Virus record (IMG/VR): IMGVR_UViG_3300045936_000084
Coordinates: 1-43,144 of that record
Strand: one strand, 5' to 3'
DNA length: 43,144 nucleotides
From: a virus
Shown here: positions 1 through 43,144 of the stretch, piece by piece
How the letters are laid out: the number at the start of each line of letters is the position of its first letter
Position numbering within the stretch: position 1 is the first letter of the stretch
Program-made: the position numbers and the translations under genes
Notes under the pieces: model-generated
Databases searched by the model: none
Told to the model about the DNA's origin: nothing
The model's input: the letters and a program-made list of their open reading frames with translations, nothing else

Positions 1-92
1 TGCACGCGGGCGCGATTGCCTACTTCTACGACACGAACACGCTCCCCGTGGGTGGCGCGTCCCCGTCGCTGACCATGCTGGGGATGCAATGA
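1..92 (+). CDS. C-terminal fragment of a structural protein (partial)
   Basis: The window opens inside a reading frame whose last 29 codons (frame beginning at base 3) encode a Gly/Ala/Tyr-containing tail ending in MLGMQ, followed by TGA at 90-92. The start lies outside the window. The stop overlaps the next start as ATGA, as is usual in this genome. Its place, upstream of tail genes and (if the map is circular) just downstream of the capsid gene, suggests a head or head-tail structural protein. It could be the end of the gene that begins at 43119. No domain can be named from 29 residues. Confidence 0.6.
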   Translation, partial: HAGAIAYFYDTNTLPVGGASPSLTMLGMQ

Positions 93-361
93 CGTTTCCC
101 TGTGTGGAATTGAAGTTCTCGCGCGTCGTGCGAAACGTGCAGGCGACGCTCATCCTGGCGCGCGTCTACCGCGTGGACGATGGCGGCATCGTCAACGGCG
201 TGCAGCAGTTCATTCGGACGCGGCTGCGACAGCGCATGATCCTCGCGCCGCCGGACGCGACGAAGGCCGAGGTGGTGACGAAGGCGCGGCAGAAGTTGCT
301 TGAGTGGGCACGGCAGGAGGGCTACAACCTGACGCCGGATCGGCTCATATGCACCCTGTAG
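89..361 (+). CDS. Hypothetical phage protein, 90 aa
   Basis: An ATG overlapping the previous stop (ATGA) opens a 90-residue frame. The product is basic in its middle, has no membrane segment and no motif I recognise. The C-terminal part (about residues 60-90) looks helical. Overlap with both neighbours and its place in the head-tail block suggest a small virion or assembly protein. This is inferred from position only. Confidence 0.65.
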   Translation: MTFPCVELKFSRVVRNVQATLILARVYRVDDGGIVNGVQQFIRTRLRQRMILAPPDATKAEVVTKARQKLLEWARQEGYNLTPDRLICTL

Positions 362-1341
362 TGTTCTCGCGGTCGTGGTTCGCGCGCCATCAGCGGACGC
401 TGCTGATGTTGCTCGCCATGCCGGTGATCGGCCGGGAACTGCGCGACGTGCTGGCGATTCGTCGGTGCGATGTGGGATACGACCGGCGCATCGTGGCGCT
501 CGCGCCACACTACTACATCGTCGCGAATCCTGATGGCACGCTGACGATGGATTGCCGCACGCACACGAAGTACGCGAAGCGACTCCGGTATCAGCTCGAC
601 GGCCTGTGGCGAGCGGCGCACGGGTGGGACCGGTTCGTGGCGAATCCGTTGCTGCCGGCGTTGAACGTCGGATTCGACACCTTCACGGTCTTTCCCGATC
701 CAGACCCGGAAGTGACGACGGTCGATGGCTTCGTCTCTCGGGAGAATGCTAACGAGGACTGGTCGACGCTGCGGAACGGCGCGGGTAACAATCCCAGCGA
801 TGCGGACGTGATTTATGCGTGGGCGGTCACCGCGACTGCGACCACCAACCAGTGGAAGAACATCTACCGTGGGATCTATCTGTTCGATACGACGACCTTG
901 TCTGGCTCAGTGGTGACCGATGCTGTCTTATCGTTGTTCGGTGCGGACAAGACCGATGGCCTCGGCGTAACGCCAGACGTGGACATCTACGCCGCGACGC
1001 CGGCGAGTGACACCGCACTTGCTGCGGCCGACTATGGGCAGATTGGGACGACGCCGCAAACGAGCGCCCCGACGAGTTATGCGAATCAGTCCGGGTCGGC
1101 CTATACGGACCTCACACTGCTGACGTCGGCTATTACCGCCGGCGGGATCACGAAATTGGCGACACGTAACGCGAATTATGATGTCGCGAACGTGGCGCCG
1201 ACGTGGTCGAGTGCGGCTCAGTCGCTGTGGCAAGTCAGGTCGTCGGAGGCAAGCGGCTCGTCGCAAGATCCGAAACTAGTGGTCACGTTCAGTGCCGCGG
1301 CTGAGGCGTTGATCACCTTACTGGGAACGGCTCCGGTATGA
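349..1341 (+). CDS. Probable tail/adhesion-type structural protein with beta-sandwich module
   Basis: About 330 aa from the ATG at 349. A longer frame opens at 304, but the 349 start gives a 13-base overlap with the preceding gene, in keeping with the neighbours. Residues about 110-320 are rich in Ser, Thr, Ala, Asp and Tyr. They contain a pattern like that of DNRLRE-type beta-sandwich modules: a WKNIYRGIYLFDTTTL strand pair, later a segment ending DPKLVVTF. In phages and surface proteins such modules bind carbohydrate or act as rigid adhesion domains. The N-terminal ~90 residues are basic and different in character, perhaps the virion attachment part. The family assignment is a resemblance, not a proven match. 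Confidence 0.6.
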   Translation: MHPVVFSRSWFARHQRTLLMLLAMPVIGRELRDVLAIRRCDVGYDRRIVALAPHYYIVANPDGTLTMDCRTHTKYAKRLRYQLDGLWRAAHGWDRFVANPLLPALNVGFDTFTVFPDPDPEVTTVDGFVSRENANEDWSTLRNGAGNNPSDADVIYAWAVTATATTNQWKNIYRGIYLFDTTTLSGSVVTDAVLSLFGADKTDGLGVTPDVDIYAATPASDTALAAADYGQIGTTPQTSAPTSYANQSGSAYTDLTLLTSAITAGGITKLATRNANYDVANVAPTWSSAAQSLWQVRSSEASGSSQDPKLVVTFSAAAEALITLLGTAPV

Positions 1342-2126
1342 CGGCTTTCTCTTCCCTCTACGGCGCACGTCTCGATCGCGAGCTCGGGAACGAGGACCGC
1401 ACGGTCCTCTTCACCACGGCGAAGCGCCAAGGCGCGATCAATGAAGCGGCGCTGGAGTTTGCGGACCAGACCGAGTGCCTGATTCGCACCTCGACGGTGA
1501 CGATCACCGGCGGCACCGGGGAGTATGGGCTGACGTTCGATCCGAGCACGGGCGTGGGGGACTTCCTGCGCTGGGCGAAGGAGGGCGTGCAGTTCCACTA
1601 CACGGACTCCGCGCTGAACGTGACGATCTTGGTCGGTGACGACCTGTTGCGGCGGGATGTGCCGTGGCTCGATCGCTACGAGCCGGGGTGGCGGACGTCC
1701 ACGGTGTCCTCGCTGGTGATGCAGTTGCCGTCGATGTATTACGAGCGGATGGACGGCGGGCAGCGGTTACTGGGCTTCGTGCCCATTCCGAGCACGGGCT
1801 CGAGCGCGAGCGCGAAGGCGGTGGTGCCCTACATCGCGATGCCGATCCCGATGACGTCGGACACGCAGGAGCCGTTCAACGTCTACAGCCTGCCGTCGAC
1901 CTCGGCGATCACGGGGCAGCAGCGCACGGACCTGCGGCCGTATCACCAGGCGCTGGTCCACTACGCGGCGGGGCAGCTCGAGAAGTTGCGGCGGGATTAC
2001 GACGCGAGCGACCGACAGATGAAGATTTTCTACAGCTACATCCAGCGCTACTGGCAGAACACGCGGACGAAGGGCGGCACGGCGTTGACGTTCGGCAAGA
2101 ACTACTTCGGCCGGAGGCGGGGATGA
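1338..2126 (+). CDS. Head-tail adaptor (connector) protein
   Basis: 262 aa, start overlapping the previous stop by four bases (ATGA). The mainly helical C-terminal part, with a conserved-looking LVHYAAGQLEKLRRDYDA helix followed by a segment ending in YIQRYWQN, is typical of podovirus adaptor proteins that dock under the portal. The central part is beta-rich. Size and position, ahead of the nozzle-like protein at 2843, fit a connector in the gp4/gp6/gp11 adaptor role. I see no enzymatic motif. The role is inferred from size, order and fold pattern. Confidence 0.6.
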   Translation: MTAFSSLYGARLDRELGNEDRTVLFTTAKRQGAINEAALEFADQTECLIRTSTVTITGGTGEYGLTFDPSTGVGDFLRWAKEGVQFHYTDSALNVTILVGDDLLRRDVPWLDRYEPGWRTSTVSSLVMQLPSMYYERMDGGQRLLGFVPIPSTGSSASAKAVVPYIAMPIPMTSDTQEPFNVYSLPSTSAITGQQRTDLRPYHQALVHYAAGQLEKLRRDYDASDRQMKIFYSYIQRYWQNTRTKGGTALTFGKNYFGRRRG

Positions 2127-2299
2127 TCCGCGTCACGTTTGCGTGCGGGCATGTGTTGGCGGACGTCGATGCGAGTCAGGACGCGCCGGTCTGTCCCGAG
2201 TGCGGCGAGCGCCGGATTGTGCGGGTGAACGCGCCGCAGCCGAAGTTCCGCGGGGTGGCGACGGGACCGCTGTGTGAAGAAGCACCGAAAGGGAACTAG
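2123..2299 (+). CDS. Small zinc-ribbon-like protein, 58 aa
   Basis: ATG at 2123 overlaps the adaptor stop (ATGA). The product begins MIRVTFACGH and has a second pair at CPEC, giving a C8-H10...C24-C27 set that could bind one zinc ion. Tiny zinc-ribbon proteins are common between head-tail genes of phages, where their job is unknown. The remainder is basic and flexible. Three bases separate it from the next gene. Confidence 0.6.
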   Translation: MIRVTFACGHVLADVDASQDAPVCPECGERRIVRVNAPQPKFRGVATGPLCEEAPKGN

Positions 2300-2301
2300 T
2301 C

Positions 2302-2850
2302 ATGGCGTATGAATCAGCCGGTATTCGGTTTACGGAAGGCGGCAAGGGACCAGGGGCGGGGGAGTCGCGCGGCACGTCGCCGGTGCAGGAGGCGATCCAG
2401 TTGCTGCGGTTGCGGGTGCCGAAGTTCAGCGGGGCGCCACCGCCGGCGATCCCGCCGGGGCTGATGGCGGGGGGACCGGGTGGACCGCCTGACGACATCA
2501 TGCGGAAGTTGCAGATGCTGTTCTCCGCGATGATGGGACCGCAGGCGCCGAGCGCGCCGAACGCGCCGAGCTTCGGGCAGCAGCGGACGAGTGCGCCGTT
2601 CAACCCGATGTCCGCGGTCGCGGGTGGGCAGACGTTCGGGCAACCGTTCCAGAACGCAACCGGGTTCCCGTTGCCGTCGTTCATTCCTGGCTACAACCCC
2701 CCGCCGGCTGAGCCGCCGCCGGTGCCGGGGACTGGCCCCGCGCCGCCGGTGCCGCCACCGCCACCGCCACCGACGAACGGGCTGGTCATGGGCGAGGCGA
2801 ATCCGAACGAGCCCATAGCGAGCGGGCCGGACTTCTACTATCGTGGCTAA
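2302..2850 (+). CDS. Pro/Gly-rich virion-associated hypothetical protein, 182 aa
   Basis: Starts three bases after the previous stop. The sequence is dominated by Pro, Gly and Ala, with a polyproline run near the C-terminus (about residues 133-160) and no hydrophobic membrane segment. It looks intrinsically disordered. Similar G/P-rich composition recurs in the protein at 6772 and in the tail of the portal (31544 end), so this phage seems to use disordered Pro-rich tails in several virion components. Function unknown. Confidence 0.6.
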   Translation: MAYESAGIRFTEGGKGPGAGESRGTSPVQEAIQLLRLRVPKFSGAPPPAIPPGLMAGGPGGPPDDIMRKLQMLFSAMMGPQAPSAPNAPSFGQQRTSAPFNPMSAVAGGQTFGQPFQNATGFPLPSFIPGYNPPPAEPPPVPGTGPAPPVPPPPPPPTNGLVMGEANPNEPIASGPDFYYRG

Positions 2851-4768
2851 ACAAGCCTCGGCGCAGCAGCCGGTCACGCCGCGGAAGTATCAGCTGATTC
2901 CGGTCACAGACATGACCGGCGGGCTGGACCTCCGTACGGCGCCGTCGCTGCTGGCCTCGGATCGCGCGCAGGTGCTCACGAATTGGAGCTTGAGTGAGCC
3001 GGGGTCACTGGTCGTGCGTCCCGGCTACACCGCCGTGTCGACGTCGGCACTGAGCAGCGGTCGCATCAACGGGGCGGCACGGGTCTATCTGAATACGACG
3101 ATCCCGAACGCGGCGAGCACGATCTTTACCCTCGTGAACGACGGCGCGAACGGCACCGTCCACACGATGACGGACAACGGCGTGTTCTCCGTGGCGCGGT
3201 TGTCGGGGCGCTCGACGGTCAACGAAGTGTATTTCCCGGCTGACCGGGATCTGGTGGCGGTGTTCGATTCATCATCGGTGCCGATGAAGTCCACGAACGG
3301 CTCGAGCTGGACGCGGTTCGGCATTGCGCCGCCGTCCACGCTCAGTCTGTCCTCGGTGGCGTCGGGCACGCTGCTCGCGTCGGAGTTTGAAGTCAGCTAC
3401 ACCTTCAAGGACCGTGACCTGGCGTATGAGTCCAATGGGGCGACGACGCCGAGCACGATCACACTCATCTCGACGGGGGCGATCCAGGCGGTGCTCCAGA
3501 ACTCCACGGACGCGCAGGTGGACGCGCTGGTGGTCTACTGCCGGAACGTGACGAGCGGCGAGACGGTGCTGCGGAAGTTCTCGAGCCAGGCGCAGGCCGG
3601 CGGGCCGACCACGACGGTGACGATCAATAGCTCGAACTGGACGACCGGCGCGGAGATTCCGAACAACCACACGGTGCCGCCGGTGCTCAGTTTCGGAGTC
3701 GTCTGGAAGAACCGCTGGTGGGCGCGAAGTGCGACGGTGACGAACCGCCTACACTTCACGGAGCTCTTCCAGCCGCAGTCCTGGCCGGGGTTGTTCTTTC
3801 TCGATTTGCCCTTCGTGAAGGGCGACAACATCACGGCGATCCAGCCGCTGGGGGATGCGCTGCTCATCTTCGGCGAAACCACGGTCTTCGTGATCGTGGG
3901 GCAGAACTCGCTGGAGTTTGACGTGCGCCCGACGCTGACCGCGGAAGACGGCGCCTTCGGGCCGCGCGCGGTGTGCCTGGTGGAAAACAGCGTCCTGCAC
4001 GCGGGGGCGAGCGGCGCGTATCTCTTCGACGGGACGAGCGATCGGCTGTTGTCCCATGACATTGATCCGGCGTGGCAGGACTTGGTCACGAACAGCACGC
4101 CCGCGGCGCTGAGCCGGATCGCGGTGGTGTATCACCACAAGCGGAAAGAGATCCGCGTGGCGGTCCCGCGGCGGTATCCGACCTCGGTTAGTGGGGAATG
4201 GGTGCTGGACATGATTCGCACACGGCTCAACGACCAGCGGCCGGCGTGGAGCGCGACGGACCGGAACATCGGGATCTATCTACCGTTGGACGGGCCGGAA
4301 ACCGGAAACGGCTTCCGTGGGGAACTGTGGGCGACGAACGGCAGCACGACGGGGCTGGTGTTCCATGAGAGCGTCGGTACGACCGCGAACAGTTCGAACC
4401 TGATGGCGGACTACCAGGGTCCGGCGCTGAACATGGCGCCGTTCCGCGGGCGGTGGATCGATCTGCGCGGGCAATACGAGCCGCACGCCGGGACGCTGAC
4501 GTCGGACCCCGATGTGGACGGGACGCCGCTCGGGTCGCAGACGTTGTCGATCGGGATTGCGGGCGGGTCTGTCTACGGCACGGCGCAGTATGGGACGGCG
4601 ACGTATGCCGGCGCGGGCCGGCGGCAGTTCTTCAAGATGCTGCCGCTGATGGCGGACGGGCGCACCTATACACAGAGGTTTACTTACAGCGGGCAGGATG
4701 ATCTGCGGCTGTTCGGGTATCACGTCGGCGTCGTGCCGGAAGCGCACACGCGCGACTTCGCGGAGTAA
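2843..4768 (+). CDS. Large beta-rich tail protein, nozzle/tail-hub like
   Basis: 641 aa, overlapping the previous gene by 8 bases. It opens with a short segment (GGLDLRTAPSLL, then a region with LTNWSL and RPGYT) that I associate with podovirus tail nozzle or stabilisation proteins. It continues as repeated beta-strand blades, including a segment around residues 285-400 with WWARSATVTNRLHFTE and later LIFGETTVFVIVG, compatible with a beta-propeller. T7 gp12 and P22 gp10 are proteins of this type: they extend the portal and carry the fibres. The size fits. Exact homology cannot be settled by eye. Confidence 0.65.
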   Translation: MAKQASAQQPVTPRKYQLIPVTDMTGGLDLRTAPSLLASDRAQVLTNWSLSEPGSLVVRPGYTAVSTSALSSGRINGAARVYLNTTIPNAASTIFTLVNDGANGTVHTMTDNGVFSVARLSGRSTVNEVYFPADRDLVAVFDSSSVPMKSTNGSSWTRFGIAPPSTLSLSSVASGTLLASEFEVSYTFKDRDLAYESNGATTPSTITLISTGAIQAVLQNSTDAQVDALVVYCRNVTSGETVLRKFSSQAQAGGPTTTVTINSSNWTTGAEIPNNHTVPPVLSFGVVWKNRWWARSATVTNRLHFTELFQPQSWPGLFFLDLPFVKGDNITAIQPLGDALLIFGETTVFVIVGQNSLEFDVRPTLTAEDGAFGPRAVCLVENSVLHAGASGAYLFDGTSDRLLSHDIDPAWQDLVTNSTPAALSRIAVVYHHKRKEIRVAVPRRYPTSVSGEWVLDMIRTRLNDQRPAWSATDRNIGIYLPLDGPETGNGFRGELWATNGSTTGLVFHESVGTTANSSNLMADYQGPALNMAPFRGRWIDLRGQYEPHAGTLTSDPDVDGTPLGSQTLSIGIAGGSVYGTAQYGTATYAGAGRRQFFKMLPLMADGRTYTQRFTYSGQDDLRLFGYHVGVVPEAHTRDFAE

Positions 4769-4773
4769 CGCAG

Positions 4774-5430
4774 TTGGCAAACTTTCCAGGCTCAGTCAAA
4801 ACGTTCACTTCGCGCAACACGGGGGACGTGATCCAGCCGGGGCACGTCAACGATCTACAGGACGAAGTCAACGCGATCGAGGACGGCTACCTGAACGGCA
4901 CGGCGCGGCTGAACTCGTCGAACTCGACGCTGGTCAGTCTCAGTGTCACGGGGCCGTCGACCGTGGGCACGTTGCAGGCGGGTGCGTCCACCGTGGCGAC
5001 GCTGAGCGCGGGCGCCTCGACGGTCACGACACTCAGTGCGGGGTTGTCCACGCTGACGGGGTTGGATGTGGTCGGCGGGAGCACGCTGGGCGGGCCGCTC
5101 GTGATGCGCGGCATCCAATCCACGACGCTGTCGTCAGGCAACCTGGATAATTTCAACATTGCCTCCACCGCCAACATTGTGAACTGCACGCTGCCGGCGG
5201 GGGGTTCCACGATCACGGGCATGCGTGGCGGCACGGATGGGCGACGGGTGATCTTCTCGGCGCTGTCCACGGTGGGCATCTGCCGATTCGTCCATGAGGA
5301 CACCGGGTCCAGTGCGGAGAATCGGTTCGTGATTCTGAACGGGAGCATCCCACTCGGCGGGGTGGCGTCGTCGGGGTATCCGTTGCTGTCGTTCACCTAC
5401 ATCAACAATCGGTGGTACCAGGGCTGGTAG
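4774..5430 (+). CDS. Tail fibre/spike-like protein, 218 aa
   Basis: TTG start at 4774, six bases after the preceding stop. The N-terminus (about residues 1-45, with the motif GDVIQPGHVNDLQDEVNAIE) is a short helix-forming segment seen at the head of many fibre or spike subunits, probably for trimerisation and attachment. Residues about 50-110 are a STVxTLxAG-like repeat, suggestive of a beta-helical shaft. The C-terminal part is a small globular domain. Receptor contact is the likely role. It is short for a full fibre. Confidence 0.6.
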   Translation: MANFPGSVKTFTSRNTGDVIQPGHVNDLQDEVNAIEDGYLNGTARLNSSNSTLVSLSVTGPSTVGTLQAGASTVATLSAGASTVTTLSAGLSTLTGLDVVGGSTLGGPLVMRGIQSTTLSSGNLDNFNIASTANIVNCTLPAGGSTITGMRGGTDGRRVIFSALSTVGICRFVHEDTGSSAENRFVILNGSIPLGGVASSGYPLLSFTYINNRWYQGW

Positions 5431-5835
5431 ATGGCGGACAAAGGCGCGGTGGAATTGGAACTGAACGCGCTCCCCCCGGAGGAGCGGGGGCCGATCGGCC
5501 GGGCGATCAAGTACGTCATGGATAACTGGTCCCACGGGCAACCGGACGAAGGGCGACGGGCGACGAACGGGCAGTGGTATCTGCGCTCGAGCACGACGCC
5601 CAGTACCGCCCTGACGGAGTTCTCGATCACGCACGGGTTGAGCGCGGCGCCGACGGCGATTTATCCCGTGCTGTTTTTGGATAGCACGAACAACCAGTTG
5701 ATACCCTTACAGGTGACGCGCCCGGCGGACGCCAGCCGCGTCTACCTGCGAAGTGCGAGTACGAGCGCTGTGTTTCACGTCTGGATCGAACCCGTGGTTC
5801 TGCTGTGCGCCGTGGCTCTGGGCTATGTCACATGA
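5431..5835 (+). CDS. Hypothetical tail-associated protein, 134 aa
   Basis: Begins directly after the fibre stop, with no gap. The first ~50 residues are hydrophilic and include a helix (IKYVMDNW). The rest is Ser/Thr/Ala-rich beta-type sequence ending in a hydrophobic stretch (VVLLCAVALGYV). It resembles the small C-terminal modules of fibre assemblies rather than an enzyme. It may be a fibre partner or assembly factor. No motif is recognised. Confidence 0.55.
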   Translation: MADKGAVELELNALPPEERGPIGRAIKYVMDNWSHGQPDEGRRATNGQWYLRSSTTPSTALTEFSITHGLSAAPTAIYPVLFLDSTNNQLIPLQVTRPADASRVYLRSASTSAVFHVWIEPVVLLCAVALGYVT

Positions 5836-5909
5836 GGCCAACGGACAAGGCGCTCAAGGAAACCGCGGTCGGCAGGCATGTCTCATTTTACCATCGGATC
5901 GAACCATGA
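5832..5909 (+). CDS. Tiny translationally coupled ORF, 25 aa
   Basis: The ATG at 5832 overlaps the previous stop (ATGA), and its own TGA at 5907-5909 overlaps the next start at 5906 (ATGA). The peptide (MRPTDKALKETAVGRHVSFY...) is basic and soluble. Overlap at both ends fills what would otherwise be a 70-base gap. It may be a real micro-protein, or a leader whose translation delivers ribosomes to the gene at 5906, which lacks a good ribosome binding site. Confidence 0.5.
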   Translation: MRPTDKALKETAVGRHVSFYHRIEP

Positions 5910-6775
5910 ATTGGAACCGTATCGCCATAGTAGGCACCGCCGGATCGTGGGTCCAGACCCCGTGGGACGATCCGAACCTGCTCGTCGTCTCCCTGAACGA
6001 CGCCTATCGTCTGCCGGGCTTCAAGCGCGCGGACGCGTGGTACGACTTCCACCCGTTGAACCGGTTCCACCATCCGCCGGACGGGCAGCCGGTGTTCGCA
6101 CATACCGTCCCGCATGGCTACTACGTGCGGCCGAAGGAGCACCTGCAGTGGCTGGGGAGTCAGACGATCCCGGTGTTCCTGCACCCGCAGTATCTCGAGC
6201 AGCACGCCGAGGCGCAGGCGTGGCGGCACGCGCGGGCGTTTCCGAAGGCGGCGGTGGAGGAATATTTCGGCTACCCGCCGACGTCGGTGGAGAAGCTGTA
6301 TTCGACCTCGTCCCCCGCGTGGATGCTGGCGCAGGCGATCATCGAAGGCGCGAAAGAAGTCCACGTCTACGGGATTCACTTGGCGACGGAGCACGAGTAC
6401 ATCGAACAGCGCCCAAACTTCGAGAGCCTGCTGGGACGTGTCCTCGGCCGCGGGAAACAGACCACGCGCGTTGCGGACGGCAAGCGGTATTACGAGACGC
6501 AGGACGGGCTGGTGGTGCTGCCGGAAGCGTCGCCGATCTTCCAGAGCGACTTTCAGTATGCCTTTGAGCCGCGACCAAGAGCGCTGCGCGATCCGCTCGC
6601 GTGGGACGTGCATCGGTTCGGCATCAAACGCGCGCGGGCGGTGCAGGCGCTGATCGATCGGAAGTGGTACCAGCGGCGGGGACCATTGCAGGATGAACTC
6701 GCAACGTGGGACGCACACCTGGCTGACGCGCAGGATGCGCTGACGCGGTTAGACACCGCAGGGAATTGGGCATGA
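5906..6775 (+). CDS. Rossmann-like phage protein with DUF115/Maf-like motif
   Basis: 289 aa from the ATG at 5906. It opens with a nucleotide-binding-like beta strand and glycine turn (RIAIVGTAGS, residues 5-14). Near the middle it has the segment STSSPAWMLAQAIIEGAKEV followed by HVYGIHLA (133-160). This S/T-x-A...A-x-x-x-G-A-x-x-[VI]-x-x-x-G-x-x-[L] pattern is what I associate with MptE-like/DUF115 proteins. That superfamily includes Maf, the nonulosonic acid transferases of flagellin glycosylation. Uncharacterised relatives occur in many phages. This phage also encodes NeuB and NeuA, which makes a sugar-transfer role attractive, but that is inference. The C-terminal ~60 residues are a helical hairpin. 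Confidence 0.6.
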   Translation: MNWNRIAIVGTAGSWVQTPWDDPNLLVVSLNDAYRLPGFKRADAWYDFHPLNRFHHPPDGQPVFAHTVPHGYYVRPKEHLQWLGSQTIPVFLHPQYLEQHAEAQAWRHARAFPKAAVEEYFGYPPTSVEKLYSTSSPAWMLAQAIIEGAKEVHVYGIHLATEHEYIEQRPNFESLLGRVLGRGKQTTRVADGKRYYETQDGLVVLPEASPIFQSDFQYAFEPRPRALRDPLAWDVHRFGIKRARAVQALIDRKWYQRRGPLQDELATWDAHLADAQDALTRLDTAGNWA

Positions 6776-7254
6776 CCGAGAATCCGTGGGTGCAAGACTG
6801 GTTCGCGCGCAAGGTCCAAGCGCAGGAAGATCCACAGAACGGCGACGCCGTGAAGCGCGCGTTGCAGATCCTGGCGAGTCAACTGCCGGGGCAGGCGATC
6901 ACGGGACCGGGTGGTCCTGGCGACAACGAAGGGCCGGGCACGGGGCCAGGGGGCGGTGCGCCGCCGGGAAGCGGGGGGGGCAACCCGCTGGACCCGCCCC
7001 CGGGATCTGGTGGCGGTGGCGGTGGCGAACAGTTGCCGCCGGAGCTCGCGGAACTCATGGAACTGCTCATGGGCCGGATGCGCTACCAAGAGCCGCTGTT
7101 CCAAGCGATCACGCAGCAGGCGATGGGCGGACTCCCGCGGCCCTACAACGGGCGGCCCCCGTTGGGTCCGGCGGGAACGCCGGCATCGCAGCTCGCGAAC
7201 AACACGCAGTATCCGTATCCGGGGCCGTTCTGGCAGGGTGGGCCGCTGACGTAA
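6772..7254 (+). CDS. Gly/Pro-rich virion-associated protein, about 160 aa
   Basis: The ATG at 6772 overlaps the preceding stop (ATGA); another in-frame ATG lies two codons upstream. An N-terminal helix (about residues 1-35) precedes a strikingly Gly/Pro-rich linker with poly-Gly runs (about residues 42-83). A second helical part has LPPELAELMELLMGRM. The C-terminus is Pro-rich again. It has the architecture of a flexible tether between two helices. Likely a virion component, judging from its neighbours. Confidence 0.55.
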   Translation: MTENPWVQDWFARKVQAQEDPQNGDAVKRALQILASQLPGQAITGPGGPGDNEGPGTGPGGGAPPGSGGGNPLDPPPGSGGGGGGEQLPPELAELMELLMGRMRYQEPLFQAITQQAMGGLPRPYNGRPPLGPAGTPASQLANNTQYPYPGPFWQGGPLT

Positions 7255-7283
7255 CGCGACGGTAACGGTAGGGAGCACGAACA

Positions 7284-8591
7284 ATGCCTGAGTGGTGGGA
7301 GTCAGCGCCGGTCGTGTCGGGCACGTTGCAAGCGATGCCGACCATCGCGGGCGCGCAGTCCGGCGTACCGCCGGACACGACTGGGACGGGTGGCTACTTT
7401 CAGCCGCCGGACACGTCGCAGCAGCAGCAGTCCCAGACGAAGGCGGCCGAGCCGCCGACGACGTCGGGGACGTTGCAGCGGCAAACGACCGCGCAGTACT
7501 TGCAGGACTTGTTCACGGGAAAGAATCGGGACGTTCTCGCGGGGGATTTCTCGTTCGATCCCAGCAACATGGGGACACAGTTCGATCCCGATGTGCTGCT
7601 GAAGCTCAAGCCGTGGCTGGAAAGCCTCGGCTTCAAGGTGCAAATCAAGCCGTCGGACAACGGTCGGCCCAGCGGGCGCATTTTCTTCCCTGACGGGACG
7701 ACGGCGGCAGATACCAACATCAACGGGAGTTGGGGCTGGCTGCTGCGGCAATTAGGACTTGGTGGGGACGGAACACCGGGTGGACTCGGCGGGAATCGGT
7801 TCCTCGGACAGTTGCGTCTCCCCAGCATCTTCGGGCCGGGCTTTGACTTCGGCTCCGGCGGTGGGGCGGGGAACGAGTTCCTGGCGAACGGCCCGATCTT
7901 CACGGACGCCGCGACGATCGACTGGGAGAACGCGCTGCGGGACTTCGTGACGCGGTTGCGGCAACCGATCGTGAATCCCGACCTCGATCCGCTCGTGTCG
8001 TTCATGCGCGGCGAGTTCCAGCGGCTGCAGGGGCCAGCCTACACGCCGGAAGAACTGGACCTGATGCAGACCCAGGTCTTTGATCCGCTGACGGCGCAGC
8101 GGGACGTGGAGCGGCAGAACATTCTGAACTGGGCGAGCTCGCACGGCATGGGACCGAACGACGGTCCCACGCAGCAGTTGCTGTCGGATCTGAATCGGCA
8201 GTACTCGCAGGTGCGGACGAAGGGGTCCGCGGACGTCGCCATGAAGGCGATCGACCAGGGCCGGCAGAACCGCCAGCAGGCACTGCAGGTGGGCTCGGCG
8301 TTGACGGCATTGCACGACCAGATTTTCAATCGCGAGGAGGACCGGATCACGCAGGCGATCGGGTTGCTGCAGCAGATCCCCGCGCTCGCGGATTCGCGGC
8401 TGGCGCTGGCGAATAGCGTGCTGATGGGCGGGCAGGCGGCGGCGGGCGTGGCGGGGTCGGCGGCGAACTATCTCGCGTCGATCTACAACACGCAGGCGAA
8501 CCAGCAGGCGGCGAACGCGGCGAGCAATCGGAACTTCTGGTCGGGGCTGATCCAGGCGTTCGCGGTGGCGGCGCCGTACATCTTCGGATAA
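7284..8591 (+). CDS. Internal virion (ejection) protein candidate, 435 aa
   Basis: A purine-rich site (GGTAGGGAGC) precedes the ATG. The N-terminal ~200 residues are Gly/Gln/Pro-rich. The C-terminal half is long amphipathic helix, with Gln- and Arg-rich stretches (LNRQYSQVRTKGSADVAMKA) and an Ala-rich C-terminal segment (about 370-435) with two hydrophobic patches. This layout is common in podovirus ejection proteins that leave the capsid with the DNA and associate with membrane. Together with 8824 and 10440 it may form the three-protein internal core. Confidence 0.5.
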   Translation: MPEWWESAPVVSGTLQAMPTIAGAQSGVPPDTTGTGGYFQPPDTSQQQQSQTKAAEPPTTSGTLQRQTTAQYLQDLFTGKNRDVLAGDFSFDPSNMGTQFDPDVLLKLKPWLESLGFKVQIKPSDNGRPSGRIFFPDGTTAADTNINGSWGWLLRQLGLGGDGTPGGLGGNRFLGQLRLPSIFGPGFDFGSGGGAGNEFLANGPIFTDAATIDWENALRDFVTRLRQPIVNPDLDPLVSFMRGEFQRLQGPAYTPEELDLMQTQVFDPLTAQRDVERQNILNWASSHGMGPNDGPTQQLLSDLNRQYSQVRTKGSADVAMKAIDQGRQNRQQALQVGSALTALHDQIFNREEDRITQAIGLLQQIPALADSRLALANSVLMGGQAAAGVAGSAANYLASIYNTQANQQAANAASNRNFWSGLIQAFAVAAPYIFG

Positions 8592-8594
8592 CGC

Positions 8595-8861
8595 ATGGCT
8601 GACATTTACACCACATCGCGCGAAACCGGGCAGTCGCCCATGTCGGCGATCCAGCAAGCGCTCAAGATCCTCGCGACGTCCATGCAGCAGTCTCCGCAGT
8701 TGGCCTTCACGCCGAAGACCTACACCGGCGACGACCTCGCGATGCAGTCCGAAGAAGCCGAGAAGAAGCGGACGATCGAGGAGCTGCTGCGGGCGCTGAC
8801 GGAGAAGTTCCGAGCGGGGCGGTATGGCGGGGCAGGTGGACCCTACAGTGGCGCTCTTTGA
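8595..8861 (+). CDS. Hypothetical helical protein, 88 aa
   Basis: Three bases after the previous stop. It is mostly helical and Gln/Glu/Lys-rich (for example SEEAEKKRTIEELLRALTEK), ending in a Gly-rich tail that overlaps the next gene by 38 bases in another frame. The lack of hydrophobic segments and its position suggest a small internal-core or chaperone-like partner. Nothing more specific can be said. Confidence 0.55.
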   Translation: MADIYTTSRETGQSPMSAIQQALKILATSMQQSPQLAFTPKTYTGDDLAMQSEEAEKKRTIEELLRALTEKFRAGRYGGAGGPYSGAL

Positions 8862-10440
8862 TCGCGTCGACGACGACACGGCACCGCCGGTGTTAGCGAC
8901 ACCGCTGGACGCCTTCGGGACGATGCCGCCGGCCACGACACTGCCGCCGGCCCCGCCGCGCGCCCTGCCGGGGATGATGGCGGCCCCGGCGCCGCAGGAG
9001 GGGCTGGGCGGGCGCGAGCGGTTGATGCGCGCGTTGACCATGCTGGCCCCGATGATTGCGGGGATCATCGCGCAGGCGCGGAACAAGAATCCCTACGGGA
9101 GCGGAACGGCGCAGGGGCTGGTGATGGGCGCCGCGAACGCGGGGGAGATGTTCCAGCAGCAGGACGAGCAGCGCCGGCAGCAGCAGGTGCAGGAGGAGAC
9201 GCGCCGGCAGCAAGCGGCCGACCGGGAGACGAAGAACGCGATGGAGGCGCAGCGCTTCGCGATGGAGCAGCAGCGGTTCCTCGATCAGCGCGGGCAGCAG
9301 CGGGCGACGGCGCTGGACTCCGTCGCGAAGGGCATTGCGGGCTTCGATACCAAAGAGGACTACGACGCCTACATCGATCGAATCGGGACGGCGCTGCAGC
9401 AGGGTGGGCATCGCGACCTCGGGCCGAACCAGCTGCGCGTGCTGTTTCCGTTCGTGGCGCCGACTGCGGCGAAGCGCGCGCAAAAGGTGCTCGACGCCTT
9501 TCTGAAGAACCCGATCAACCAGGGGATGCTGCAGAAGGCCGAGCAGTTGCCGAGCGCGAAGATCGCCTTCGACGTGGACGGGGACGGGATTGCGGAGACG
9601 ATCCCCTTGCCGCGGTTGTTCGAGATCGCGCAGCAGCCGCTGGCGGTAGACGACCAGGGCAAGGCGATTGTTTATCCCAAGGGCACCACGAAAGAGGACG
9701 CCGTAGACGCGCAGGGACGGTTCGAGGGTCTGCTGAAACAAGCCGCAGCCGAAGGGAAGGACATCACCGACGAGAAGTTGAAGGACGCACTGCGGGACCA
9801 GGCGCTCAAGAAGCACCGGGACGCCACGACCAAGCCTGACAAGCCTAGTGGCGCGAAGGGCCGCACGGACGAACTCGCGGACGCAGTGATGGCGAATCCC
9901 GAACTGTGGGACTCGTTGACCCCGAGCGGACGCGAGAAGATTGCGCCGATTCTCGCGGAGCGCGGGTTCACGCAGTTCGGCAAGGCTATGCCAGCCACGG
10001 CGGTCAAGCAGATCGCGGACTCGCGGAGCGCCGTCGAAAGCCTGAAGGATCTTCGCGAGGTACTGAAGAAGAACGAGCAGTACATCGGCCCCATCGCTGG
10101 GCTGTCGGCGATGAACCCGTACTCCGAAGCGCGGAAGGCGCAGGCGGATATCGACCGCGTCCGGCAGCGCGTGGGGAAGGCGTTGGAAGGTGGCGTCCTT
10201 CGCAAAGAGGACGAGGAGAAGTACAAGAAGATCCTCGCGACGTTGCGCGATGTGCCAGAGACGGCGATCTACAAGATCGACCAGCTCATTCAAGACATCG
10301 AGCGCGACATTCAGACGTTCATGGACGCGCAGCGGCAATCTGGGCGACGGACGGGCGAACCGACGCCTGCGCCGACTGGCGCTGCTGAACAGTGGGAACG
10401 CGGACCTGACGGCAAGCTCCGCAAGAAGGGGAGCCAGTAG
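8824..10440 (+). CDS. Internal virion protein with long coiled coil, 538 aa
   Basis: Overlaps the previous gene by 38 bases. An N-terminal Pro/Ala-rich region with a hydrophobic patch (about 55-85) is followed by a long Gln/Glu/Arg-rich heptad region (about 105-180; QQQDEQRRQQQVQEETRRQQ). A larger mixed helical domain follows, ending in a Pro/Gly linker. The pattern is that of phage internal core or tape-like proteins rather than an enzyme. The next gene starts on its stop codon. Confidence 0.55.
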   Translation: MAGQVDPTVALFDRVDDDTAPPVLATPLDAFGTMPPATTLPPAPPRALPGMMAAPAPQEGLGGRERLMRALTMLAPMIAGIIAQARNKNPYGSGTAQGLVMGAANAGEMFQQQDEQRRQQQVQEETRRQQAADRETKNAMEAQRFAMEQQRFLDQRGQQRATALDSVAKGIAGFDTKEDYDAYIDRIGTALQQGGHRDLGPNQLRVLFPFVAPTAAKRAQKVLDAFLKNPINQGMLQKAEQLPSAKIAFDVDGDGIAETIPLPRLFEIAQQPLAVDDQGKAIVYPKGTTKEDAVDAQGRFEGLLKQAAAEGKDITDEKLKDALRDQALKKHRDATTKPDKPSGAKGRTDELADAVMANPELWDSLTPSGREKIAPILAERGFTQFGKAMPATAVKQIADSRSAVESLKDLREVLKKNEQYIGPIAGLSAMNPYSEARKAQADIDRVRQRVGKALEGGVLRKEDEEKYKKILATLRDVPETAIYKIDQLIQDIERDIQTFMDAQRQSGRRTGEPTPAPTGAAEQWERGPDGKLRKKGSQ

Positions 10441-11684
10441 TGCCTCGACGCATCAGCATTGACGGCGTCGTCCACGAGTTTCCCGACGACGCGACGGACG
10501 AGGAGATCAGCCGCGCCCTCGAAGCGGCACCGAATACGTCACGGACCAAGCGACAGCGAACGTGGACGGATACCGCTGTCGATGCGTTGCCGATGGCGAC
10601 TGGGGCCGTTGGTGGACTGATTGGCGCGACGGCTGGCGGTGTGCCTGGGGTGGCCGGTGCTGGCTTCGGTGGCATGGTTGGGGAAGCACTGCGGCAAGCC
10701 ATCAACGATTTGCGCGGTGCTGACCCGAATCTGATAACTGGCTCACCGCTCGGCGATCTGGCGTTACAGACAGGTGGACAGGCGGCGCTGGAGGGTGGCG
10801 GGCAACTGCTCATGAAGGGCGTGCAGTCCGGCGCGAAGGCGGTCTACCGTGGCTACCTGAAGCCCTCGCTGGCGCGGGCCAACGTCGCGAAGGCGAGCGA
10901 GATTGTGGACACCGCCTTTCGGGAAGGCTTGCCGGTGACGGAAGGCGCAACCGCGGAAGCCGGCCGGCGCATTGGCGAACTCAAGGCGCGTGTCGACACG
11001 GAACTCGCCCAGCACGCAGGGACGGTGAACCTGACGGACATCGCGAACAAGCTCCGGTCGTGGGCGCATGGGATGTTCAACCGCTCCGGGGTGGCGCCGG
11101 ACGAACTCAAGGCGGCGCTCGCGGTGGCGGATCGCATCGACAACCATCCCTCGTTGCCGGTCAATCCGTTCAACCCGAGTCAACCTGCGACGGCCACGAT
11201 GACCGCGGCGAACGACACAAAGCGCGCGCTCCAGCAGGGCACGTATGGTGTGAAGGGCGGCGCGCAGCGCGAGACGGAGAAGTACGGCGCGCGGCTGACG
11301 CGCGAAGAGATCGAGCGACAGGCACCGGACGTGGGGCCGCTGAATATGCGCGAGAGCAAGTTGATCGACCTCGCGCGGTCGCTGCGACAGGCCACAGCGC
11401 GCGAAGCGAATCGCAACGCGCTGTTCGGTGTGCCGTCGGTCATGGCTGGCTTGGTGGGAGCCACAGAACAGGCGCGCACGGGCGATCCAGCGAGCGCGAC
11501 AGCGAAGGCGTTGGCGTTGCGGATGGCGTTGTCGCCAGCCGTCGCGACTCGCGTGGCGATCTTGGCTGGGCGGATGGCTGCGAAGACGCCGGGGGCGGCT
11601 GTATCGGATATAGCGAGGGCGGCGGTTCAGGCGGTGCTAGAAGCCCAGCAAGAAGGCGGCGAACCCGTAGAGGGCCAACAGTAG
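10440..11684 (+). CDS. Internal virion/ejection protein, 414 aa
   Basis: The GTG at 10440 shares its first base with the TAG of the previous gene. The N-terminus (residues about 8-29, HEFPDDATDEEISRALEA) is a short motif I have seen at the start of phage internal virion proteins, often ahead of a transglycosylase. No lytic domain is visible here. Residues about 45-85 are a Gly/Ala-rich hydrophobic hairpin (LIGATAGGVPGVAGAGFGG), suited to membrane insertion during DNA delivery. The rest is helical. It is the last gene of the tail/internal block before lysis. Confidence 0.55.
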   Translation: MPRRISIDGVVHEFPDDATDEEISRALEAAPNTSRTKRQRTWTDTAVDALPMATGAVGGLIGATAGGVPGVAGAGFGGMVGEALRQAINDLRGADPNLITGSPLGDLALQTGGQAALEGGGQLLMKGVQSGAKAVYRGYLKPSLARANVAKASEIVDTAFREGLPVTEGATAEAGRRIGELKARVDTELAQHAGTVNLTDIANKLRSWAHGMFNRSGVAPDELKAALAVADRIDNHPSLPVNPFNPSQPATATMTAANDTKRALQQGTYGVKGGAQRETEKYGARLTREEIERQAPDVGPLNMRESKLIDLARSLRQATAREANRNALFGVPSVMAGLVGATEQARTGDPASATAKALALRMALSPAVATRVAILAGRMAAKTPGAAVSDIARAAVQAVLEAQQEGGEPVEGQQ

Positions 11685-11777
11685 AACAGGGACGCCAAAG
11701 AGGAACGCGGCCCATTGTCGCCACGGTTCCCAGCGTGCCCAGCGGCGGGAGAGTTCGTCGTCAGTGTGAATGCTCAT
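11637..11777 (-). CDS. Antisense small single-pass membrane protein, 46 aa
   Basis: Read on the minus strand, an ATG at 11777-11775 opens a 46-codon frame ending TAG at 11639-11637. The peptide has a charged, Trp/Arg-rich amphipathic head (MSIHTDDELSRRWARWEPWR), then a clean hydrophobic segment of about 24 residues (WAAFLFGVPVLLLALYGF onward). Most codons end in G or C, as in real genes here. It occupies the only plus-strand gap in this area, overlaps the 3' end of the gene at 10440 and abuts the holin-like gene. A small membrane protein beside the lysis genes could be a holin partner or antiholin. Orientation against the operon is unusual. Confidence 0.45.
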   Translation of the reverse strand: MSIHTDDELSRRWARWEPWRQWAAFLFGVPVLLLALYGFAAFLLGF

Positions 11778-12051
11778 GATCTTCGGCTTCGTGGCTCAAT
11801 CGAGCGGAACATCGCCGGCGCCTATGACCGACGCGCAGTGGACAGAATGGAGTTTCAAGACCTTCGGGCCGGTCGTGACGCTGCTCGTGGTCTTCATTCT
11901 CGGCCTGATTCGCCGCTGGTGGGTCTTGGGCTGGGTGTATCTCGAGAAGGTGGACGAGGCGAAGGAGTGGAAAGCCGTGGCGCGGCAGTCCACGCCGATC
12001 GCCGGGAGAGCCTTGGATGTCGCGACCAAAGTCACGGAGGGCACGCGATGA
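11770..12051 (+). CDS. Holin-like membrane protein
   Basis: Up to 93 aa from the ATG at 11770; a shorter 75-aa product from the ATG at 11824 is equally possible, since neither has a strong ribosome binding site. One clear membrane segment (GPVVTLLVVFILGLI) is followed by a Trp/Arg-rich turn and a charged cytoplasmic tail. Its place immediately upstream of a coiled-coil protein and a GH24 endolysin is the classic holin position. Single-span phage holins of this size are known. The stop overlaps the next start as ATGA. Confidence 0.6.
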   Translation: MLMIFGFVAQSSGTSPAPMTDAQWTEWSFKTFGPVVTLLVVFILGLIRRWWVLGWVYLEKVDEAKEWKAVARQSTPIAGRALDVATKVTEGTR

Positions 12052-12245
12052 GGTGGTGGCTGTCGTTCTGGAGTCCAAGACGGGCGCGCCCGCGCGATCC
12101 CGATCTGGACTACGCGAAGCAGCAGTTGGAGAACCACGAGTATCGGCTGCAGGTGCTGGAGCACGAAGCGGACGAACTCGTCGGCGGGAGCACGCCCTAC
12201 AGCGGTGCTGAGCGCCGGTCGCGTCCGCGGATCATCCAGCATTGA
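12048..12245 (+). CDS. Small coiled-coil lysis-region protein, 65 aa
   Basis: ATG at 12048 overlaps the holin-like stop. A Trp/Arg-rich start (MRWWLSFWSPRRARPRD) may contact membrane. Residues about 22-45 form a heptad-like helix (YAKQQLENHEYRLQVLEHEA). It could be a spanin component or an accessory holin, but there is no lipobox and no full transmembrane segment. Its stop overlaps the TTG start of the endolysin. Confidence 0.5.
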   Translation: MRWWLSFWSPRRARPRDPDLDYAKQQLENHEYRLQVLEHEADELVGGSTPYSGAERRSRPRIIQH

Positions 12246-12673
12246 CGCGCGCGGGCTTCGCCAAGCTGAAGACCCAACTGCGCCGCGATGAAGGCTCACG
12301 GCTCGAGTCCTATCGAGACGGGGCCGGCAACCTGACGATCGGCGTCGGCCACAACATCGACGCGCACGGCATCTGGATCACGAAGCAGCAGGAAGAACAG
12401 TTGCTCGATGAGGATCTGACGCGGGTGGTGCTGGAACTCCACGCGGCGCTGCCGTGGGTGCCGGATTTGGACGAACCCCGCCGGCGCGTGCTCTACAACA
12501 TGGGCTTCAACATCGGGACACGCGGGTTGCTCGGGTTCAAGCGGACCTTGCACGCGGTGGAGCACCGGCAGTTTCCCCAGGCCGCGACGTTCATGCTGCA
12601 GTCGCGGTGGGCCGAGCAAGTCGGCGCTCGCGCGCACCGACTCGCGGAGACGATGCGAACGGGCGTGGACTGA
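12242..12673 (+). CDS. Endolysin, T4-type lysozyme (GH24)
   Basis: 143 aa from the TTG at 12242, whose last two bases are part of the previous stop (TTGA). The GH24 catalytic triad is visible as E17-x8-D26-x5-T32 (RRDEGSRLESYRDGAGNLTI then GVGHN). The family cleaves the MurNAc-GlcNAc beta-1,4 bond of peptidoglycan. There is no signal peptide, so export needs the upstream holin-like protein. Length is normal for a single-domain phage lysozyme, with the later conserved YNMGFNIG segment present. It is convergent with the minus-strand gene that ends two bases away. Confidence 0.92.
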   Translation: MTRAGFAKLKTQLRRDEGSRLESYRDGAGNLTIGVGHNIDAHGIWITKQQEEQLLDEDLTRVVLELHAALPWVPDLDEPRRRVLYNMGFNIGTRGLLGFKRTLHAVEHRQFPQAATFMLQSRWAEQVGARAHRLAETMRTGVD

Positions 12674-12674
12674 C

Positions 12675-13055
12675 CTACCGCGCATTGGCATGTGCCGCGA
12701 GTGTGGTGCAGGCATTCTTCACAGCGTTACCGAGTGTCCGCGTGGACCCGCTGCCGAGTGCATCGCCGTCACGAGTGAACAGAACCCACTTGTTGTCTTT
12801 CCGCGCGTGGCCTTTCCCGCCTTCATGCTCCATGAGCAACACGTAGTCGGCACGATCCTTGTCAGCCGTGACGAGGACGCTGCGACACGTCGCCTGCAGC
12901 GTCTTGATGATCTCGGCGGTCTGCGGTCTGGCCCCGCCACGAACGGCGCCGGCGGTAGACGCGATGGCACCCTCGATCTGCCATGATGCGCTCTCGGTGA
13001 CGAAGACGCGCGGCTGGACCAGTGACTGGAGCAGGAGCGCCATCAAGACAAGCAT
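12675..13055 (-). CDS. Secreted small protein, possible lysogenic-conversion (moron) gene
   Basis: 126 aa on the minus strand. I chose the ATG at 13055 because GAGG lies just upstream of it and because the product then starts with a signal peptide-like segment (MLVLMALLLQSLVQP). The mature part has a conserved-looking core, EHEGGKGHARKDNKW, then GSGSTRTLGNAVKNAC. It reads like a small periplasmic domain of the kind found in GC-rich bacterial genomes. It lies between the lysis genes and attP, next to the integrase and on its strand, the usual place for a gene expressed in the prophage. A TACAAT box, like a -10, sits upstream, but I see no good -35. Function unknown. Confidence 0.65.
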   Translation of the reverse strand: MLVLMALLLQSLVQPRVFVTESASWQIEGAIASTAGAVRGGARPQTAEIIKTLQATCRSVLVTADKDRADYVLLMEHEGGKGHARKDNKWVLFTRDGDALGSGSTRTLGNAVKNACTTLAAHANAR

Positions 13056-13143
13056 GGGAGCCTCATTGTAAAGAACAGGGCGAAACTCCCCACCATCCAC
13101 TTCCCACATGCAGAAATCATTAGAGAATCCACGCGGCGCCGAT

Positions 13144-13189
13144 GCCTTTCAAGGCCAAAACACGGGTTCGAATCCCGTTGGGGACGCCA
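13144..13189 (+). other. attP core: 3' part of a tRNA-Glu(UUC) gene
   Basis: These 46 bases match the 3' part of a bacterial tRNA-Glu from the anticodon loop (CTTTCAA, anticodon TTC) through the 3' anticodon stem, T arm (stem ACGGG/CCCGT around the loop TTCGAAT), 3' acceptor strand TGGGGAC, discriminator G and encoded CCA. The 5' anticodon stem does not pair with its 3' half (GGCCA) beyond GCC, and no D arm or 5' acceptor precedes it, so this is not a full tRNA. With the integrase gene 75 bases away it is best read as the phage attachment site. Integration would rebuild an intact host tRNA-Glu. Confidence 0.85.
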
Positions 13190-13254
13190 GACAAACCCCC
13201 TCTAGCAACCCCTGAAAATACACGACATAACGCGACTCTAGACTGGCGAAACTG

Positions 13255-13274
13255 CCCACCGAACTACCCACCGA
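13255..13274 (+). repeat. Tandem CCCACCGA boxes next to attP
   Basis: CCCACCGA occurs at 13255-13262 and 13267-13274, 12 bases apart, between attP and the integrase stop, the second copy inside the gene end. A related CCCCACCA lies on the other side of the core near 13088. Short direct repeats flanking the core are the usual form of arm-type sites bound by the N-terminal domain of tyrosine integrases. This is a positional guess. Confidence 0.35.
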
Positions 13275-14271
13275 TCCGGGCGACGGCGCGCACAGCCGCA
13301 CGGCTCCGCCGTGGCACCGCAGCGAGCATGTAGCGTTCTGTGACACGCAGCGAGGAATGGCCGAGTAGTGTTCTCGTCGCTTGAATGTCCCCCGTCGCCT
13401 GGTAGATCGCCGTGGCGAACGAGTGCCGCAGATCGTAGGGCACGACCGACGCCGGCAGTCCGGCCTTCACCGCGGCCGCTTTCCACATCCGAGCCATCGG
13501 GGCGGTCGTGAAACTGCCCCAGGCGTCCCCCTTCGCGAACGCCTTCAACGCCTCTTCCGCGCGAGCCGAGAGCGGGAGCACGTAGGGCTTGGTCCCGCGC
13601 CCTTTCTCCGTGCCTGGGACGAGCAGGGCGTGCGCGCGGGCATCGTAGGCGTCTGGCGTGAGACGCATCAGTTGGCCGGCGCGGATGCCGGTATACGCCA
13701 TGACCGCCAACCTGAGCTTCGTCTTGCCCTTCGGTACGAGCGCAAGCGCTTTGCGGATCTTCGAATAGCGGATGCCGCGGGGGAGTGGCGCCGGCACGCG
13801 GAACTTCGGCACGTCGCGGACGGGGTTCGAGGCGCCTTTCCCATCGAGCGCGTGGAACAGCGCGAGCAGGGCGGTCCGTCGTTTGTTGCACGTCTCCGGC
13901 TCGAGCGTTTGCCGCCACTCGTGCAGGACGCGTGAGACGTCGTCCTTCGTGATCGTGTGGCGGTAGGTATCCTCGCCGAGCGCGTCCGTCCAGAGCTGCA
14001 GATGACGCTGACGCTCGTCGTGGTGCGGCCGGCCGAGGCAGTAGTCGCGCAGGTAGCGCGTGACGTCGGCGCCGAACGTGCCGCGCGCTGGCCCTTTCCG
14101 GTCGGCCTTCCAGCGTTTGCGGATCTCGAGTAGCTTGCCGGTGGCTTCGTCCAGTGTGAGCGTGGACGGCTTCAGGCGTTGGCGGTGAACCTTGCCGGCA
14201 CCGATCCCGACCGTGACACGCCAACCCTTCGCGTCACGCGTCAGACCGCGTGGAAACTTCGGGCGCGTCAC
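13264..14271 (-). CDS. int: Tyrosine-family integrase
   Basis: 335 aa, GTG start at 14271. The catalytic domain shows R197 (in TGIRAGQL), K223, R282 in YDLRHSFAT, H305 in LLGHSS and the nucleophile Y314 (TERYML). The first position of the HxxR box is Tyr (Y279), a known variation. The N-terminal ~60 residues form a basic AP2-like arm-binding part, followed by a helical core-binding domain (about 65-160). It would recombine attP (13144-13189) with the host tRNA-Glu gene. Start and upstream stop overlap as GTGA, so it may be translated together with the short gene at 14268-14390. Confidence 0.93.
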   Translation of the reverse strand: MTRPKFPRGLTRDAKGWRVTVGIGAGKVHRQRLKPSTLTLDEATGKLLEIRKRWKADRKGPARGTFGADVTRYLRDYCLGRPHHDERQRHLQLWTDALGEDTYRHTITKDDVSRVLHEWRQTLEPETCNKRRTALLALFHALDGKGASNPVRDVPKFRVPAPLPRGIRYSKIRKALALVPKGKTKLRLAVMAYTGIRAGQLMRLTPDAYDARAHALLVPGTEKGRGTKPYVLPLSARAEEALKAFAKGDAWGSFTTAPMARMWKAAAVKAGLPASVVPYDLRHSFATAIYQATGDIQATRTLLGHSSLRVTERYMLAAVPRRSRAAVRAVARIGG

Positions 14272-14390
14272 GGATGCCGGCCTTCGAGTTCATCGAGCAT
14301 GTCGTCAACCAGTGTTTCGATGACGGCGGCGAGCTTTGGATTGAGCGCTTGTAGTCTTTCCGATTTCTGCGCGAGTGAGCAGTTGAACAA
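14268..14390 (-). CDS. Short acidic helical ORF coupled to the integrase, about 40 aa
   Basis: A minus-strand frame ending TGA at 14270-14268 overlaps the integrase GTG by four bases. From a TTG at 14390, preceded by AAGG, it encodes about 40 residues with a strongly helical, acidic end (LNPKLAAVIETLVDDMLDEL). The frame is open further upstream, but that part looks like a shadow of the repressor gene. It could be an integrase-coupled cofactor or simply a coupling peptide. The start is uncertain. Confidence 0.4.
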   Translation of the reverse strand: MFNCSLAQKSERLQALNPKLAAVIETLVDDMLDELEGRHP

Positions 14391-14889
14391 GTTGCCTTGA
14401 GACGGTCGTGATCTGCGAGATGAGCGCGGCGTGTTCGGCGCGCTCACGCGCGAGCTGTGTTTCAAGTTCGATGATACGAGCCGGAGCTGGGACACGCGAC
14501 TCTCCTTGCTGGTGGGGAGTCTGTTGTCCCGTACCGACGTGACGTAGTAGGTCACGTCCGTAATTCGCGACGACGAAAGAGGTTGCGAGCACGGTGTAGT
14601 CAAGCTCGTAGAGGTCGGCTAGGGCTCGGAGCGCTTCGGCGTCTGGGTGCTTCGTCTTGCCGCTCTCCAGCCGAGTTAGTACGTTCCACGTCAACACGCC
14701 GGGGTGTTTCACCCGCGATTGAATGACAGCCTGCTGGACGCTCCAAGCGCGCGCGGTCCGCAGCGTGACCAGCAGTTCTCCTAACTCTCGGTGAAATATG
14801 GGTCTGGCTGGTGGCCGCTCCGTCACGCGCGAGCATCGTAGTCCGGCCTCCTCTCTTTGCAACGACTCGCCAAAGTTTGCTATTGACAT
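14305..14889 (-). CDS. Phage repressor, XRE-type helix-turn-helix
   Basis: About 194 aa from the ATG at 14889; a TTG at 14904 and an in-frame GTG at 14826 are alternatives, and none has a strong ribosome binding site. The central part has an XRE-like pattern (ELGELLVTLRTARAWSVQQA, then LTRLESGKTKHPDAEALRAL). The C-terminal part is a coiled coil (IIELETQLARERAEHAAL) that could dimerise it. There is no S24 peptidase domain, so release from repression is not by the LexA-like route. Divergent to the Cro-like gene at 14920, it most likely maintains lysogeny. Confidence 0.7.
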   Translation of the reverse strand: MSIANFGESLQREEAGLRCSRVTERPPARPIFHRELGELLVTLRTARAWSVQQAVIQSRVKHPGVLTWNVLTRLESGKTKHPDAEALRALADLYELDYTVLATSFVVANYGRDLLRHVGTGQQTPHQQGESRVPAPARIIELETQLARERAEHAALISQITTVSRQLVQLLTRAEIGKTTSAQSKARRRHRNTG

Positions 14890-14911
14890 TGAAATGAACT
14901 GCAACTACAGT
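14883..14911 (+). promoter_or_regulatory. Sigma70-type promoter for the Cro-like/early operon
   Basis: A perfect -35 TTGACA (14883-14888), a 17-base spacer and a -10 TACAGT (14906-14911) point rightward. The expected transcription start falls at about 14918-14920, on or next to the ATG at 14920, so the first message would be leaderless. The -35 box overlaps the repressor start codon region, so repressor binding here would control both directions. Confidence 0.7.
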
Positions 14912-14919
14912 TATCCCCA

Positions 14920-15147
14920 ATGTCACGGACGGTTAATTTCGACGGCGAACGGATGCGCTTCGACATAGCCGCGCGGGGATGGCAACCGGCCGACCTCGCT
15001 GACCGAGCGCATGTGGCTCGGTCCACGGTCGGTCGCTTCCTGAGCGGGGAGTTTCAGACCGCACGGACGGCCAACAAGCTGTCGAAGGTATTGGGATATT
15101 CGATTCGGCGCTACCTCATTTCTTCGCGTGAGGCTGTGGACGCATGA
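14920..15147 (+). CDS. Cro-like helix-turn-helix regulator, 75 aa
   Basis: The N-terminal segment is beta-like. Residues about 24-55 form an XRE helix-turn-helix (ADLADRAHVARSTVGRFLSG), and a third helix (TANKLSKVLGY) follows. Size, divergence from the repressor and position at the head of the rightward operon fit a Cro-type regulator acting on the intergenic operators. There is no ribosome binding site, in agreement with the leaderless transcript predicted from the promoter at 14883-14911. The stop overlaps the next start (ATGA). Confidence 0.75.
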   Translation: MSRTVNFDGERMRFDIAARGWQPADLADRAHVARSTVGRFLSGEFQTARTANKLSKVLGYSIRRYLISSREAVDA

Positions 15148-15323
15148 CGCTCTCGTCCTCGCGCTGGCGCACCGTGAAAGAGATCACCGCCGATCTCCGG
15201 TTTCCTTCTGAAGATGCGTGCCGCGTGTGGTTGCGGCGTCAGCATATTCCGAGTGTGAAGCGAGGCCGGATCATTCTGGTGTCGATCCGCGATCTCGATG
15301 CCGCGCTCAGGCGTGTGGCCTAA
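15144..15323 (+). CDS. Excisionase-like helix-turn-helix protein, 59 aa
   Basis: ATG overlaps the Cro-like stop. The product has the layout of small winged-helix excisionase/AlpA proteins: SRWRTVKEITADLRFPSEDA, a WLRRQHIPSVKRGRIILVS wing, and a final helix (IRDLDAALRRV). Such proteins bend attachment-site DNA to direct the integrase to excision, or act as small regulators. Close linkage to integrase and repressor supports this. The gene is short but has normal codon use. Confidence 0.65.
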   Translation: MTLSSSRWRTVKEITADLRFPSEDACRVWLRRQHIPSVKRGRIILVSIRDLDAALRRVA

Positions 15324-15389
15324 CACCGTGAACACGATAGTCACTAGCACCAATCCGCGTCACCGCAATTGTTATGCAGGAGCTTTTGT

Positions 15390-15701
15390 ATGAGCTTCGT
15401 CCTGATGGCGGTGCAGCCCGGTCCCATTCTCGCCACGGTGCTGCGTGAGCAGGGCATGAGCCAGAAGGAAGCGTCGCTGGTCATGGGCTATGCCAACCCG
15501 GCGGAACTGTCGCGGGCGCTCCTAGGTGAGCGGGGGCTGGATACCCGTCGCGTCGTGTTGCTGCGGTGGAGCGTGTTCGCGGCGTTCTGGTCCCGGCTGG
15601 TGGCGGCGAAAGCGGACGAGGACGCGCAGGAGATGCGCGCGGAGCGGCTGCAGATGGCGCGGGCCGACCTGCGACCCGTCACTGAAAGGAAGGCCGTATG
15701 A
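15390..15701 (+). CDS. Helix-turn-helix protein, CII-like position, 103 aa
   Basis: The ATG at 15390 follows AGGAG at a good distance, so the upstream TTG at 15369 is not needed. Residues about 10-60 resemble an XRE-type DNA-binding fold (ATVLREQGMSQKEASLVMGY, then LSRALLGERGLD). The C-terminal part is a charged helix. As third gene of the rightward operon it occupies the place of CII-like or other early regulators. Exact role unknown. Confidence 0.6.
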   Translation: MSFVLMAVQPGPILATVLREQGMSQKEASLVMGYANPAELSRALLGERGLDTRRVVLLRWSVFAAFWSRLVAAKADEDAQEMRAERLQMARADLRPVTERKAV

Positions 15702-15961
15702 CAACGTTTGCGGTGTTGATGCGGGAGCCGACTGGGGAGATTTTCTGGTTCTGGCTGGCTGTCGTTGTCGCCGTTGGCGCGATGGGTGCGGGGCCGGTGC
15801 TGAGCGCGATCTTCTCAGCCTGTCGAAAGCCATCGGTGCGGCGCTTCGTGATCGCGTTCATCGTGGCGTGCATCTTTTCGCTCACGGCCGGCGTGGCAAA
15901 TGCCTACGCGATCGTGATCAAGTGCGACTGGTACGACGTGCTGTGGTGGCTCTGCGGCTAG
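15698..15961 (+). CDS. Two-span membrane protein, 87 aa
   Basis: ATG overlaps the previous stop. Two hydrophobic segments (WFWLAVVVAVGAMGAGPVL and FVIAFIVACIFSLTAGVANA) flank a short basic loop, RKPSVRR, giving a helical hairpin. The C-terminus is Trp/Cys-containing (CDWYDVLWWLCG). Small early membrane proteins of temperate phages often act in superinfection exclusion. That is only a positional thought. Confidence 0.6.
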   Translation: MTTFAVLMREPTGEIFWFWLAVVVAVGAMGAGPVLSAIFSACRKPSVRRFVIAFIVACIFSLTAGVANAYAIVIKCDWYDVLWWLCG

Positions 15962-15971
15962 CGAGGACGAC

Positions 15972-16244
15972 ATGACCCCGACACAACGACAGAGCGCGAT
16001 CGATCGGGTGCGGGAAAGCCTCGTGGTGCTGGTGCATCTCGCGCGCAGTCCAGAGGGCTACACCCCAATGGACCGCTACATCGACCACACCGCGGAAACC
16101 CTGGTGGACGCGGTGCTGGCGTTGACGAAGCCGCGGCCGGCGGAACTGACCGTGGACTGGCCGCAAGCCTTTCCCCGTCCTGAGCATGAAACCGATGACG
16201 AGTGGGTGGCGCGGATGAGTGCCGCGGTCGAGAGGTTGCGCTAG
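15972..16244 (+). CDS. Hypothetical early protein, 90 aa
   Basis: Starts ten bases after the membrane protein; AGCGAGGAC supplies a plausible ribosome binding site. The product is soluble, helical at both ends, with a conserved-looking acidic C-terminus (ETDDEWVARMSAAVERL). No motif is recognised. The stop TAG shares its last base with the GTG start of the next gene. Confidence 0.6.
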   Translation: MTPTQRQSAIDRVRESLVVLVHLARSPEGYTPMDRYIDHTAETLVDAVLALTKPRPAELTVDWPQAFPRPEHETDDEWVARMSAAVERLR

Positions 16245-16555
16245 TGAACCGCTGTAAGAACTGCGGCGCGAAGTTCGGCGAGCCGCACTCGGTGGAGTGT
16301 CCACGCTACGAGGATCTGCGCCCGGCGAATCGGGCACTGGATGCCGCGGTGAAAGCGCAGCACGAGTGGGACGACTACCAGATCGATCGCATCCTCGATT
16401 TCATGGTGAATCTGCCGCGGCGGGGTGAGGCGCGGCGGTTCGTGGAGAACATTTTCGACAAGGTGCGCGAGCAAGCGGCGACGTGTCCCGAGCTCGCGCT
16501 GGAAGTGAATCATCGGCGGAAACTCGCAGCCCAGGATGGTCCTGCGGCGGCCTAG
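16244..16555 (+). CDS. Small protein with N-terminal zinc-knuckle, 103 aa
   Basis: GTG at 16244 overlaps the previous TAG by one base. The N-terminus has CKNCGAKFGEPHSVECP (residues about 4-20), a Cys/His set that could bind zinc. The remainder is helical and charged, with a DDYQIDRILDFMVNLP segment. It lies just before the SSB-like gene, so a DNA-related accessory role is possible. The family is not recognised. Confidence 0.6.
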   Translation: MNRCKNCGAKFGEPHSVECPRYEDLRPANRALDAAVKAQHEWDDYQIDRILDFMVNLPRRGEARRFVENIFDKVREQAATCPELALEVNHRRKLAAQDGPAAA

Positions 16556-16590
16556 AACGCGCCAAGGCGGCGCACTGAAGGAGTCTGAAC

Positions 16591-17016
16591 GTGCCCAACA
16601 TCAATGACGCATTCCCGAGCAATTACCTGAAAGCCTCCGATCTACAGGGGCGGCAAGCCGTGGTCACGATCGACCGCGTCGAGTTCGAGGCGGTTGGACG
16701 CGAGCGCGAAATGAAGGCGGTCGTCTACTTCACCGGCAAGCAGAAGGGCATGGTCCTCAACAAGACCAACGCCAAAAAGATCACCGAGATCACGCAGTCG
16801 GCGCTGACAGAGGAGTGGCCGGGACACGCGATCGTGATCTACCCGACTGAGACGGAGTTTGGTGGGGAGACGGTTGAGTGTGTGCGGATTAAGCCGGTGG
16901 CGAAGTTGCCGGCTCCACGGCCGAAGTCTGCGCCGAAGGCAACGACGGCGCCTGTCGCAGTCGCAGAGCCGGATGACCACTCGGCGCCGCTCAGCGACGA
17001 CGATATTCCCTTCTGA
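16591..17016 (+). CDS. SSB-like single-stranded DNA-binding protein
   Basis: 141 aa, GTG start with GAAGGAG upstream. Residues about 10-105 read as a small beta barrel, followed by a Pro/Ala/Lys-rich linker. It ends in SDDDIPF, the same acidic-hydrophobic tip as bacterial SSB, through which SSB recruits replication and repair proteins. The core is shorter than and divergent from canonical SSB (no clear SSB signature), so I call it SSB-like on the OB-like pattern plus the tip. It sits at the head of the replication genes. Confidence 0.7.
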   Translation: MPNINDAFPSNYLKASDLQGRQAVVTIDRVEFEAVGREREMKAVVYFTGKQKGMVLNKTNAKKITEITQSALTEEWPGHAIVIYPTETEFGGETVECVRIKPVAKLPAPRPKSAPKATTAPVAVAEPDDHSAPLSDDDIPF

Positions 17017-17023
17017 GGCTGTC

Positions 17024-17752
17024 ATGTCCATCCTTGTTCCCTCGAAAGACACCCTTCAGGCGGAAGCTGTGCGCTGGGCCGACAAGGCCCAGTCTCTTCC
17101 TGCCATCGTGGATGCGGAGAGCTGCACCAATGCCAGCCATCTGCTGCGCTCAGTGAAAGGACTGCGCGCAGAGATCCAGGCGTGGTTCGCGCCACACCTT
17201 GAAGCCGCACAGGACACCAAGCGCAAGGCCGAGGCTGCACGGAAGGGGCTGGCCGACGAGCAGGCGCGCATGGAAGCGCCGTTGGTGGCCGTGGAGACGC
17301 GTGTCAAGCAGGCGCTGATCGCGTGGGAGACGGAGCAGGAGCGCGTCCGCCAGCAGGAAGAACGGCGGCTGCAGGAACTGGCACGGCAGGAGGCCGAGAC
17401 GCGCACGCTCGAAGCCGCGGCGGCACTCGAGCGCGAAGCCGACCTGACGCACAACGCGGAGCTCCGACAGGAAGCGGCTGACCTGCTGGCGCAGCCGATC
17501 GAAGCCCCGGTTGTATCAGTGGGCAAGCTCACGCCGAAGGTGCAGGGCATCGTCTACCGCGACAACTGGAAGGCCCACCCCGAGATAGACGTCAGGAAAC
17601 TCGCGGCCGCTGTCGCGGCTGGCACGGCGCCGGTCACGTTCCTGGCTTCGAACATGACCGCGATAAATCAGTGGGCGCGAGCCACGCAGGGCAGTCAGAC
17701 CATTCCCGGCATCCGCGTGTTCAACGATCGTCAAATCGCGGCGAGGGGCTGA
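17024..17752 (+). CDS. Coiled-coil phage protein, 242 aa, recombination/replication region
   Basis: ATG at 17024, seven bases after the SSB-like stop. Residues about 60-150 form a long charged coiled coil (VRQQEERRLQELARQEAETR). A conserved-looking C-terminal domain follows (HPEIDVRKLAAAVAAGTAPV, then a segment ending PGIRVFNDRQI). I have seen this two-part layout in uncharacterised phage proteins next to SSB and recombination genes. Likely a DNA-metabolism accessory factor. Confidence 0.6.
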   Translation: MSILVPSKDTLQAEAVRWADKAQSLPAIVDAESCTNASHLLRSVKGLRAEIQAWFAPHLEAAQDTKRKAEAARKGLADEQARMEAPLVAVETRVKQALIAWETEQERVRQQEERRLQELARQEAETRTLEAAAALEREADLTHNAELRQEAADLLAQPIEAPVVSVGKLTPKVQGIVYRDNWKAHPEIDVRKLAAAVAAGTAPVTFLASNMTAINQWARATQGSQTIPGIRVFNDRQIAARG

Positions 17753-17759
17753 GAACAGC

Positions 17760-18194
17760 ATGGACTATTTCAAGATGGCCGTGGCCCTGACCCGCGCACA
17801 GTGGCCGCAACGAAAGTCAGACGAGACGACGCACGCGGAAACGCGCGGCAAAGTAGGGCGGGCATTATCGGCCCTTGCGGAAACACCCGTAGGTGCCGAT
17901 AATGTGCTAACGGCGGGCTTCTTGGAAGGAGCCCTACCACGGGCCGTTCCTTCTAGCTTCTCAGGGCGGGCAGGAACGGCCCTTCGTTGTCATGGTGGCC
18001 ACCGCGCCGGTAGCGTCGTGCGGCGAGCGCGGCTGCCGATACCCTCCTCACCATTTGTCCTCCCGTCTCTTCTCGCCCTTCTTGGCGTAGGTGCGCAAGG
18101 CGCTCGACAGGCCCTGCGTGGTGCCGCGATGCTCCTTCATTGGAAATTGGCGAACCCTAAGTCCCCCTCGGTGCGCGAGAGCGAGAGTAAATGA
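17760..18194 (+). CDS. Doubtful plus-strand ORF over a structured segment
   Basis: An open frame of 144 codons begins MDYFKMAVALTRAQWP eight bases after the previous stop. Its end overlaps the next start (ATGA), which favours translation. From about residue 35 onward, however, it runs across two strong hairpins (17863-17982) and antisense to two tiny minus-strand frames with much better codon bias. Its own G/C at third positions falls to about 60% there. Perhaps only the first part is a real gene, or the frame was extended by loss of a stop. Confidence 0.3.
   Translation: MDYFKMAVALTRAQWPQRKSDETTHAETRGKVGRALSALAETPVGADNVLTAGFLEGALPRAVPSSFSGRAGTALRCHGGHRAGSVVRRARLPIPSSPFVLPSLLALLGVGAQGARQALRGAAMLLHWKLANPKSPSVRESESK
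17863..17904. promoter_or_regulatory. Strong RNA hairpin
   Basis: CATTATCGGC (17863-17872) pairs perfectly with GCCGATAATG (17895-17904). The stem continues through CCT/AGG (17873-17875 with 17891-17893) and four more pairs, with two single-base bulges, to a six-base loop AAACAC (17881-17886). That is about 17 base pairs. No T-run follows on either strand, so it is not a standard terminator. It may be a processing, antitermination or protein-binding element. Confidence 0.6.
17922..17982. promoter_or_regulatory. Mutually exclusive hairpins, attenuator-like
   Basis: GGGCCGTTCCT (17941-17951) can pair perfectly over 11 bases with AGGAACGGCCC (17972-17982). The overlapping segment 17946-17956 can instead pair with 17922-17932 (core GAAGGA with TCCTTC, plus wobble pairs) in a stem of about 11 pairs. 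The two structures compete for 17946-17951, the usual layout of an attenuator. No U-tract follows, so a transcription terminator is not proven on either strand. Confidence 0.5.
17953..18054 (-). CDS. Tiny minus-strand ORF, 33 aa
   Basis: An ATG at 18054 is preceded on the minus strand by GGGAGGA, an excellent ribosome binding site, and opens a 33-codon frame (MVRRVSAAALAARRYRRGG...) ending TAG at 17955-17953. The product is very basic. It overlaps the end of the 30-aa frame at 18048-18140, forming a two-gene minus-strand unit. The 5' arm of the 11-bp hairpin lies in its last codons. Confidence 0.4.
   Translation of the reverse strand: MVRRVSAAALAARRYRRGGHHDNEGPFLPALRS
18048..18140 (-). CDS. 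Tiny minus-strand ORF, 30 aa
   Basis: A minus-strand frame (MKEHRGTTQGLSSALRTYAK..., ending in REDKW) in which about nine of ten codons end in G or C, as in the confident genes. The plus frame across the same bases has much weaker bias. The product is basic and helical. No strong ribosome binding site precedes the ATG at 18140. With 17953-18054 it would form a tiny antisense operon inside the early region. Confidence 0.4.
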   Translation of the reverse strand: MKEHRGTTQGLSSALRTYAKKGEKRREDKW

Positions 18195-18367
18195 AACACA
18201 TGGGCGGCTACGACGTGGAGACTCACGAAAAGGCCGTGTTGTTGGGCCTCGTCACTGCAGCCCATATCGCGCGGCAAGTCGGATGGTCGTTTCCGTATTT
18301 CCTACGGGCCGTGCTTTTGTCGTGGGATTGGAAACCGCAAGCGGTCGGTGCGCGAGAGGAGCGCTGA
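18191..18367 (+). CDS. Hypothetical early protein, 58 aa
   Basis: The ATG at 18191 follows a purine-rich GAGAGCGAGAG. The product (MKHMGGYDVETHEKAVLLGL...) is helical with one mildly hydrophobic segment (FPYFLRAVLLSW). It fills the space before the HNH gene. Codon use is normal. Too short to assign. Confidence 0.55.
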   Translation: MKHMGGYDVETHEKAVLLGLVTAAHIARQVGWSFPYFLRAVLLSWDWKPQAVGAREER

Positions 18368-18376
18368 ATAGCCCCT

Positions 18377-18745
18377 ATGGCGATCGACTATTCCCTGTTT
18401 CGGTTCTCAAAGGGTCAGCCGCGGGTGCTGGGGAAGATGCTGCGCGAGCGTGTCGCTGACAAGGCCGAACGGGAGTGCCGCGCGAAGGTGGACGCCAGGG
18501 ACGGGCGCCAGTGCTTTTTTCCTCGATGCCGGATCAAAGCCAGCGACAAGCACCACATTGTCGCACGGTCACTGGGTGGGAAGTGGACGACAGGAAATAT
18601 CGCGAGTGCGTGCCGTCGGCACCACGACTGGTTCAAGGCGGGGTTGATTCGCGTGGAGGGCAACCCGAACCGCGGCCCGTTGACGGTCGTGCTGACGAAG
18701 CTGGGCGAGGACGCGAAGATTCGAATTCCGTCGAGGGCGGCATGA
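18377..18745 (+). CDS. HNH endonuclease
   Basis: 122 aa. The HNH/beta-beta-alpha-metal site is visible: C46 and C51 (CFFPRC), the HH pair at 59-60 (KHHIVARS), N74 in the middle of the fold and C79/H82-H83 (CRRHHDWF). Such proteins nick or cut DNA using one metal ion. In this place, among replication genes and not near the terminase, it may be a homing-type or host-DNA nuclease. Its start is nine bases after the previous stop. Confidence 0.8.
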   Translation: MAIDYSLFRFSKGQPRVLGKMLRERVADKAERECRAKVDARDGRQCFFPRCRIKASDKHHIVARSLGGKWTTGNIASACRRHHDWFKAGLIRVEGNPNRGPLTVVLTKLGEDAKIRIPSRAA

Positions 18746-18909
18746 AGCAGCTTGATCTACTCCGTGACCTCGTGGCGCTCTCCACGGTCGTGCTCACGGA
18801 GCATACGTGCTGGTATGGGCAGCACTCGATCCTCGGCACGGTGATCGCGTTGGGGTGGAACGGGAAGCACCATTGTTTCTGGTGCTGCATCGACGTGGAG
18901 GCGGCATGA
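18742..18909 (+). CDS. Hypothetical Cys/His-containing protein, 55 aa
   Basis: ATG overlaps the HNH stop (ATGA) and the stop overlaps the next ATG. The N-terminal helix (LDLLRDLVALSTVVL) is followed by a Cys/His/Trp-rich end (HTCWYGQHS, then KHHCFWCCID) that might bind metal. Coupled on both sides. Function unknown. Confidence 0.55.
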   Translation: MKQLDLLRDLVALSTVVLTEHTCWYGQHSILGTVIALGWNGKHHCFWCCIDVEAA

Positions 18910-19742
18910 GAGAACAGGCTGCACTCGTTTCGTATCTCGGGAAGGCGGACCTAAAGGCCGCATTGCTGGTTGAGATTGGCAAGCACGAACAAGCCGATCA
19001 GGTCGCCAAAGGCACCTATGGCGAGATGAACGGGCAGTGGCACGGCTGCGCGATTGGGTGTTCGCTGCGGTCACTGAACATTCTGCAGCAGCAGCCAGAC
19101 GTCAATCTTCGGACAGGCGAGCATGAACGCTTCCCGCCTGAACTCGGTCTGCCGCTCTGGCTAGCGTTCGCCGAGGATCACATCTTCGAGAACTTACCGG
19201 ATGACCTCGCGACGACGTGGCCGCGTCGGTTCGCGGAGGCGATCCCGCTTGGCGTGGACCTGACCGATCTCGTCGCGCCGCTGATGCTATGGACACTCGC
19301 CGATCCGGTGTGGGGTGTCCTGCCGACCGTTGAGAATACCGAAGTCAAGAAGATTGTCGCCGATATGGCGGAACTGTTCCGTCGCACCATCAACGGCGAG
19401 ACGGTCAGCGAGTCGGAATGGGAGCAAGCCGCGAGGGCCGCGTGGGACGCGAGGGACGCGTGGGCCGCGAGGGCCGCGTGGGACGCGAGGGACGCGTGGG
19501 ACGCGAGGGCCGCGTGGGACGCGAGGGACGCGTGGGCCGCGTGGGACGCGTGGGCCGCGTGGGCCGCGAGGGCCGCGTGGGCCGCGAGGGCCGAGAGGGC
19601 CGGGTGGGCCGCGTGGGACGCGTGGGACGCGTGGGCCGCGTGGGACGCGTGGGACGCGTACCACACCGCGCTCTCTGAGGAACTGTTACGGCTGCTCCGC
19701 CAGGCGCCGTCGATCCTTCCGCTACGGAAGGCGCAGTCGTGA
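18906..19742 (+). CDS. Phage protein with A-[WR]-[DA] tripeptide-repeat tail, 278 aa
   Basis: ATG at 18906 overlaps the previous stop. Residues 1-165 form a globular domain with [14 protein letters not shown] and a Trp-rich [13 protein letters not shown] segment; I recall similar domains in phage proteins of unknown function. Residues about 176-251 are an uninterrupted run of three-residue units A-[W/R]-[D/A] (e.g. [15 protein letters not shown]), then a short ordered helix closes the protein. The repeat should form one long helix with changing charge. Its length is likely to vary by slippage or recombination. Confidence 0.75.
19431..19658 (+). repeat. 9-base degenerate tandem repeat coding A-[WR]-[DA]
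   Basis: The unit is GCG-(T/A)GG-G(A/C)C, so two positions vary (T/A and A/C) while all else is kept. About 25 units in tandem encode the C-terminal run of the protein at 18906-19742. The near-perfect conservation of silent bases, with only two switching positions, implies recent expansion. Confidence 0.85.
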
Positions 19743-19930
19743 TCGCGTTGGTGCGTCACAAGCGCTGGCCGGGTCGTCCCCTGAACATCGGCAAAGTGGC
19801 GGCGGCAACGATTCGAGAGACGTCGCGGATCGACTACGAGCGGCGCGTAGGCGAGCTGCGGGAAGCGCTGGTACATCTGCGCGACTGGCGGGACGAGCGG
19901 GAGACGCATGGCCGACAGGTGCAGTCGTGA
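19739..19930 (+). CDS. Hypothetical basic protein, 63 aa
   Basis: GTG at 19739 overlaps the previous TGA (GTGA). The product is very basic (VRHKRWPGRPLNIGK) with a charged helix (YERRVGELREALVHLRDW). Possibly nucleic-acid binding. The stop overlaps the next start. No family recognised. Confidence 0.55.
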   Translation: MIALVRHKRWPGRPLNIGKVAAATIRETSRIDYERRVGELREALVHLRDWRDERETHGRQVQS

Positions 19931-20277
19931 TGCGCGCTCAGACGTTCAACTTCGACGCACTCCCCACGCCCCAGCAGGCGAGACGATCGAGGGATTTCGG
20001 GATGCAGCAAGTCCTGCAGCACGCCGAGGAGCGCCGGCCGTCGTTCATGGAGGAGGCTCAGTCTTTCGTGCTGGACTACTTACGCGAGCACGGGCCGACG
20101 TCGGGCGAAGTGCTGACGGTGGCGTGTAAGCAGGCGTGCGTGGTGCCACACGACGATCGTGCCTTCGGGGCGGTCTATATGGGATTGCGGCGCCGTGGAC
20201 TGATTCACAGGGTCGGCGAGTGCAAGAGACTTCGAGGTCATAACACAGGCGGGGGATCGATCTACGCGGCGGTGTAG
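19930..20277 (+). CDS. Winged-helix-like early protein, 115 aa
   Basis: ATG at 19930; a GTG directly before it is an alternative. Residues about 42-110 look like a winged helix: FVLDYLREHGPTSGEVLTVA, then VYMGLRRRGLIHRVGE as recognition helix and wing. The N-terminal 40 residues are polar. Lying directly ahead of the DUF1376 replication protein, it may help origin recognition or regulate early genes. Confidence 0.55.
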   Translation: MRAQTFNFDALPTPQQARRSRDFGMQQVLQHAEERRPSFMEEAQSFVLDYLREHGPTSGEVLTVACKQACVVPHDDRAFGAVYMGLRRRGLIHRVGECKRLRGHNTGGGSIYAAV

Positions 20278-20279
20278 GG

Positions 20280-21017
20280 ATGCCAAAGGAAAAAGCGCCA
20301 GCGTTCCAATTTTATCCTAAGGACTTCCTGTCGGACGAGCGCGTCCTGGCGATGACCCACACCGAGCGCGGGATCTACATCACGTTCCTGTGCGTGTGCT
20401 GGCTCGAGGGCTCGCTGCCAGCAGATGTGGCTGGGTTGGCGCGCGTCGCCGGGATGACGTCTGGCCGGTTCGCCAAGGTCTGGGAAGGCCCGCTCGGTCG
20501 CTGCTTCCAGCCGGCCACAGACGGACGCCTGACGCATAAGCGACTGGAAGCCGAGCGTGAGAAGCAGAGCAAGTTTCGGCGTCGGCAGAGCGATGCCGCG
20601 GCATCGCGGTGGCATTCCCAACCCGATGCCAACACTCAGGCAATGCCGCGGGTATGCTCTCCGATCTCCTATCTTCAATCTTCATCTTCTAAGAAAGAAC
20701 CGGACGCCCGCTCCAAGCGCCCGATTTTCGACGGTCAACGGCTTACGGTGTTCGAGTGGATGCTGGACGATTGCATGAAAACCCTCGGCACTCATACAGA
20801 TAGCTTCGATTTGCACTCGTGGTTCTTCGACGTCGACGCTGCGGCGGTGCGGGACGGATTGGTCATTCCGAAAAAGGACGGCGGGGCGTGGCTTCAAGCG
20901 CGGCTCGTGGAAGAGGCGAAAAAGCGCGGCCTCCCGTTGAAGTTCGCGACGATGGCGAAGCCTTCTGACGATGACATATGGGCGGCTGTGGCCGCGGCTG
21001 GCCCGAGTAAACGCTGA
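20280..21017 (+). CDS. DUF1376 (YdaU-like) replication protein
   Basis: 245 aa. Residues 8-95 carry the DUF1376 signature (FQFYPKDFLSDERVLAMTHT, then GIYITFLCVCWLEGSLP), a winged-helix domain of phage replication initiators comparable in position to lambda O. A polar linker (about 100-140) follows. The C-terminal domain (about 145-245) would engage helicase-loading factors. The linker DNA holds a cluster of GATGCC/AATGCC boxes and an A/T-rich segment (20590-20700), as at lambda ori inside gene O. It shares its last base with the start of the next gene. Confidence 0.75.
   Translation: MPKEKAPAFQFYPKDFLSDERVLAMTHTERGIYITFLCVCWLEGSLPADVAGLARVAGMTSGRFAKVWEGPLGRCFQPATDGRLTHKRLEAEREKQSKFRRRQSDAAASRWHSQPDANTQAMPRVCSPISYLQSSSSKKEPDARSKRPIFDGQRLTVFEWMLDDCMKTLGTHTDSFDLHSWFFDVDAAAVRDGLVIPKKDGGAWLQARLVEEAKKRGLPLKFATMAKPSDDDIWAAVAAAGPSKR
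20590..20700 (+). other. Candidate phage replication origin (iteron-like boxes plus A/T-rich segment)
   Basis: Five [GA]ATGCC boxes lie within 56 bases: plus strand at 20592, 20625 and 20642, minus strand at 20600-20605 and 20611-20616. The first two form a perfect 18-base palindrome, GCGATGCCGCGGCATCGC (20590-20607). Next comes a stretch of unusually low GC for this genome (20658-20700, CTATCTTCAATCTTCATCTT). Boxes followed by an A/T-rich unwinding region inside the initiator gene is the arrangement of lambdoid origins. Computational cumulative skew and binding data are lacking. Confidence 0.5.
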
Positions 21018-21586
21018 TGCAGGACCATGACTTCAACGAGTTCTTGACTATCTATCGGCGCTTGTCGGCGACGCTGGAACGCTACAAGCAGACGCCCGAA
21101 GAACTGCGCGCGAAGGCGGACGGGTATTTCCACGTCCTCAAGCGGCTGGAGCTCCACGAGGTGCGGGCGAAGGCTGATTCATGGCTCGAGCGCGAGACGG
21201 CGATGCCGAAGCCGGCGGAATGGGCGGGGCAGATTGTCCGAGGGCATGTCGTGGACGTGCCGCAGATGCCAGCCGTGGAAGCCCACGAATGGCTCAGGGC
21301 CGAGCGGCAAGCGTGGGAAGGGGAAGCGTGCGGGTGTGCGGAATGCGTCGCTCACGGCGTCGCTGAGACGCCGAAACGGTTCGTGCCGCTGGTCGATGCG
21401 GACGATCGCGATCTGCGCGGTCGCATCGGCGATCGCATCGTGACGCGCGGTGAATGGATTCACGGGGCTGCGTTGATGCGCTGGTGTCTGGCGAAGGAGC
21501 GGTTCTACTCAGATGGGCGCGTGAAGTTGGCGACGGCGGCGTTGAGGCTCGCGGGCGAACCATTTATGAAACTGGTGAAGGCATGA
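21017..21586 (+). CDS. Replication accessory/helicase-loader-like protein, 189 aa
   Basis: The ATG at 21017 shares a base with the previous TGA. The N-terminal part is helical, with KADGYFHVLKRLELHEVRAK and a WLERETAMPKPAEW turn that I associate with phage replication partners placed after DUF1376 proteins. A CGCAEC cluster (about residue 105) may bind zinc. No Walker A motif, so not an ATPase loader of the DnaC type. The end overlaps the first copy of a 35-base direct repeat. Confidence 0.5.
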   Translation: MQDHDFNEFLTIYRRLSATLERYKQTPEELRAKADGYFHVLKRLELHEVRAKADSWLERETAMPKPAEWAGQIVRGHVVDVPQMPAVEAHEWLRAERQAWEGEACGCAECVAHGVAETPKRFVPLVDADDRDLRGRIGDRIVTRGEWIHGAALMRWCLAKERFYSDGRVKLATAALRLAGEPFMKLVKA

Positions 21587-21615
21587 GACTCCCGACACGG
21601 ACCCCGCGGCAAGCG
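21581..21615 (+). repeat. 35-bp direct repeat, left copy
   Basis: Identical to 22086-22120. It begins GCATGAGACTCCCGACACGG and includes a start codon with the first ten codons of the gene at 22088. It covers the stop of the gene at 21017 (ATGA). The two copies bracket the gene at 21624-22091; their starts are 505 bases apart. Confidence 0.95.
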
Positions 21616-21624
21616 AGCGCGTGA
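21583..21624 (+). pseudogene. Truncated 5' copy of the gene at 22088 (13 codons)
   Basis: Reads MRLPTRTPRQASA then TGA. The first 11 residues match the start of the 74-aa protein encoded at 22088-22312 because both lie in the 35-base repeat. The TGA overlaps the ATG at 21624, so the relic still serves to couple translation into the inserted gene. This looks like the scar of a cassette insertion at the start of the 22088 gene. Confidence 0.6.
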
Positions 21625-22091
21625 TGTTGCTGCCGCTGACAGACGGATTGATGAAGACGACGCACTTCGACGACGAGTGTCGTCAGCTCGCCGACCGTCA
21701 TTATTCACGGCGGACGGTGGGAGCTCGGCAATTTGCCTACAGCGGGCGAAAGCTCGTCCTGCGGGACGCTCAGGGGTTAGTGCTGTGGGTGTGGATGTTT
21801 CCCGATCCTGCGATGCGGATGGACGGCCAGGTCGGATACAACAACGCGATGTTCAGAAACGAGTCGACGCGGCGGTCGTCCGAGATCATTCTTGAGGCGG
21901 AACAGCACGCCGTTCGGAAGTGGGGACCGAATCGCGCGTATACCTACATCGATCCGTCGAAGGTTCACAGCCGCAATCCTGGCTATTGTTTCAAGGTCGC
22001 AGGCTGGACGAATGCACGGCGACCTGACGGCAGTCTGTGGCTCTCAGCCGATGGGAAGCACCTGCTAGAAAAGATGTTGGTGAGCGCATGA
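21624..22091 (+). CDS. Conserved phage protein, possibly Mom/GNAT-like, 155 aa
   Basis: ATG at 21624 (GTG at 21621 is an alternative). The product has HYSRRTVGARQF, LVLWVWMF, NAMFRNES and YTYIDPSKVHSRNPGYCFK then AGW, a pattern I recall from a widespread uncharacterised phage family. The late NPGYCFKxAGW block resembles the end of GNAT acyltransferase folds, as also proposed for phage Mu Mom, a DNA-modifying protein. I hold this only as a possibility. The gene is bracketed by 35-base direct repeats, suggesting recent insertion. Confidence 0.6.
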   Translation: MLLPLTDGLMKTTHFDDECRQLADRHYSRRTVGARQFAYSGRKLVLRDAQGLVLWVWMFPDPAMRMDGQVGYNNAMFRNESTRRSSEIILEAEQHAVRKWGPNRAYTYIDPSKVHSRNPGYCFKVAGWTNARRPDGSLWLSADGKHLLEKMLVSA

Positions 22092-22120
22092 GACTCCCGA
22101 CACGGACCCCGCGGCAAGCG
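22086..22120 (+). repeat. 35-bp direct repeat, right copy
   Basis: Second copy of the repeat at 21581-21615, here leading into the intact gene at 22088. It overlaps the stop of the gene at 21624 (ATGA). The bases before it (GGTGA) also resemble those before the left copy, so the ancestral homology may be slightly longer. Confidence 0.95.
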
Positions 22121-22312
22121 CAGTACGAGGACGCGCGGCAGTTCCACGAACGGCTGTGGGAAGCACACCAGGCGGGCCGGCCGATCACCATGTTCACGTC
22201 AGCGCGGCTGCTGTCGTGGAGTGTATCGGACTTCTGGCGACGTCGCGGGTTCCGGTTGCGCTGCGCCACGTTGCCGAGCGGTGTGGTGCGGGTGTCGTTA
22301 GAGAGTCGCTGA
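22088..22312 (+). CDS. Hypothetical protein, 74 aa, intact copy
   Basis: ATG overlaps the previous stop. Basic, helical protein with FHERLWEAHQAGRPITMFTS and a WRRRGFRLRCATLPSGVVRV segment that looks like a helix-turn-strand DNA-binding or wing unit. Its 5' end is duplicated at 21583. The stop overlaps the next ATG (TGATG). Confidence 0.6.
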   Translation: MRLPTRTPRQAQYEDARQFHERLWEAHQAGRPITMFTSARLLSWSVSDFWRRRGFRLRCATLPSGVVRVSLESR

Positions 22313-22386
22313 TGGTCCTCGCCTTCCTCGGTCAGCCCAAGCATTACACGGAGACGTTCATGCGTCGATGGGGAGCGAAACCGTGA
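22312..22386 (+). CDS. Tiny coupled ORF, 24 aa
   Basis: ATG shares a base with the preceding TGA (TGATG). The peptide reads MVLAFLGQPKHYTETFMRRW... and its TGA overlaps a GTG (22383) inside the next gene. It is either a micro-protein or a coupling leader for the nuclease gene, whose ATG at 22368 has no clear ribosome binding site. Confidence 0.4.
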   Translation: MVLAFLGQPKHYTETFMRRWGAKP

Positions 22387-23075
22387 CCGAGCAGCCGCAC
22401 GGTAAGGCGCGCGAGGTTTGCCCACATTGCGGCGAGTGGAAGAGTCGGCAGGCCGCTCAGTGCCGTGGTTGCTCGAACAAGAAGATGACGCGCCGTGTCT
22501 TGAAGCCGTGTGAGACGTGCGGCAAGACGATGCGCGTGAAGCCGTTCCGCTTAGATAGCACAAAGTACTGCTCTCGGCCGTGTATGGCGGTTGGCTACGC
22601 GCGGCGCATGGTGGGTGCAGAGAATCCAAATTTTAGAGACAGGCTGAGGCGTCGGCAGTGCGGCCATTGCGGTCGATCCATCACTGGCTACATGGATACC
22701 CTCAAATACTGCTCTCGGCGGTGCAAGCATGAGAGCGAGAGCTTTAGAGATCAGATGCGCCTGAAGGGACGTAAGGACCTCAACCACGACGTGATCGCCA
22801 ATGCTTTCGAGCAGATGTATTGCCCGGTGCTCGATCTGTCGAAGGTTGGCCGAGGAATGCCGGACCTACTGGTGCTGTGCGGAACGGTGTGGCACCTCGT
22901 TGAGATCAAGAATCCAGACACAGCCTATGGCCGTAAGGGGCTGAATAAGCGGCAGCAGGAGTTTAAGGACAAAGTACAGGGCTGCGTCGAAAACGTGAGC
23001 ACGGTCGAAGGCGTGGTGGAGCTCGTGACGCGCTGGCGCGCTGCGCCGGAGCAAAAGATTTGGCGGGAAGCGTGA
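22368..23075 (+). CDS. Triple zinc-ribbon protein fused to a PD-(D/E)XK-type nuclease
   Basis: 235 aa from the ATG at 22368; GTG at 22383 is an alternative that would overlap the preceding TGA. Three Cys clusters lie in series: C18/C21/C32/C35, C48/C51/C68/C72 and C98/C101/C115/C119. The last third has the nuclease core: D166 in GRGMPDLLVL and E179-x-K181 in HLVEIKN, as in VRR-NUC-like/Holliday-junction-type enzymes. It may process DNA branches during phage replication or cut DNA bound through the zinc ribbons. The domain union is unusual. Confidence 0.7.
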   Translation: MGSETVTEQPHGKAREVCPHCGEWKSRQAAQCRGCSNKKMTRRVLKPCETCGKTMRVKPFRLDSTKYCSRPCMAVGYARRMVGAENPNFRDRLRRRQCGHCGRSITGYMDTLKYCSRRCKHESESFRDQMRLKGRKDLNHDVIANAFEQMYCPVLDLSKVGRGMPDLLVLCGTVWHLVEIKNPDTAYGRKGLNKRQQEFKDKVQGCVENVSTVEGVVELVTRWRAAPEQKIWREA

Positions 23076-23080
23076 TGGTC

Positions 23081-23098
23081 GGGGTTGGCGTATGACGG
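23081..23098 (+). repeat. Junction repeat R1
   Basis: GGGGTTGGCGTATGACGG, identical to 23755-23772. It spans a stop/start junction (GTATGA). The six-codon frame before it, MVGVGV, matches the end (GVGV) of the protein that stops at R2, so the copies carry the end of one frame and the start of another. Confidence 0.85.
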
Positions 23099-23109
23099 GA
23101 GCCAGAGAC

Positions 23110-23765
<656 letters not shown>

Positions 23766-23769
<4 letters not shown>

Positions 23770-23978
23770 CGGCGTCCACTTTACAGACGAGGACGTCTCG
23801 GTTCAACCGCTACTGGACGTGTCCATTTTGCGCGTGGCGTGCTCATGTCTCACTGAAGGCGCATTTCCAAACTGGTCAACCACTGTCGAAGGAACAGCAG
23901 ATCGCGACATTGACGCATGAGGCTTCACGACACTTTCGAGAGCGTCACAAGAACGATTACGCGCGTGGTGGCGTATGA
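23766..23978 (+). CDS. Small zinc-finger protein, 70 aa, between junction repeats
   Basis: ATG overlaps the previous stop, and its own TGA overlaps an ATG at 23975 in R3. The product (MTASTLQTRTSRFNRYW...) has CPFC and later HEASRHFRERH, a CxxC...H...H set that fits one C2H2-type finger. It is bracketed by two copies of a 20-base repeat, R2 and R3, 209 bases apart, which gives it the appearance of a removable cassette. Confidence 0.6.
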
Positions 23979-23988
23979 CGGCGTCCAC
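23969..23988 (+). repeat. Junction repeat R3
   Basis: TGGCGTATGACGGCGTCCAC, identical to 23760-23779. It contains a start codon with the first five codons (MTAST) of the preceding gene. An in-frame extension from this ATG runs into the next gene, whose own ribosome binding site is further down (AGGAG before 24011). Confidence 0.85.
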
Positions 23989-24010
23989 GGGAGCGCCAGG
24001 AGACGATCGC

Positions 24011-24868
24011 ATGAGTGAGCATAACGTCGTGCAGCAACCGTGTCAGCGGTCGAGTCCGAATGGTGGGCGTTGTTGGTTTCCGCTGGGGCATGACGGGCCG
24101 CACGACTTCGAGTTACCAAGTGCTGCCGATGTGCTCGGGATTCTCAAAGATACCGCCGCGTCCGTCGAGGGCGCACGGTCGCAAAAGGAGGAGAGTTATG
24201 GACAAGTTGAACGAACTGGACGCTGCACAGATGGCTCAAGTGACACCGTGGCTGACGCGGATGCTGATGCGCGTGTTTCGAAGGCGCTTGAATCGAGACG
24301 TGCTGTCGAGGCTGATGAACCGCTGCTACGAGCGCGGGGTGATCAACAGTCATCAACTGCATGCGATTCATCACCACATGGACCCGACGCAGAGCGGTTA
24401 CATCGGCAAGCTGTAGTCGAGGGCGCACGGCAGGAACCGCGACTGGTAAAAGCCGCGCAGGACGCGATCGCATTCCTCGATTCGGTTGAGTGGAACGACC
24501 ATACCTCCGAGGAGGATGCGGGCAACGTCCAGCACGAACTGGAAGAGGCGTTGCGGGCTGCCGCGCTCGTCCGAGCGCCCGAGCCGCTAGCCGAACAGAT
24601 CATTGTCGGAACCTGTCGCAATGGGAGTCCGCATTACTGCCCAAACTGCGATAACTCATTCACGGCGCTGAAGCCTGCCACCTCCTTCGCCCCACCCGAG
24701 GGGCTGCGAGAGTTACTGCGTGAGTTGAACGAGGCCGCAGAGGCTTACCGCATTAGCTCGACACAGTGGCGACAGCAGGACATTCCGCACGAGCAACGAT
24801 TGATCACGATCCGAGAGAAAGTTCGTGCTGCGTTGGCCCACGTCGATCCACCCACAGGGGAGCCGTAG
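24011..24868 (+). CDS. Cys/His-containing early protein interrupted in frame by a small cassette, 285 aa
   Basis: The ATG at 24011 follows AGGAG; an in-frame ATG at 23975 comes from R3. The N-terminus has CQRSSPNGGRCWFPLGHDGP, a Cys/His pattern common in small phage proteins. Residues 52-56 and 136-140 are both VEGAR, coded by an exact 15-base repeat. The 84 residues between them look like an out-of-frame translation of the inner gene 24198-24416. Removing them in frame would leave a 201-aa protein with a smooth helix across the joint. The second half has a helical region, a CPNCDNSF zinc knuckle and a C-terminal helix. Confidence 0.6.
   Translation: MSEHNVVQQPCQRSSPNGGRCWFPLGHDGPHDFELPSAADVLGILKDTAASVEGARSQKEESYGQVERTGRCTDGSSDTVADADADARVSKALESRRAVEADEPLLRARGDQQSSTACDSSPHGPDAERLHRQAVVEGARQEPRLVKAAQDAIAFLDSVEWNDHTSEEDAGNVQHELEEALRAAALVRAPEPLAEQIIVGTCRNGSPHYCPNCDNSFTALKPATSFAPPEGLRELLRELNEAAEAYRISSTQWRQQDIPHEQRLITIREKVRAALAHVDPPTGEP
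24164..24178 (+). repeat. 15-bp direct repeat, left copy
   Basis: GTCGAGGGCGCACGG, identical to 24416-24430 and in the same reading frame (VEGAR). The copies are exactly 252 bases, or 84 codons, apart. Confidence 0.9.
24198..24416 (+). CDS. Nested small helical gene with its own strong ribosome binding site, 72 aa
   Basis: AGGAGG (24186-24191), six bases before the ATG at 24198, is one of the best ribosome binding sites in the window. The product (MDKLNELDAAQMAQVTPWLT...) is helical and basic in its centre (MRVFRRRLNRDVLSRLMNRC). It lies wholly inside the longer frame 24011-24868, in another reading frame, and its TAG shares a base with the right 15-base repeat. This looks like a gene cassette inserted in another gene. 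Confidence 0.6.
   Translation: MDKLNELDAAQMAQVTPWLTRMLMRVFRRRLNRDVLSRLMNRCYERGVINSHQLHAIHHHMDPTQSGYIGKL
24416..24430 (+). repeat. 15-bp direct repeat, right copy
   Basis: Second copy of GTCGAGGGCGCACGG. Its first base is the last base of the stop codon of the nested gene 24198-24416. Confidence 0.9.
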
Positions 24869-25657
24869 ATGAAGGTGTACGCGAACTTCGGCGAAACGTC
24901 GATTCAGCAAGCCATCGCGGAAGGCTTTGACGGGCTGCGGGTGGAGGGCGAGCCGCAGGCGCTGGTGTCGGCCTTTGTCGACCAGCCGCTGCGCCCGTTG
25001 TTCCTGCTCCATGACGTCAGCCACGCGGAGCCGCTGCTGGATGCACTCCTGCCGATGGAGGGGCGCCTACTGGAGCCGGCGATCGAAGTGTTTAACGAGC
25101 TGGAGGAAGGCCGGGTCGATGAGGTGACCTATGTCGACGGCGTGACCCAGGTCTACGAGGACGCCAGGGCGCGTCGGTTCCACGGACGCATCATCGCCGG
25201 CGGGCTGATGAACCTGAGCCGGGACTCACTCGACTTCTACGCCCGCGTGATGCCGGAGCTCCCACCTGACGTGGTGATCGGCTTTCACGACTACCCGTAT
25301 GGCAACCAGCAAGGGCCACGGCGTCCGTGGCCTCGGAGCGGGGGCATTGACGAACTGAAACAGATCGCGAACGGACGGGACATTGTCTGCACAGAGTTCG
25401 GCTGGCATACGTGGTGGGAAGAGGCGGGGTTCTGGATCTGGAAGCGCGACGTGCGCCTGACGGACGAAGAGGTGTACCAGAAGCTGGTTACGGACTTCCG
25501 CCGGTATGCGGCCCGAGGCGATCTCGACGTCGTGGTGGCGTTCCAGTGGCGGGACGGGCCGGCGGGGAGCACGGACTTTCGGGACTACTTCGGGCTGCAC
25601 GCGGCAGACGGAGCGCCGAAGCGACAGCTGGACGCGATTCGAGACTGGAGACTCTGA
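24869..25657 (+). CDS. Clan GH-A-like TIM-barrel glycosidase, 262 aa
   Basis: The ATG follows the previous stop and a GGGGAG site. Strand-helix alternation across the whole length fits a (beta/alpha)8 barrel. An Asn-Glu pair, N76-E77 in EVFNELE, stands where clan GH-A enzymes carry the acid/base at the end of strand 4. E176 in VCTEFGW stands where the strand 7 nucleophile is expected. No signal peptide or binding module is seen. The substrate is unknown; exopolysaccharide or capsule is plausible. It is followed at one-base overlap by a second barrel protein. Confidence 0.65.
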   Translation: MKVYANFGETSIQQAIAEGFDGLRVEGEPQALVSAFVDQPLRPLFLLHDVSHAEPLLDALLPMEGRLLEPAIEVFNELEEGRVDEVTYVDGVTQVYEDARARRFHGRIIAGGLMNLSRDSLDFYARVMPELPPDVVIGFHDYPYGNQQGPRRPWPRSGGIDELKQIANGRDIVCTEFGWHTWWEEAGFWIWKRDVRLTDEEVYQKLVTDFRRYAARGDLDVVVAFQWRDGPAGSTDFRDYFGLHAADGAPKRQLDAIRDWRL

Positions 25658-27135
25658 TGGCTGATGTCGTACCGCGGTTAGTGGTGCTCCCGCCGGAATT
25701 TGCGGGCGCCTCGGGCTACTTGGACGACGTGGGCGGGGGGCACACGTTCACGCTTGACCAGGACGGCCATGCACTGCTCGGGCTCCGCATCGGGGCGGAC
25801 TGCACGGACGCCTACAGCTATCTGACAATCGACGCGCAAGGCTACAAGCCCTACGTACGCCACGGTGTGCTGATTCGCGCCGGCCGGGACCGGCAGATCC
25901 GCGTGGGTGTTGCCCCTGACCCCAGTCGCCAGGGTGATACGTTGCTGCCGGCGGTGGAGCCACTGCTGCAGACCGTGTCTCGCGCGCTCGTCGGGCCGTT
26001 GCGTGTGGTCCATCATCCGACATCTGGACTCCGAACGCACAGCTACGCGGACGACACGGGACCGCGACGGGTGCTGTTCTGTTCGTGGTTCTGCGCGTTA
26101 AGAGACTGGCGCGACAACCAGTCTGCGGCCGGGGGCGTGCTCGATCGCGTCGTCACGGCTGGCTATCAGGGGATTCGTATCCTGCGGGTGTTGGGCGAGT
26201 CGGATACGAGCGGGTATTTCGCCGGACGTGCCGTGCTACCTGAGTGGTCGATTCAGGCACTCGTCGGCTTCGGCCTCGCCTGCCAGGCGCGTGGGCTTCG
26301 TCTCCAGCTCAGTTGCGGTCGGCAGTGGGGCACATCGGAACGCATGGCGTGGGAGACGCGCTGTGCGCAGGCGCTGCAAGCCGCCGGCCTCGCGCAGACG
26401 ATCGCGCTGTGGGAAGGCGATAACGAGTACTGGCAGAACGCGCCGATGCGGGATAGCGACGAGCAGATTGCGTTCTACGGCCAACTGTTCGCGATGGTGC
26501 GGTCGACGCTGCGACCGGCGCCGCTGTGTGCGTGTGGAGCGCCACCGAACGAGAATCCAGAAGCGTTGTATCGTGCGTCGACACACTCGGACATCCTCGA
26601 AAAGCACGGGATGCGCGACGAGGATCGGTGCGTCAAGCGTGCGTTTACCCCGAATTATTGGGAAGGCGATCCGGGCCACTTCCCGCTGCCGATGTGGGAA
26701 GGCGAGCCGAAGCCGCATGTCCATCCCGATGCGTTCATGGGCACGACGTCGCAGGGCCGCATCGTCGCCACGCTCGCGATGAATCAGCTCGTGGGCAATG
26801 CCGTCACGTTCTTCAGCGGGGAAGCGGTACGCGGTCGTGACCCGTCGATCGCGCCAGGCTTCTCCGCGGTGCCGCTGCTGCTGAACAGTCTGCCTGAGGA
26901 CATCGCCACATGGGGTCATGTCTCAGGCGGGAACATCTGGTGGTGGCAAGGACCAGGGAAGAAGTTCGCCACGGTGTGCGACGGAGACTTCTGGGGACCG
27001 TCAGCGCTGGCTCCCCCACAGCCGATCGCGTGGTCGACCATCATCGGGCCTGAGTGGGACTGGCGCGAGGGCGGCACCACGCCCACCATACGACCAGGCG
27101 AGGGGGCTGCACTCATCGTGGGCGAGTTCGTCTGA
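25657..27135 (+). CDS. Larger protein with TIM-barrel glycosidase-like domain, 492 aa
   Basis: ATG at 25657 shares a base with the previous TGA. Residues 1-130 form an N-terminal beta domain (virion attachment or carbohydrate-binding type). From about 137 a barrel-like domain begins (LFCSWFCALRDW), with N256-E257 in LWEGDNEYW as possible acid/base and E348 or E350 in PMWEGEPK as possible nucleophile. Tail-end residues form a small beta domain. With 24869 it makes a tandem pair, distant from the main tail block, which may act as depolymerases or as separate enzymes. The catalytic assignment is by pattern only. Confidence 0.6.
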   Translation: MADVVPRLVVLPPEFAGASGYLDDVGGGHTFTLDQDGHALLGLRIGADCTDAYSYLTIDAQGYKPYVRHGVLIRAGRDRQIRVGVAPDPSRQGDTLLPAVEPLLQTVSRALVGPLRVVHHPTSGLRTHSYADDTGPRRVLFCSWFCALRDWRDNQSAAGGVLDRVVTAGYQGIRILRVLGESDTSGYFAGRAVLPEWSIQALVGFGLACQARGLRLQLSCGRQWGTSERMAWETRCAQALQAAGLAQTIALWEGDNEYWQNAPMRDSDEQIAFYGQLFAMVRSTLRPAPLCACGAPPNENPEALYRASTHSDILEKHGMRDEDRCVKRAFTPNYWEGDPGHFPLPMWEGEPKPHVHPDAFMGTTSQGRIVATLAMNQLVGNAVTFFSGEAVRGRDPSIAPGFSAVPLLLNSLPEDIATWGHVSGGNIWWWQGPGKKFATVCDGDFWGPSALAPPQPIAWSTIIGPEWDWREGGTTPTIRPGEGAALIVGEFV

Positions 27136-27377
27136 TGGCCGAGAAAGCGATTGAGCGCGTCCTGAACGCCGTGCAAGCCGGCCATGAACTCTCGAGCGCC
27201 ATCGCGCAGTACGCGCACGTCCACCCGAACACCACCGTGGAGCTCTTACGTGTGCTCACGGAGGGCGGGCACGTCGTACGCGAACCGATCGTGAACCACC
27301 GCCGGGGACGCCCGTCCTACCGCTACCGATTTTTCCGCCCGATTTCCGCGAATATTTCGGCCGTTTGTTCCACCTAA
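27135..27377 (+). CDS. Small winged-helix protein, 80 aa
   Basis: The ATG shares a base with the TGA of 25657. Residues about 5-60 form a helix-turn-helix (VLNAVQAGHELSSAIAQYAH, then TTVELLRVLTEGGHVVRE) with a basic wing (RRGRPSYRYRF). It lies just before the terminase genes and may regulate late genes or bind packaging DNA. No stronger assignment. Confidence 0.6.
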   Translation: MAEKAIERVLNAVQAGHELSSAIAQYAHVHPNTTVELLRVLTEGGHVVREPIVNHRRGRPSYRYRFFRPISANISAVCST

Positions 27378-27383
27378 CCGTCG

Positions 27384-27412
27384 CCGTCCTGTGCATCATG
27401 AGCATGGGACGG
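27384..27412. promoter_or_regulatory. Hairpin at the early/late boundary
   Basis: CCGTCC (27384-27389) pairs with GGACGG (27407-27412), with a further TGC/GCA inside, between the winged-helix gene and the small terminase gene. There is no T-run, so termination is uncertain. This 59-base gap is the largest between 24.9 and 31.5 kb, so a regulatory role is reasonable. Confidence 0.35.
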
Positions 27413-27436
27413 CTCGTTCCACAGTAGACGGAGTAG

Positions 27437-27691
27437 ATGGCTAAAGGCCGCAAGACCGGCGGCCGGGTAGCCGGCACGCCGAACAAGCTCACGCAGGGGT
27501 GCAAGGACTCGATCCTGTCGGTCTTCGCGAAGCTGGGGGGCATTCCGGCGATGGCGGCGTGGGCGCGCGAGAACCAGACCCAGTTCTACATGCTGTACGG
27601 GCGTTTAATCCCGCACGAAGTGGTCGGCCCTGGCGCCGGCGGGGAGCATCTGGTCAAGACGATCGTGCATGAGTACCACGGCGACGCCTGA
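27437..27691 (+). CDS. Probable small terminase subunit, 84 aa
   Basis: The N-terminus is basic and glycine-rich (MAKGRKTGGRVAGTPNKLTQ), a start shared by many small-terminase-like phage proteins. A helical middle (DSILSVFAKLGGIPAMAAWA) follows. It overlaps the large terminase by 23 bases. It is short for a TerS and lacks a clear helix-turn-helix, so it may be a reduced DNA-recognition subunit. Role mainly from position. Confidence 0.6.
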   Translation: MAKGRKTGGRVAGTPNKLTQGCKDSILSVFAKLGGIPAMAAWARENQTQFYMLYGRLIPHEVVGPGAGGEHLVKTIVHEYHGDA

Positions 27692-29195
27692 GTCCGAAGT
27701 CCGCATGGTCTGGAAGGGCGTGGTCGCGCAGTTCATGCGCGATACCACCCGGCTGATCGACTTCGAGGGGGCGTTCCGAGCGGGCAAGACCACGGCGGCA
27801 CTGTGGAAGGTGTTCACGTCATGTCTCGAGCATCCGGGCATCCATTGGCTGATCTGCCGCTACTCGGACGAGGACACGCACTCGACGCTGAAACCACCGT
27901 GGCGGGCTATCTGCAACCGGGCCGGCGTGCGGGTGACCTGGGACCCCGAGGAGCTGTGTGATGTCTTTCCTGCGGTCAACGGGAAGTCCTCGCGCGTCTA
28001 CATCCGCGGCATCAAGGCGCAGGACCAGACGTCCCGGTACAGCAAGCTGCGCGGCAAGACGCTGGCGGGGATTTGCAACGACCAGACCGAAGAACTGCCG
28101 CATGACGTGTTCCTCGAGATGACGGGCCGGCTGTCGCAGAGCGGGTATCCGCACCAGATTCTGTTGACCCCGAATCCGCCGGACGAGAACCACTGGCTGG
28201 CGCGGGAGTTTCCTGAGGACAACCACATCGTCGGGCGGAAATATTACTCGGCACCCATCTATGCGAACGCGCACAACCTCCCGCCGGAAACGATCACGGG
28301 CCTCGAGCAAGCGTACCCTCCGTCGCACCCGAAGCATCGTAGCGCTGTTCTGGGACTCCGCGGCCTCAACGTCATCGGCCGACCTGTGTATGGTGGCGAT
28401 CCCGAAAAAGGCTTGGCTCCCGCGTTTGTCCGAAGCCTTCATGAACGGGCGCTTACGTTCAACCCTCATCTTCCCCTCTGCGAAGCGGTCGACTTCGGCA
28501 AGCACTGCCCGTGCGTAATCTGGGGCCAGTTCACGCCCTACGGCGGCGTGCATCTGCTCGGCGGCGTCATGGGGCAAGACCTCTACCTGCAGGACTTCCT
28601 GCCCATCGTGCAGCAGAAGCGCTCCGAGTGGTTTGGCGATCGGCTGCTCGAGGTGCAGACGTGCTGTGACCCCGCCGGCAGTCACGACAACAGCCAGGGC
28701 GTGCGCGACAACGGCGTCCGCGTGCTGCAGGACTACGGCTTCGCGCCGCGGTGGAAGGACAACAGCAACGCGCCGGACGTGCGCTTGGCGATGGTGGAGC
28801 GGATCGCGTCCTACATGCGGCGTCGGGCGCCGGACGGGGAAGCCTTCGGTGTCGAGAAGAACCCGGAACGGTGGCTGCTCGCGGGGCACGGCGGGACGCG
28901 CTCGTGGAAGTTCCTGACGGACGGCCTCGAAGCGGGCTACGTGTGGGACGAGCACATGATCTCGGTGGCGTCGAAGCCGATGCGCCGGCCCAAGAAGGAC
29001 GGGTGGTATGAGCACGGGCAGAACTGCCTGGAATACCTCGAGCTGAACTTCGGCGGCGCGCAGCCCAGTGCGGAACAGGTGCTGCGGCACGCCTCGCGCG
29101 TCGAGGCGGGGATGCTGCGAAAGGCGCAGCGCGACGTCGATCCGTATGACCGGCTGTATCGGCGCACGGTGGGCGGGCGACGGGGTGGTTACTGA
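27669..29195 (+). CDS. terL: Terminase large subunit
   Basis: 508 aa. Walker A is GAFRAGKT (34-41), Walker B is in LAGICNDQTEE (132-142, D138/E141 region), and the coupling motif lies near LLTPNPP (165-171). The RNase H-type nuclease domain shows D275 in EAVDFG and D334 in CCDPAG. The enzyme cuts phage DNA and pumps it into the prohead through the portal encoded downstream. Length is typical. The start lies inside the small terminase gene. Confidence 0.92.
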   Translation: MSTTATPESEVRMVWKGVVAQFMRDTTRLIDFEGAFRAGKTTAALWKVFTSCLEHPGIHWLICRYSDEDTHSTLKPPWRAICNRAGVRVTWDPEELCDVFPAVNGKSSRVYIRGIKAQDQTSRYSKLRGKTLAGICNDQTEELPHDVFLEMTGRLSQSGYPHQILLTPNPPDENHWLAREFPEDNHIVGRKYYSAPIYANAHNLPPETITGLEQAYPPSHPKHRSAVLGLRGLNVIGRPVYGGDPEKGLAPAFVRSLHERALTFNPHLPLCEAVDFGKHCPCVIWGQFTPYGGVHLLGGVMGQDLYLQDFLPIVQQKRSEWFGDRLLEVQTCCDPAGSHDNSQGVRDNGVRVLQDYGFAPRWKDNSNAPDVRLAMVERIASYMRRRAPDGEAFGVEKNPERWLLAGHGGTRSWKFLTDGLEAGYVWDEHMISVASKPMRRPKKDGWYEHGQNCLEYLELNFGGAQPSAEQVLRHASRVEAGMLRKAQRDVDPYDRLYRRTVGGRRGGY

Positions 29196-29392
29196 TGGCG
29201 GTCTGGACGATCGTGGCGCCGGTGGTGCACTCCTACGACCACGAATCGAAGGGGCAGGCGATGCTCAAGCTCGAGCCGCAGGCGCCGACGCTGATTCGGG
29301 TGTCCGTGGGGGCGTGGGGCTTCTCGCTGCCGCCCAAGGAACTGCGGGCGATTGTCAACGCGGCGTGTGATCTCGCAGAGGTGAAGGGATGA
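29195..29392 (+). CDS. Hypothetical protein, 65 aa
   Basis: ATG shares a base with the terminase TGA. Beta-type N-terminal half (MAVWTIVAPVVHSYDHESKG) and a helical end (KELRAIVNAACDLAEV). Coupled to the next small frame by ATGA. No motif is recognised. Confidence 0.6.
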   Translation: MAVWTIVAPVVHSYDHESKGQAMLKLEPQAPTLIRVSVGAWGFSLPPKELRAIVNAACDLAEVKG

Positions 29393-29472
29393 GTCAAACA
29401 ACCGGCGTCTGTCCGGCCCTGAGCGACAACGTGAAGAAGACCACAACGCGGAAGTCCCCGCGCAAACGCTGA
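29389..29472 (+). CDS. Tiny coupled basic ORF, 27 aa
   Basis: ATG overlaps the preceding stop (ATGA) and its TGA shares a base with the portal ATG (TGATG). The peptide is Lys/Arg/Thr-rich (VKKTTTRKSPRKR at its end). It bridges an 83-base gap between coding regions and is placed to couple portal synthesis to the upstream genes. Confidence 0.5.
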   Translation: MSQTTGVCPALSDNVKKTTTRKSPRKR

Positions 29473-31544
29473 TGCCCATCTACCCGAACGGTGACCCCTA
29501 CGCGGTCAAGCTGACCGACGAGCAGCGCGAGTGCCTGGCGCTCTGGATCACGCGCGAACTCCAGGCCGGCCTCGACGCGCGAGCCAGCCAAGAGCAGGAA
29601 GTGGACTACTGGCACCAGCTCTACGAGCAGGCGCGCACCCGTCTGGGGCACAACACGCCGTGGCCGGACGCCGCGGACCTGACGTCCTACATCCCCGCGG
29701 AGAAGGTCGACGCGCTCCACGCGCGCATCATGCGTACGGTCTGGTCGGAACCCGTATGGACGGTGGAGGGCTGGGGCCAGGCGGCGCAGCGCGCTCCATT
29801 TGTGGAGGAGTTCCACCAGTGGAAGGTAGAAGAAGAGCGGCTGCAGAGCGTCCTCGACAAGCTGTTACTGAACGCGCTCATCGAACCGCGGGCGCTGCTC
29901 GAGATTTCCGAGGGCTACGACCTCCAGCCGGTGACGCGGAAGACCATCAATGCGGCGGTGCGGTTCGACCCGATGACGAAGGCGCCCGTGTTCGGCGAGG
30001 ACGGCGGGCCGCAGTTGATGCAGAAGGACGATGGCACCTACGTCGAAGCGATCGAGGGCGACCTGAGCGCGGAAGTGGTGGTGGATGAGCAGCCCGTGCT
30101 GCGGACGGGGCCGCAGTATCGCGTCATACCGTATCGGGACTCCGTGATCCTGCCGGGGCACGCGCGGGACAAACAGCAAATCTGGGGCTACGGGAAGAAG
30201 TTCAGTAAGCGGCTGTTCGAGCTCCAGGCGCAGAGCAAGGGCGAGGACGCGCTGTATCACAAGGCGAGCGTCGATGAACTGACCGCGGTACAGGATGCGG
30301 AGGCGACGCCGGCCTTGCAGCGGGCGAAGCAAGACGTCGCGCCGACGCAGGACCACAAGAGCGCCGAGAAGGACTTGTGGGAACTGCTCCTGAAGGTGGA
30401 TCTCGCGGTGATTCTCGAGATGCACAGCCTGCCGGTGCCGAAGAACGCGAAAGGGATGCGCTGGTATGTCTGCACGGTGCATCTGGACCAGCAGAAATTG
30501 CTGCGCCTGCAGTATGACGACGTAGAGCGGTGCCGGTTCGTGCCGATCATCCTCTTCCCGCGGCCGGATCGGGCGACGGAGGGCTTCTCGTTCATCGGGC
30601 ACAAGCTGATCACGATCACGGAAGAGCACACGGCGTGGCGGAATATGGCCGCAGACCGCGCCTCGATGGTGGTGCAGGCGCCGGTGAAGCGGATGACGGG
30701 CGCGCTGTGGGACCCGATCGAGCAGCCGTGGGGGCCGAAGGCCGTCATTGACGTGCGGAGCATGAACGAAGTCGAGCCGGTCGTGGTGCCGGAGCAGGAC
30801 GGCTCCGTGTTCACGCACATTCAGATGATGGAGCGCACCGCCGAGCGCATCGCGGGGATCAACGACATTGCCTCGGGGCAGGTGGCGCAGGAGTCACGGA
30901 CGCTCGGCGAAGTGAACATGGCGACGGAGCAGAGCTTCGTGCGGATGGACCTGATCGTGCGGCGGTTCCAAGAGCCGATGGAGGACATCGCGCAGATTCG
31001 CCACGCGATTTGGAAGCGCACGCTCGCGGAGAAGCCGGACGGGGTGGAGACGCCGCAGTCGCTGATGGTGGGCCTCGAGGGCCGCGGCGTGCCGATCGAG
31101 CAGTCCATGCCGAACGGGAAGTTCACGGCGTCGCTACTGGAAGGCTCGTTCCGGTTTAAGCCGTTCGGGAGTGTCGTGTCGGCCGATCCGGGGCGCCGGC
31201 GCAATGACCTCGTGCAGTTCATGGAGATGGTGAGCAAGTCGCCGTATTTCCAGTCGTTCCTGATGAACCCGCAGGCGATCCGGGGCATCTTCATGGAGCT
31301 CCTGCAGGCGTTCAACATCCACAATCGGGCGGCGTTCATGTCGCAGCAGGGCGGGGGCATGATGCCGCCACAGATGGGCATGGGCGCCCCGCCGATGGGT
31401 CTGCCGGGGATGCCACCGGGCCTTCCGCTGGGGCCGGGCCTCACTCCACCCGGAATGGGGATGGGTCCGGGGCTCCCCGGCCAGATGCCGCCAGGACTAC
31501 CGCCGGGTCCGCCGATGGCGCCGGGACCGATGGGACCGCAGTAA
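29472..31544 (+). CDS. Portal protein, P22-type
   Basis: 690 aa. The mixed helical body with DLTSYIPAEKVDALHARIMR, a long region of portal-type wing and stem sequence, and a late segment SGQVAQESRTLGEVNMATEQ agree with portal proteins of podoviruses. The last ~60 residues are Met/Pro/Gly-rich, disordered and likely surface-exposed. It follows the terminase, as expected. The portal forms the dodecameric DNA gate and docks the adaptor encoded at 1338. Confidence 0.85.
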   Translation: MPIYPNGDPYAVKLTDEQRECLALWITRELQAGLDARASQEQEVDYWHQLYEQARTRLGHNTPWPDAADLTSYIPAEKVDALHARIMRTVWSEPVWTVEGWGQAAQRAPFVEEFHQWKVEEERLQSVLDKLLLNALIEPRALLEISEGYDLQPVTRKTINAAVRFDPMTKAPVFGEDGGPQLMQKDDGTYVEAIEGDLSAEVVVDEQPVLRTGPQYRVIPYRDSVILPGHARDKQQIWGYGKKFSKRLFELQAQSKGEDALYHKASVDELTAVQDAEATPALQRAKQDVAPTQDHKSAEKDLWELLLKVDLAVILEMHSLPVPKNAKGMRWYVCTVHLDQQKLLRLQYDDVERCRFVPIILFPRPDRATEGFSFIGHKLITITEEHTAWRNMAADRASMVVQAPVKRMTGALWDPIEQPWGPKAVIDVRSMNEVEPVVVPEQDGSVFTHIQMMERTAERIAGINDIASGQVAQESRTLGEVNMATEQSFVRMDLIVRRFQEPMEDIAQIRHAIWKRTLAEKPDGVETPQSLMVGLEGRGVPIEQSMPNGKFTASLLEGSFRFKPFGSVVSADPGRRRNDLVQFMEMVSKSPYFQSFLMNPQAIRGIFMELLQAFNIHNRAAFMSQQGGGMMPPQMGMGAPPMGLPGMPPGLPLGPGLTPPGMGMGPGLPGQMPPGLPPGPPMAPGPMGPQ

Positions 31545-32099
31545 GTGGCGTTCGAGTCGAAAGACCTCTGCATCGGCTTTTTCGCCGACGTCTGGAATGC
31601 CGGCCACATCGTCTTTCCCGACAAGGCGCGGATTCTCGAGATTGGCTGCGCGGAGGCGGACTGGCAGAGCCCGATGTTAGCGCTGCGACCGGACCTCGAG
31701 ATCGTCGGCGTGGACGTGCGCGCGTGTTCACGGCCGGGGGAGCTGATTCAAGCGGACGTACTGACGCTGGAGTTCCCGAAGCAGTCGTGTGACGCGATTG
31801 TGTCGGTGAGTGCGATCGAGCACATCGGGTTGGGGGCGTATGACGATCCGCTGGACGAGCACGGGGACAGCGAAACGATGCGCCTGATCGGGACGTGGCT
31901 GAAGCCGGGCGGGTTGTGCTACCTCGACGTGCCGTATCGGCCGCACGGGCCGTATCAGAACACGGGGAAGCACCGCGCGTATGACCCGGAGACGTTGGCG
32001 AGCCGGCTGTTGGTGCCGTCGGGGCTGCAGCGGGAGTACGCGCAGATTTTTGACCACGGGAGTGACGGGCCGTATATCGCGATGGTGCTGCGGAAGTGA
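31545..32099 (+). CDS. Class I SAM-dependent methyltransferase, 184 aa
   Basis: GTG start directly after the portal stop. Motif I is RILEIGCAEADW (29-40), an acidic residue ends strand 2 (IVGVDV) and motif post-II is near SAIEHIG. The SAM-binding fold is clear; the acceptor is not. Its place among head genes, with another methyltransferase at 34707 and sugar genes, favours sugar or glycan methylation over DNA modification (no target-recognition part is seen). Confidence 0.8.
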   Translation: MAFESKDLCIGFFADVWNAGHIVFPDKARILEIGCAEADWQSPMLALRPDLEIVGVDVRACSRPGELIQADVLTLEFPKQSCDAIVSVSAIEHIGLGAYDDPLDEHGDSETMRLIGTWLKPGGLCYLDVPYRPHGPYQNTGKHRAYDPETLASRLLVPSGLQREYAQIFDHGSDGPYIAMVLRK

Positions 32100-32113
32100 A
32101 TTTTAGAGAGTTG

Positions 32114-32182
32114 ATGATGTTGTTGGTCGTTCTCGCTGCGGTCCTTGCTGTTGCCGTGTCTCAGAAAGTGCCTTGCCCGTGA
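32114..32182 (+). CDS. Tiny hydrophobic ORF, 22 aa
   Basis: Two ATG codons in series after AGAGAG open a frame that is almost entirely hydrophobic (MMLLVVLAAVLAVAVSQKVP), then stop. The TGA overlaps the GTG of the next gene. It could be a membrane micro-peptide or a leader. The hydrophobic run is just long enough to span a membrane. Confidence 0.45.
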   Translation: MMLLVVLAAVLAVAVSQKVPCP

Positions 32183-32472
32183 GCGACGACAAGGTCAACG
32201 AACTGCGGATCTGGCAAGACCTCGTGAGCTCCGACGGCTGGCACAAGTTGCTGGAGCACTACAAGGCGATCTGGGTGGAGAAGTTAGGCGATCACATCGC
32301 GGCGTGCGCGAACGACAACGACGACACGGCGGCGCTGAACAAGCTCCGACAGGTGGTGGCGGCGAAGCGGGCGGTCGACCAGATGCTGGCGTTTCCGAGT
32401 GAGCGGCTGCGGTTGCTACGGCCGGCGCCGGAACCGGAAGGGCCGACGTCGATGCGACGAGGGGGCGTATGA
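32179..32472 (+). CDS. Hypothetical helical protein, 97 aa
   Basis: GTG at 32179 overlaps the stop of the tiny ORF (GTGA). Helical, with WQDLVSSDGWHKLLEHYKAI and a charged second helix (ALNKLRQVVAAKRAVDQMLA). Similar small helical proteins lie between portal and scaffold in some podoviruses. No assigned function. Confidence 0.6.
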   Translation: MSDDKVNELRIWQDLVSSDGWHKLLEHYKAIWVEKLGDHIAACANDNDDTAALNKLRQVVAAKRAVDQMLAFPSERLRLLRPAPEPEGPTSMRRGGV

Positions 32473-32561
32473 GCTGGGCTGACTGGGCCATCTTTGGGCT
32501 CGCGTGTGTCGTGGGTGTGGTGATCGCGGTGGCGGTCATTCGGATTGTGAGCGCGCCATGA
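32469..32561 (+). CDS. Single-span membrane micro-protein, 30 aa
   Basis: ATG overlaps the previous stop (ATGA). Nearly all of the product is one membrane helix (WAIFGLACVVGVVIAVAVIR). The TGA overlaps the GroES start. Coupled on both sides, it is probably translated. A membrane peptide in the head operon is unexpected. Confidence 0.5.
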   Translation: MSWADWAIFGLACVVGVVIAVAVIRIVSAP

Positions 32562-32968
32562 ATCTCCGACCGTTACACGATCGCGTGCTGATCAAACCGG
32601 AGAAGAACCCGGAGCAGACCGAGTCGGGCCTGTGGCTGTCGGAGCACGGGAAACCGGAGCAGACCGGGACGGTGGTGGCGGTGGGGCCGTGTGAGCATCC
32701 GAAGTTGGCCGAAGTGCAGGGGTGGGTCGATGGACGCTGCTGCGATTCGCCGCCGCAGGCGTGTCCGTGCCGTGAATGTGACACCGGCCGGCTGTTGCTG
32801 TCGCTCGTGCGCCCTGCTCCGCTCGTGAAAATCGGCGACTACGTGGTGTTCTCCTGGGCCTCCGGTCAAGAGATCCATGTGGACGACGAGAAGTATCTGC
32901 TGATGCGTGAATCCGACATTCTGTGTGTGCTGGACCCGGAACCTGAGATCGAGGCTGTGCCTGTATGA
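32558..32968 (+). CDS. groES: Phage GroES-like co-chaperonin with Cys-rich insert
   Basis: 136 aa, where bacterial GroES has about 97. The start (MNLRPLHDRVLIKPEK) and the end (KIGDYVVF...KYLLMRESDILCVL) match GroES. A mobile-loop-like region is present (ESGLWLSEHGKPEQT). Between strands, at the place of the roof hairpin, is an insert of about 40 residues (45-87) with C45, C61, C62, C69, C71 and C74, likely able to bind zinc. Some phages supply their own co-chaperonin to help host GroEL fold the capsid protein (as T4 gp31). Adjacent scaffold and capsid genes support this. Confidence 0.88.
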   Translation: MNLRPLHDRVLIKPEKNPEQTESGLWLSEHGKPEQTGTVVAVGPCEHPKLAEVQGWVDGRCCDSPPQACPCRECDTGRLLLSLVRPAPLVKIGDYVVFSWASGQEIHVDDEKYLLMRESDILCVLDPEPEIEAVPV

Positions 32969-33831
32969 GTGAAGCTCTGACGAACGTCGAAGATGAGGCG
33001 CCCGAGTCACAAACGGCGGCGCCCGAACAGACGACCGACACCGCCGCGCCCGAACAACAGCAAGTAGAGCCACAGGCGCAGCCGGCGGAAGTCGAAGCCG
33101 TCGAAGTAGGCGGGCAGAAGTATGTCCCGCTCTCCGCGCTGCTCGAGACGCGCCGCGAAGCGAAGTCGCTGAAGGAAGCCGCGTCCCGCGTGCAGCAGGC
33201 CGAGGCGTGGATCGCGCAGGCGCAGCCCTACGTGCAGTTCCTGCAGGCGAATCCCCACCTGATGCAGCCGCAGCAGACGCAGGCGCCGGCACCGGCCGGC
33301 GTGGACCCAGAGATCGAAGCCCTGGCGCGCGATCTGGACCTCTACACACCGAAGGGCGAGCTCGACGTGGCGCGGGCGACCAAGATCGCACAGCGGCAGG
33401 AACGACTGGCCCAGAGCGCGGCGCAGCGCATTGTCGCGCCGATGCAGCAGACCACGGCACAGGAGCGCGCAAACATGAACTTCCAGCGCGCCCTCTCGGT
33501 GAAGCTGCCGGATGGGTCCTCGGTGGACCAGAACGCGCTGCGGCAGGTGTTCGCGGGGATGCCGGCGGAACTCGCCGCGGACCCGCAGGTGGCGACGGTA
33601 CTCCTCGCGGTGGCTGCGGGGGCGTCGCGGTTCTCGGGCCAGCCGCAGCCGGCGCCGCCGGCCCGTGCGCCGCTGTTCACGGAAGACTCTGGGGGCACCG
33701 TTCGGACCAAACAGGCGCTGACCTCGCTCGACCGGAAGGTGATCGCGGCGCGGGGGATGACCGAAGACGCCTTCCACAAGGCGACGGCGGACTTCAAGCC
33801 GGGTAGAACGAACGTTATTGAGGACGACTGA
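32965..33831 (+). CDS. Scaffolding protein
   Basis: 288 aa, ATG overlapping the GroES stop. Acidic, Gln/Pro-rich N-terminus; long helical and coiled-coil middle (RREAKSLKEAASRVQQAEAW); charged C-terminus. This composition and the place between portal and major capsid genes are typical of internal scaffolds that guide prohead assembly and leave before packaging. No protease domain is visible. Confidence 0.7.
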   Translation: MSEALTNVEDEAPESQTAAPEQTTDTAAPEQQQVEPQAQPAEVEAVEVGGQKYVPLSALLETRREAKSLKEAASRVQQAEAWIAQAQPYVQFLQANPHLMQPQQTQAPAPAGVDPEIEALARDLDLYTPKGELDVARATKIAQRQERLAQSAAQRIVAPMQQTTAQERANMNFQRALSVKLPDGSSVDQNALRQVFAGMPAELAADPQVATVLLAVAAGASRFSGQPQPAPPARAPLFTEDSGGTVRTKQALTSLDRKVIAARGMTEDAFHKATADFKPGRTNVIEDD

Positions 33832-34322
33832 TGGCGAAAACAGAAGCGAGAAAGCCGCACGTCGCGGTGTACGAGCGCGCAATTCAGAATCCCTTCGGGG
33901 AACCCTCCGAAGCGATTCAGCTCAAGGACACATCGCGGATCTGCCGGTGGTTCAACGGCGGCATCCAGAATGACCACATCTGGCGGAAGAAGCGCCGCGG
34001 GTGGGAGCCGGTGAAGCCGGACGATGTGGCCGACGTCGACCAACTGGGCGGGTATCAGACCGACGCGACGGGGACGATCGTGCGCGGCGAGCGCGGGCAA
34101 GAGGTGTTGATGTCGATGCCGAAGGACATCTTCGCCAGGATTCAGCAGGCGAAGACGGCGCTGAACCTGAAGAACGTCGGCAACTCGGCCGGGATGCGGC
34201 AGGAGGTCGTGGAAGCGGCCAGCCGGAGTCTCGGGGACCAGGCCGCGGACTTCCTGCACCGCGCGGGGCCGTCGGGCGCCGTGACGGACAAGTACGAGCG
34301 GATCGCCGTCGTTGAAGAGTGA
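33831..34322 (+). CDS. Hypothetical head-region protein, 163 aa
   Basis: The ATG overlaps the scaffold stop by one base. Basic N-terminus, a Trp-containing middle (CRWFNGGIQNDHIWRKKRRG) and a helical acidic end. Possibly a minor head or capsid-assembly component. It overlaps the nucleotidyltransferase by 11 bases. Confidence 0.55.
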   Translation: MAKTEARKPHVAVYERAIQNPFGEPSEAIQLKDTSRICRWFNGGIQNDHIWRKKRRGWEPVKPDDVADVDQLGGYQTDATGTIVRGERGQEVLMSMPKDIFARIQQAKTALNLKNVGNSAGMRQEVVEAASRSLGDQAADFLHRAGPSGAVTDKYERIAVVEE

Positions 34323-34710
34323 CCACGGCTCCGTCGTGGTCCTGGCGGACGGGTGCTTCGATCCGTTGCATCTGGGCCATATCCGTTACCTCGAGGCGGC
34401 ACGCGCCTACGGGAAGGTCTGCGTGCGCGTCGCACCGGACGCCGCGATCGTCGCGAAGGGGCGAACGCCGTTTCAGAGCCAGCATGAGCGGGTGGAGACG
34501 ATCAAGGCGTTGAAGATGGTCGACCGTGTGGTGAGCGACGAGACGCTGGCGGGGGCGATCACGCGGTTGTGGCCGAAGATGCTGGTGAAGGGCTGGGACT
34601 GGAAGGGGAAGATCCCGGTGGACGTGTTCGACGCCTGTGTGTTCGTGGGGGCGCAGATTGGGTATCTGCAGGCGGTGCATCGGACGAGTAGTGAGAGGCT
34701 GGCGGGATGA
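34312..34710 (+). CDS. HIGH-motif nucleotidyltransferase (RfaE/HldE C-like), 132 aa
   Basis: TTG start inside the previous gene. The family motif is GCFDPLHLGH (14-23), followed by the usual RYLEAA helix. Relatives (GlmU-like, TagD, HldE C-terminal domain) attach AMP or CMP to a phosphorylated sugar or alcohol. Here it opens the sugar module. Length is right for a single-domain enzyme. The nucleotide and sugar cannot be read from sequence. Confidence 0.75.
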   Translation: MKSDHGSVVVLADGCFDPLHLGHIRYLEAARAYGKVCVRVAPDAAIVAKGRTPFQSQHERVETIKALKMVDRVVSDETLAGAITRLWPKMLVKGWDWKGKIPVDVFDACVFVGAQIGYLQAVHRTSSERLAG

Positions 34711-35354
34711 GCGAGCACGGTTCGGCCGTTCGTGCGCTGGATGAGGCTCGGATTCTGCGCCGCGTGTTCAATGACAGCGTGCTCGACACGTTCGAGCAGT
34801 TGATGCTCGAGCAGCCAGCCGCGCAGCCGTGGGTGCCGGTGACGGACTACTCGTGGGACGCACGCAAGGACGTCGACGGGCCGACCGCGGACCTGATCGC
34901 TGCGACGTTTCCGGCCGAGCGGATTCTGGACTTCGGCTGCGGCCACGGGCACCTGCAAGCCCTGCTCTGCTCGAAGGCGGGGTTGTGGGTGGAAGCGTAT
35001 GACCCGCACAGCCCGGTGTTCGCGCAGTATCCGCGTGGGCAGTACGACCTCGTCGTCTGCCGGGAAGTGCTGGAACACGTCGAATTACGGAAGTATCTCG
35101 GCGTCGTGCGTGAACTGTGCGACTTGTCGAAGCGCTGGGTTTACCTCACCACGCGCTTCCATCCCGATCCGCAGCATCTACTCGACGTCGCGACGAGTGA
35201 CGAGCTCGATCCGACGCACATCACCATGCTCAATCAGGACTTCCTGCGCGCGTTGTTCGTGCTGCACGGCTTCAAGCGCGATCGCGAGAAGGAACAGACG
35301 ATGGACCATCTGAAGAAGGGCCGTGTGCTGGTCTACGAGCGCGTGACGCGATGA
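34707..35354 (+). CDS. SAM-dependent methyltransferase, 215 aa
   Basis: ATG overlaps the previous stop. Motif I: RILDFGCGHGHL (72-83), acidic end of strand 2 at EAYDPH, and a post-motif acidic/aromatic segment (LVVCREVLEHV), as in small-molecule and sugar methyltransferases of class I. In a sugar module it probably methylates a sugar or its precursor. No DNA-recognition domain. Confidence 0.8.
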   Translation: MSEHGSAVRALDEARILRRVFNDSVLDTFEQLMLEQPAAQPWVPVTDYSWDARKDVDGPTADLIAATFPAERILDFGCGHGHLQALLCSKAGLWVEAYDPHSPVFAQYPRGQYDLVVCREVLEHVELRKYLGVVRELCDLSKRWVYLTTRFHPDPQHLLDVATSDELDPTHITMLNQDFLRALFVLHGFKRDREKEQTMDHLKKGRVLVYERVTR

Positions 35355-36166
35355 TCGACGCCGTCTGGAGCTATCACACGAACCCGCTGACGTGCGGGGT
35401 GACGAAGTGGAACGTTCGCCTTGCGCGAGAGCTCGGCGTGAGACATGAGCCTATTTGCGGGCCGGCACATCATCCGCTGATCTCGATCAAGCCGTCCGAA
35501 CTTGGCGACAATTACTGCGCGCGATTCACGCGACCCTACGATCTCCTACTCCATGAGACGCGCTCGATGGGCAGTCGAGAGCGTTACTGGATCATGAGCG
35601 CTGAGCGCGTCTGGGTGGTGTCCGAGCAGGACCGTATCGACGGCGCCGACGTCCTGCCGTGTCCTCCAACAGTGGAGTATCCAGAGTCCAAACGTGGCTA
35701 TCGCGTGCTGACATTCGGGATGGGCCACAAAGTCGCCGCGATGCGTCCGCACTACGAAGCCTTGCAGCGGTGGCTGAAGTGGCAGCCGCACTACATCCGG
35801 CTGTCGACCGGGGTCCACGAAGGCACGCCGTGGGACACCGCGCTGGCGGATGCCGCGAACCTGCTCCGCGACGTGTTCGGGCCGGAACGGGTGGACGTGC
35901 TGGGCTATCTGAGCGACTGCGCGCTGCACGAAGAGATCCTGGCGGCGGATGCCTGCGCGGTCTTCTACGATCCGGCGTTTCGGGCGAACAACACGACGGG
36001 GTGGGCGGTGCTCGAGCGCGACAAGATGCTGATCACGAACCTCGACGAGCACTCGCCCCAGTGCCCCGCGCTGAACGTCCACACCTGCGTGAAGGGTCAC
36101 GGGGGCCGCGTGCCGACGTGGGCGGACGTCAAAGCGATCCTGCAGCCGAGTCCCGTATGCCCATGA
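35351..36166 (+). CDS. GT-B-like glycosyltransferase candidate, 271 aa
   Basis: ATG overlaps the previous stop. The C-terminal half has the layout of a nucleotide-sugar binding domain: FGMGHKVAAMRPHY as the entry loop, DVLGYLSDCALHEEILAADA and then AVFYDPAFRANNTTGWAVLE. This recalls the E-x7-E type region of GT4 enzymes in position, though not its exact signature. The N-terminal domain is short. It may build on the product of NeuA, or use another sugar. Confidence 0.55.
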   Translation: MIDAVWSYHTNPLTCGVTKWNVRLARELGVRHEPICGPAHHPLISIKPSELGDNYCARFTRPYDLLLHETRSMGSRERYWIMSAERVWVVSEQDRIDGADVLPCPPTVEYPESKRGYRVLTFGMGHKVAAMRPHYEALQRWLKWQPHYIRLSTGVHEGTPWDTALADAANLLRDVFGPERVDVLGYLSDCALHEEILAADACAVFYDPAFRANNTTGWAVLERDKMLITNLDEHSPQCPALNVHTCVKGHGGRVPTWADVKAILQPSPVCP

Positions 36167-36549
36167 TCGAACCATTCGAGCCGCACGACATTCCCGGCAA
36201 GCCGTGGGGCCGGGAACTGGTGTTCGCGCACACTGCCGACTACCTCGGGAAAGTGCTGTGGATGAACAAGGGGCACGGCGGGCACCTGCAGTACCACGAA
36301 CGGAAGGACGAGACGTTCTTTCTGCTCAGCGGCTCCGCGCAGGTGAACTTCCACGACGCCGCCGGCCAATTGGTCAGCCGGATCATGCTCCCCGGGGAGT
36401 CGTATCACGTCCCGCCCGGCGCGGTGCATCAGGTGATCGCGCTCGAGGACTCCATCCTGGTCGAAGCCTCCAACCCGGTGTTCGAGGACCGCGTGATCGT
36501 CAAGCCGATGGGCGCGCCGCTGGATCTGGAATGTCCGACGCATCTCTGA
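36163..36549 (+). CDS. Cupin-type sugar isomerase/epimerase-like protein, 128 aa
   Basis: ATG at 36163 overlaps the previous stop (ATGA); an in-frame ATG at 36157 is also possible. Cupin motif 1 is GHGGHLQYHERKDETFFLLS, with His and Glu ligands, and motif 2 is PGESYHVPPGAVHQV. This is the small cupin often found next to NeuB homologues in nonulosonic acid loci and related to the C-terminal domain of type II mannose-6-phosphate isomerases. The reaction is not proven. Confidence 0.75.
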   Translation: MIEPFEPHDIPGKPWGRELVFAHTADYLGKVLWMNKGHGGHLQYHERKDETFFLLSGSAQVNFHDAAGQLVSRIMLPGESYHVPPGAVHQVIALEDSILVEASNPVFEDRVIVKPMGAPLDLECPTHL

Positions 36550-37607
36550 CCCTCAACGGCCGGCGGATCGCCCTGGATGCCCCAGCGTATATATGTGCGG
36601 AGATCGGCCACAACCACGGCGGGTCTGTGGATTCGGCGATCCAGCACATCGAAGCCGCGGCGAGTGCCGGCGTGGACGCCGTGAAGTTCCAGAAACGGGA
36701 CAATCCCAGTCTCTATACCCGCGCCCTGCTCGAGCAGCCCTACGAGCACGAGCACAGCTACGGCAGCACCTACGGGAAGCACCGGGAAGCCCTGGAACTG
36801 ACGTTCGCGGACCTGATGCACTGTCAAACCGCGGCGCGGGCGCAGCATGTGACGCTGTTCTCGACCGCGTTTGACGCCCACAGCGCGGACCTCTGCGCGA
36901 CGATGGGGATGCCGGCGATCAAGATCGCCTCGGGTGACCTGACGAACACACCACTCCTGCGCCACGTCGCGCAGTTGGGGCGCCCGATCATCCTTTCCAC
37001 GGGGGGCGGCACGTTCGAGGACATCGACCGGGCCGTGGAAGCGGTTACGCGGCACACCCACGAGCTCGCGCTGCTCCACTGCACGGCGGCGTATCCCGTG
37101 CGGGACTTCGCGGAGCTGAATCTGAAGGTGATCCCGCAGATGCTGGTGCGGTATCCCGACTGCGTGATCGGGTGGTCGGGGCACGATTCGGGCATCGCGA
37201 TGGCACTGCTCGCCTACGCGCTCGGTGCGCGGATCATTGAAAAGCACTTCACGCTGAACCGGGCCAACAAGGGCACGGACCACGCCTTCTCGCTCGAACC
37301 GGCCGGCATGAAGAAGCTGGTGCGGGACCTCGAGCGGGCGCACATCGCGCTGGGGGACGGCGTGAAGCGGCGCTATGCCTCGGAAGAAGCCCCACTGCGG
37401 AAGATGGCGAAGTCGATCGTGGCGGCGCATGATCTGCCGGCGGGGCACGTCCTGCAGTCGGGCGATCTGGTGTGCAAGTCGCCCGGGGGCGGATTGCCGC
37501 CGTACCTGCTCGAGCAGATGCTGGGATTCCCGCTCAGTCGGTCACTGAACGAAGACGAGTGTGTGCAGTACGCGGACCTCGGTGGCGCGCAGTTGGCGGC
37601 GTCGTGA
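36531..37607 (+). CDS. neuB: NeuB-type nonulosonic (sialic) acid synthase
   Basis: 358 aa from the ATG at 36531. The TIM-barrel synthase domain shows AEIGHNHGG (23-31), VDAVKFQK, IKIASGDLTN, GWSGHD and EKHFTLNR. A C-terminal antifreeze-like SAF domain (about 285-345) is present. The family condenses phosphoenolpyruvate with a hexosamine derivative (ManNAc or a 2,4-diamino sugar) to form a nine-carbon acid. The C-terminal end is complete. It overlaps the cupin by 19 bases. The precise product (sialic, legionaminic or pseudaminic type) cannot be told by eye. Confidence 0.92.
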   Translation: MSDASLTLNGRRIALDAPAYICAEIGHNHGGSVDSAIQHIEAAASAGVDAVKFQKRDNPSLYTRALLEQPYEHEHSYGSTYGKHREALELTFADLMHCQTAARAQHVTLFSTAFDAHSADLCATMGMPAIKIASGDLTNTPLLRHVAQLGRPIILSTGGGTFEDIDRAVEAVTRHTHELALLHCTAAYPVRDFAELNLKVIPQMLVRYPDCVIGWSGHDSGIAMALLAYALGARIIEKHFTLNRANKGTDHAFSLEPAGMKKLVRDLERAHIALGDGVKRRYASEEAPLRKMAKSIVAAHDLPAGHVLQSGDLVCKSPGGGLPPYLLEQMLGFPLSRSLNEDECVQYADLGGAQLAAS

Positions 37608-38032
37608 TGCCGATCGATCCGACGCGCCTCTGTGCTTGTCACGGCGAGCCGATGTACGTGGACTCGCGGCGCTTGTGTTGCATGATCAAGCGTCGCGCAC
37701 AACTCAAGCTCGCCAACGCACGACCAGATCGGAAGGCATCGCGTGCCCGCTATAACCGGCGGCGGATGCTCAAAGTCGGGGACCACTACTACGGGTACGC
37801 GCGCACGGATGAATCGGCGCGTCTGATCAAGACCTACATCAAGGAGCGATTGAGTGTCTTTAAGCAGGGACAGTCGGCAGGAGCGGAAGTTGAAAGCCGT
37901 TCGGCGGGCACAGTTTCGGCTGAAGCAGGCACTCGATCGGATCGACTTCGAGGAAGACGTGCTGCTGCCGGAGATCCAAGCGCTCAAGGCGGGCAAGTCC
38001 GTCCTGGGGCTCGAAGCGGGCACCGCGTTTGA
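37607..38032 (+). CDS. Basic Cys-containing protein with a run-on C-terminus
   Basis: ATG shares a base with the NeuB stop. The first ~84 residues look genuine: CACHGEPMYVDSRRLCCMIK, a basic RARYNRRRMLK segment and YARTDESARLIKTYIKERL. Past about 37860 the frame continues for 57 codons inside the next gene with weak codon bias. So either the overlap of about 180 bases is real or an earlier stop has been lost. It resembles small HNH-like or nucleic-acid-binding phage proteins without the HNH triad. Confidence 0.5.
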   Translation: MPIDPTRLCACHGEPMYVDSRRLCCMIKRRAQLKLANARPDRKASRARYNRRRMLKVGDHYYGYARTDESARLIKTYIKERLSVFKQGQSAGAEVESRSAGTVSAEAGTRSDRLRGRRAAAGDPSAQGGQVRPGARSGHRV

Positions 38033-38099
38033 CATCCAAGTCGTCGCCGATGATTCTCCAGATCATCCAAAAGCCCAGCGCGCCCGCCGCGCGCATTGA
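37854..38099 (+). CDS. Hypothetical basic helical protein, 81 aa
   Basis: GTG with AAGGAG upstream (37841-37846) at a good distance. Highly basic first half (DSRQERKLKAVRRAQFRLKQ), then an acidic helix. Codon bias is strong across the region that it shares with the run-on of the previous gene. It overlaps the next gene by 50 bases. Possibly nucleic-acid binding. Confidence 0.6.
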   Translation: MSLSRDSRQERKLKAVRRAQFRLKQALDRIDFEEDVLLPEIQALKAGKSVLGLEAGTAFDIQVVADDSPDHPKAQRARRAH

Positions 38100-38709
38100 C
38101 GTCGGGCCGCTCCGCATCACGGTCCCGTCGCGCCCGATGCGCGTGCTGGACGTCGACATCGAGAACCGCCCTTTGAGCTATCTCGGCTCAGACTTCACCA
38201 CTGGGGAAGTCACGGCGGTGGCGTGGGCGTGGGTGGATCGACCGGAGGACGTCACCGTCTACCTGCTCGGGGAGGCGGAACGCGCGGACATTGTACGTGC
38301 CTTCGTCCGTGTGTATGAGCAGGCCGACCTCGTTACGGGGCACTACGTGAAGGGCCACGACCTCCCCATGCTCAACGGGGCGCTGATGGAGCTTGGGCTG
38401 CCGCTGCTGCAGGACAAGCTCGTCCAAGACACGAAGTTGGACTTGCCGAAGATCAAGGGGTTGTCGCTGTCGCAGGAAAGCCTCGCGGCCATGTTCCGGC
38501 TCGATCATCAAAAGCAGTCGATGAACCAGGCGCAGTGGCGCGCGGCGAATCGGCTGACGCCGGAGGGCTTGGCGGAAGTCCGCCGGCGCGTGGTCGGGGA
38601 CGTGCAGCAGCACATCGAATTAAGGGCAGAACTGTTGGAGCGAGACTATCTCGGGCCACCCGTGGTCTGGAAGTCTGGCGCGGGGGCCATTGAGGCGTAC
38701 ACGCCATGA
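38050..38709 (+). CDS. DEDD-type 3'-5' exonuclease-like protein, 219 aa
   Basis: ATG at 38050 inside the previous gene. Exo I: LDVDIEN (33-39; D36, E38). Exo II: TGHYVKGHDLPML, with D104. Exo III: VVGDVQQHIEL, with D184. The RNase H-like DnaQ/DEDD fold is therefore likely, with activity on DNA or RNA ends. No polymerase is linked to it. It is odd in the middle of a sugar module. Confidence 0.7.
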   Translation: MILQIIQKPSAPAARIDVGPLRITVPSRPMRVLDVDIENRPLSYLGSDFTTGEVTAVAWAWVDRPEDVTVYLLGEAERADIVRAFVRVYEQADLVTGHYVKGHDLPMLNGALMELGLPLLQDKLVQDTKLDLPKIKGLSLSQESLAAMFRLDHQKQSMNQAQWRAANRLTPEGLAEVRRRVVGDVQQHIELRAELLERDYLGPPVVWKSGAGAIEAYTP

Positions 38710-38736
38710 GTCGCGATTCAGTGCGCGGAGGGCGTC

Positions 38737-38903
38737 ATGCACACGTTGACGGCGGACGATTACGAGATGTCCCTGGACGGCGTCGCACTACTCCCCGAAA
38801 ATCCCGAGCCGTACGACGTCGATCCAGCGGAAGACCGACCGCGCAGCGCGAGGGCTTGTCGCGGGAGGAGATCGAGTACTTCCTTGACCAGTGGCGGAAA
38901 TGA
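38737..38903 (+). pseudogene. Small gene apparently frameshifted (-1) near 38830-38850
   Basis: The ATG at 38737 opens a frame with strong codon bias (MHTLTADDYEMSLDGVALLP...) until about 38840, after which its bias collapses. The -1 frame then takes over with strong bias (GLSREEIEYFLDQWRK) and ends at TGA 38901-38903, overlapping the next ATG in the usual way. The two parts read as one protein of about 55 aa split by a frame change. The cause may be an assembly indel, a mutation or programmed frameshifting; no classic slippery heptamer is seen at the switch. Confidence 0.5.
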
Positions 38904-39082
38904 TGTTTCGCGTGCCCGCGGTCGACGATGAAGTGTGTCCCAAATGCGGGAGCGCGAACGTGGGCCGCAAGGTGCGCGTGTGGCGCGTCGCGGACGAGCG
39001 CGGCCCGCACCATGAGTGCGACGTGTGCGCGCACTCGTGGAAGACACCCGAACAGGTGCGGTTCGCGGGTGAGCGGGTATGA
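38900..39082 (+). CDS. Small zinc-ribbon protein, 60 aa
   Basis: Two ATGs (38900 and 38903) overlap the previous TGA. Zinc-ribbon pattern: CPKCGSANVGRKVRV and later HECDVCAHSW, in all four Cys. Such proteins often bind nucleic acid or protein. The stop overlaps the NeuA start. Confidence 0.65.
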   Translation: MMFRVPAVDDEVCPKCGSANVGRKVRVWRVADERGPHHECDVCAHSWKTPEQVRFAGERV

Positions 39083-39819
39083 TCGCGCTCATCCCCGCGC
39101 GCCTCGGCTCCAAGCGTATCCCGCGCAAAAACATCCGCCACTTGGCGGGCCATCCGTTGCTCGCCTACACGATCGCCGCGGCGCGCGAGTCCGGCGTGTT
39201 CGCCGAAGTCCTCGTCTCCAGCGAATCCCTCGAGGTGGGCCAGATTGCGACGGCCTACGGGGCCGGCTGGTTGCCGCGGGACGACGCCTTCGCGACGGAC
39301 GACGCCGCCGACATTCTGTGGGTGCAAGCCGCGCTCAAGACGGTGCCGTGCGACGCCTTCGCGATTCTCCGACCGACGAGCCCGTTCCGCACAGCGGATA
39401 CCATCCGACGCGCGCACCGGAAGTTTTACACGAACGAAGCGCACTCGCTGCGGGCGGTGCAGCCGGCGAAAGAGCATCCCGGCAAGATGTGGGCGTGGGA
39501 CGGGCCGGGGTATCCCATGACGCCGCTGCTGTCCTATCAACGCTCCGACGGTGTCCCGTGGCACTCCAGCCCGACGCAGACGCTGCCGACGTTCTATATG
39601 CAGAACGCGAGTCTGGAGATGTGCTGGGCCTACGTTGCGCGGGACTTGAACAGTATCACCGGGAAGAAAGTGGTTCCGTTTCTCACCGAGGGTTATGAAG
39701 GATTCGATCTCAACACCGACCGAGACTGGCACGAAGCCGAAAGACTCCTCGCCGAAGGGCTCGTATCCCTTCCGGCGCTGGATGTGGCCGCTCTACGCGA
39801 AGCGGCTGGCGCACTCTAA
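39079..39819 (+). CDS. neuA: NeuA-type CMP-nonulosonic acid synthetase
   Basis: 246 aa, ATG overlapping the previous stop. The nucleotide-binding N-terminus (ALIPARLGSKRIPRKNI) and the region LRPTSPFRT agree with CMP-sialic/legionaminic acid synthetases, which join CMP to a nine-carbon acid. A late EGYEGFDLNTDRDW closing segment also matches. The product of NeuB (36531) is the expected substrate. Related CMP-Kdo synthetases are an alternative, but the SKRIPRKN form fits NeuA better. Confidence 0.88.
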   Translation: MIALIPARLGSKRIPRKNIRHLAGHPLLAYTIAAARESGVFAEVLVSSESLEVGQIATAYGAGWLPRDDAFATDDAADILWVQAALKTVPCDAFAILRPTSPFRTADTIRRAHRKFYTNEAHSLRAVQPAKEHPGKMWAWDGPGYPMTPLLSYQRSDGVPWHSSPTQTLPTFYMQNASLEMCWAYVARDLNSITGKKVVPFLTEGYEGFDLNTDRDWHEAERLLAEGLVSLPALDVAALREAAGAL

Positions 39820-40798
39820 CGCGCCGATCCTCGTCGGGCCGTTCCGCGGGGAAGTGGGCTTCGAGGTGCTGTACTGGCTCCCGTGGCTGGCGGCATTCTG
39901 CGCGAAGTATCAGATCAACCCGGAACGCCTGCTGCCCATCTCGAGGGGCGGGGCCGCGGCGTGGTATGGCGCCCCGCAGGGCATCGAACTGTACGCGATG
40001 CGAACCCCGCAGCAGGTACGTGTCGAGAGTCGCCGGCATGGCGCGGCCACGGGCCTGTTGAAGCAGCGCACGGTGTCACCGTGGGACCGGGCCGTGATCG
40101 CGGACGCCGCGGAGACGCTGAAGCTGAAGCGGTATCACGTCCTGCACCCGGCGTGGATGTATCAAGACCTCGAGCCGTTCTGGCTGGCGCAGCGGGGCAT
40201 CAACTGGCTGTTGAAGCGGACGCAGTACACGCAGCCGATGCCGGTCCTGCAGCTCGAGGGCGTGACGCTGCCGAAGGAGTTCGTGGCGGTGCGGTTCTAC
40301 TCGCGCTACACGTTCCCGCCGAACGACCTCACGGCCGGCGTCGCGCGGGAGACGATCGCCCAACTCGCCCGCGCGCACGACGTGGTCCTGCTGACGACCG
40401 GGCAGCATTTCGATGACCATCAGGACTTCCGGCTGAAGAAGCGCCCGTCCAACGTCGTCGCGCTCCACGAGCTCGTCCAGATGACCCCGGAGATGAACCT
40501 GTCGGTCCAGGCGTCGGTGCTCTCGCGGGCGTTGGGGTTTGTCGGCACCTACGGCGGGATGTCCCAGCTCGCCCTGCGGCTGCTGAAGCCGTCGGTGACG
40601 TTCTATCAGGACTGGGGCGGGACGGCGTTGCCCCACAAGCACCTGGCGGACTTCCTCGCGACGTCCATCGGGGTGCCGTATCACGTCCAGCGCATCGTGG
40701 ACGTGCCGCTGGCGAAGCTGGTGCTGCCGCCGGTGGTGATGCAACAGAATATTTCGGCGGAAAACACTCAGCCGCCAGCCGAAGCCGTGGTAGCGTGA
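39782..40798 (+). CDS. Glycosyltransferase-like phage protein, 338 aa
   Basis: ATG at 39782, overlapping NeuA by 38 bases. N-terminus LVGPFRGEVGFEVLYWLPWL, then RGGAAAWYGAPQGIELYAMR and, near the C-terminus, LGFVGTYGGMSQLALRLLKP. The last segment resembles the donor-site loop of GT-B enzymes such as GT9/heptosyltransferases and O-fucosyltransferases. I recall uncharacterised relatives in phages. Being next to NeuA it is a good candidate to use a CMP-sugar, but no CMP-sugar motif is visible. Confidence 0.55.
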   Translation: MWPLYAKRLAHSNAPILVGPFRGEVGFEVLYWLPWLAAFCAKYQINPERLLPISRGGAAAWYGAPQGIELYAMRTPQQVRVESRRHGAATGLLKQRTVSPWDRAVIADAAETLKLKRYHVLHPAWMYQDLEPFWLAQRGINWLLKRTQYTQPMPVLQLEGVTLPKEFVAVRFYSRYTFPPNDLTAGVARETIAQLARAHDVVLLTTGQHFDDHQDFRLKKRPSNVVALHELVQMTPEMNLSVQASVLSRALGFVGTYGGMSQLALRLLKPSVTFYQDWGGTALPHKHLADFLATSIGVPYHVQRIVDVPLAKLVLPPVVMQQNISAENTQPPAEAVVA

Positions 40799-41057
40799 TC
40801 CTGTAAGACCCTGCCGCCGAGGGACCATCGGGCGTCGTTCTGAGCGGTGCGCGATCCTGATGTGACGCGCATCGCTGGCTCGTTCTCACATCAGCCTTGC
40901 CGCCGAAGGTCCACGGGCGTTTCCCGCGGGTCGCCGCCGCGTCTGTCTCGGGCGTTGTCGGACCCTGGCCGTCGGTCAGTCGGCTAGGCGTCGGCACCTT
41001 TCCTGACCTCACAACCGATTGCTACGCGCGACGTGTGTGTCGCGGTGAGGTTTCCGC
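40799..41057 (+). promoter_or_regulatory. Largest intergenic region: repeats and hairpins before the head genes
   Basis: 259 bases without a convincing gene. It holds two imperfect direct repeats of about 25 bases (40811-40835 and 40896-40920, sharing GCCGCCGA and GGGCGT). Between them lies a hairpin with a perfect nine-base stem, CTGATGTGA/TCACATCAG (40857-40865 with 40886-40894). A further hairpin covers the ribosome binding site of the next gene. No standard promoter could be read. It probably controls the head decoration and capsid genes. Confidence 0.5.
41006..41051 (+). promoter_or_regulatory. Hairpin sequestering the ribosome binding site of the gene at 41058
   Basis: ACCTCAC (41006-41012) pairs perfectly with GTGAGGT (41045-41051), which is the ribosome binding site of the ATG at 41058. 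An inner stem CGCGAC/GTCGCG (41027-41032 with 41039-41044, loop GTGTGT) stacks directly on it. Translation would be blocked until the structure opens. Confidence 0.55.
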
Positions 41058-41615
41058 ATGGCAGACATTACGTTGACGGCGGGTGATTACATCCGACCGC
41101 ACAAGAGTCCGTGGGGGGCATTTCCCACCCGGACGGTCAAGTGTTCCACCGGCACATCCACCCAGGTGATTCGCCTCGGTCAGACGGTCGTCCTCGACCT
41201 CTCGGGCTCCACGGCGTTCCGCGATTGCGTGATCCCGTGCGGCGTGTCCTCGGGCACGCTGAATCCCGCGGCGGCGTCGATCGTCGGCATCGCGGCGGAA
41301 ACCCCGCCGACCACCGGCCTGTCGACCGTCGTGGGCGGGACGCCCGTGATCGCGGTGTGGGACTGCAACCCGAACGTGGAGTTCCGCTCGCGCACGCGCT
41401 ACGGTCTCATCACCAGTTCGTGCGTCGGGCAGACCTACGAGCTGGGGCGCGACTCCACGCTGAATATCGAGTACGTGATGCTGAACGCCTCGTCGCTCAC
41501 GACGCCGGCCAAGACGGTCGTGGTGACGGGACTGCTCGACAACCCCGGGGATTCGGGTGGCGCGCTGACGTGGCGCTTCATCCAAAGCTCCGGCTACCTC
41601 GCGTATTACAAGTAA
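41058..41615 (+). CDS. Head decoration-like protein, 185 aa
   Basis: Beta-rich, Thr/Ser/Val-rich protein with a polar start (MADITLTAGDYIRPHKSPWG) and little helix. Position immediately upstream of the major capsid protein, separated by a structured leader, is typical of capsid decoration or stabilising proteins, which are needed in many copies. No enzyme motif is seen. Two Cys pairs might be structural. Confidence 0.55.
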   Translation: MADITLTAGDYIRPHKSPWGAFPTRTVKCSTGTSTQVIRLGQTVVLDLSGSTAFRDCVIPCGVSSGTLNPAAASIVGIAAETPPTTGLSTVVGGTPVIAVWDCNPNVEFRSRTRYGLITSSCVGQTYELGRDSTLNIEYVMLNASSLTTPAKTVVVTGLLDNPGDSGGALTWRFIQSSGYLAYYK

Positions 41616-41624
41616 CCGGGACAT

Positions 41625-41696
41625 GGATTCGCTCGTCGCAGGTGCAATGTCGGCGGGCCGGTGGGCCAATCACCGGACGATCGCTGCGGCGAATCC
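41625..41696 (+). promoter_or_regulatory. Multi-stem RNA structure upstream of the capsid gene
   Basis: An outer stem GGATTCGC/GCGAATCC (41625-41632 with 41689-41696) continues as CGCAG/CTGCG (41637-41641 with 41684-41688, across a four-base bulge). Inside is a hairpin CCGGTG/CACCGG with a seven-base loop (41658-41676). The structure ends 19 bases before the capsid ATG, just ahead of AGGAG. It could raise message stability or act as a processing site for capsid mRNA. Confidence 0.55.
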
Positions 41697-41715
41697 GCTT
41701 CAGGAGTAGCGAGCC

Positions 41716-42633
41716 ATGCCACAGACACGAGGCGTTTTTGATGCCCTGTACGACAATGTCGACAAGGACATCGCTGCGATCATGAAGTCGCAGTTGAAAG
41801 AGATCCCGCGGATCTACACGAAAATCTACAACATTAAGTCGAGCGATCGGAAGTTCGAGCGCGTCGTGTCCTACGTGCCGTTCGGCGACACGCAGGCGAA
41901 GGTCGAGGGTGACGCCTACGCGACGGACCAGATCCGTCAGGGCTACACCAAGGACTTCACCCACACGGAAAACGGGTTGGCGTTCGAGGTGACCCAGACC
42001 GCGCTCGAGGACGACACGGAGAACGTGCTGACGCGCGCCGGCGAGTGGCTGGCGTTCTCGGCCCGTTACGTGGAGGAGGGCCGCGCCGCCGGGCCGTTCA
42101 ACAACGGCTTCACGTCGGAGCAGACCCCGGACGGTGTGTCTCTGTTCAACACCGCGCACCTGCTCAAGGGTGGGGGCACGGCGAAGAACCGGCTGTCCAC
42201 CGATGCGGACCTGTCGGCGACCTCGCTCACGCAGGCGCTGATCGATCTGCAGACCGACCAGAAGGACGAAGCGGGGCACCTGGCGAACCCCGTGCAGTCG
42301 CTGGTGCTCTACGTGCCGCCGGCGCTCGAGTTCATGGCGTACCGGCTGGTCCACTCGATCAACCTGCCGGGTTCGGCGGACAACGACAAGAACCCGATCA
42401 AGTCGCGGTCGTGGGATGTGATCGTGAATCCCCGGCTGACCGACGCGGATGCGTGGTTCATCGTGCCGGCGTCGAAGTCGCAGCACATGGGCACGTTCTA
42501 TCGTCGCGTCCCCATTTCGATGGAGCCGATGGCGATCGATCCGCGCACCGGCAACCGCATCTTCAAGATCCGGCATCGCTTCTCGGTCGGATTCTGGGGA
42601 TGGCAAGGAGTTTTTGGTACGGCTGGGGCCTAG
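41716..42633 (+). CDS. Major capsid protein, Mu gpT-like
   Basis: 305 aa with CAGGAGTAG ahead of the ATG. The N-terminal helix is followed by HK97-fold-type segments: SYVPFGDTQAKVEGDAYATD, a FEVTQTALEDD strand, LFNTAHLLKGGGTAKNRLST (a loop I link with Mu gpT-like major head proteins), and LVLYVPPALEFMAYRL. No protease or pro-region is evident. The GroES (32558) and scaffold (32965) presumably serve it. Confidence 0.8.
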   Translation: MPQTRGVFDALYDNVDKDIAAIMKSQLKEIPRIYTKIYNIKSSDRKFERVVSYVPFGDTQAKVEGDAYATDQIRQGYTKDFTHTENGLAFEVTQTALEDDTENVLTRAGEWLAFSARYVEEGRAAGPFNNGFTSEQTPDGVSLFNTAHLLKGGGTAKNRLSTDADLSATSLTQALIDLQTDQKDEAGHLANPVQSLVLYVPPALEFMAYRLVHSINLPGSADNDKNPIKSRSWDVIVNPRLTDADAWFIVPASKSQHMGTFYRRVPISMEPMAIDPRTGNRIFKIRHRFSVGFWGWQGVFGTAGA

Positions 42634-43118
42634 TGAGCAAGTACGTCAGAAAGGGCGTCTGGGGTAAGCCACGCGGCACGCGGTGCGCCTCGTGTCTTCG
42701 TGACTTACCTCGGACGCGCGATCATTGGGGACCGGATAAGCGAAGCCCTGATGGTCTTTCTAGTGGCTGGTGTCGGTACTGCATCACGCAGCGGTCGAAG
42801 CGCATCACCTTTCAACTGCGAATCGACGCGATGATCCATTACAGCAAGGGGTCGCCGTCCTGTGCATGTTGCGGTACCTGCCACATGGAATTTCTGGCTC
42901 TCGATCACATCAACGGCGGCGGAAATGCTCATCGGCGAGAAGTGACCGGCAGTGCGAAGGGTGGGCCGAAGTTCTATTACTGGTTGCGAGACAATAACTA
43001 TCCGCCCGGATTTCAGGTGCTCTGCCACAACTGCAATCAAGCAAAGGCGACTTACGGACGGTGTCCACACCAGCGTGGTGCCGGCTCGCGCGCCCTTCCA
43101 GTAGGGAGAACAGCATAA
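42633..43118 (+). CDS. HNH endonuclease, homing-type, next to the capsid gene
   Basis: 161 aa; the GTG at 42633 shares a base with the capsid TAG. First zinc site: C18/C21 with C47/C50. Second: C77-C80/C83 with C131/C134. The HNH core is DHINGGGNAH (91-100) and CHNCNQAKATYG (131-142). Genes of this type interrupting head operons are usually homing endonucleases that mobilise themselves between related phages. The start is coupled to the capsid gene. Confidence 0.82.
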   Translation: MSKYVRKGVWGKPRGTRCASCLRDLPRTRDHWGPDKRSPDGLSSGWCRYCITQRSKRITFQLRIDAMIHYSKGSPSCACCGTCHMEFLALDHINGGGNAHRREVTGSAKGGPKFYYWLRDNNYPPGFQVLCHNCNQAKATYGRCPHQRGAGSRALPVGRTA

Positions 43119-43144
43119 ATGGGAGCGACAAAATTCGAGGGTCC
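43119..43144 (+). CDS. Start of a structural gene (partial)
   Basis: An ATG one base after the HNH stop, preceded by GTAGGGAGAAC, starts a frame MGATKFEG... that runs off the window. It has the position of a small head or decoration protein and could be the same gene as the fragment at 1-92 if the molecule is circular. The two do not join in frame without missing bases. Confidence 0.5.

Follow-up and report, generated by a model that had tools for sequence, protein, structure and literature searches.

We describe a seven-gene cassette, located among the head genes of a phage, that probably makes an acidic sugar and transfers it onto a virion protein during particle assembly. The cassette encodes a synthase of the NeuB family, a CMP-activating enzyme of the NeuA family and two glycosyltransferases. 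Virion glycosylation has been demonstrated for few phages, and from simple sets of transferases; a cassette dedicated to an ulosonic acid represents a new form of this known modification. The presence, throughout a lineage and among the head genes of two lineages, of a conserved cassette making its own activated sugar acid suggests that decoration of particles with charged sugars is wider among phages. It also marks the bacterial NeuB-SDR-aldehyde dehydrogenase-NeuA-transketolase pathway as uncharacterised.

Organization of the cassette

The stretch analysed, hereafter the window, covers 43,144 bases and corresponds to an IMG/VR contig (IMGVR_UViG_3300045936_000084) that is classified as linear. 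The cassette follows the scaffold region and precedes the capsid gene. It runs in the order RfaE-like nucleotidyltransferase, methyltransferase, GT4-like transferase (GT1), cupin, NeuB, NeuA and GT-B transferase (GT2), and is translationally coupled, with overlaps between reading frames of a few to 38 bases (Table 1). The genes named in a first-pass annotation of this DNA were all found complete, coupled and where it had placed them. Three small genes split NeuB from NeuA; two of them, the 83-aa ORF and the exonuclease-like gene, have homologs elsewhere in the genomes of relatives. Moreover, a second methyltransferase-like gene upstream is probably an accessory of the module because its homolog sits inside the cassette in two loci.

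Table 1. Features of the cassette and its surroundings in the window
Feature	Position	Strand	Remark
Second small methyltransferase-like gene (DUF268/Methyltransf_23)	31545..32099	+	Homolog within cassette in L030, L035
HIGH-motif nucleotidyltransferase, RfaE domain II-like	34312..34710	+	Profile matches
SAM methyltransferase	34707..35354	+	Profile match; fused to nucleotidyltransferase in 5 relatives
GT1, GT4-like glycosyltransferase of GT-B fold	35351..36166	+	Predicted structure
Small cupin	36163..36549	+	Position taken by SDR and aldehyde dehydrogenase in bacterial clusters
NeuB-family PEP-condensing synthase with SAF domain	36531..37607	+	Asp at Nm E134, Ser at Nm R314
Small inserted genes (83-aa ORF, DnaQ-like exonuclease, zinc ribbon)	37604..39082	+	Outside module
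NeuA/PseF-like CMP-ulosonate cytidylyltransferase	39079..39819	+	Profile matches
GT2, GT-B transferase nearest GT9 heptosyltransferases/TibC	39782..40798	+	Start codon inferred; ORF open from 39695
Small head protein adjoining capsid gene, possible decoration protein	41058..41615	+	Next to GT2 in 24 contigs
Major capsid protein	41716..42633	+	PHROGs; capsid-protein search

Terminase, portal and capsid-like neighbours were recognized in the window with PHROGs. The window also encodes an integrase and a lysozyme, and the phage is therefore probably temperate. Profile searches of the window gave no NeuC, which agrees with the first-pass annotation, and no SDR, aldehyde dehydrogenase or transketolase. 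No transmembrane segment was found in any cassette protein, and the cassette lacks genes for a flippase or a polymerase. Scans of the window for promoters and terminators gave no excess over chance. The stretch of ~260 bases between GT2 and the decoration-like gene (40799-41057) holds no gene, and many relatives have a gap of similar size (roughly 300 bases) at the same junction; it is possibly a promoter or an RNA element. Inspection by eye also revealed a GroES-like co-chaperonin at 32504-32968 (MNLRPLHDRVLIKPE...), directly 5' of the scaffold-like gene, a place that it keeps in relatives.

The synthase belongs to a separate NeuB subfamily

The window NeuB matches the Pfam NeuB domain (E 4e-73; 246 bits against a curated cut-off of 22.1) and a SAF domain (E 2e-7), which places it in the NeuB family. 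Residues E25, K53, Q55, K129, S132, H215, H236 and D247 of the meningococcal enzyme (Nm NeuB) are invariant in 21/21 phage sequences, so that the phage proteins carry the metal and PEP-site residues of PEP-condensing synthases. NeuA likewise has the CTP_transf_3 domain (E 1e-17) and the N-terminal nucleotide motif of the NeuA/PseF family, and matches PseF with an E-value of 2e-30.

These matches could mean that the product of NeuB and NeuA is an ordinary nonulosonic acid (Neu, Leg or Pse type), derived from a 2-epimerised amino sugar of the host, with only the supply genes missing; the first-pass annotation had likewise inferred a nonulosonic acid and a host amino-sugar precursor. We consider this reading rather unlikely. 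The invariant catalytic core and strong matches of NeuB to NeuB_NnaB, the NCBIfam equivalog for N-acetylneuraminate synthase (276 bits), and to PseI (225 bits), and of NeuA to PseF (106 bits), speak for it, but all three scores stay under the curated cut-offs of 400, 340 and 206 bits, respectively. Moreover, Arg314 of meningococcal NeuB, the only active-site residue contributed by the SAF domain, contacts ManNAc, and the R314A variant is reported to be inactive (PMC6795526). This position is occupied by Ser in the window NeuB, while in other phages it holds other residues or the SAF domain has been lost. The SAF domain is absent from most phage NeuBs, and those without it form one supported clade.

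The same features are found in bacteria, where Ser occupies the Arg314 position in 73 of 80 sequences and Asp the E134 position in 75; since this set was retrieved by motif patterns of the same subfamily, the counts describe the subfamily and not NeuB at large. A branch with a support of 99 places canonical NeuB copies and meningococcal NeuB outside the subfamily. Judged by its sequence, the window NeuB thus belongs to a separate subfamily and falls outside the standard sialic acid synthases, and its substrate may be a non-N-acetyl sugar.

Bacterial clusters point to another precursor route

The 80 bacterial loci encode an SDR (63/80), an aldehyde dehydrogenase (60/80), a transketolase (49/80) and a KdsC-like phosphatase (28/80). 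Nucleotidyltransferase, methyltransferase, GT1, NeuB, NeuA and GT2 are found all together in 13 of them, and nucleotidyltransferase, GT1 and GT2 co-occur far above expectation (Fisher P <1e-9, kinship among loci being ignored). In Acidobacteriota the order is GT2-like gene, nucleotidyltransferase-methyltransferase, GT1, NeuB, SDR, aldehyde dehydrogenase, NeuA and transketolase; in some of these clusters, as in some phage relatives, the nucleotidyltransferase and the methyltransferase are fused. The phage cassette is colinear with this arrangement, except that the cupin stands in place of the SDR and the aldehyde dehydrogenase and that GT2 lies at the opposite end. Acidobacteriota, planctomycete and other chromosomal clusters (e.g., L114, L136 and L146) have SDR, aldehyde dehydrogenase and transketolase genes, which the phage lacks. 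The bacterial homologs belong to exopolysaccharide loci that also contain XrtA/PEP-CTERM-type genes, and because the colinear cluster has this setting, its ancestral product was probably a surface glycan.

Bacterial Neu, Leg and Pse pathways resemble the window in having a NeuB-family synthase near a NeuA/PseF-family CMP transferase. They differ in that the window has neither NeuC or an equivalent epimerase nor a NeuB with Arg314, and in that the bacterial version of its cluster carries SDR, aldehyde dehydrogenase and transketolase. A precursor epimerase, as in canonical nonulosonic pathways, was not found in the cluster; NeuC occurs only beside a separate canonical NeuB. Two bacterial loci, L120 and L138, hold both sets separately, a canonical NeuB beside NeuC and a subfamily NeuB with aldehyde dehydrogenase, NeuA and transketolase (NeuC scored over its curated cut-off in L120; the families in L138 were assigned by clustering). 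The pathway of the subfamily is therefore distinct from the NeuC-dependent synthesis of sialic acid, and the need for a host amino sugar, which the first-pass annotation had deduced from the missing epimerase, does not follow.

As a tentative alternative, the subfamily could define an uncharacterised pathway in which NeuB joins PEP and an aldose without an N-acetyl group, the aldose being supplied via transketolase, SDR and aldehyde dehydrogenase steps, to form an undescribed 3-deoxy-ulosonic acid. Two unrelated phage lineages would have recruited parts of this pathway to their head operons and would use them to coat the virions. The open-access literature yielded no paper on a phage cassette or on a NeuB pathway linked to transketolase, an absence that is weak evidence; neuB has been listed among virome genes (PMC3877843).

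Transferases and sugar-activating enzymes

Neither GT1 nor GT2 has a Pfam match. Their AlphaFold models are confident (pLDDT 88-89), and Foldseek, with weak but significant matches of modest score in both cases, relates GT1 to GT4-type GT-B enzymes and GT2 to GT-B enzymes of the GT9/TibC/WaaC kind (for GT2, E 5e-5, probability 1.00, TM about 0.4). By sequence, GT2 reaches only an E-value of 0.004 with heptsyl_trn_I, short of assignment to the GT9 heptosyltransferases, and has no significant match among solved structures. GT2 may have the GT-B fold in common with TibC, a protein heptosyltransferase, and with the GT9 heptosyltransferases, which it resembles in a weak structural match. In line with this likeness, its cassette also encodes an RfaE-like nucleotidyltransferase. 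Distant GT2 homologs (30-32% identity) occur in other viral contigs (L185-L193), most of them beside a methyltransferase, with none of the other cassette genes within the stretch examined.

The nucleotidyltransferase matches CTP_transf_like (E 2e-13) and rfaE_dom_II (E 8e-21), and the methyltransferase has a profile match of E 1e-15. The two form a single open frame in five relatives, a fusion which suggests that they work on the same substrate. The cupin (E 1e-7) has no homolog in the 80 bacterial loci; its identification as a mannose-6-phosphate isomerase was rejected, as only generic cupin matches were obtained.

Conservation of the cassette in related phages

A search of IMG/VR with the capsid protein gave 41 relatives. 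The same cassette is present wherever the stretch from scaffold to capsid is unbroken and capsid-protein identity reaches 70% or more. Complete sets of seven genes occur in 17 other viral contigs across all scans, and sets of at least five in 24. GT2 adjoins the decoration-like gene in 24 contigs, and the nucleotidyltransferase, at the start of the cassette, adjoins the scaffold-side gene in 14. In rearranged genomes the cassette mostly travels as a block or remains with the scaffold, as it does in three of them. In distant relatives the cassette, or GT2, lies near or upstream of the terminase or elsewhere, not beside the capsid gene. Among seven relatives without the cassette directly 5' of the capsid gene, two carry it elsewhere and the others are short fragments. 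An apparent NeuB-less cassette (G016, L059:1-3300) was rejected: the contig is a probable chimera, because a bacterial TypA/BipA-like GTPase is encoded at its end.

The NeuBs of the window's lineage form one clade in the tree. The cassette genes are under purifying selection, with pairwise dN/dS values of about 0.04-0.49. Thus, neither a recent, decayed acquisition from a host nor absence from all related phages, the two outcomes that the first-pass annotation had named as fatal to its reading, was observed, linkage being kept in about two dozen relatives.

Comparison of a near-identical phage fragment (L006) with positions 38909-42630 of the window showed identical capsid and decoration-like proteins, while NeuA and GT2 are only 95-96% identical, indicating that the sugar genes change faster than the head proteins.

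The lineage is essentially uncultured, because among 50,697 phage records GT1, GT2 and the portal had no match and NeuB only three, all below 36% and one of them to a bacterial contig. The capsid protein had no match in nine bacterial genomes carrying the cluster and only relatives of 28-37% in about 765 genomes (one class and one phylum), and we therefore assign no host.

A second, unrelated phage lineage

Distant NeuB matches pointed to a group of HK97-type phages whose genes include Terminase_4, TerL, Phage_portal, Peptidase_S78 and Phage_capsid. Between TerL and portal, these phages encode NeuB, an SDR, NeuA and an FkbM-type methyltransferase (L216-L240), sometimes with a transketolase that is about 200 residues shorter than the bacterial one. 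NeuB is found in one piece with portal, protease and capsid in 13 contigs, some of which are near-duplicates. Their NeuBs form a clade of their own, apart from the window's lineage. The NeuB-NeuA set has thus been kept among head genes in both lineages, whose head modules differ; in the HK97-type phages, no transferase was identified.

A further viral contig (L195/L232) encodes nucleotidyltransferase-methyltransferase, GT1, NeuB, SDR, NeuA, transketolase and GT2. Its gene set is midway between the phage and bacterial forms, and its NeuB falls in the window's clade.

Proposed role in virion decoration

From family and conserved active site, NeuB would join PEP to an aldose, giving a 3-deoxy-2-ulosonic acid, which NeuA would activate with CMP. 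The RfaE-like nucleotidyltransferase and the sometimes fused methyltransferase may prepare a second activated sugar, probably methylated, and the two soluble GT-B transferases would build a short glycan on a virion protein in the cytoplasm. Precursors would come from the host; judging by the bacterial cluster, their supply may involve SDR, aldehyde dehydrogenase and transketolase steps instead of the NeuC route. A virion protein is the likeliest acceptor on present sequence data, because the predicted enzymes are soluble, belong to a late head operon in two lineages and are accompanied by no export genes. The most likely acceptor would be a head protein, with the small protein encoded next to the capsid gene as one candidate, and the glycan would probably shield or alter the virion surface.

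The first-pass annotation had described a module for synthesis, activation and transfer coupled to head genes, and this description is borne out by the linkage in about two dozen relatives and in the unrelated lineage. The same linkage makes virion decoration the better of the two functions that it had offered, the other being remodelling of the host surface. According to the latter, which we regard as unlikely, the cassette alters LPS or capsule during infection or lysogeny and so blocks superinfection or changes receptors. The integrase makes such lysogenic conversion possible, the exopolysaccharide setting of the bacterial colinear cluster fits it, and GT2, whose similarity to GT9/TibC is weak, resembles LPS heptosyltransferases too; the position of the cassette away from the capsid gene in distant relatives also counts against decoration. 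Against a surface function, however, the cassette has no membrane, flippase, polymerase or anchor genes, and it belongs to a late head operon in two unrelated lineages instead of forming a stand-alone set beside the integrase. In the window's lineage, the phage-encoded transferases are conserved with structural genes, the pattern looked for in virion glycosylation.

Phages do glycosylate DNA, and the sugars might modify DNA or a small metabolite as an anti-defence measure; we hold this to be very improbable, as the annotated parts showed no obvious genes for hydroxymethyl-pyrimidines or base modification, the location is in a late head operon, and the transferase folds are closest to GT9/TibC and GT4. 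That the cassette merely consists of recently captured host genes without a phage role, as the colinear clusters in Acidobacteriota and other phyla might suggest, has a negligible probability and is already contradicted by the single phage clade, the conserved linkage and the purifying selection.

Virion decoration by the cassette would have parallels in actinobacteriophages, where the combination of methyltransferase and glycosyltransferase is a pattern tied to glycosylated virions (PMC13313380), and virion glycosylation is known in mycobacteriophages (Freeman et al. 2023, as cited in PMC12691614 and PMC13313380). As presented in these citing papers, phage glycosyltransferases and a methyltransferase are proposed to act on virion proteins, as we propose for the window. 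In addition, the window encodes a synthase for an ulosonic acid, an enzyme that would activate it with CMP and another that would activate a second sugar, all within the head operon.
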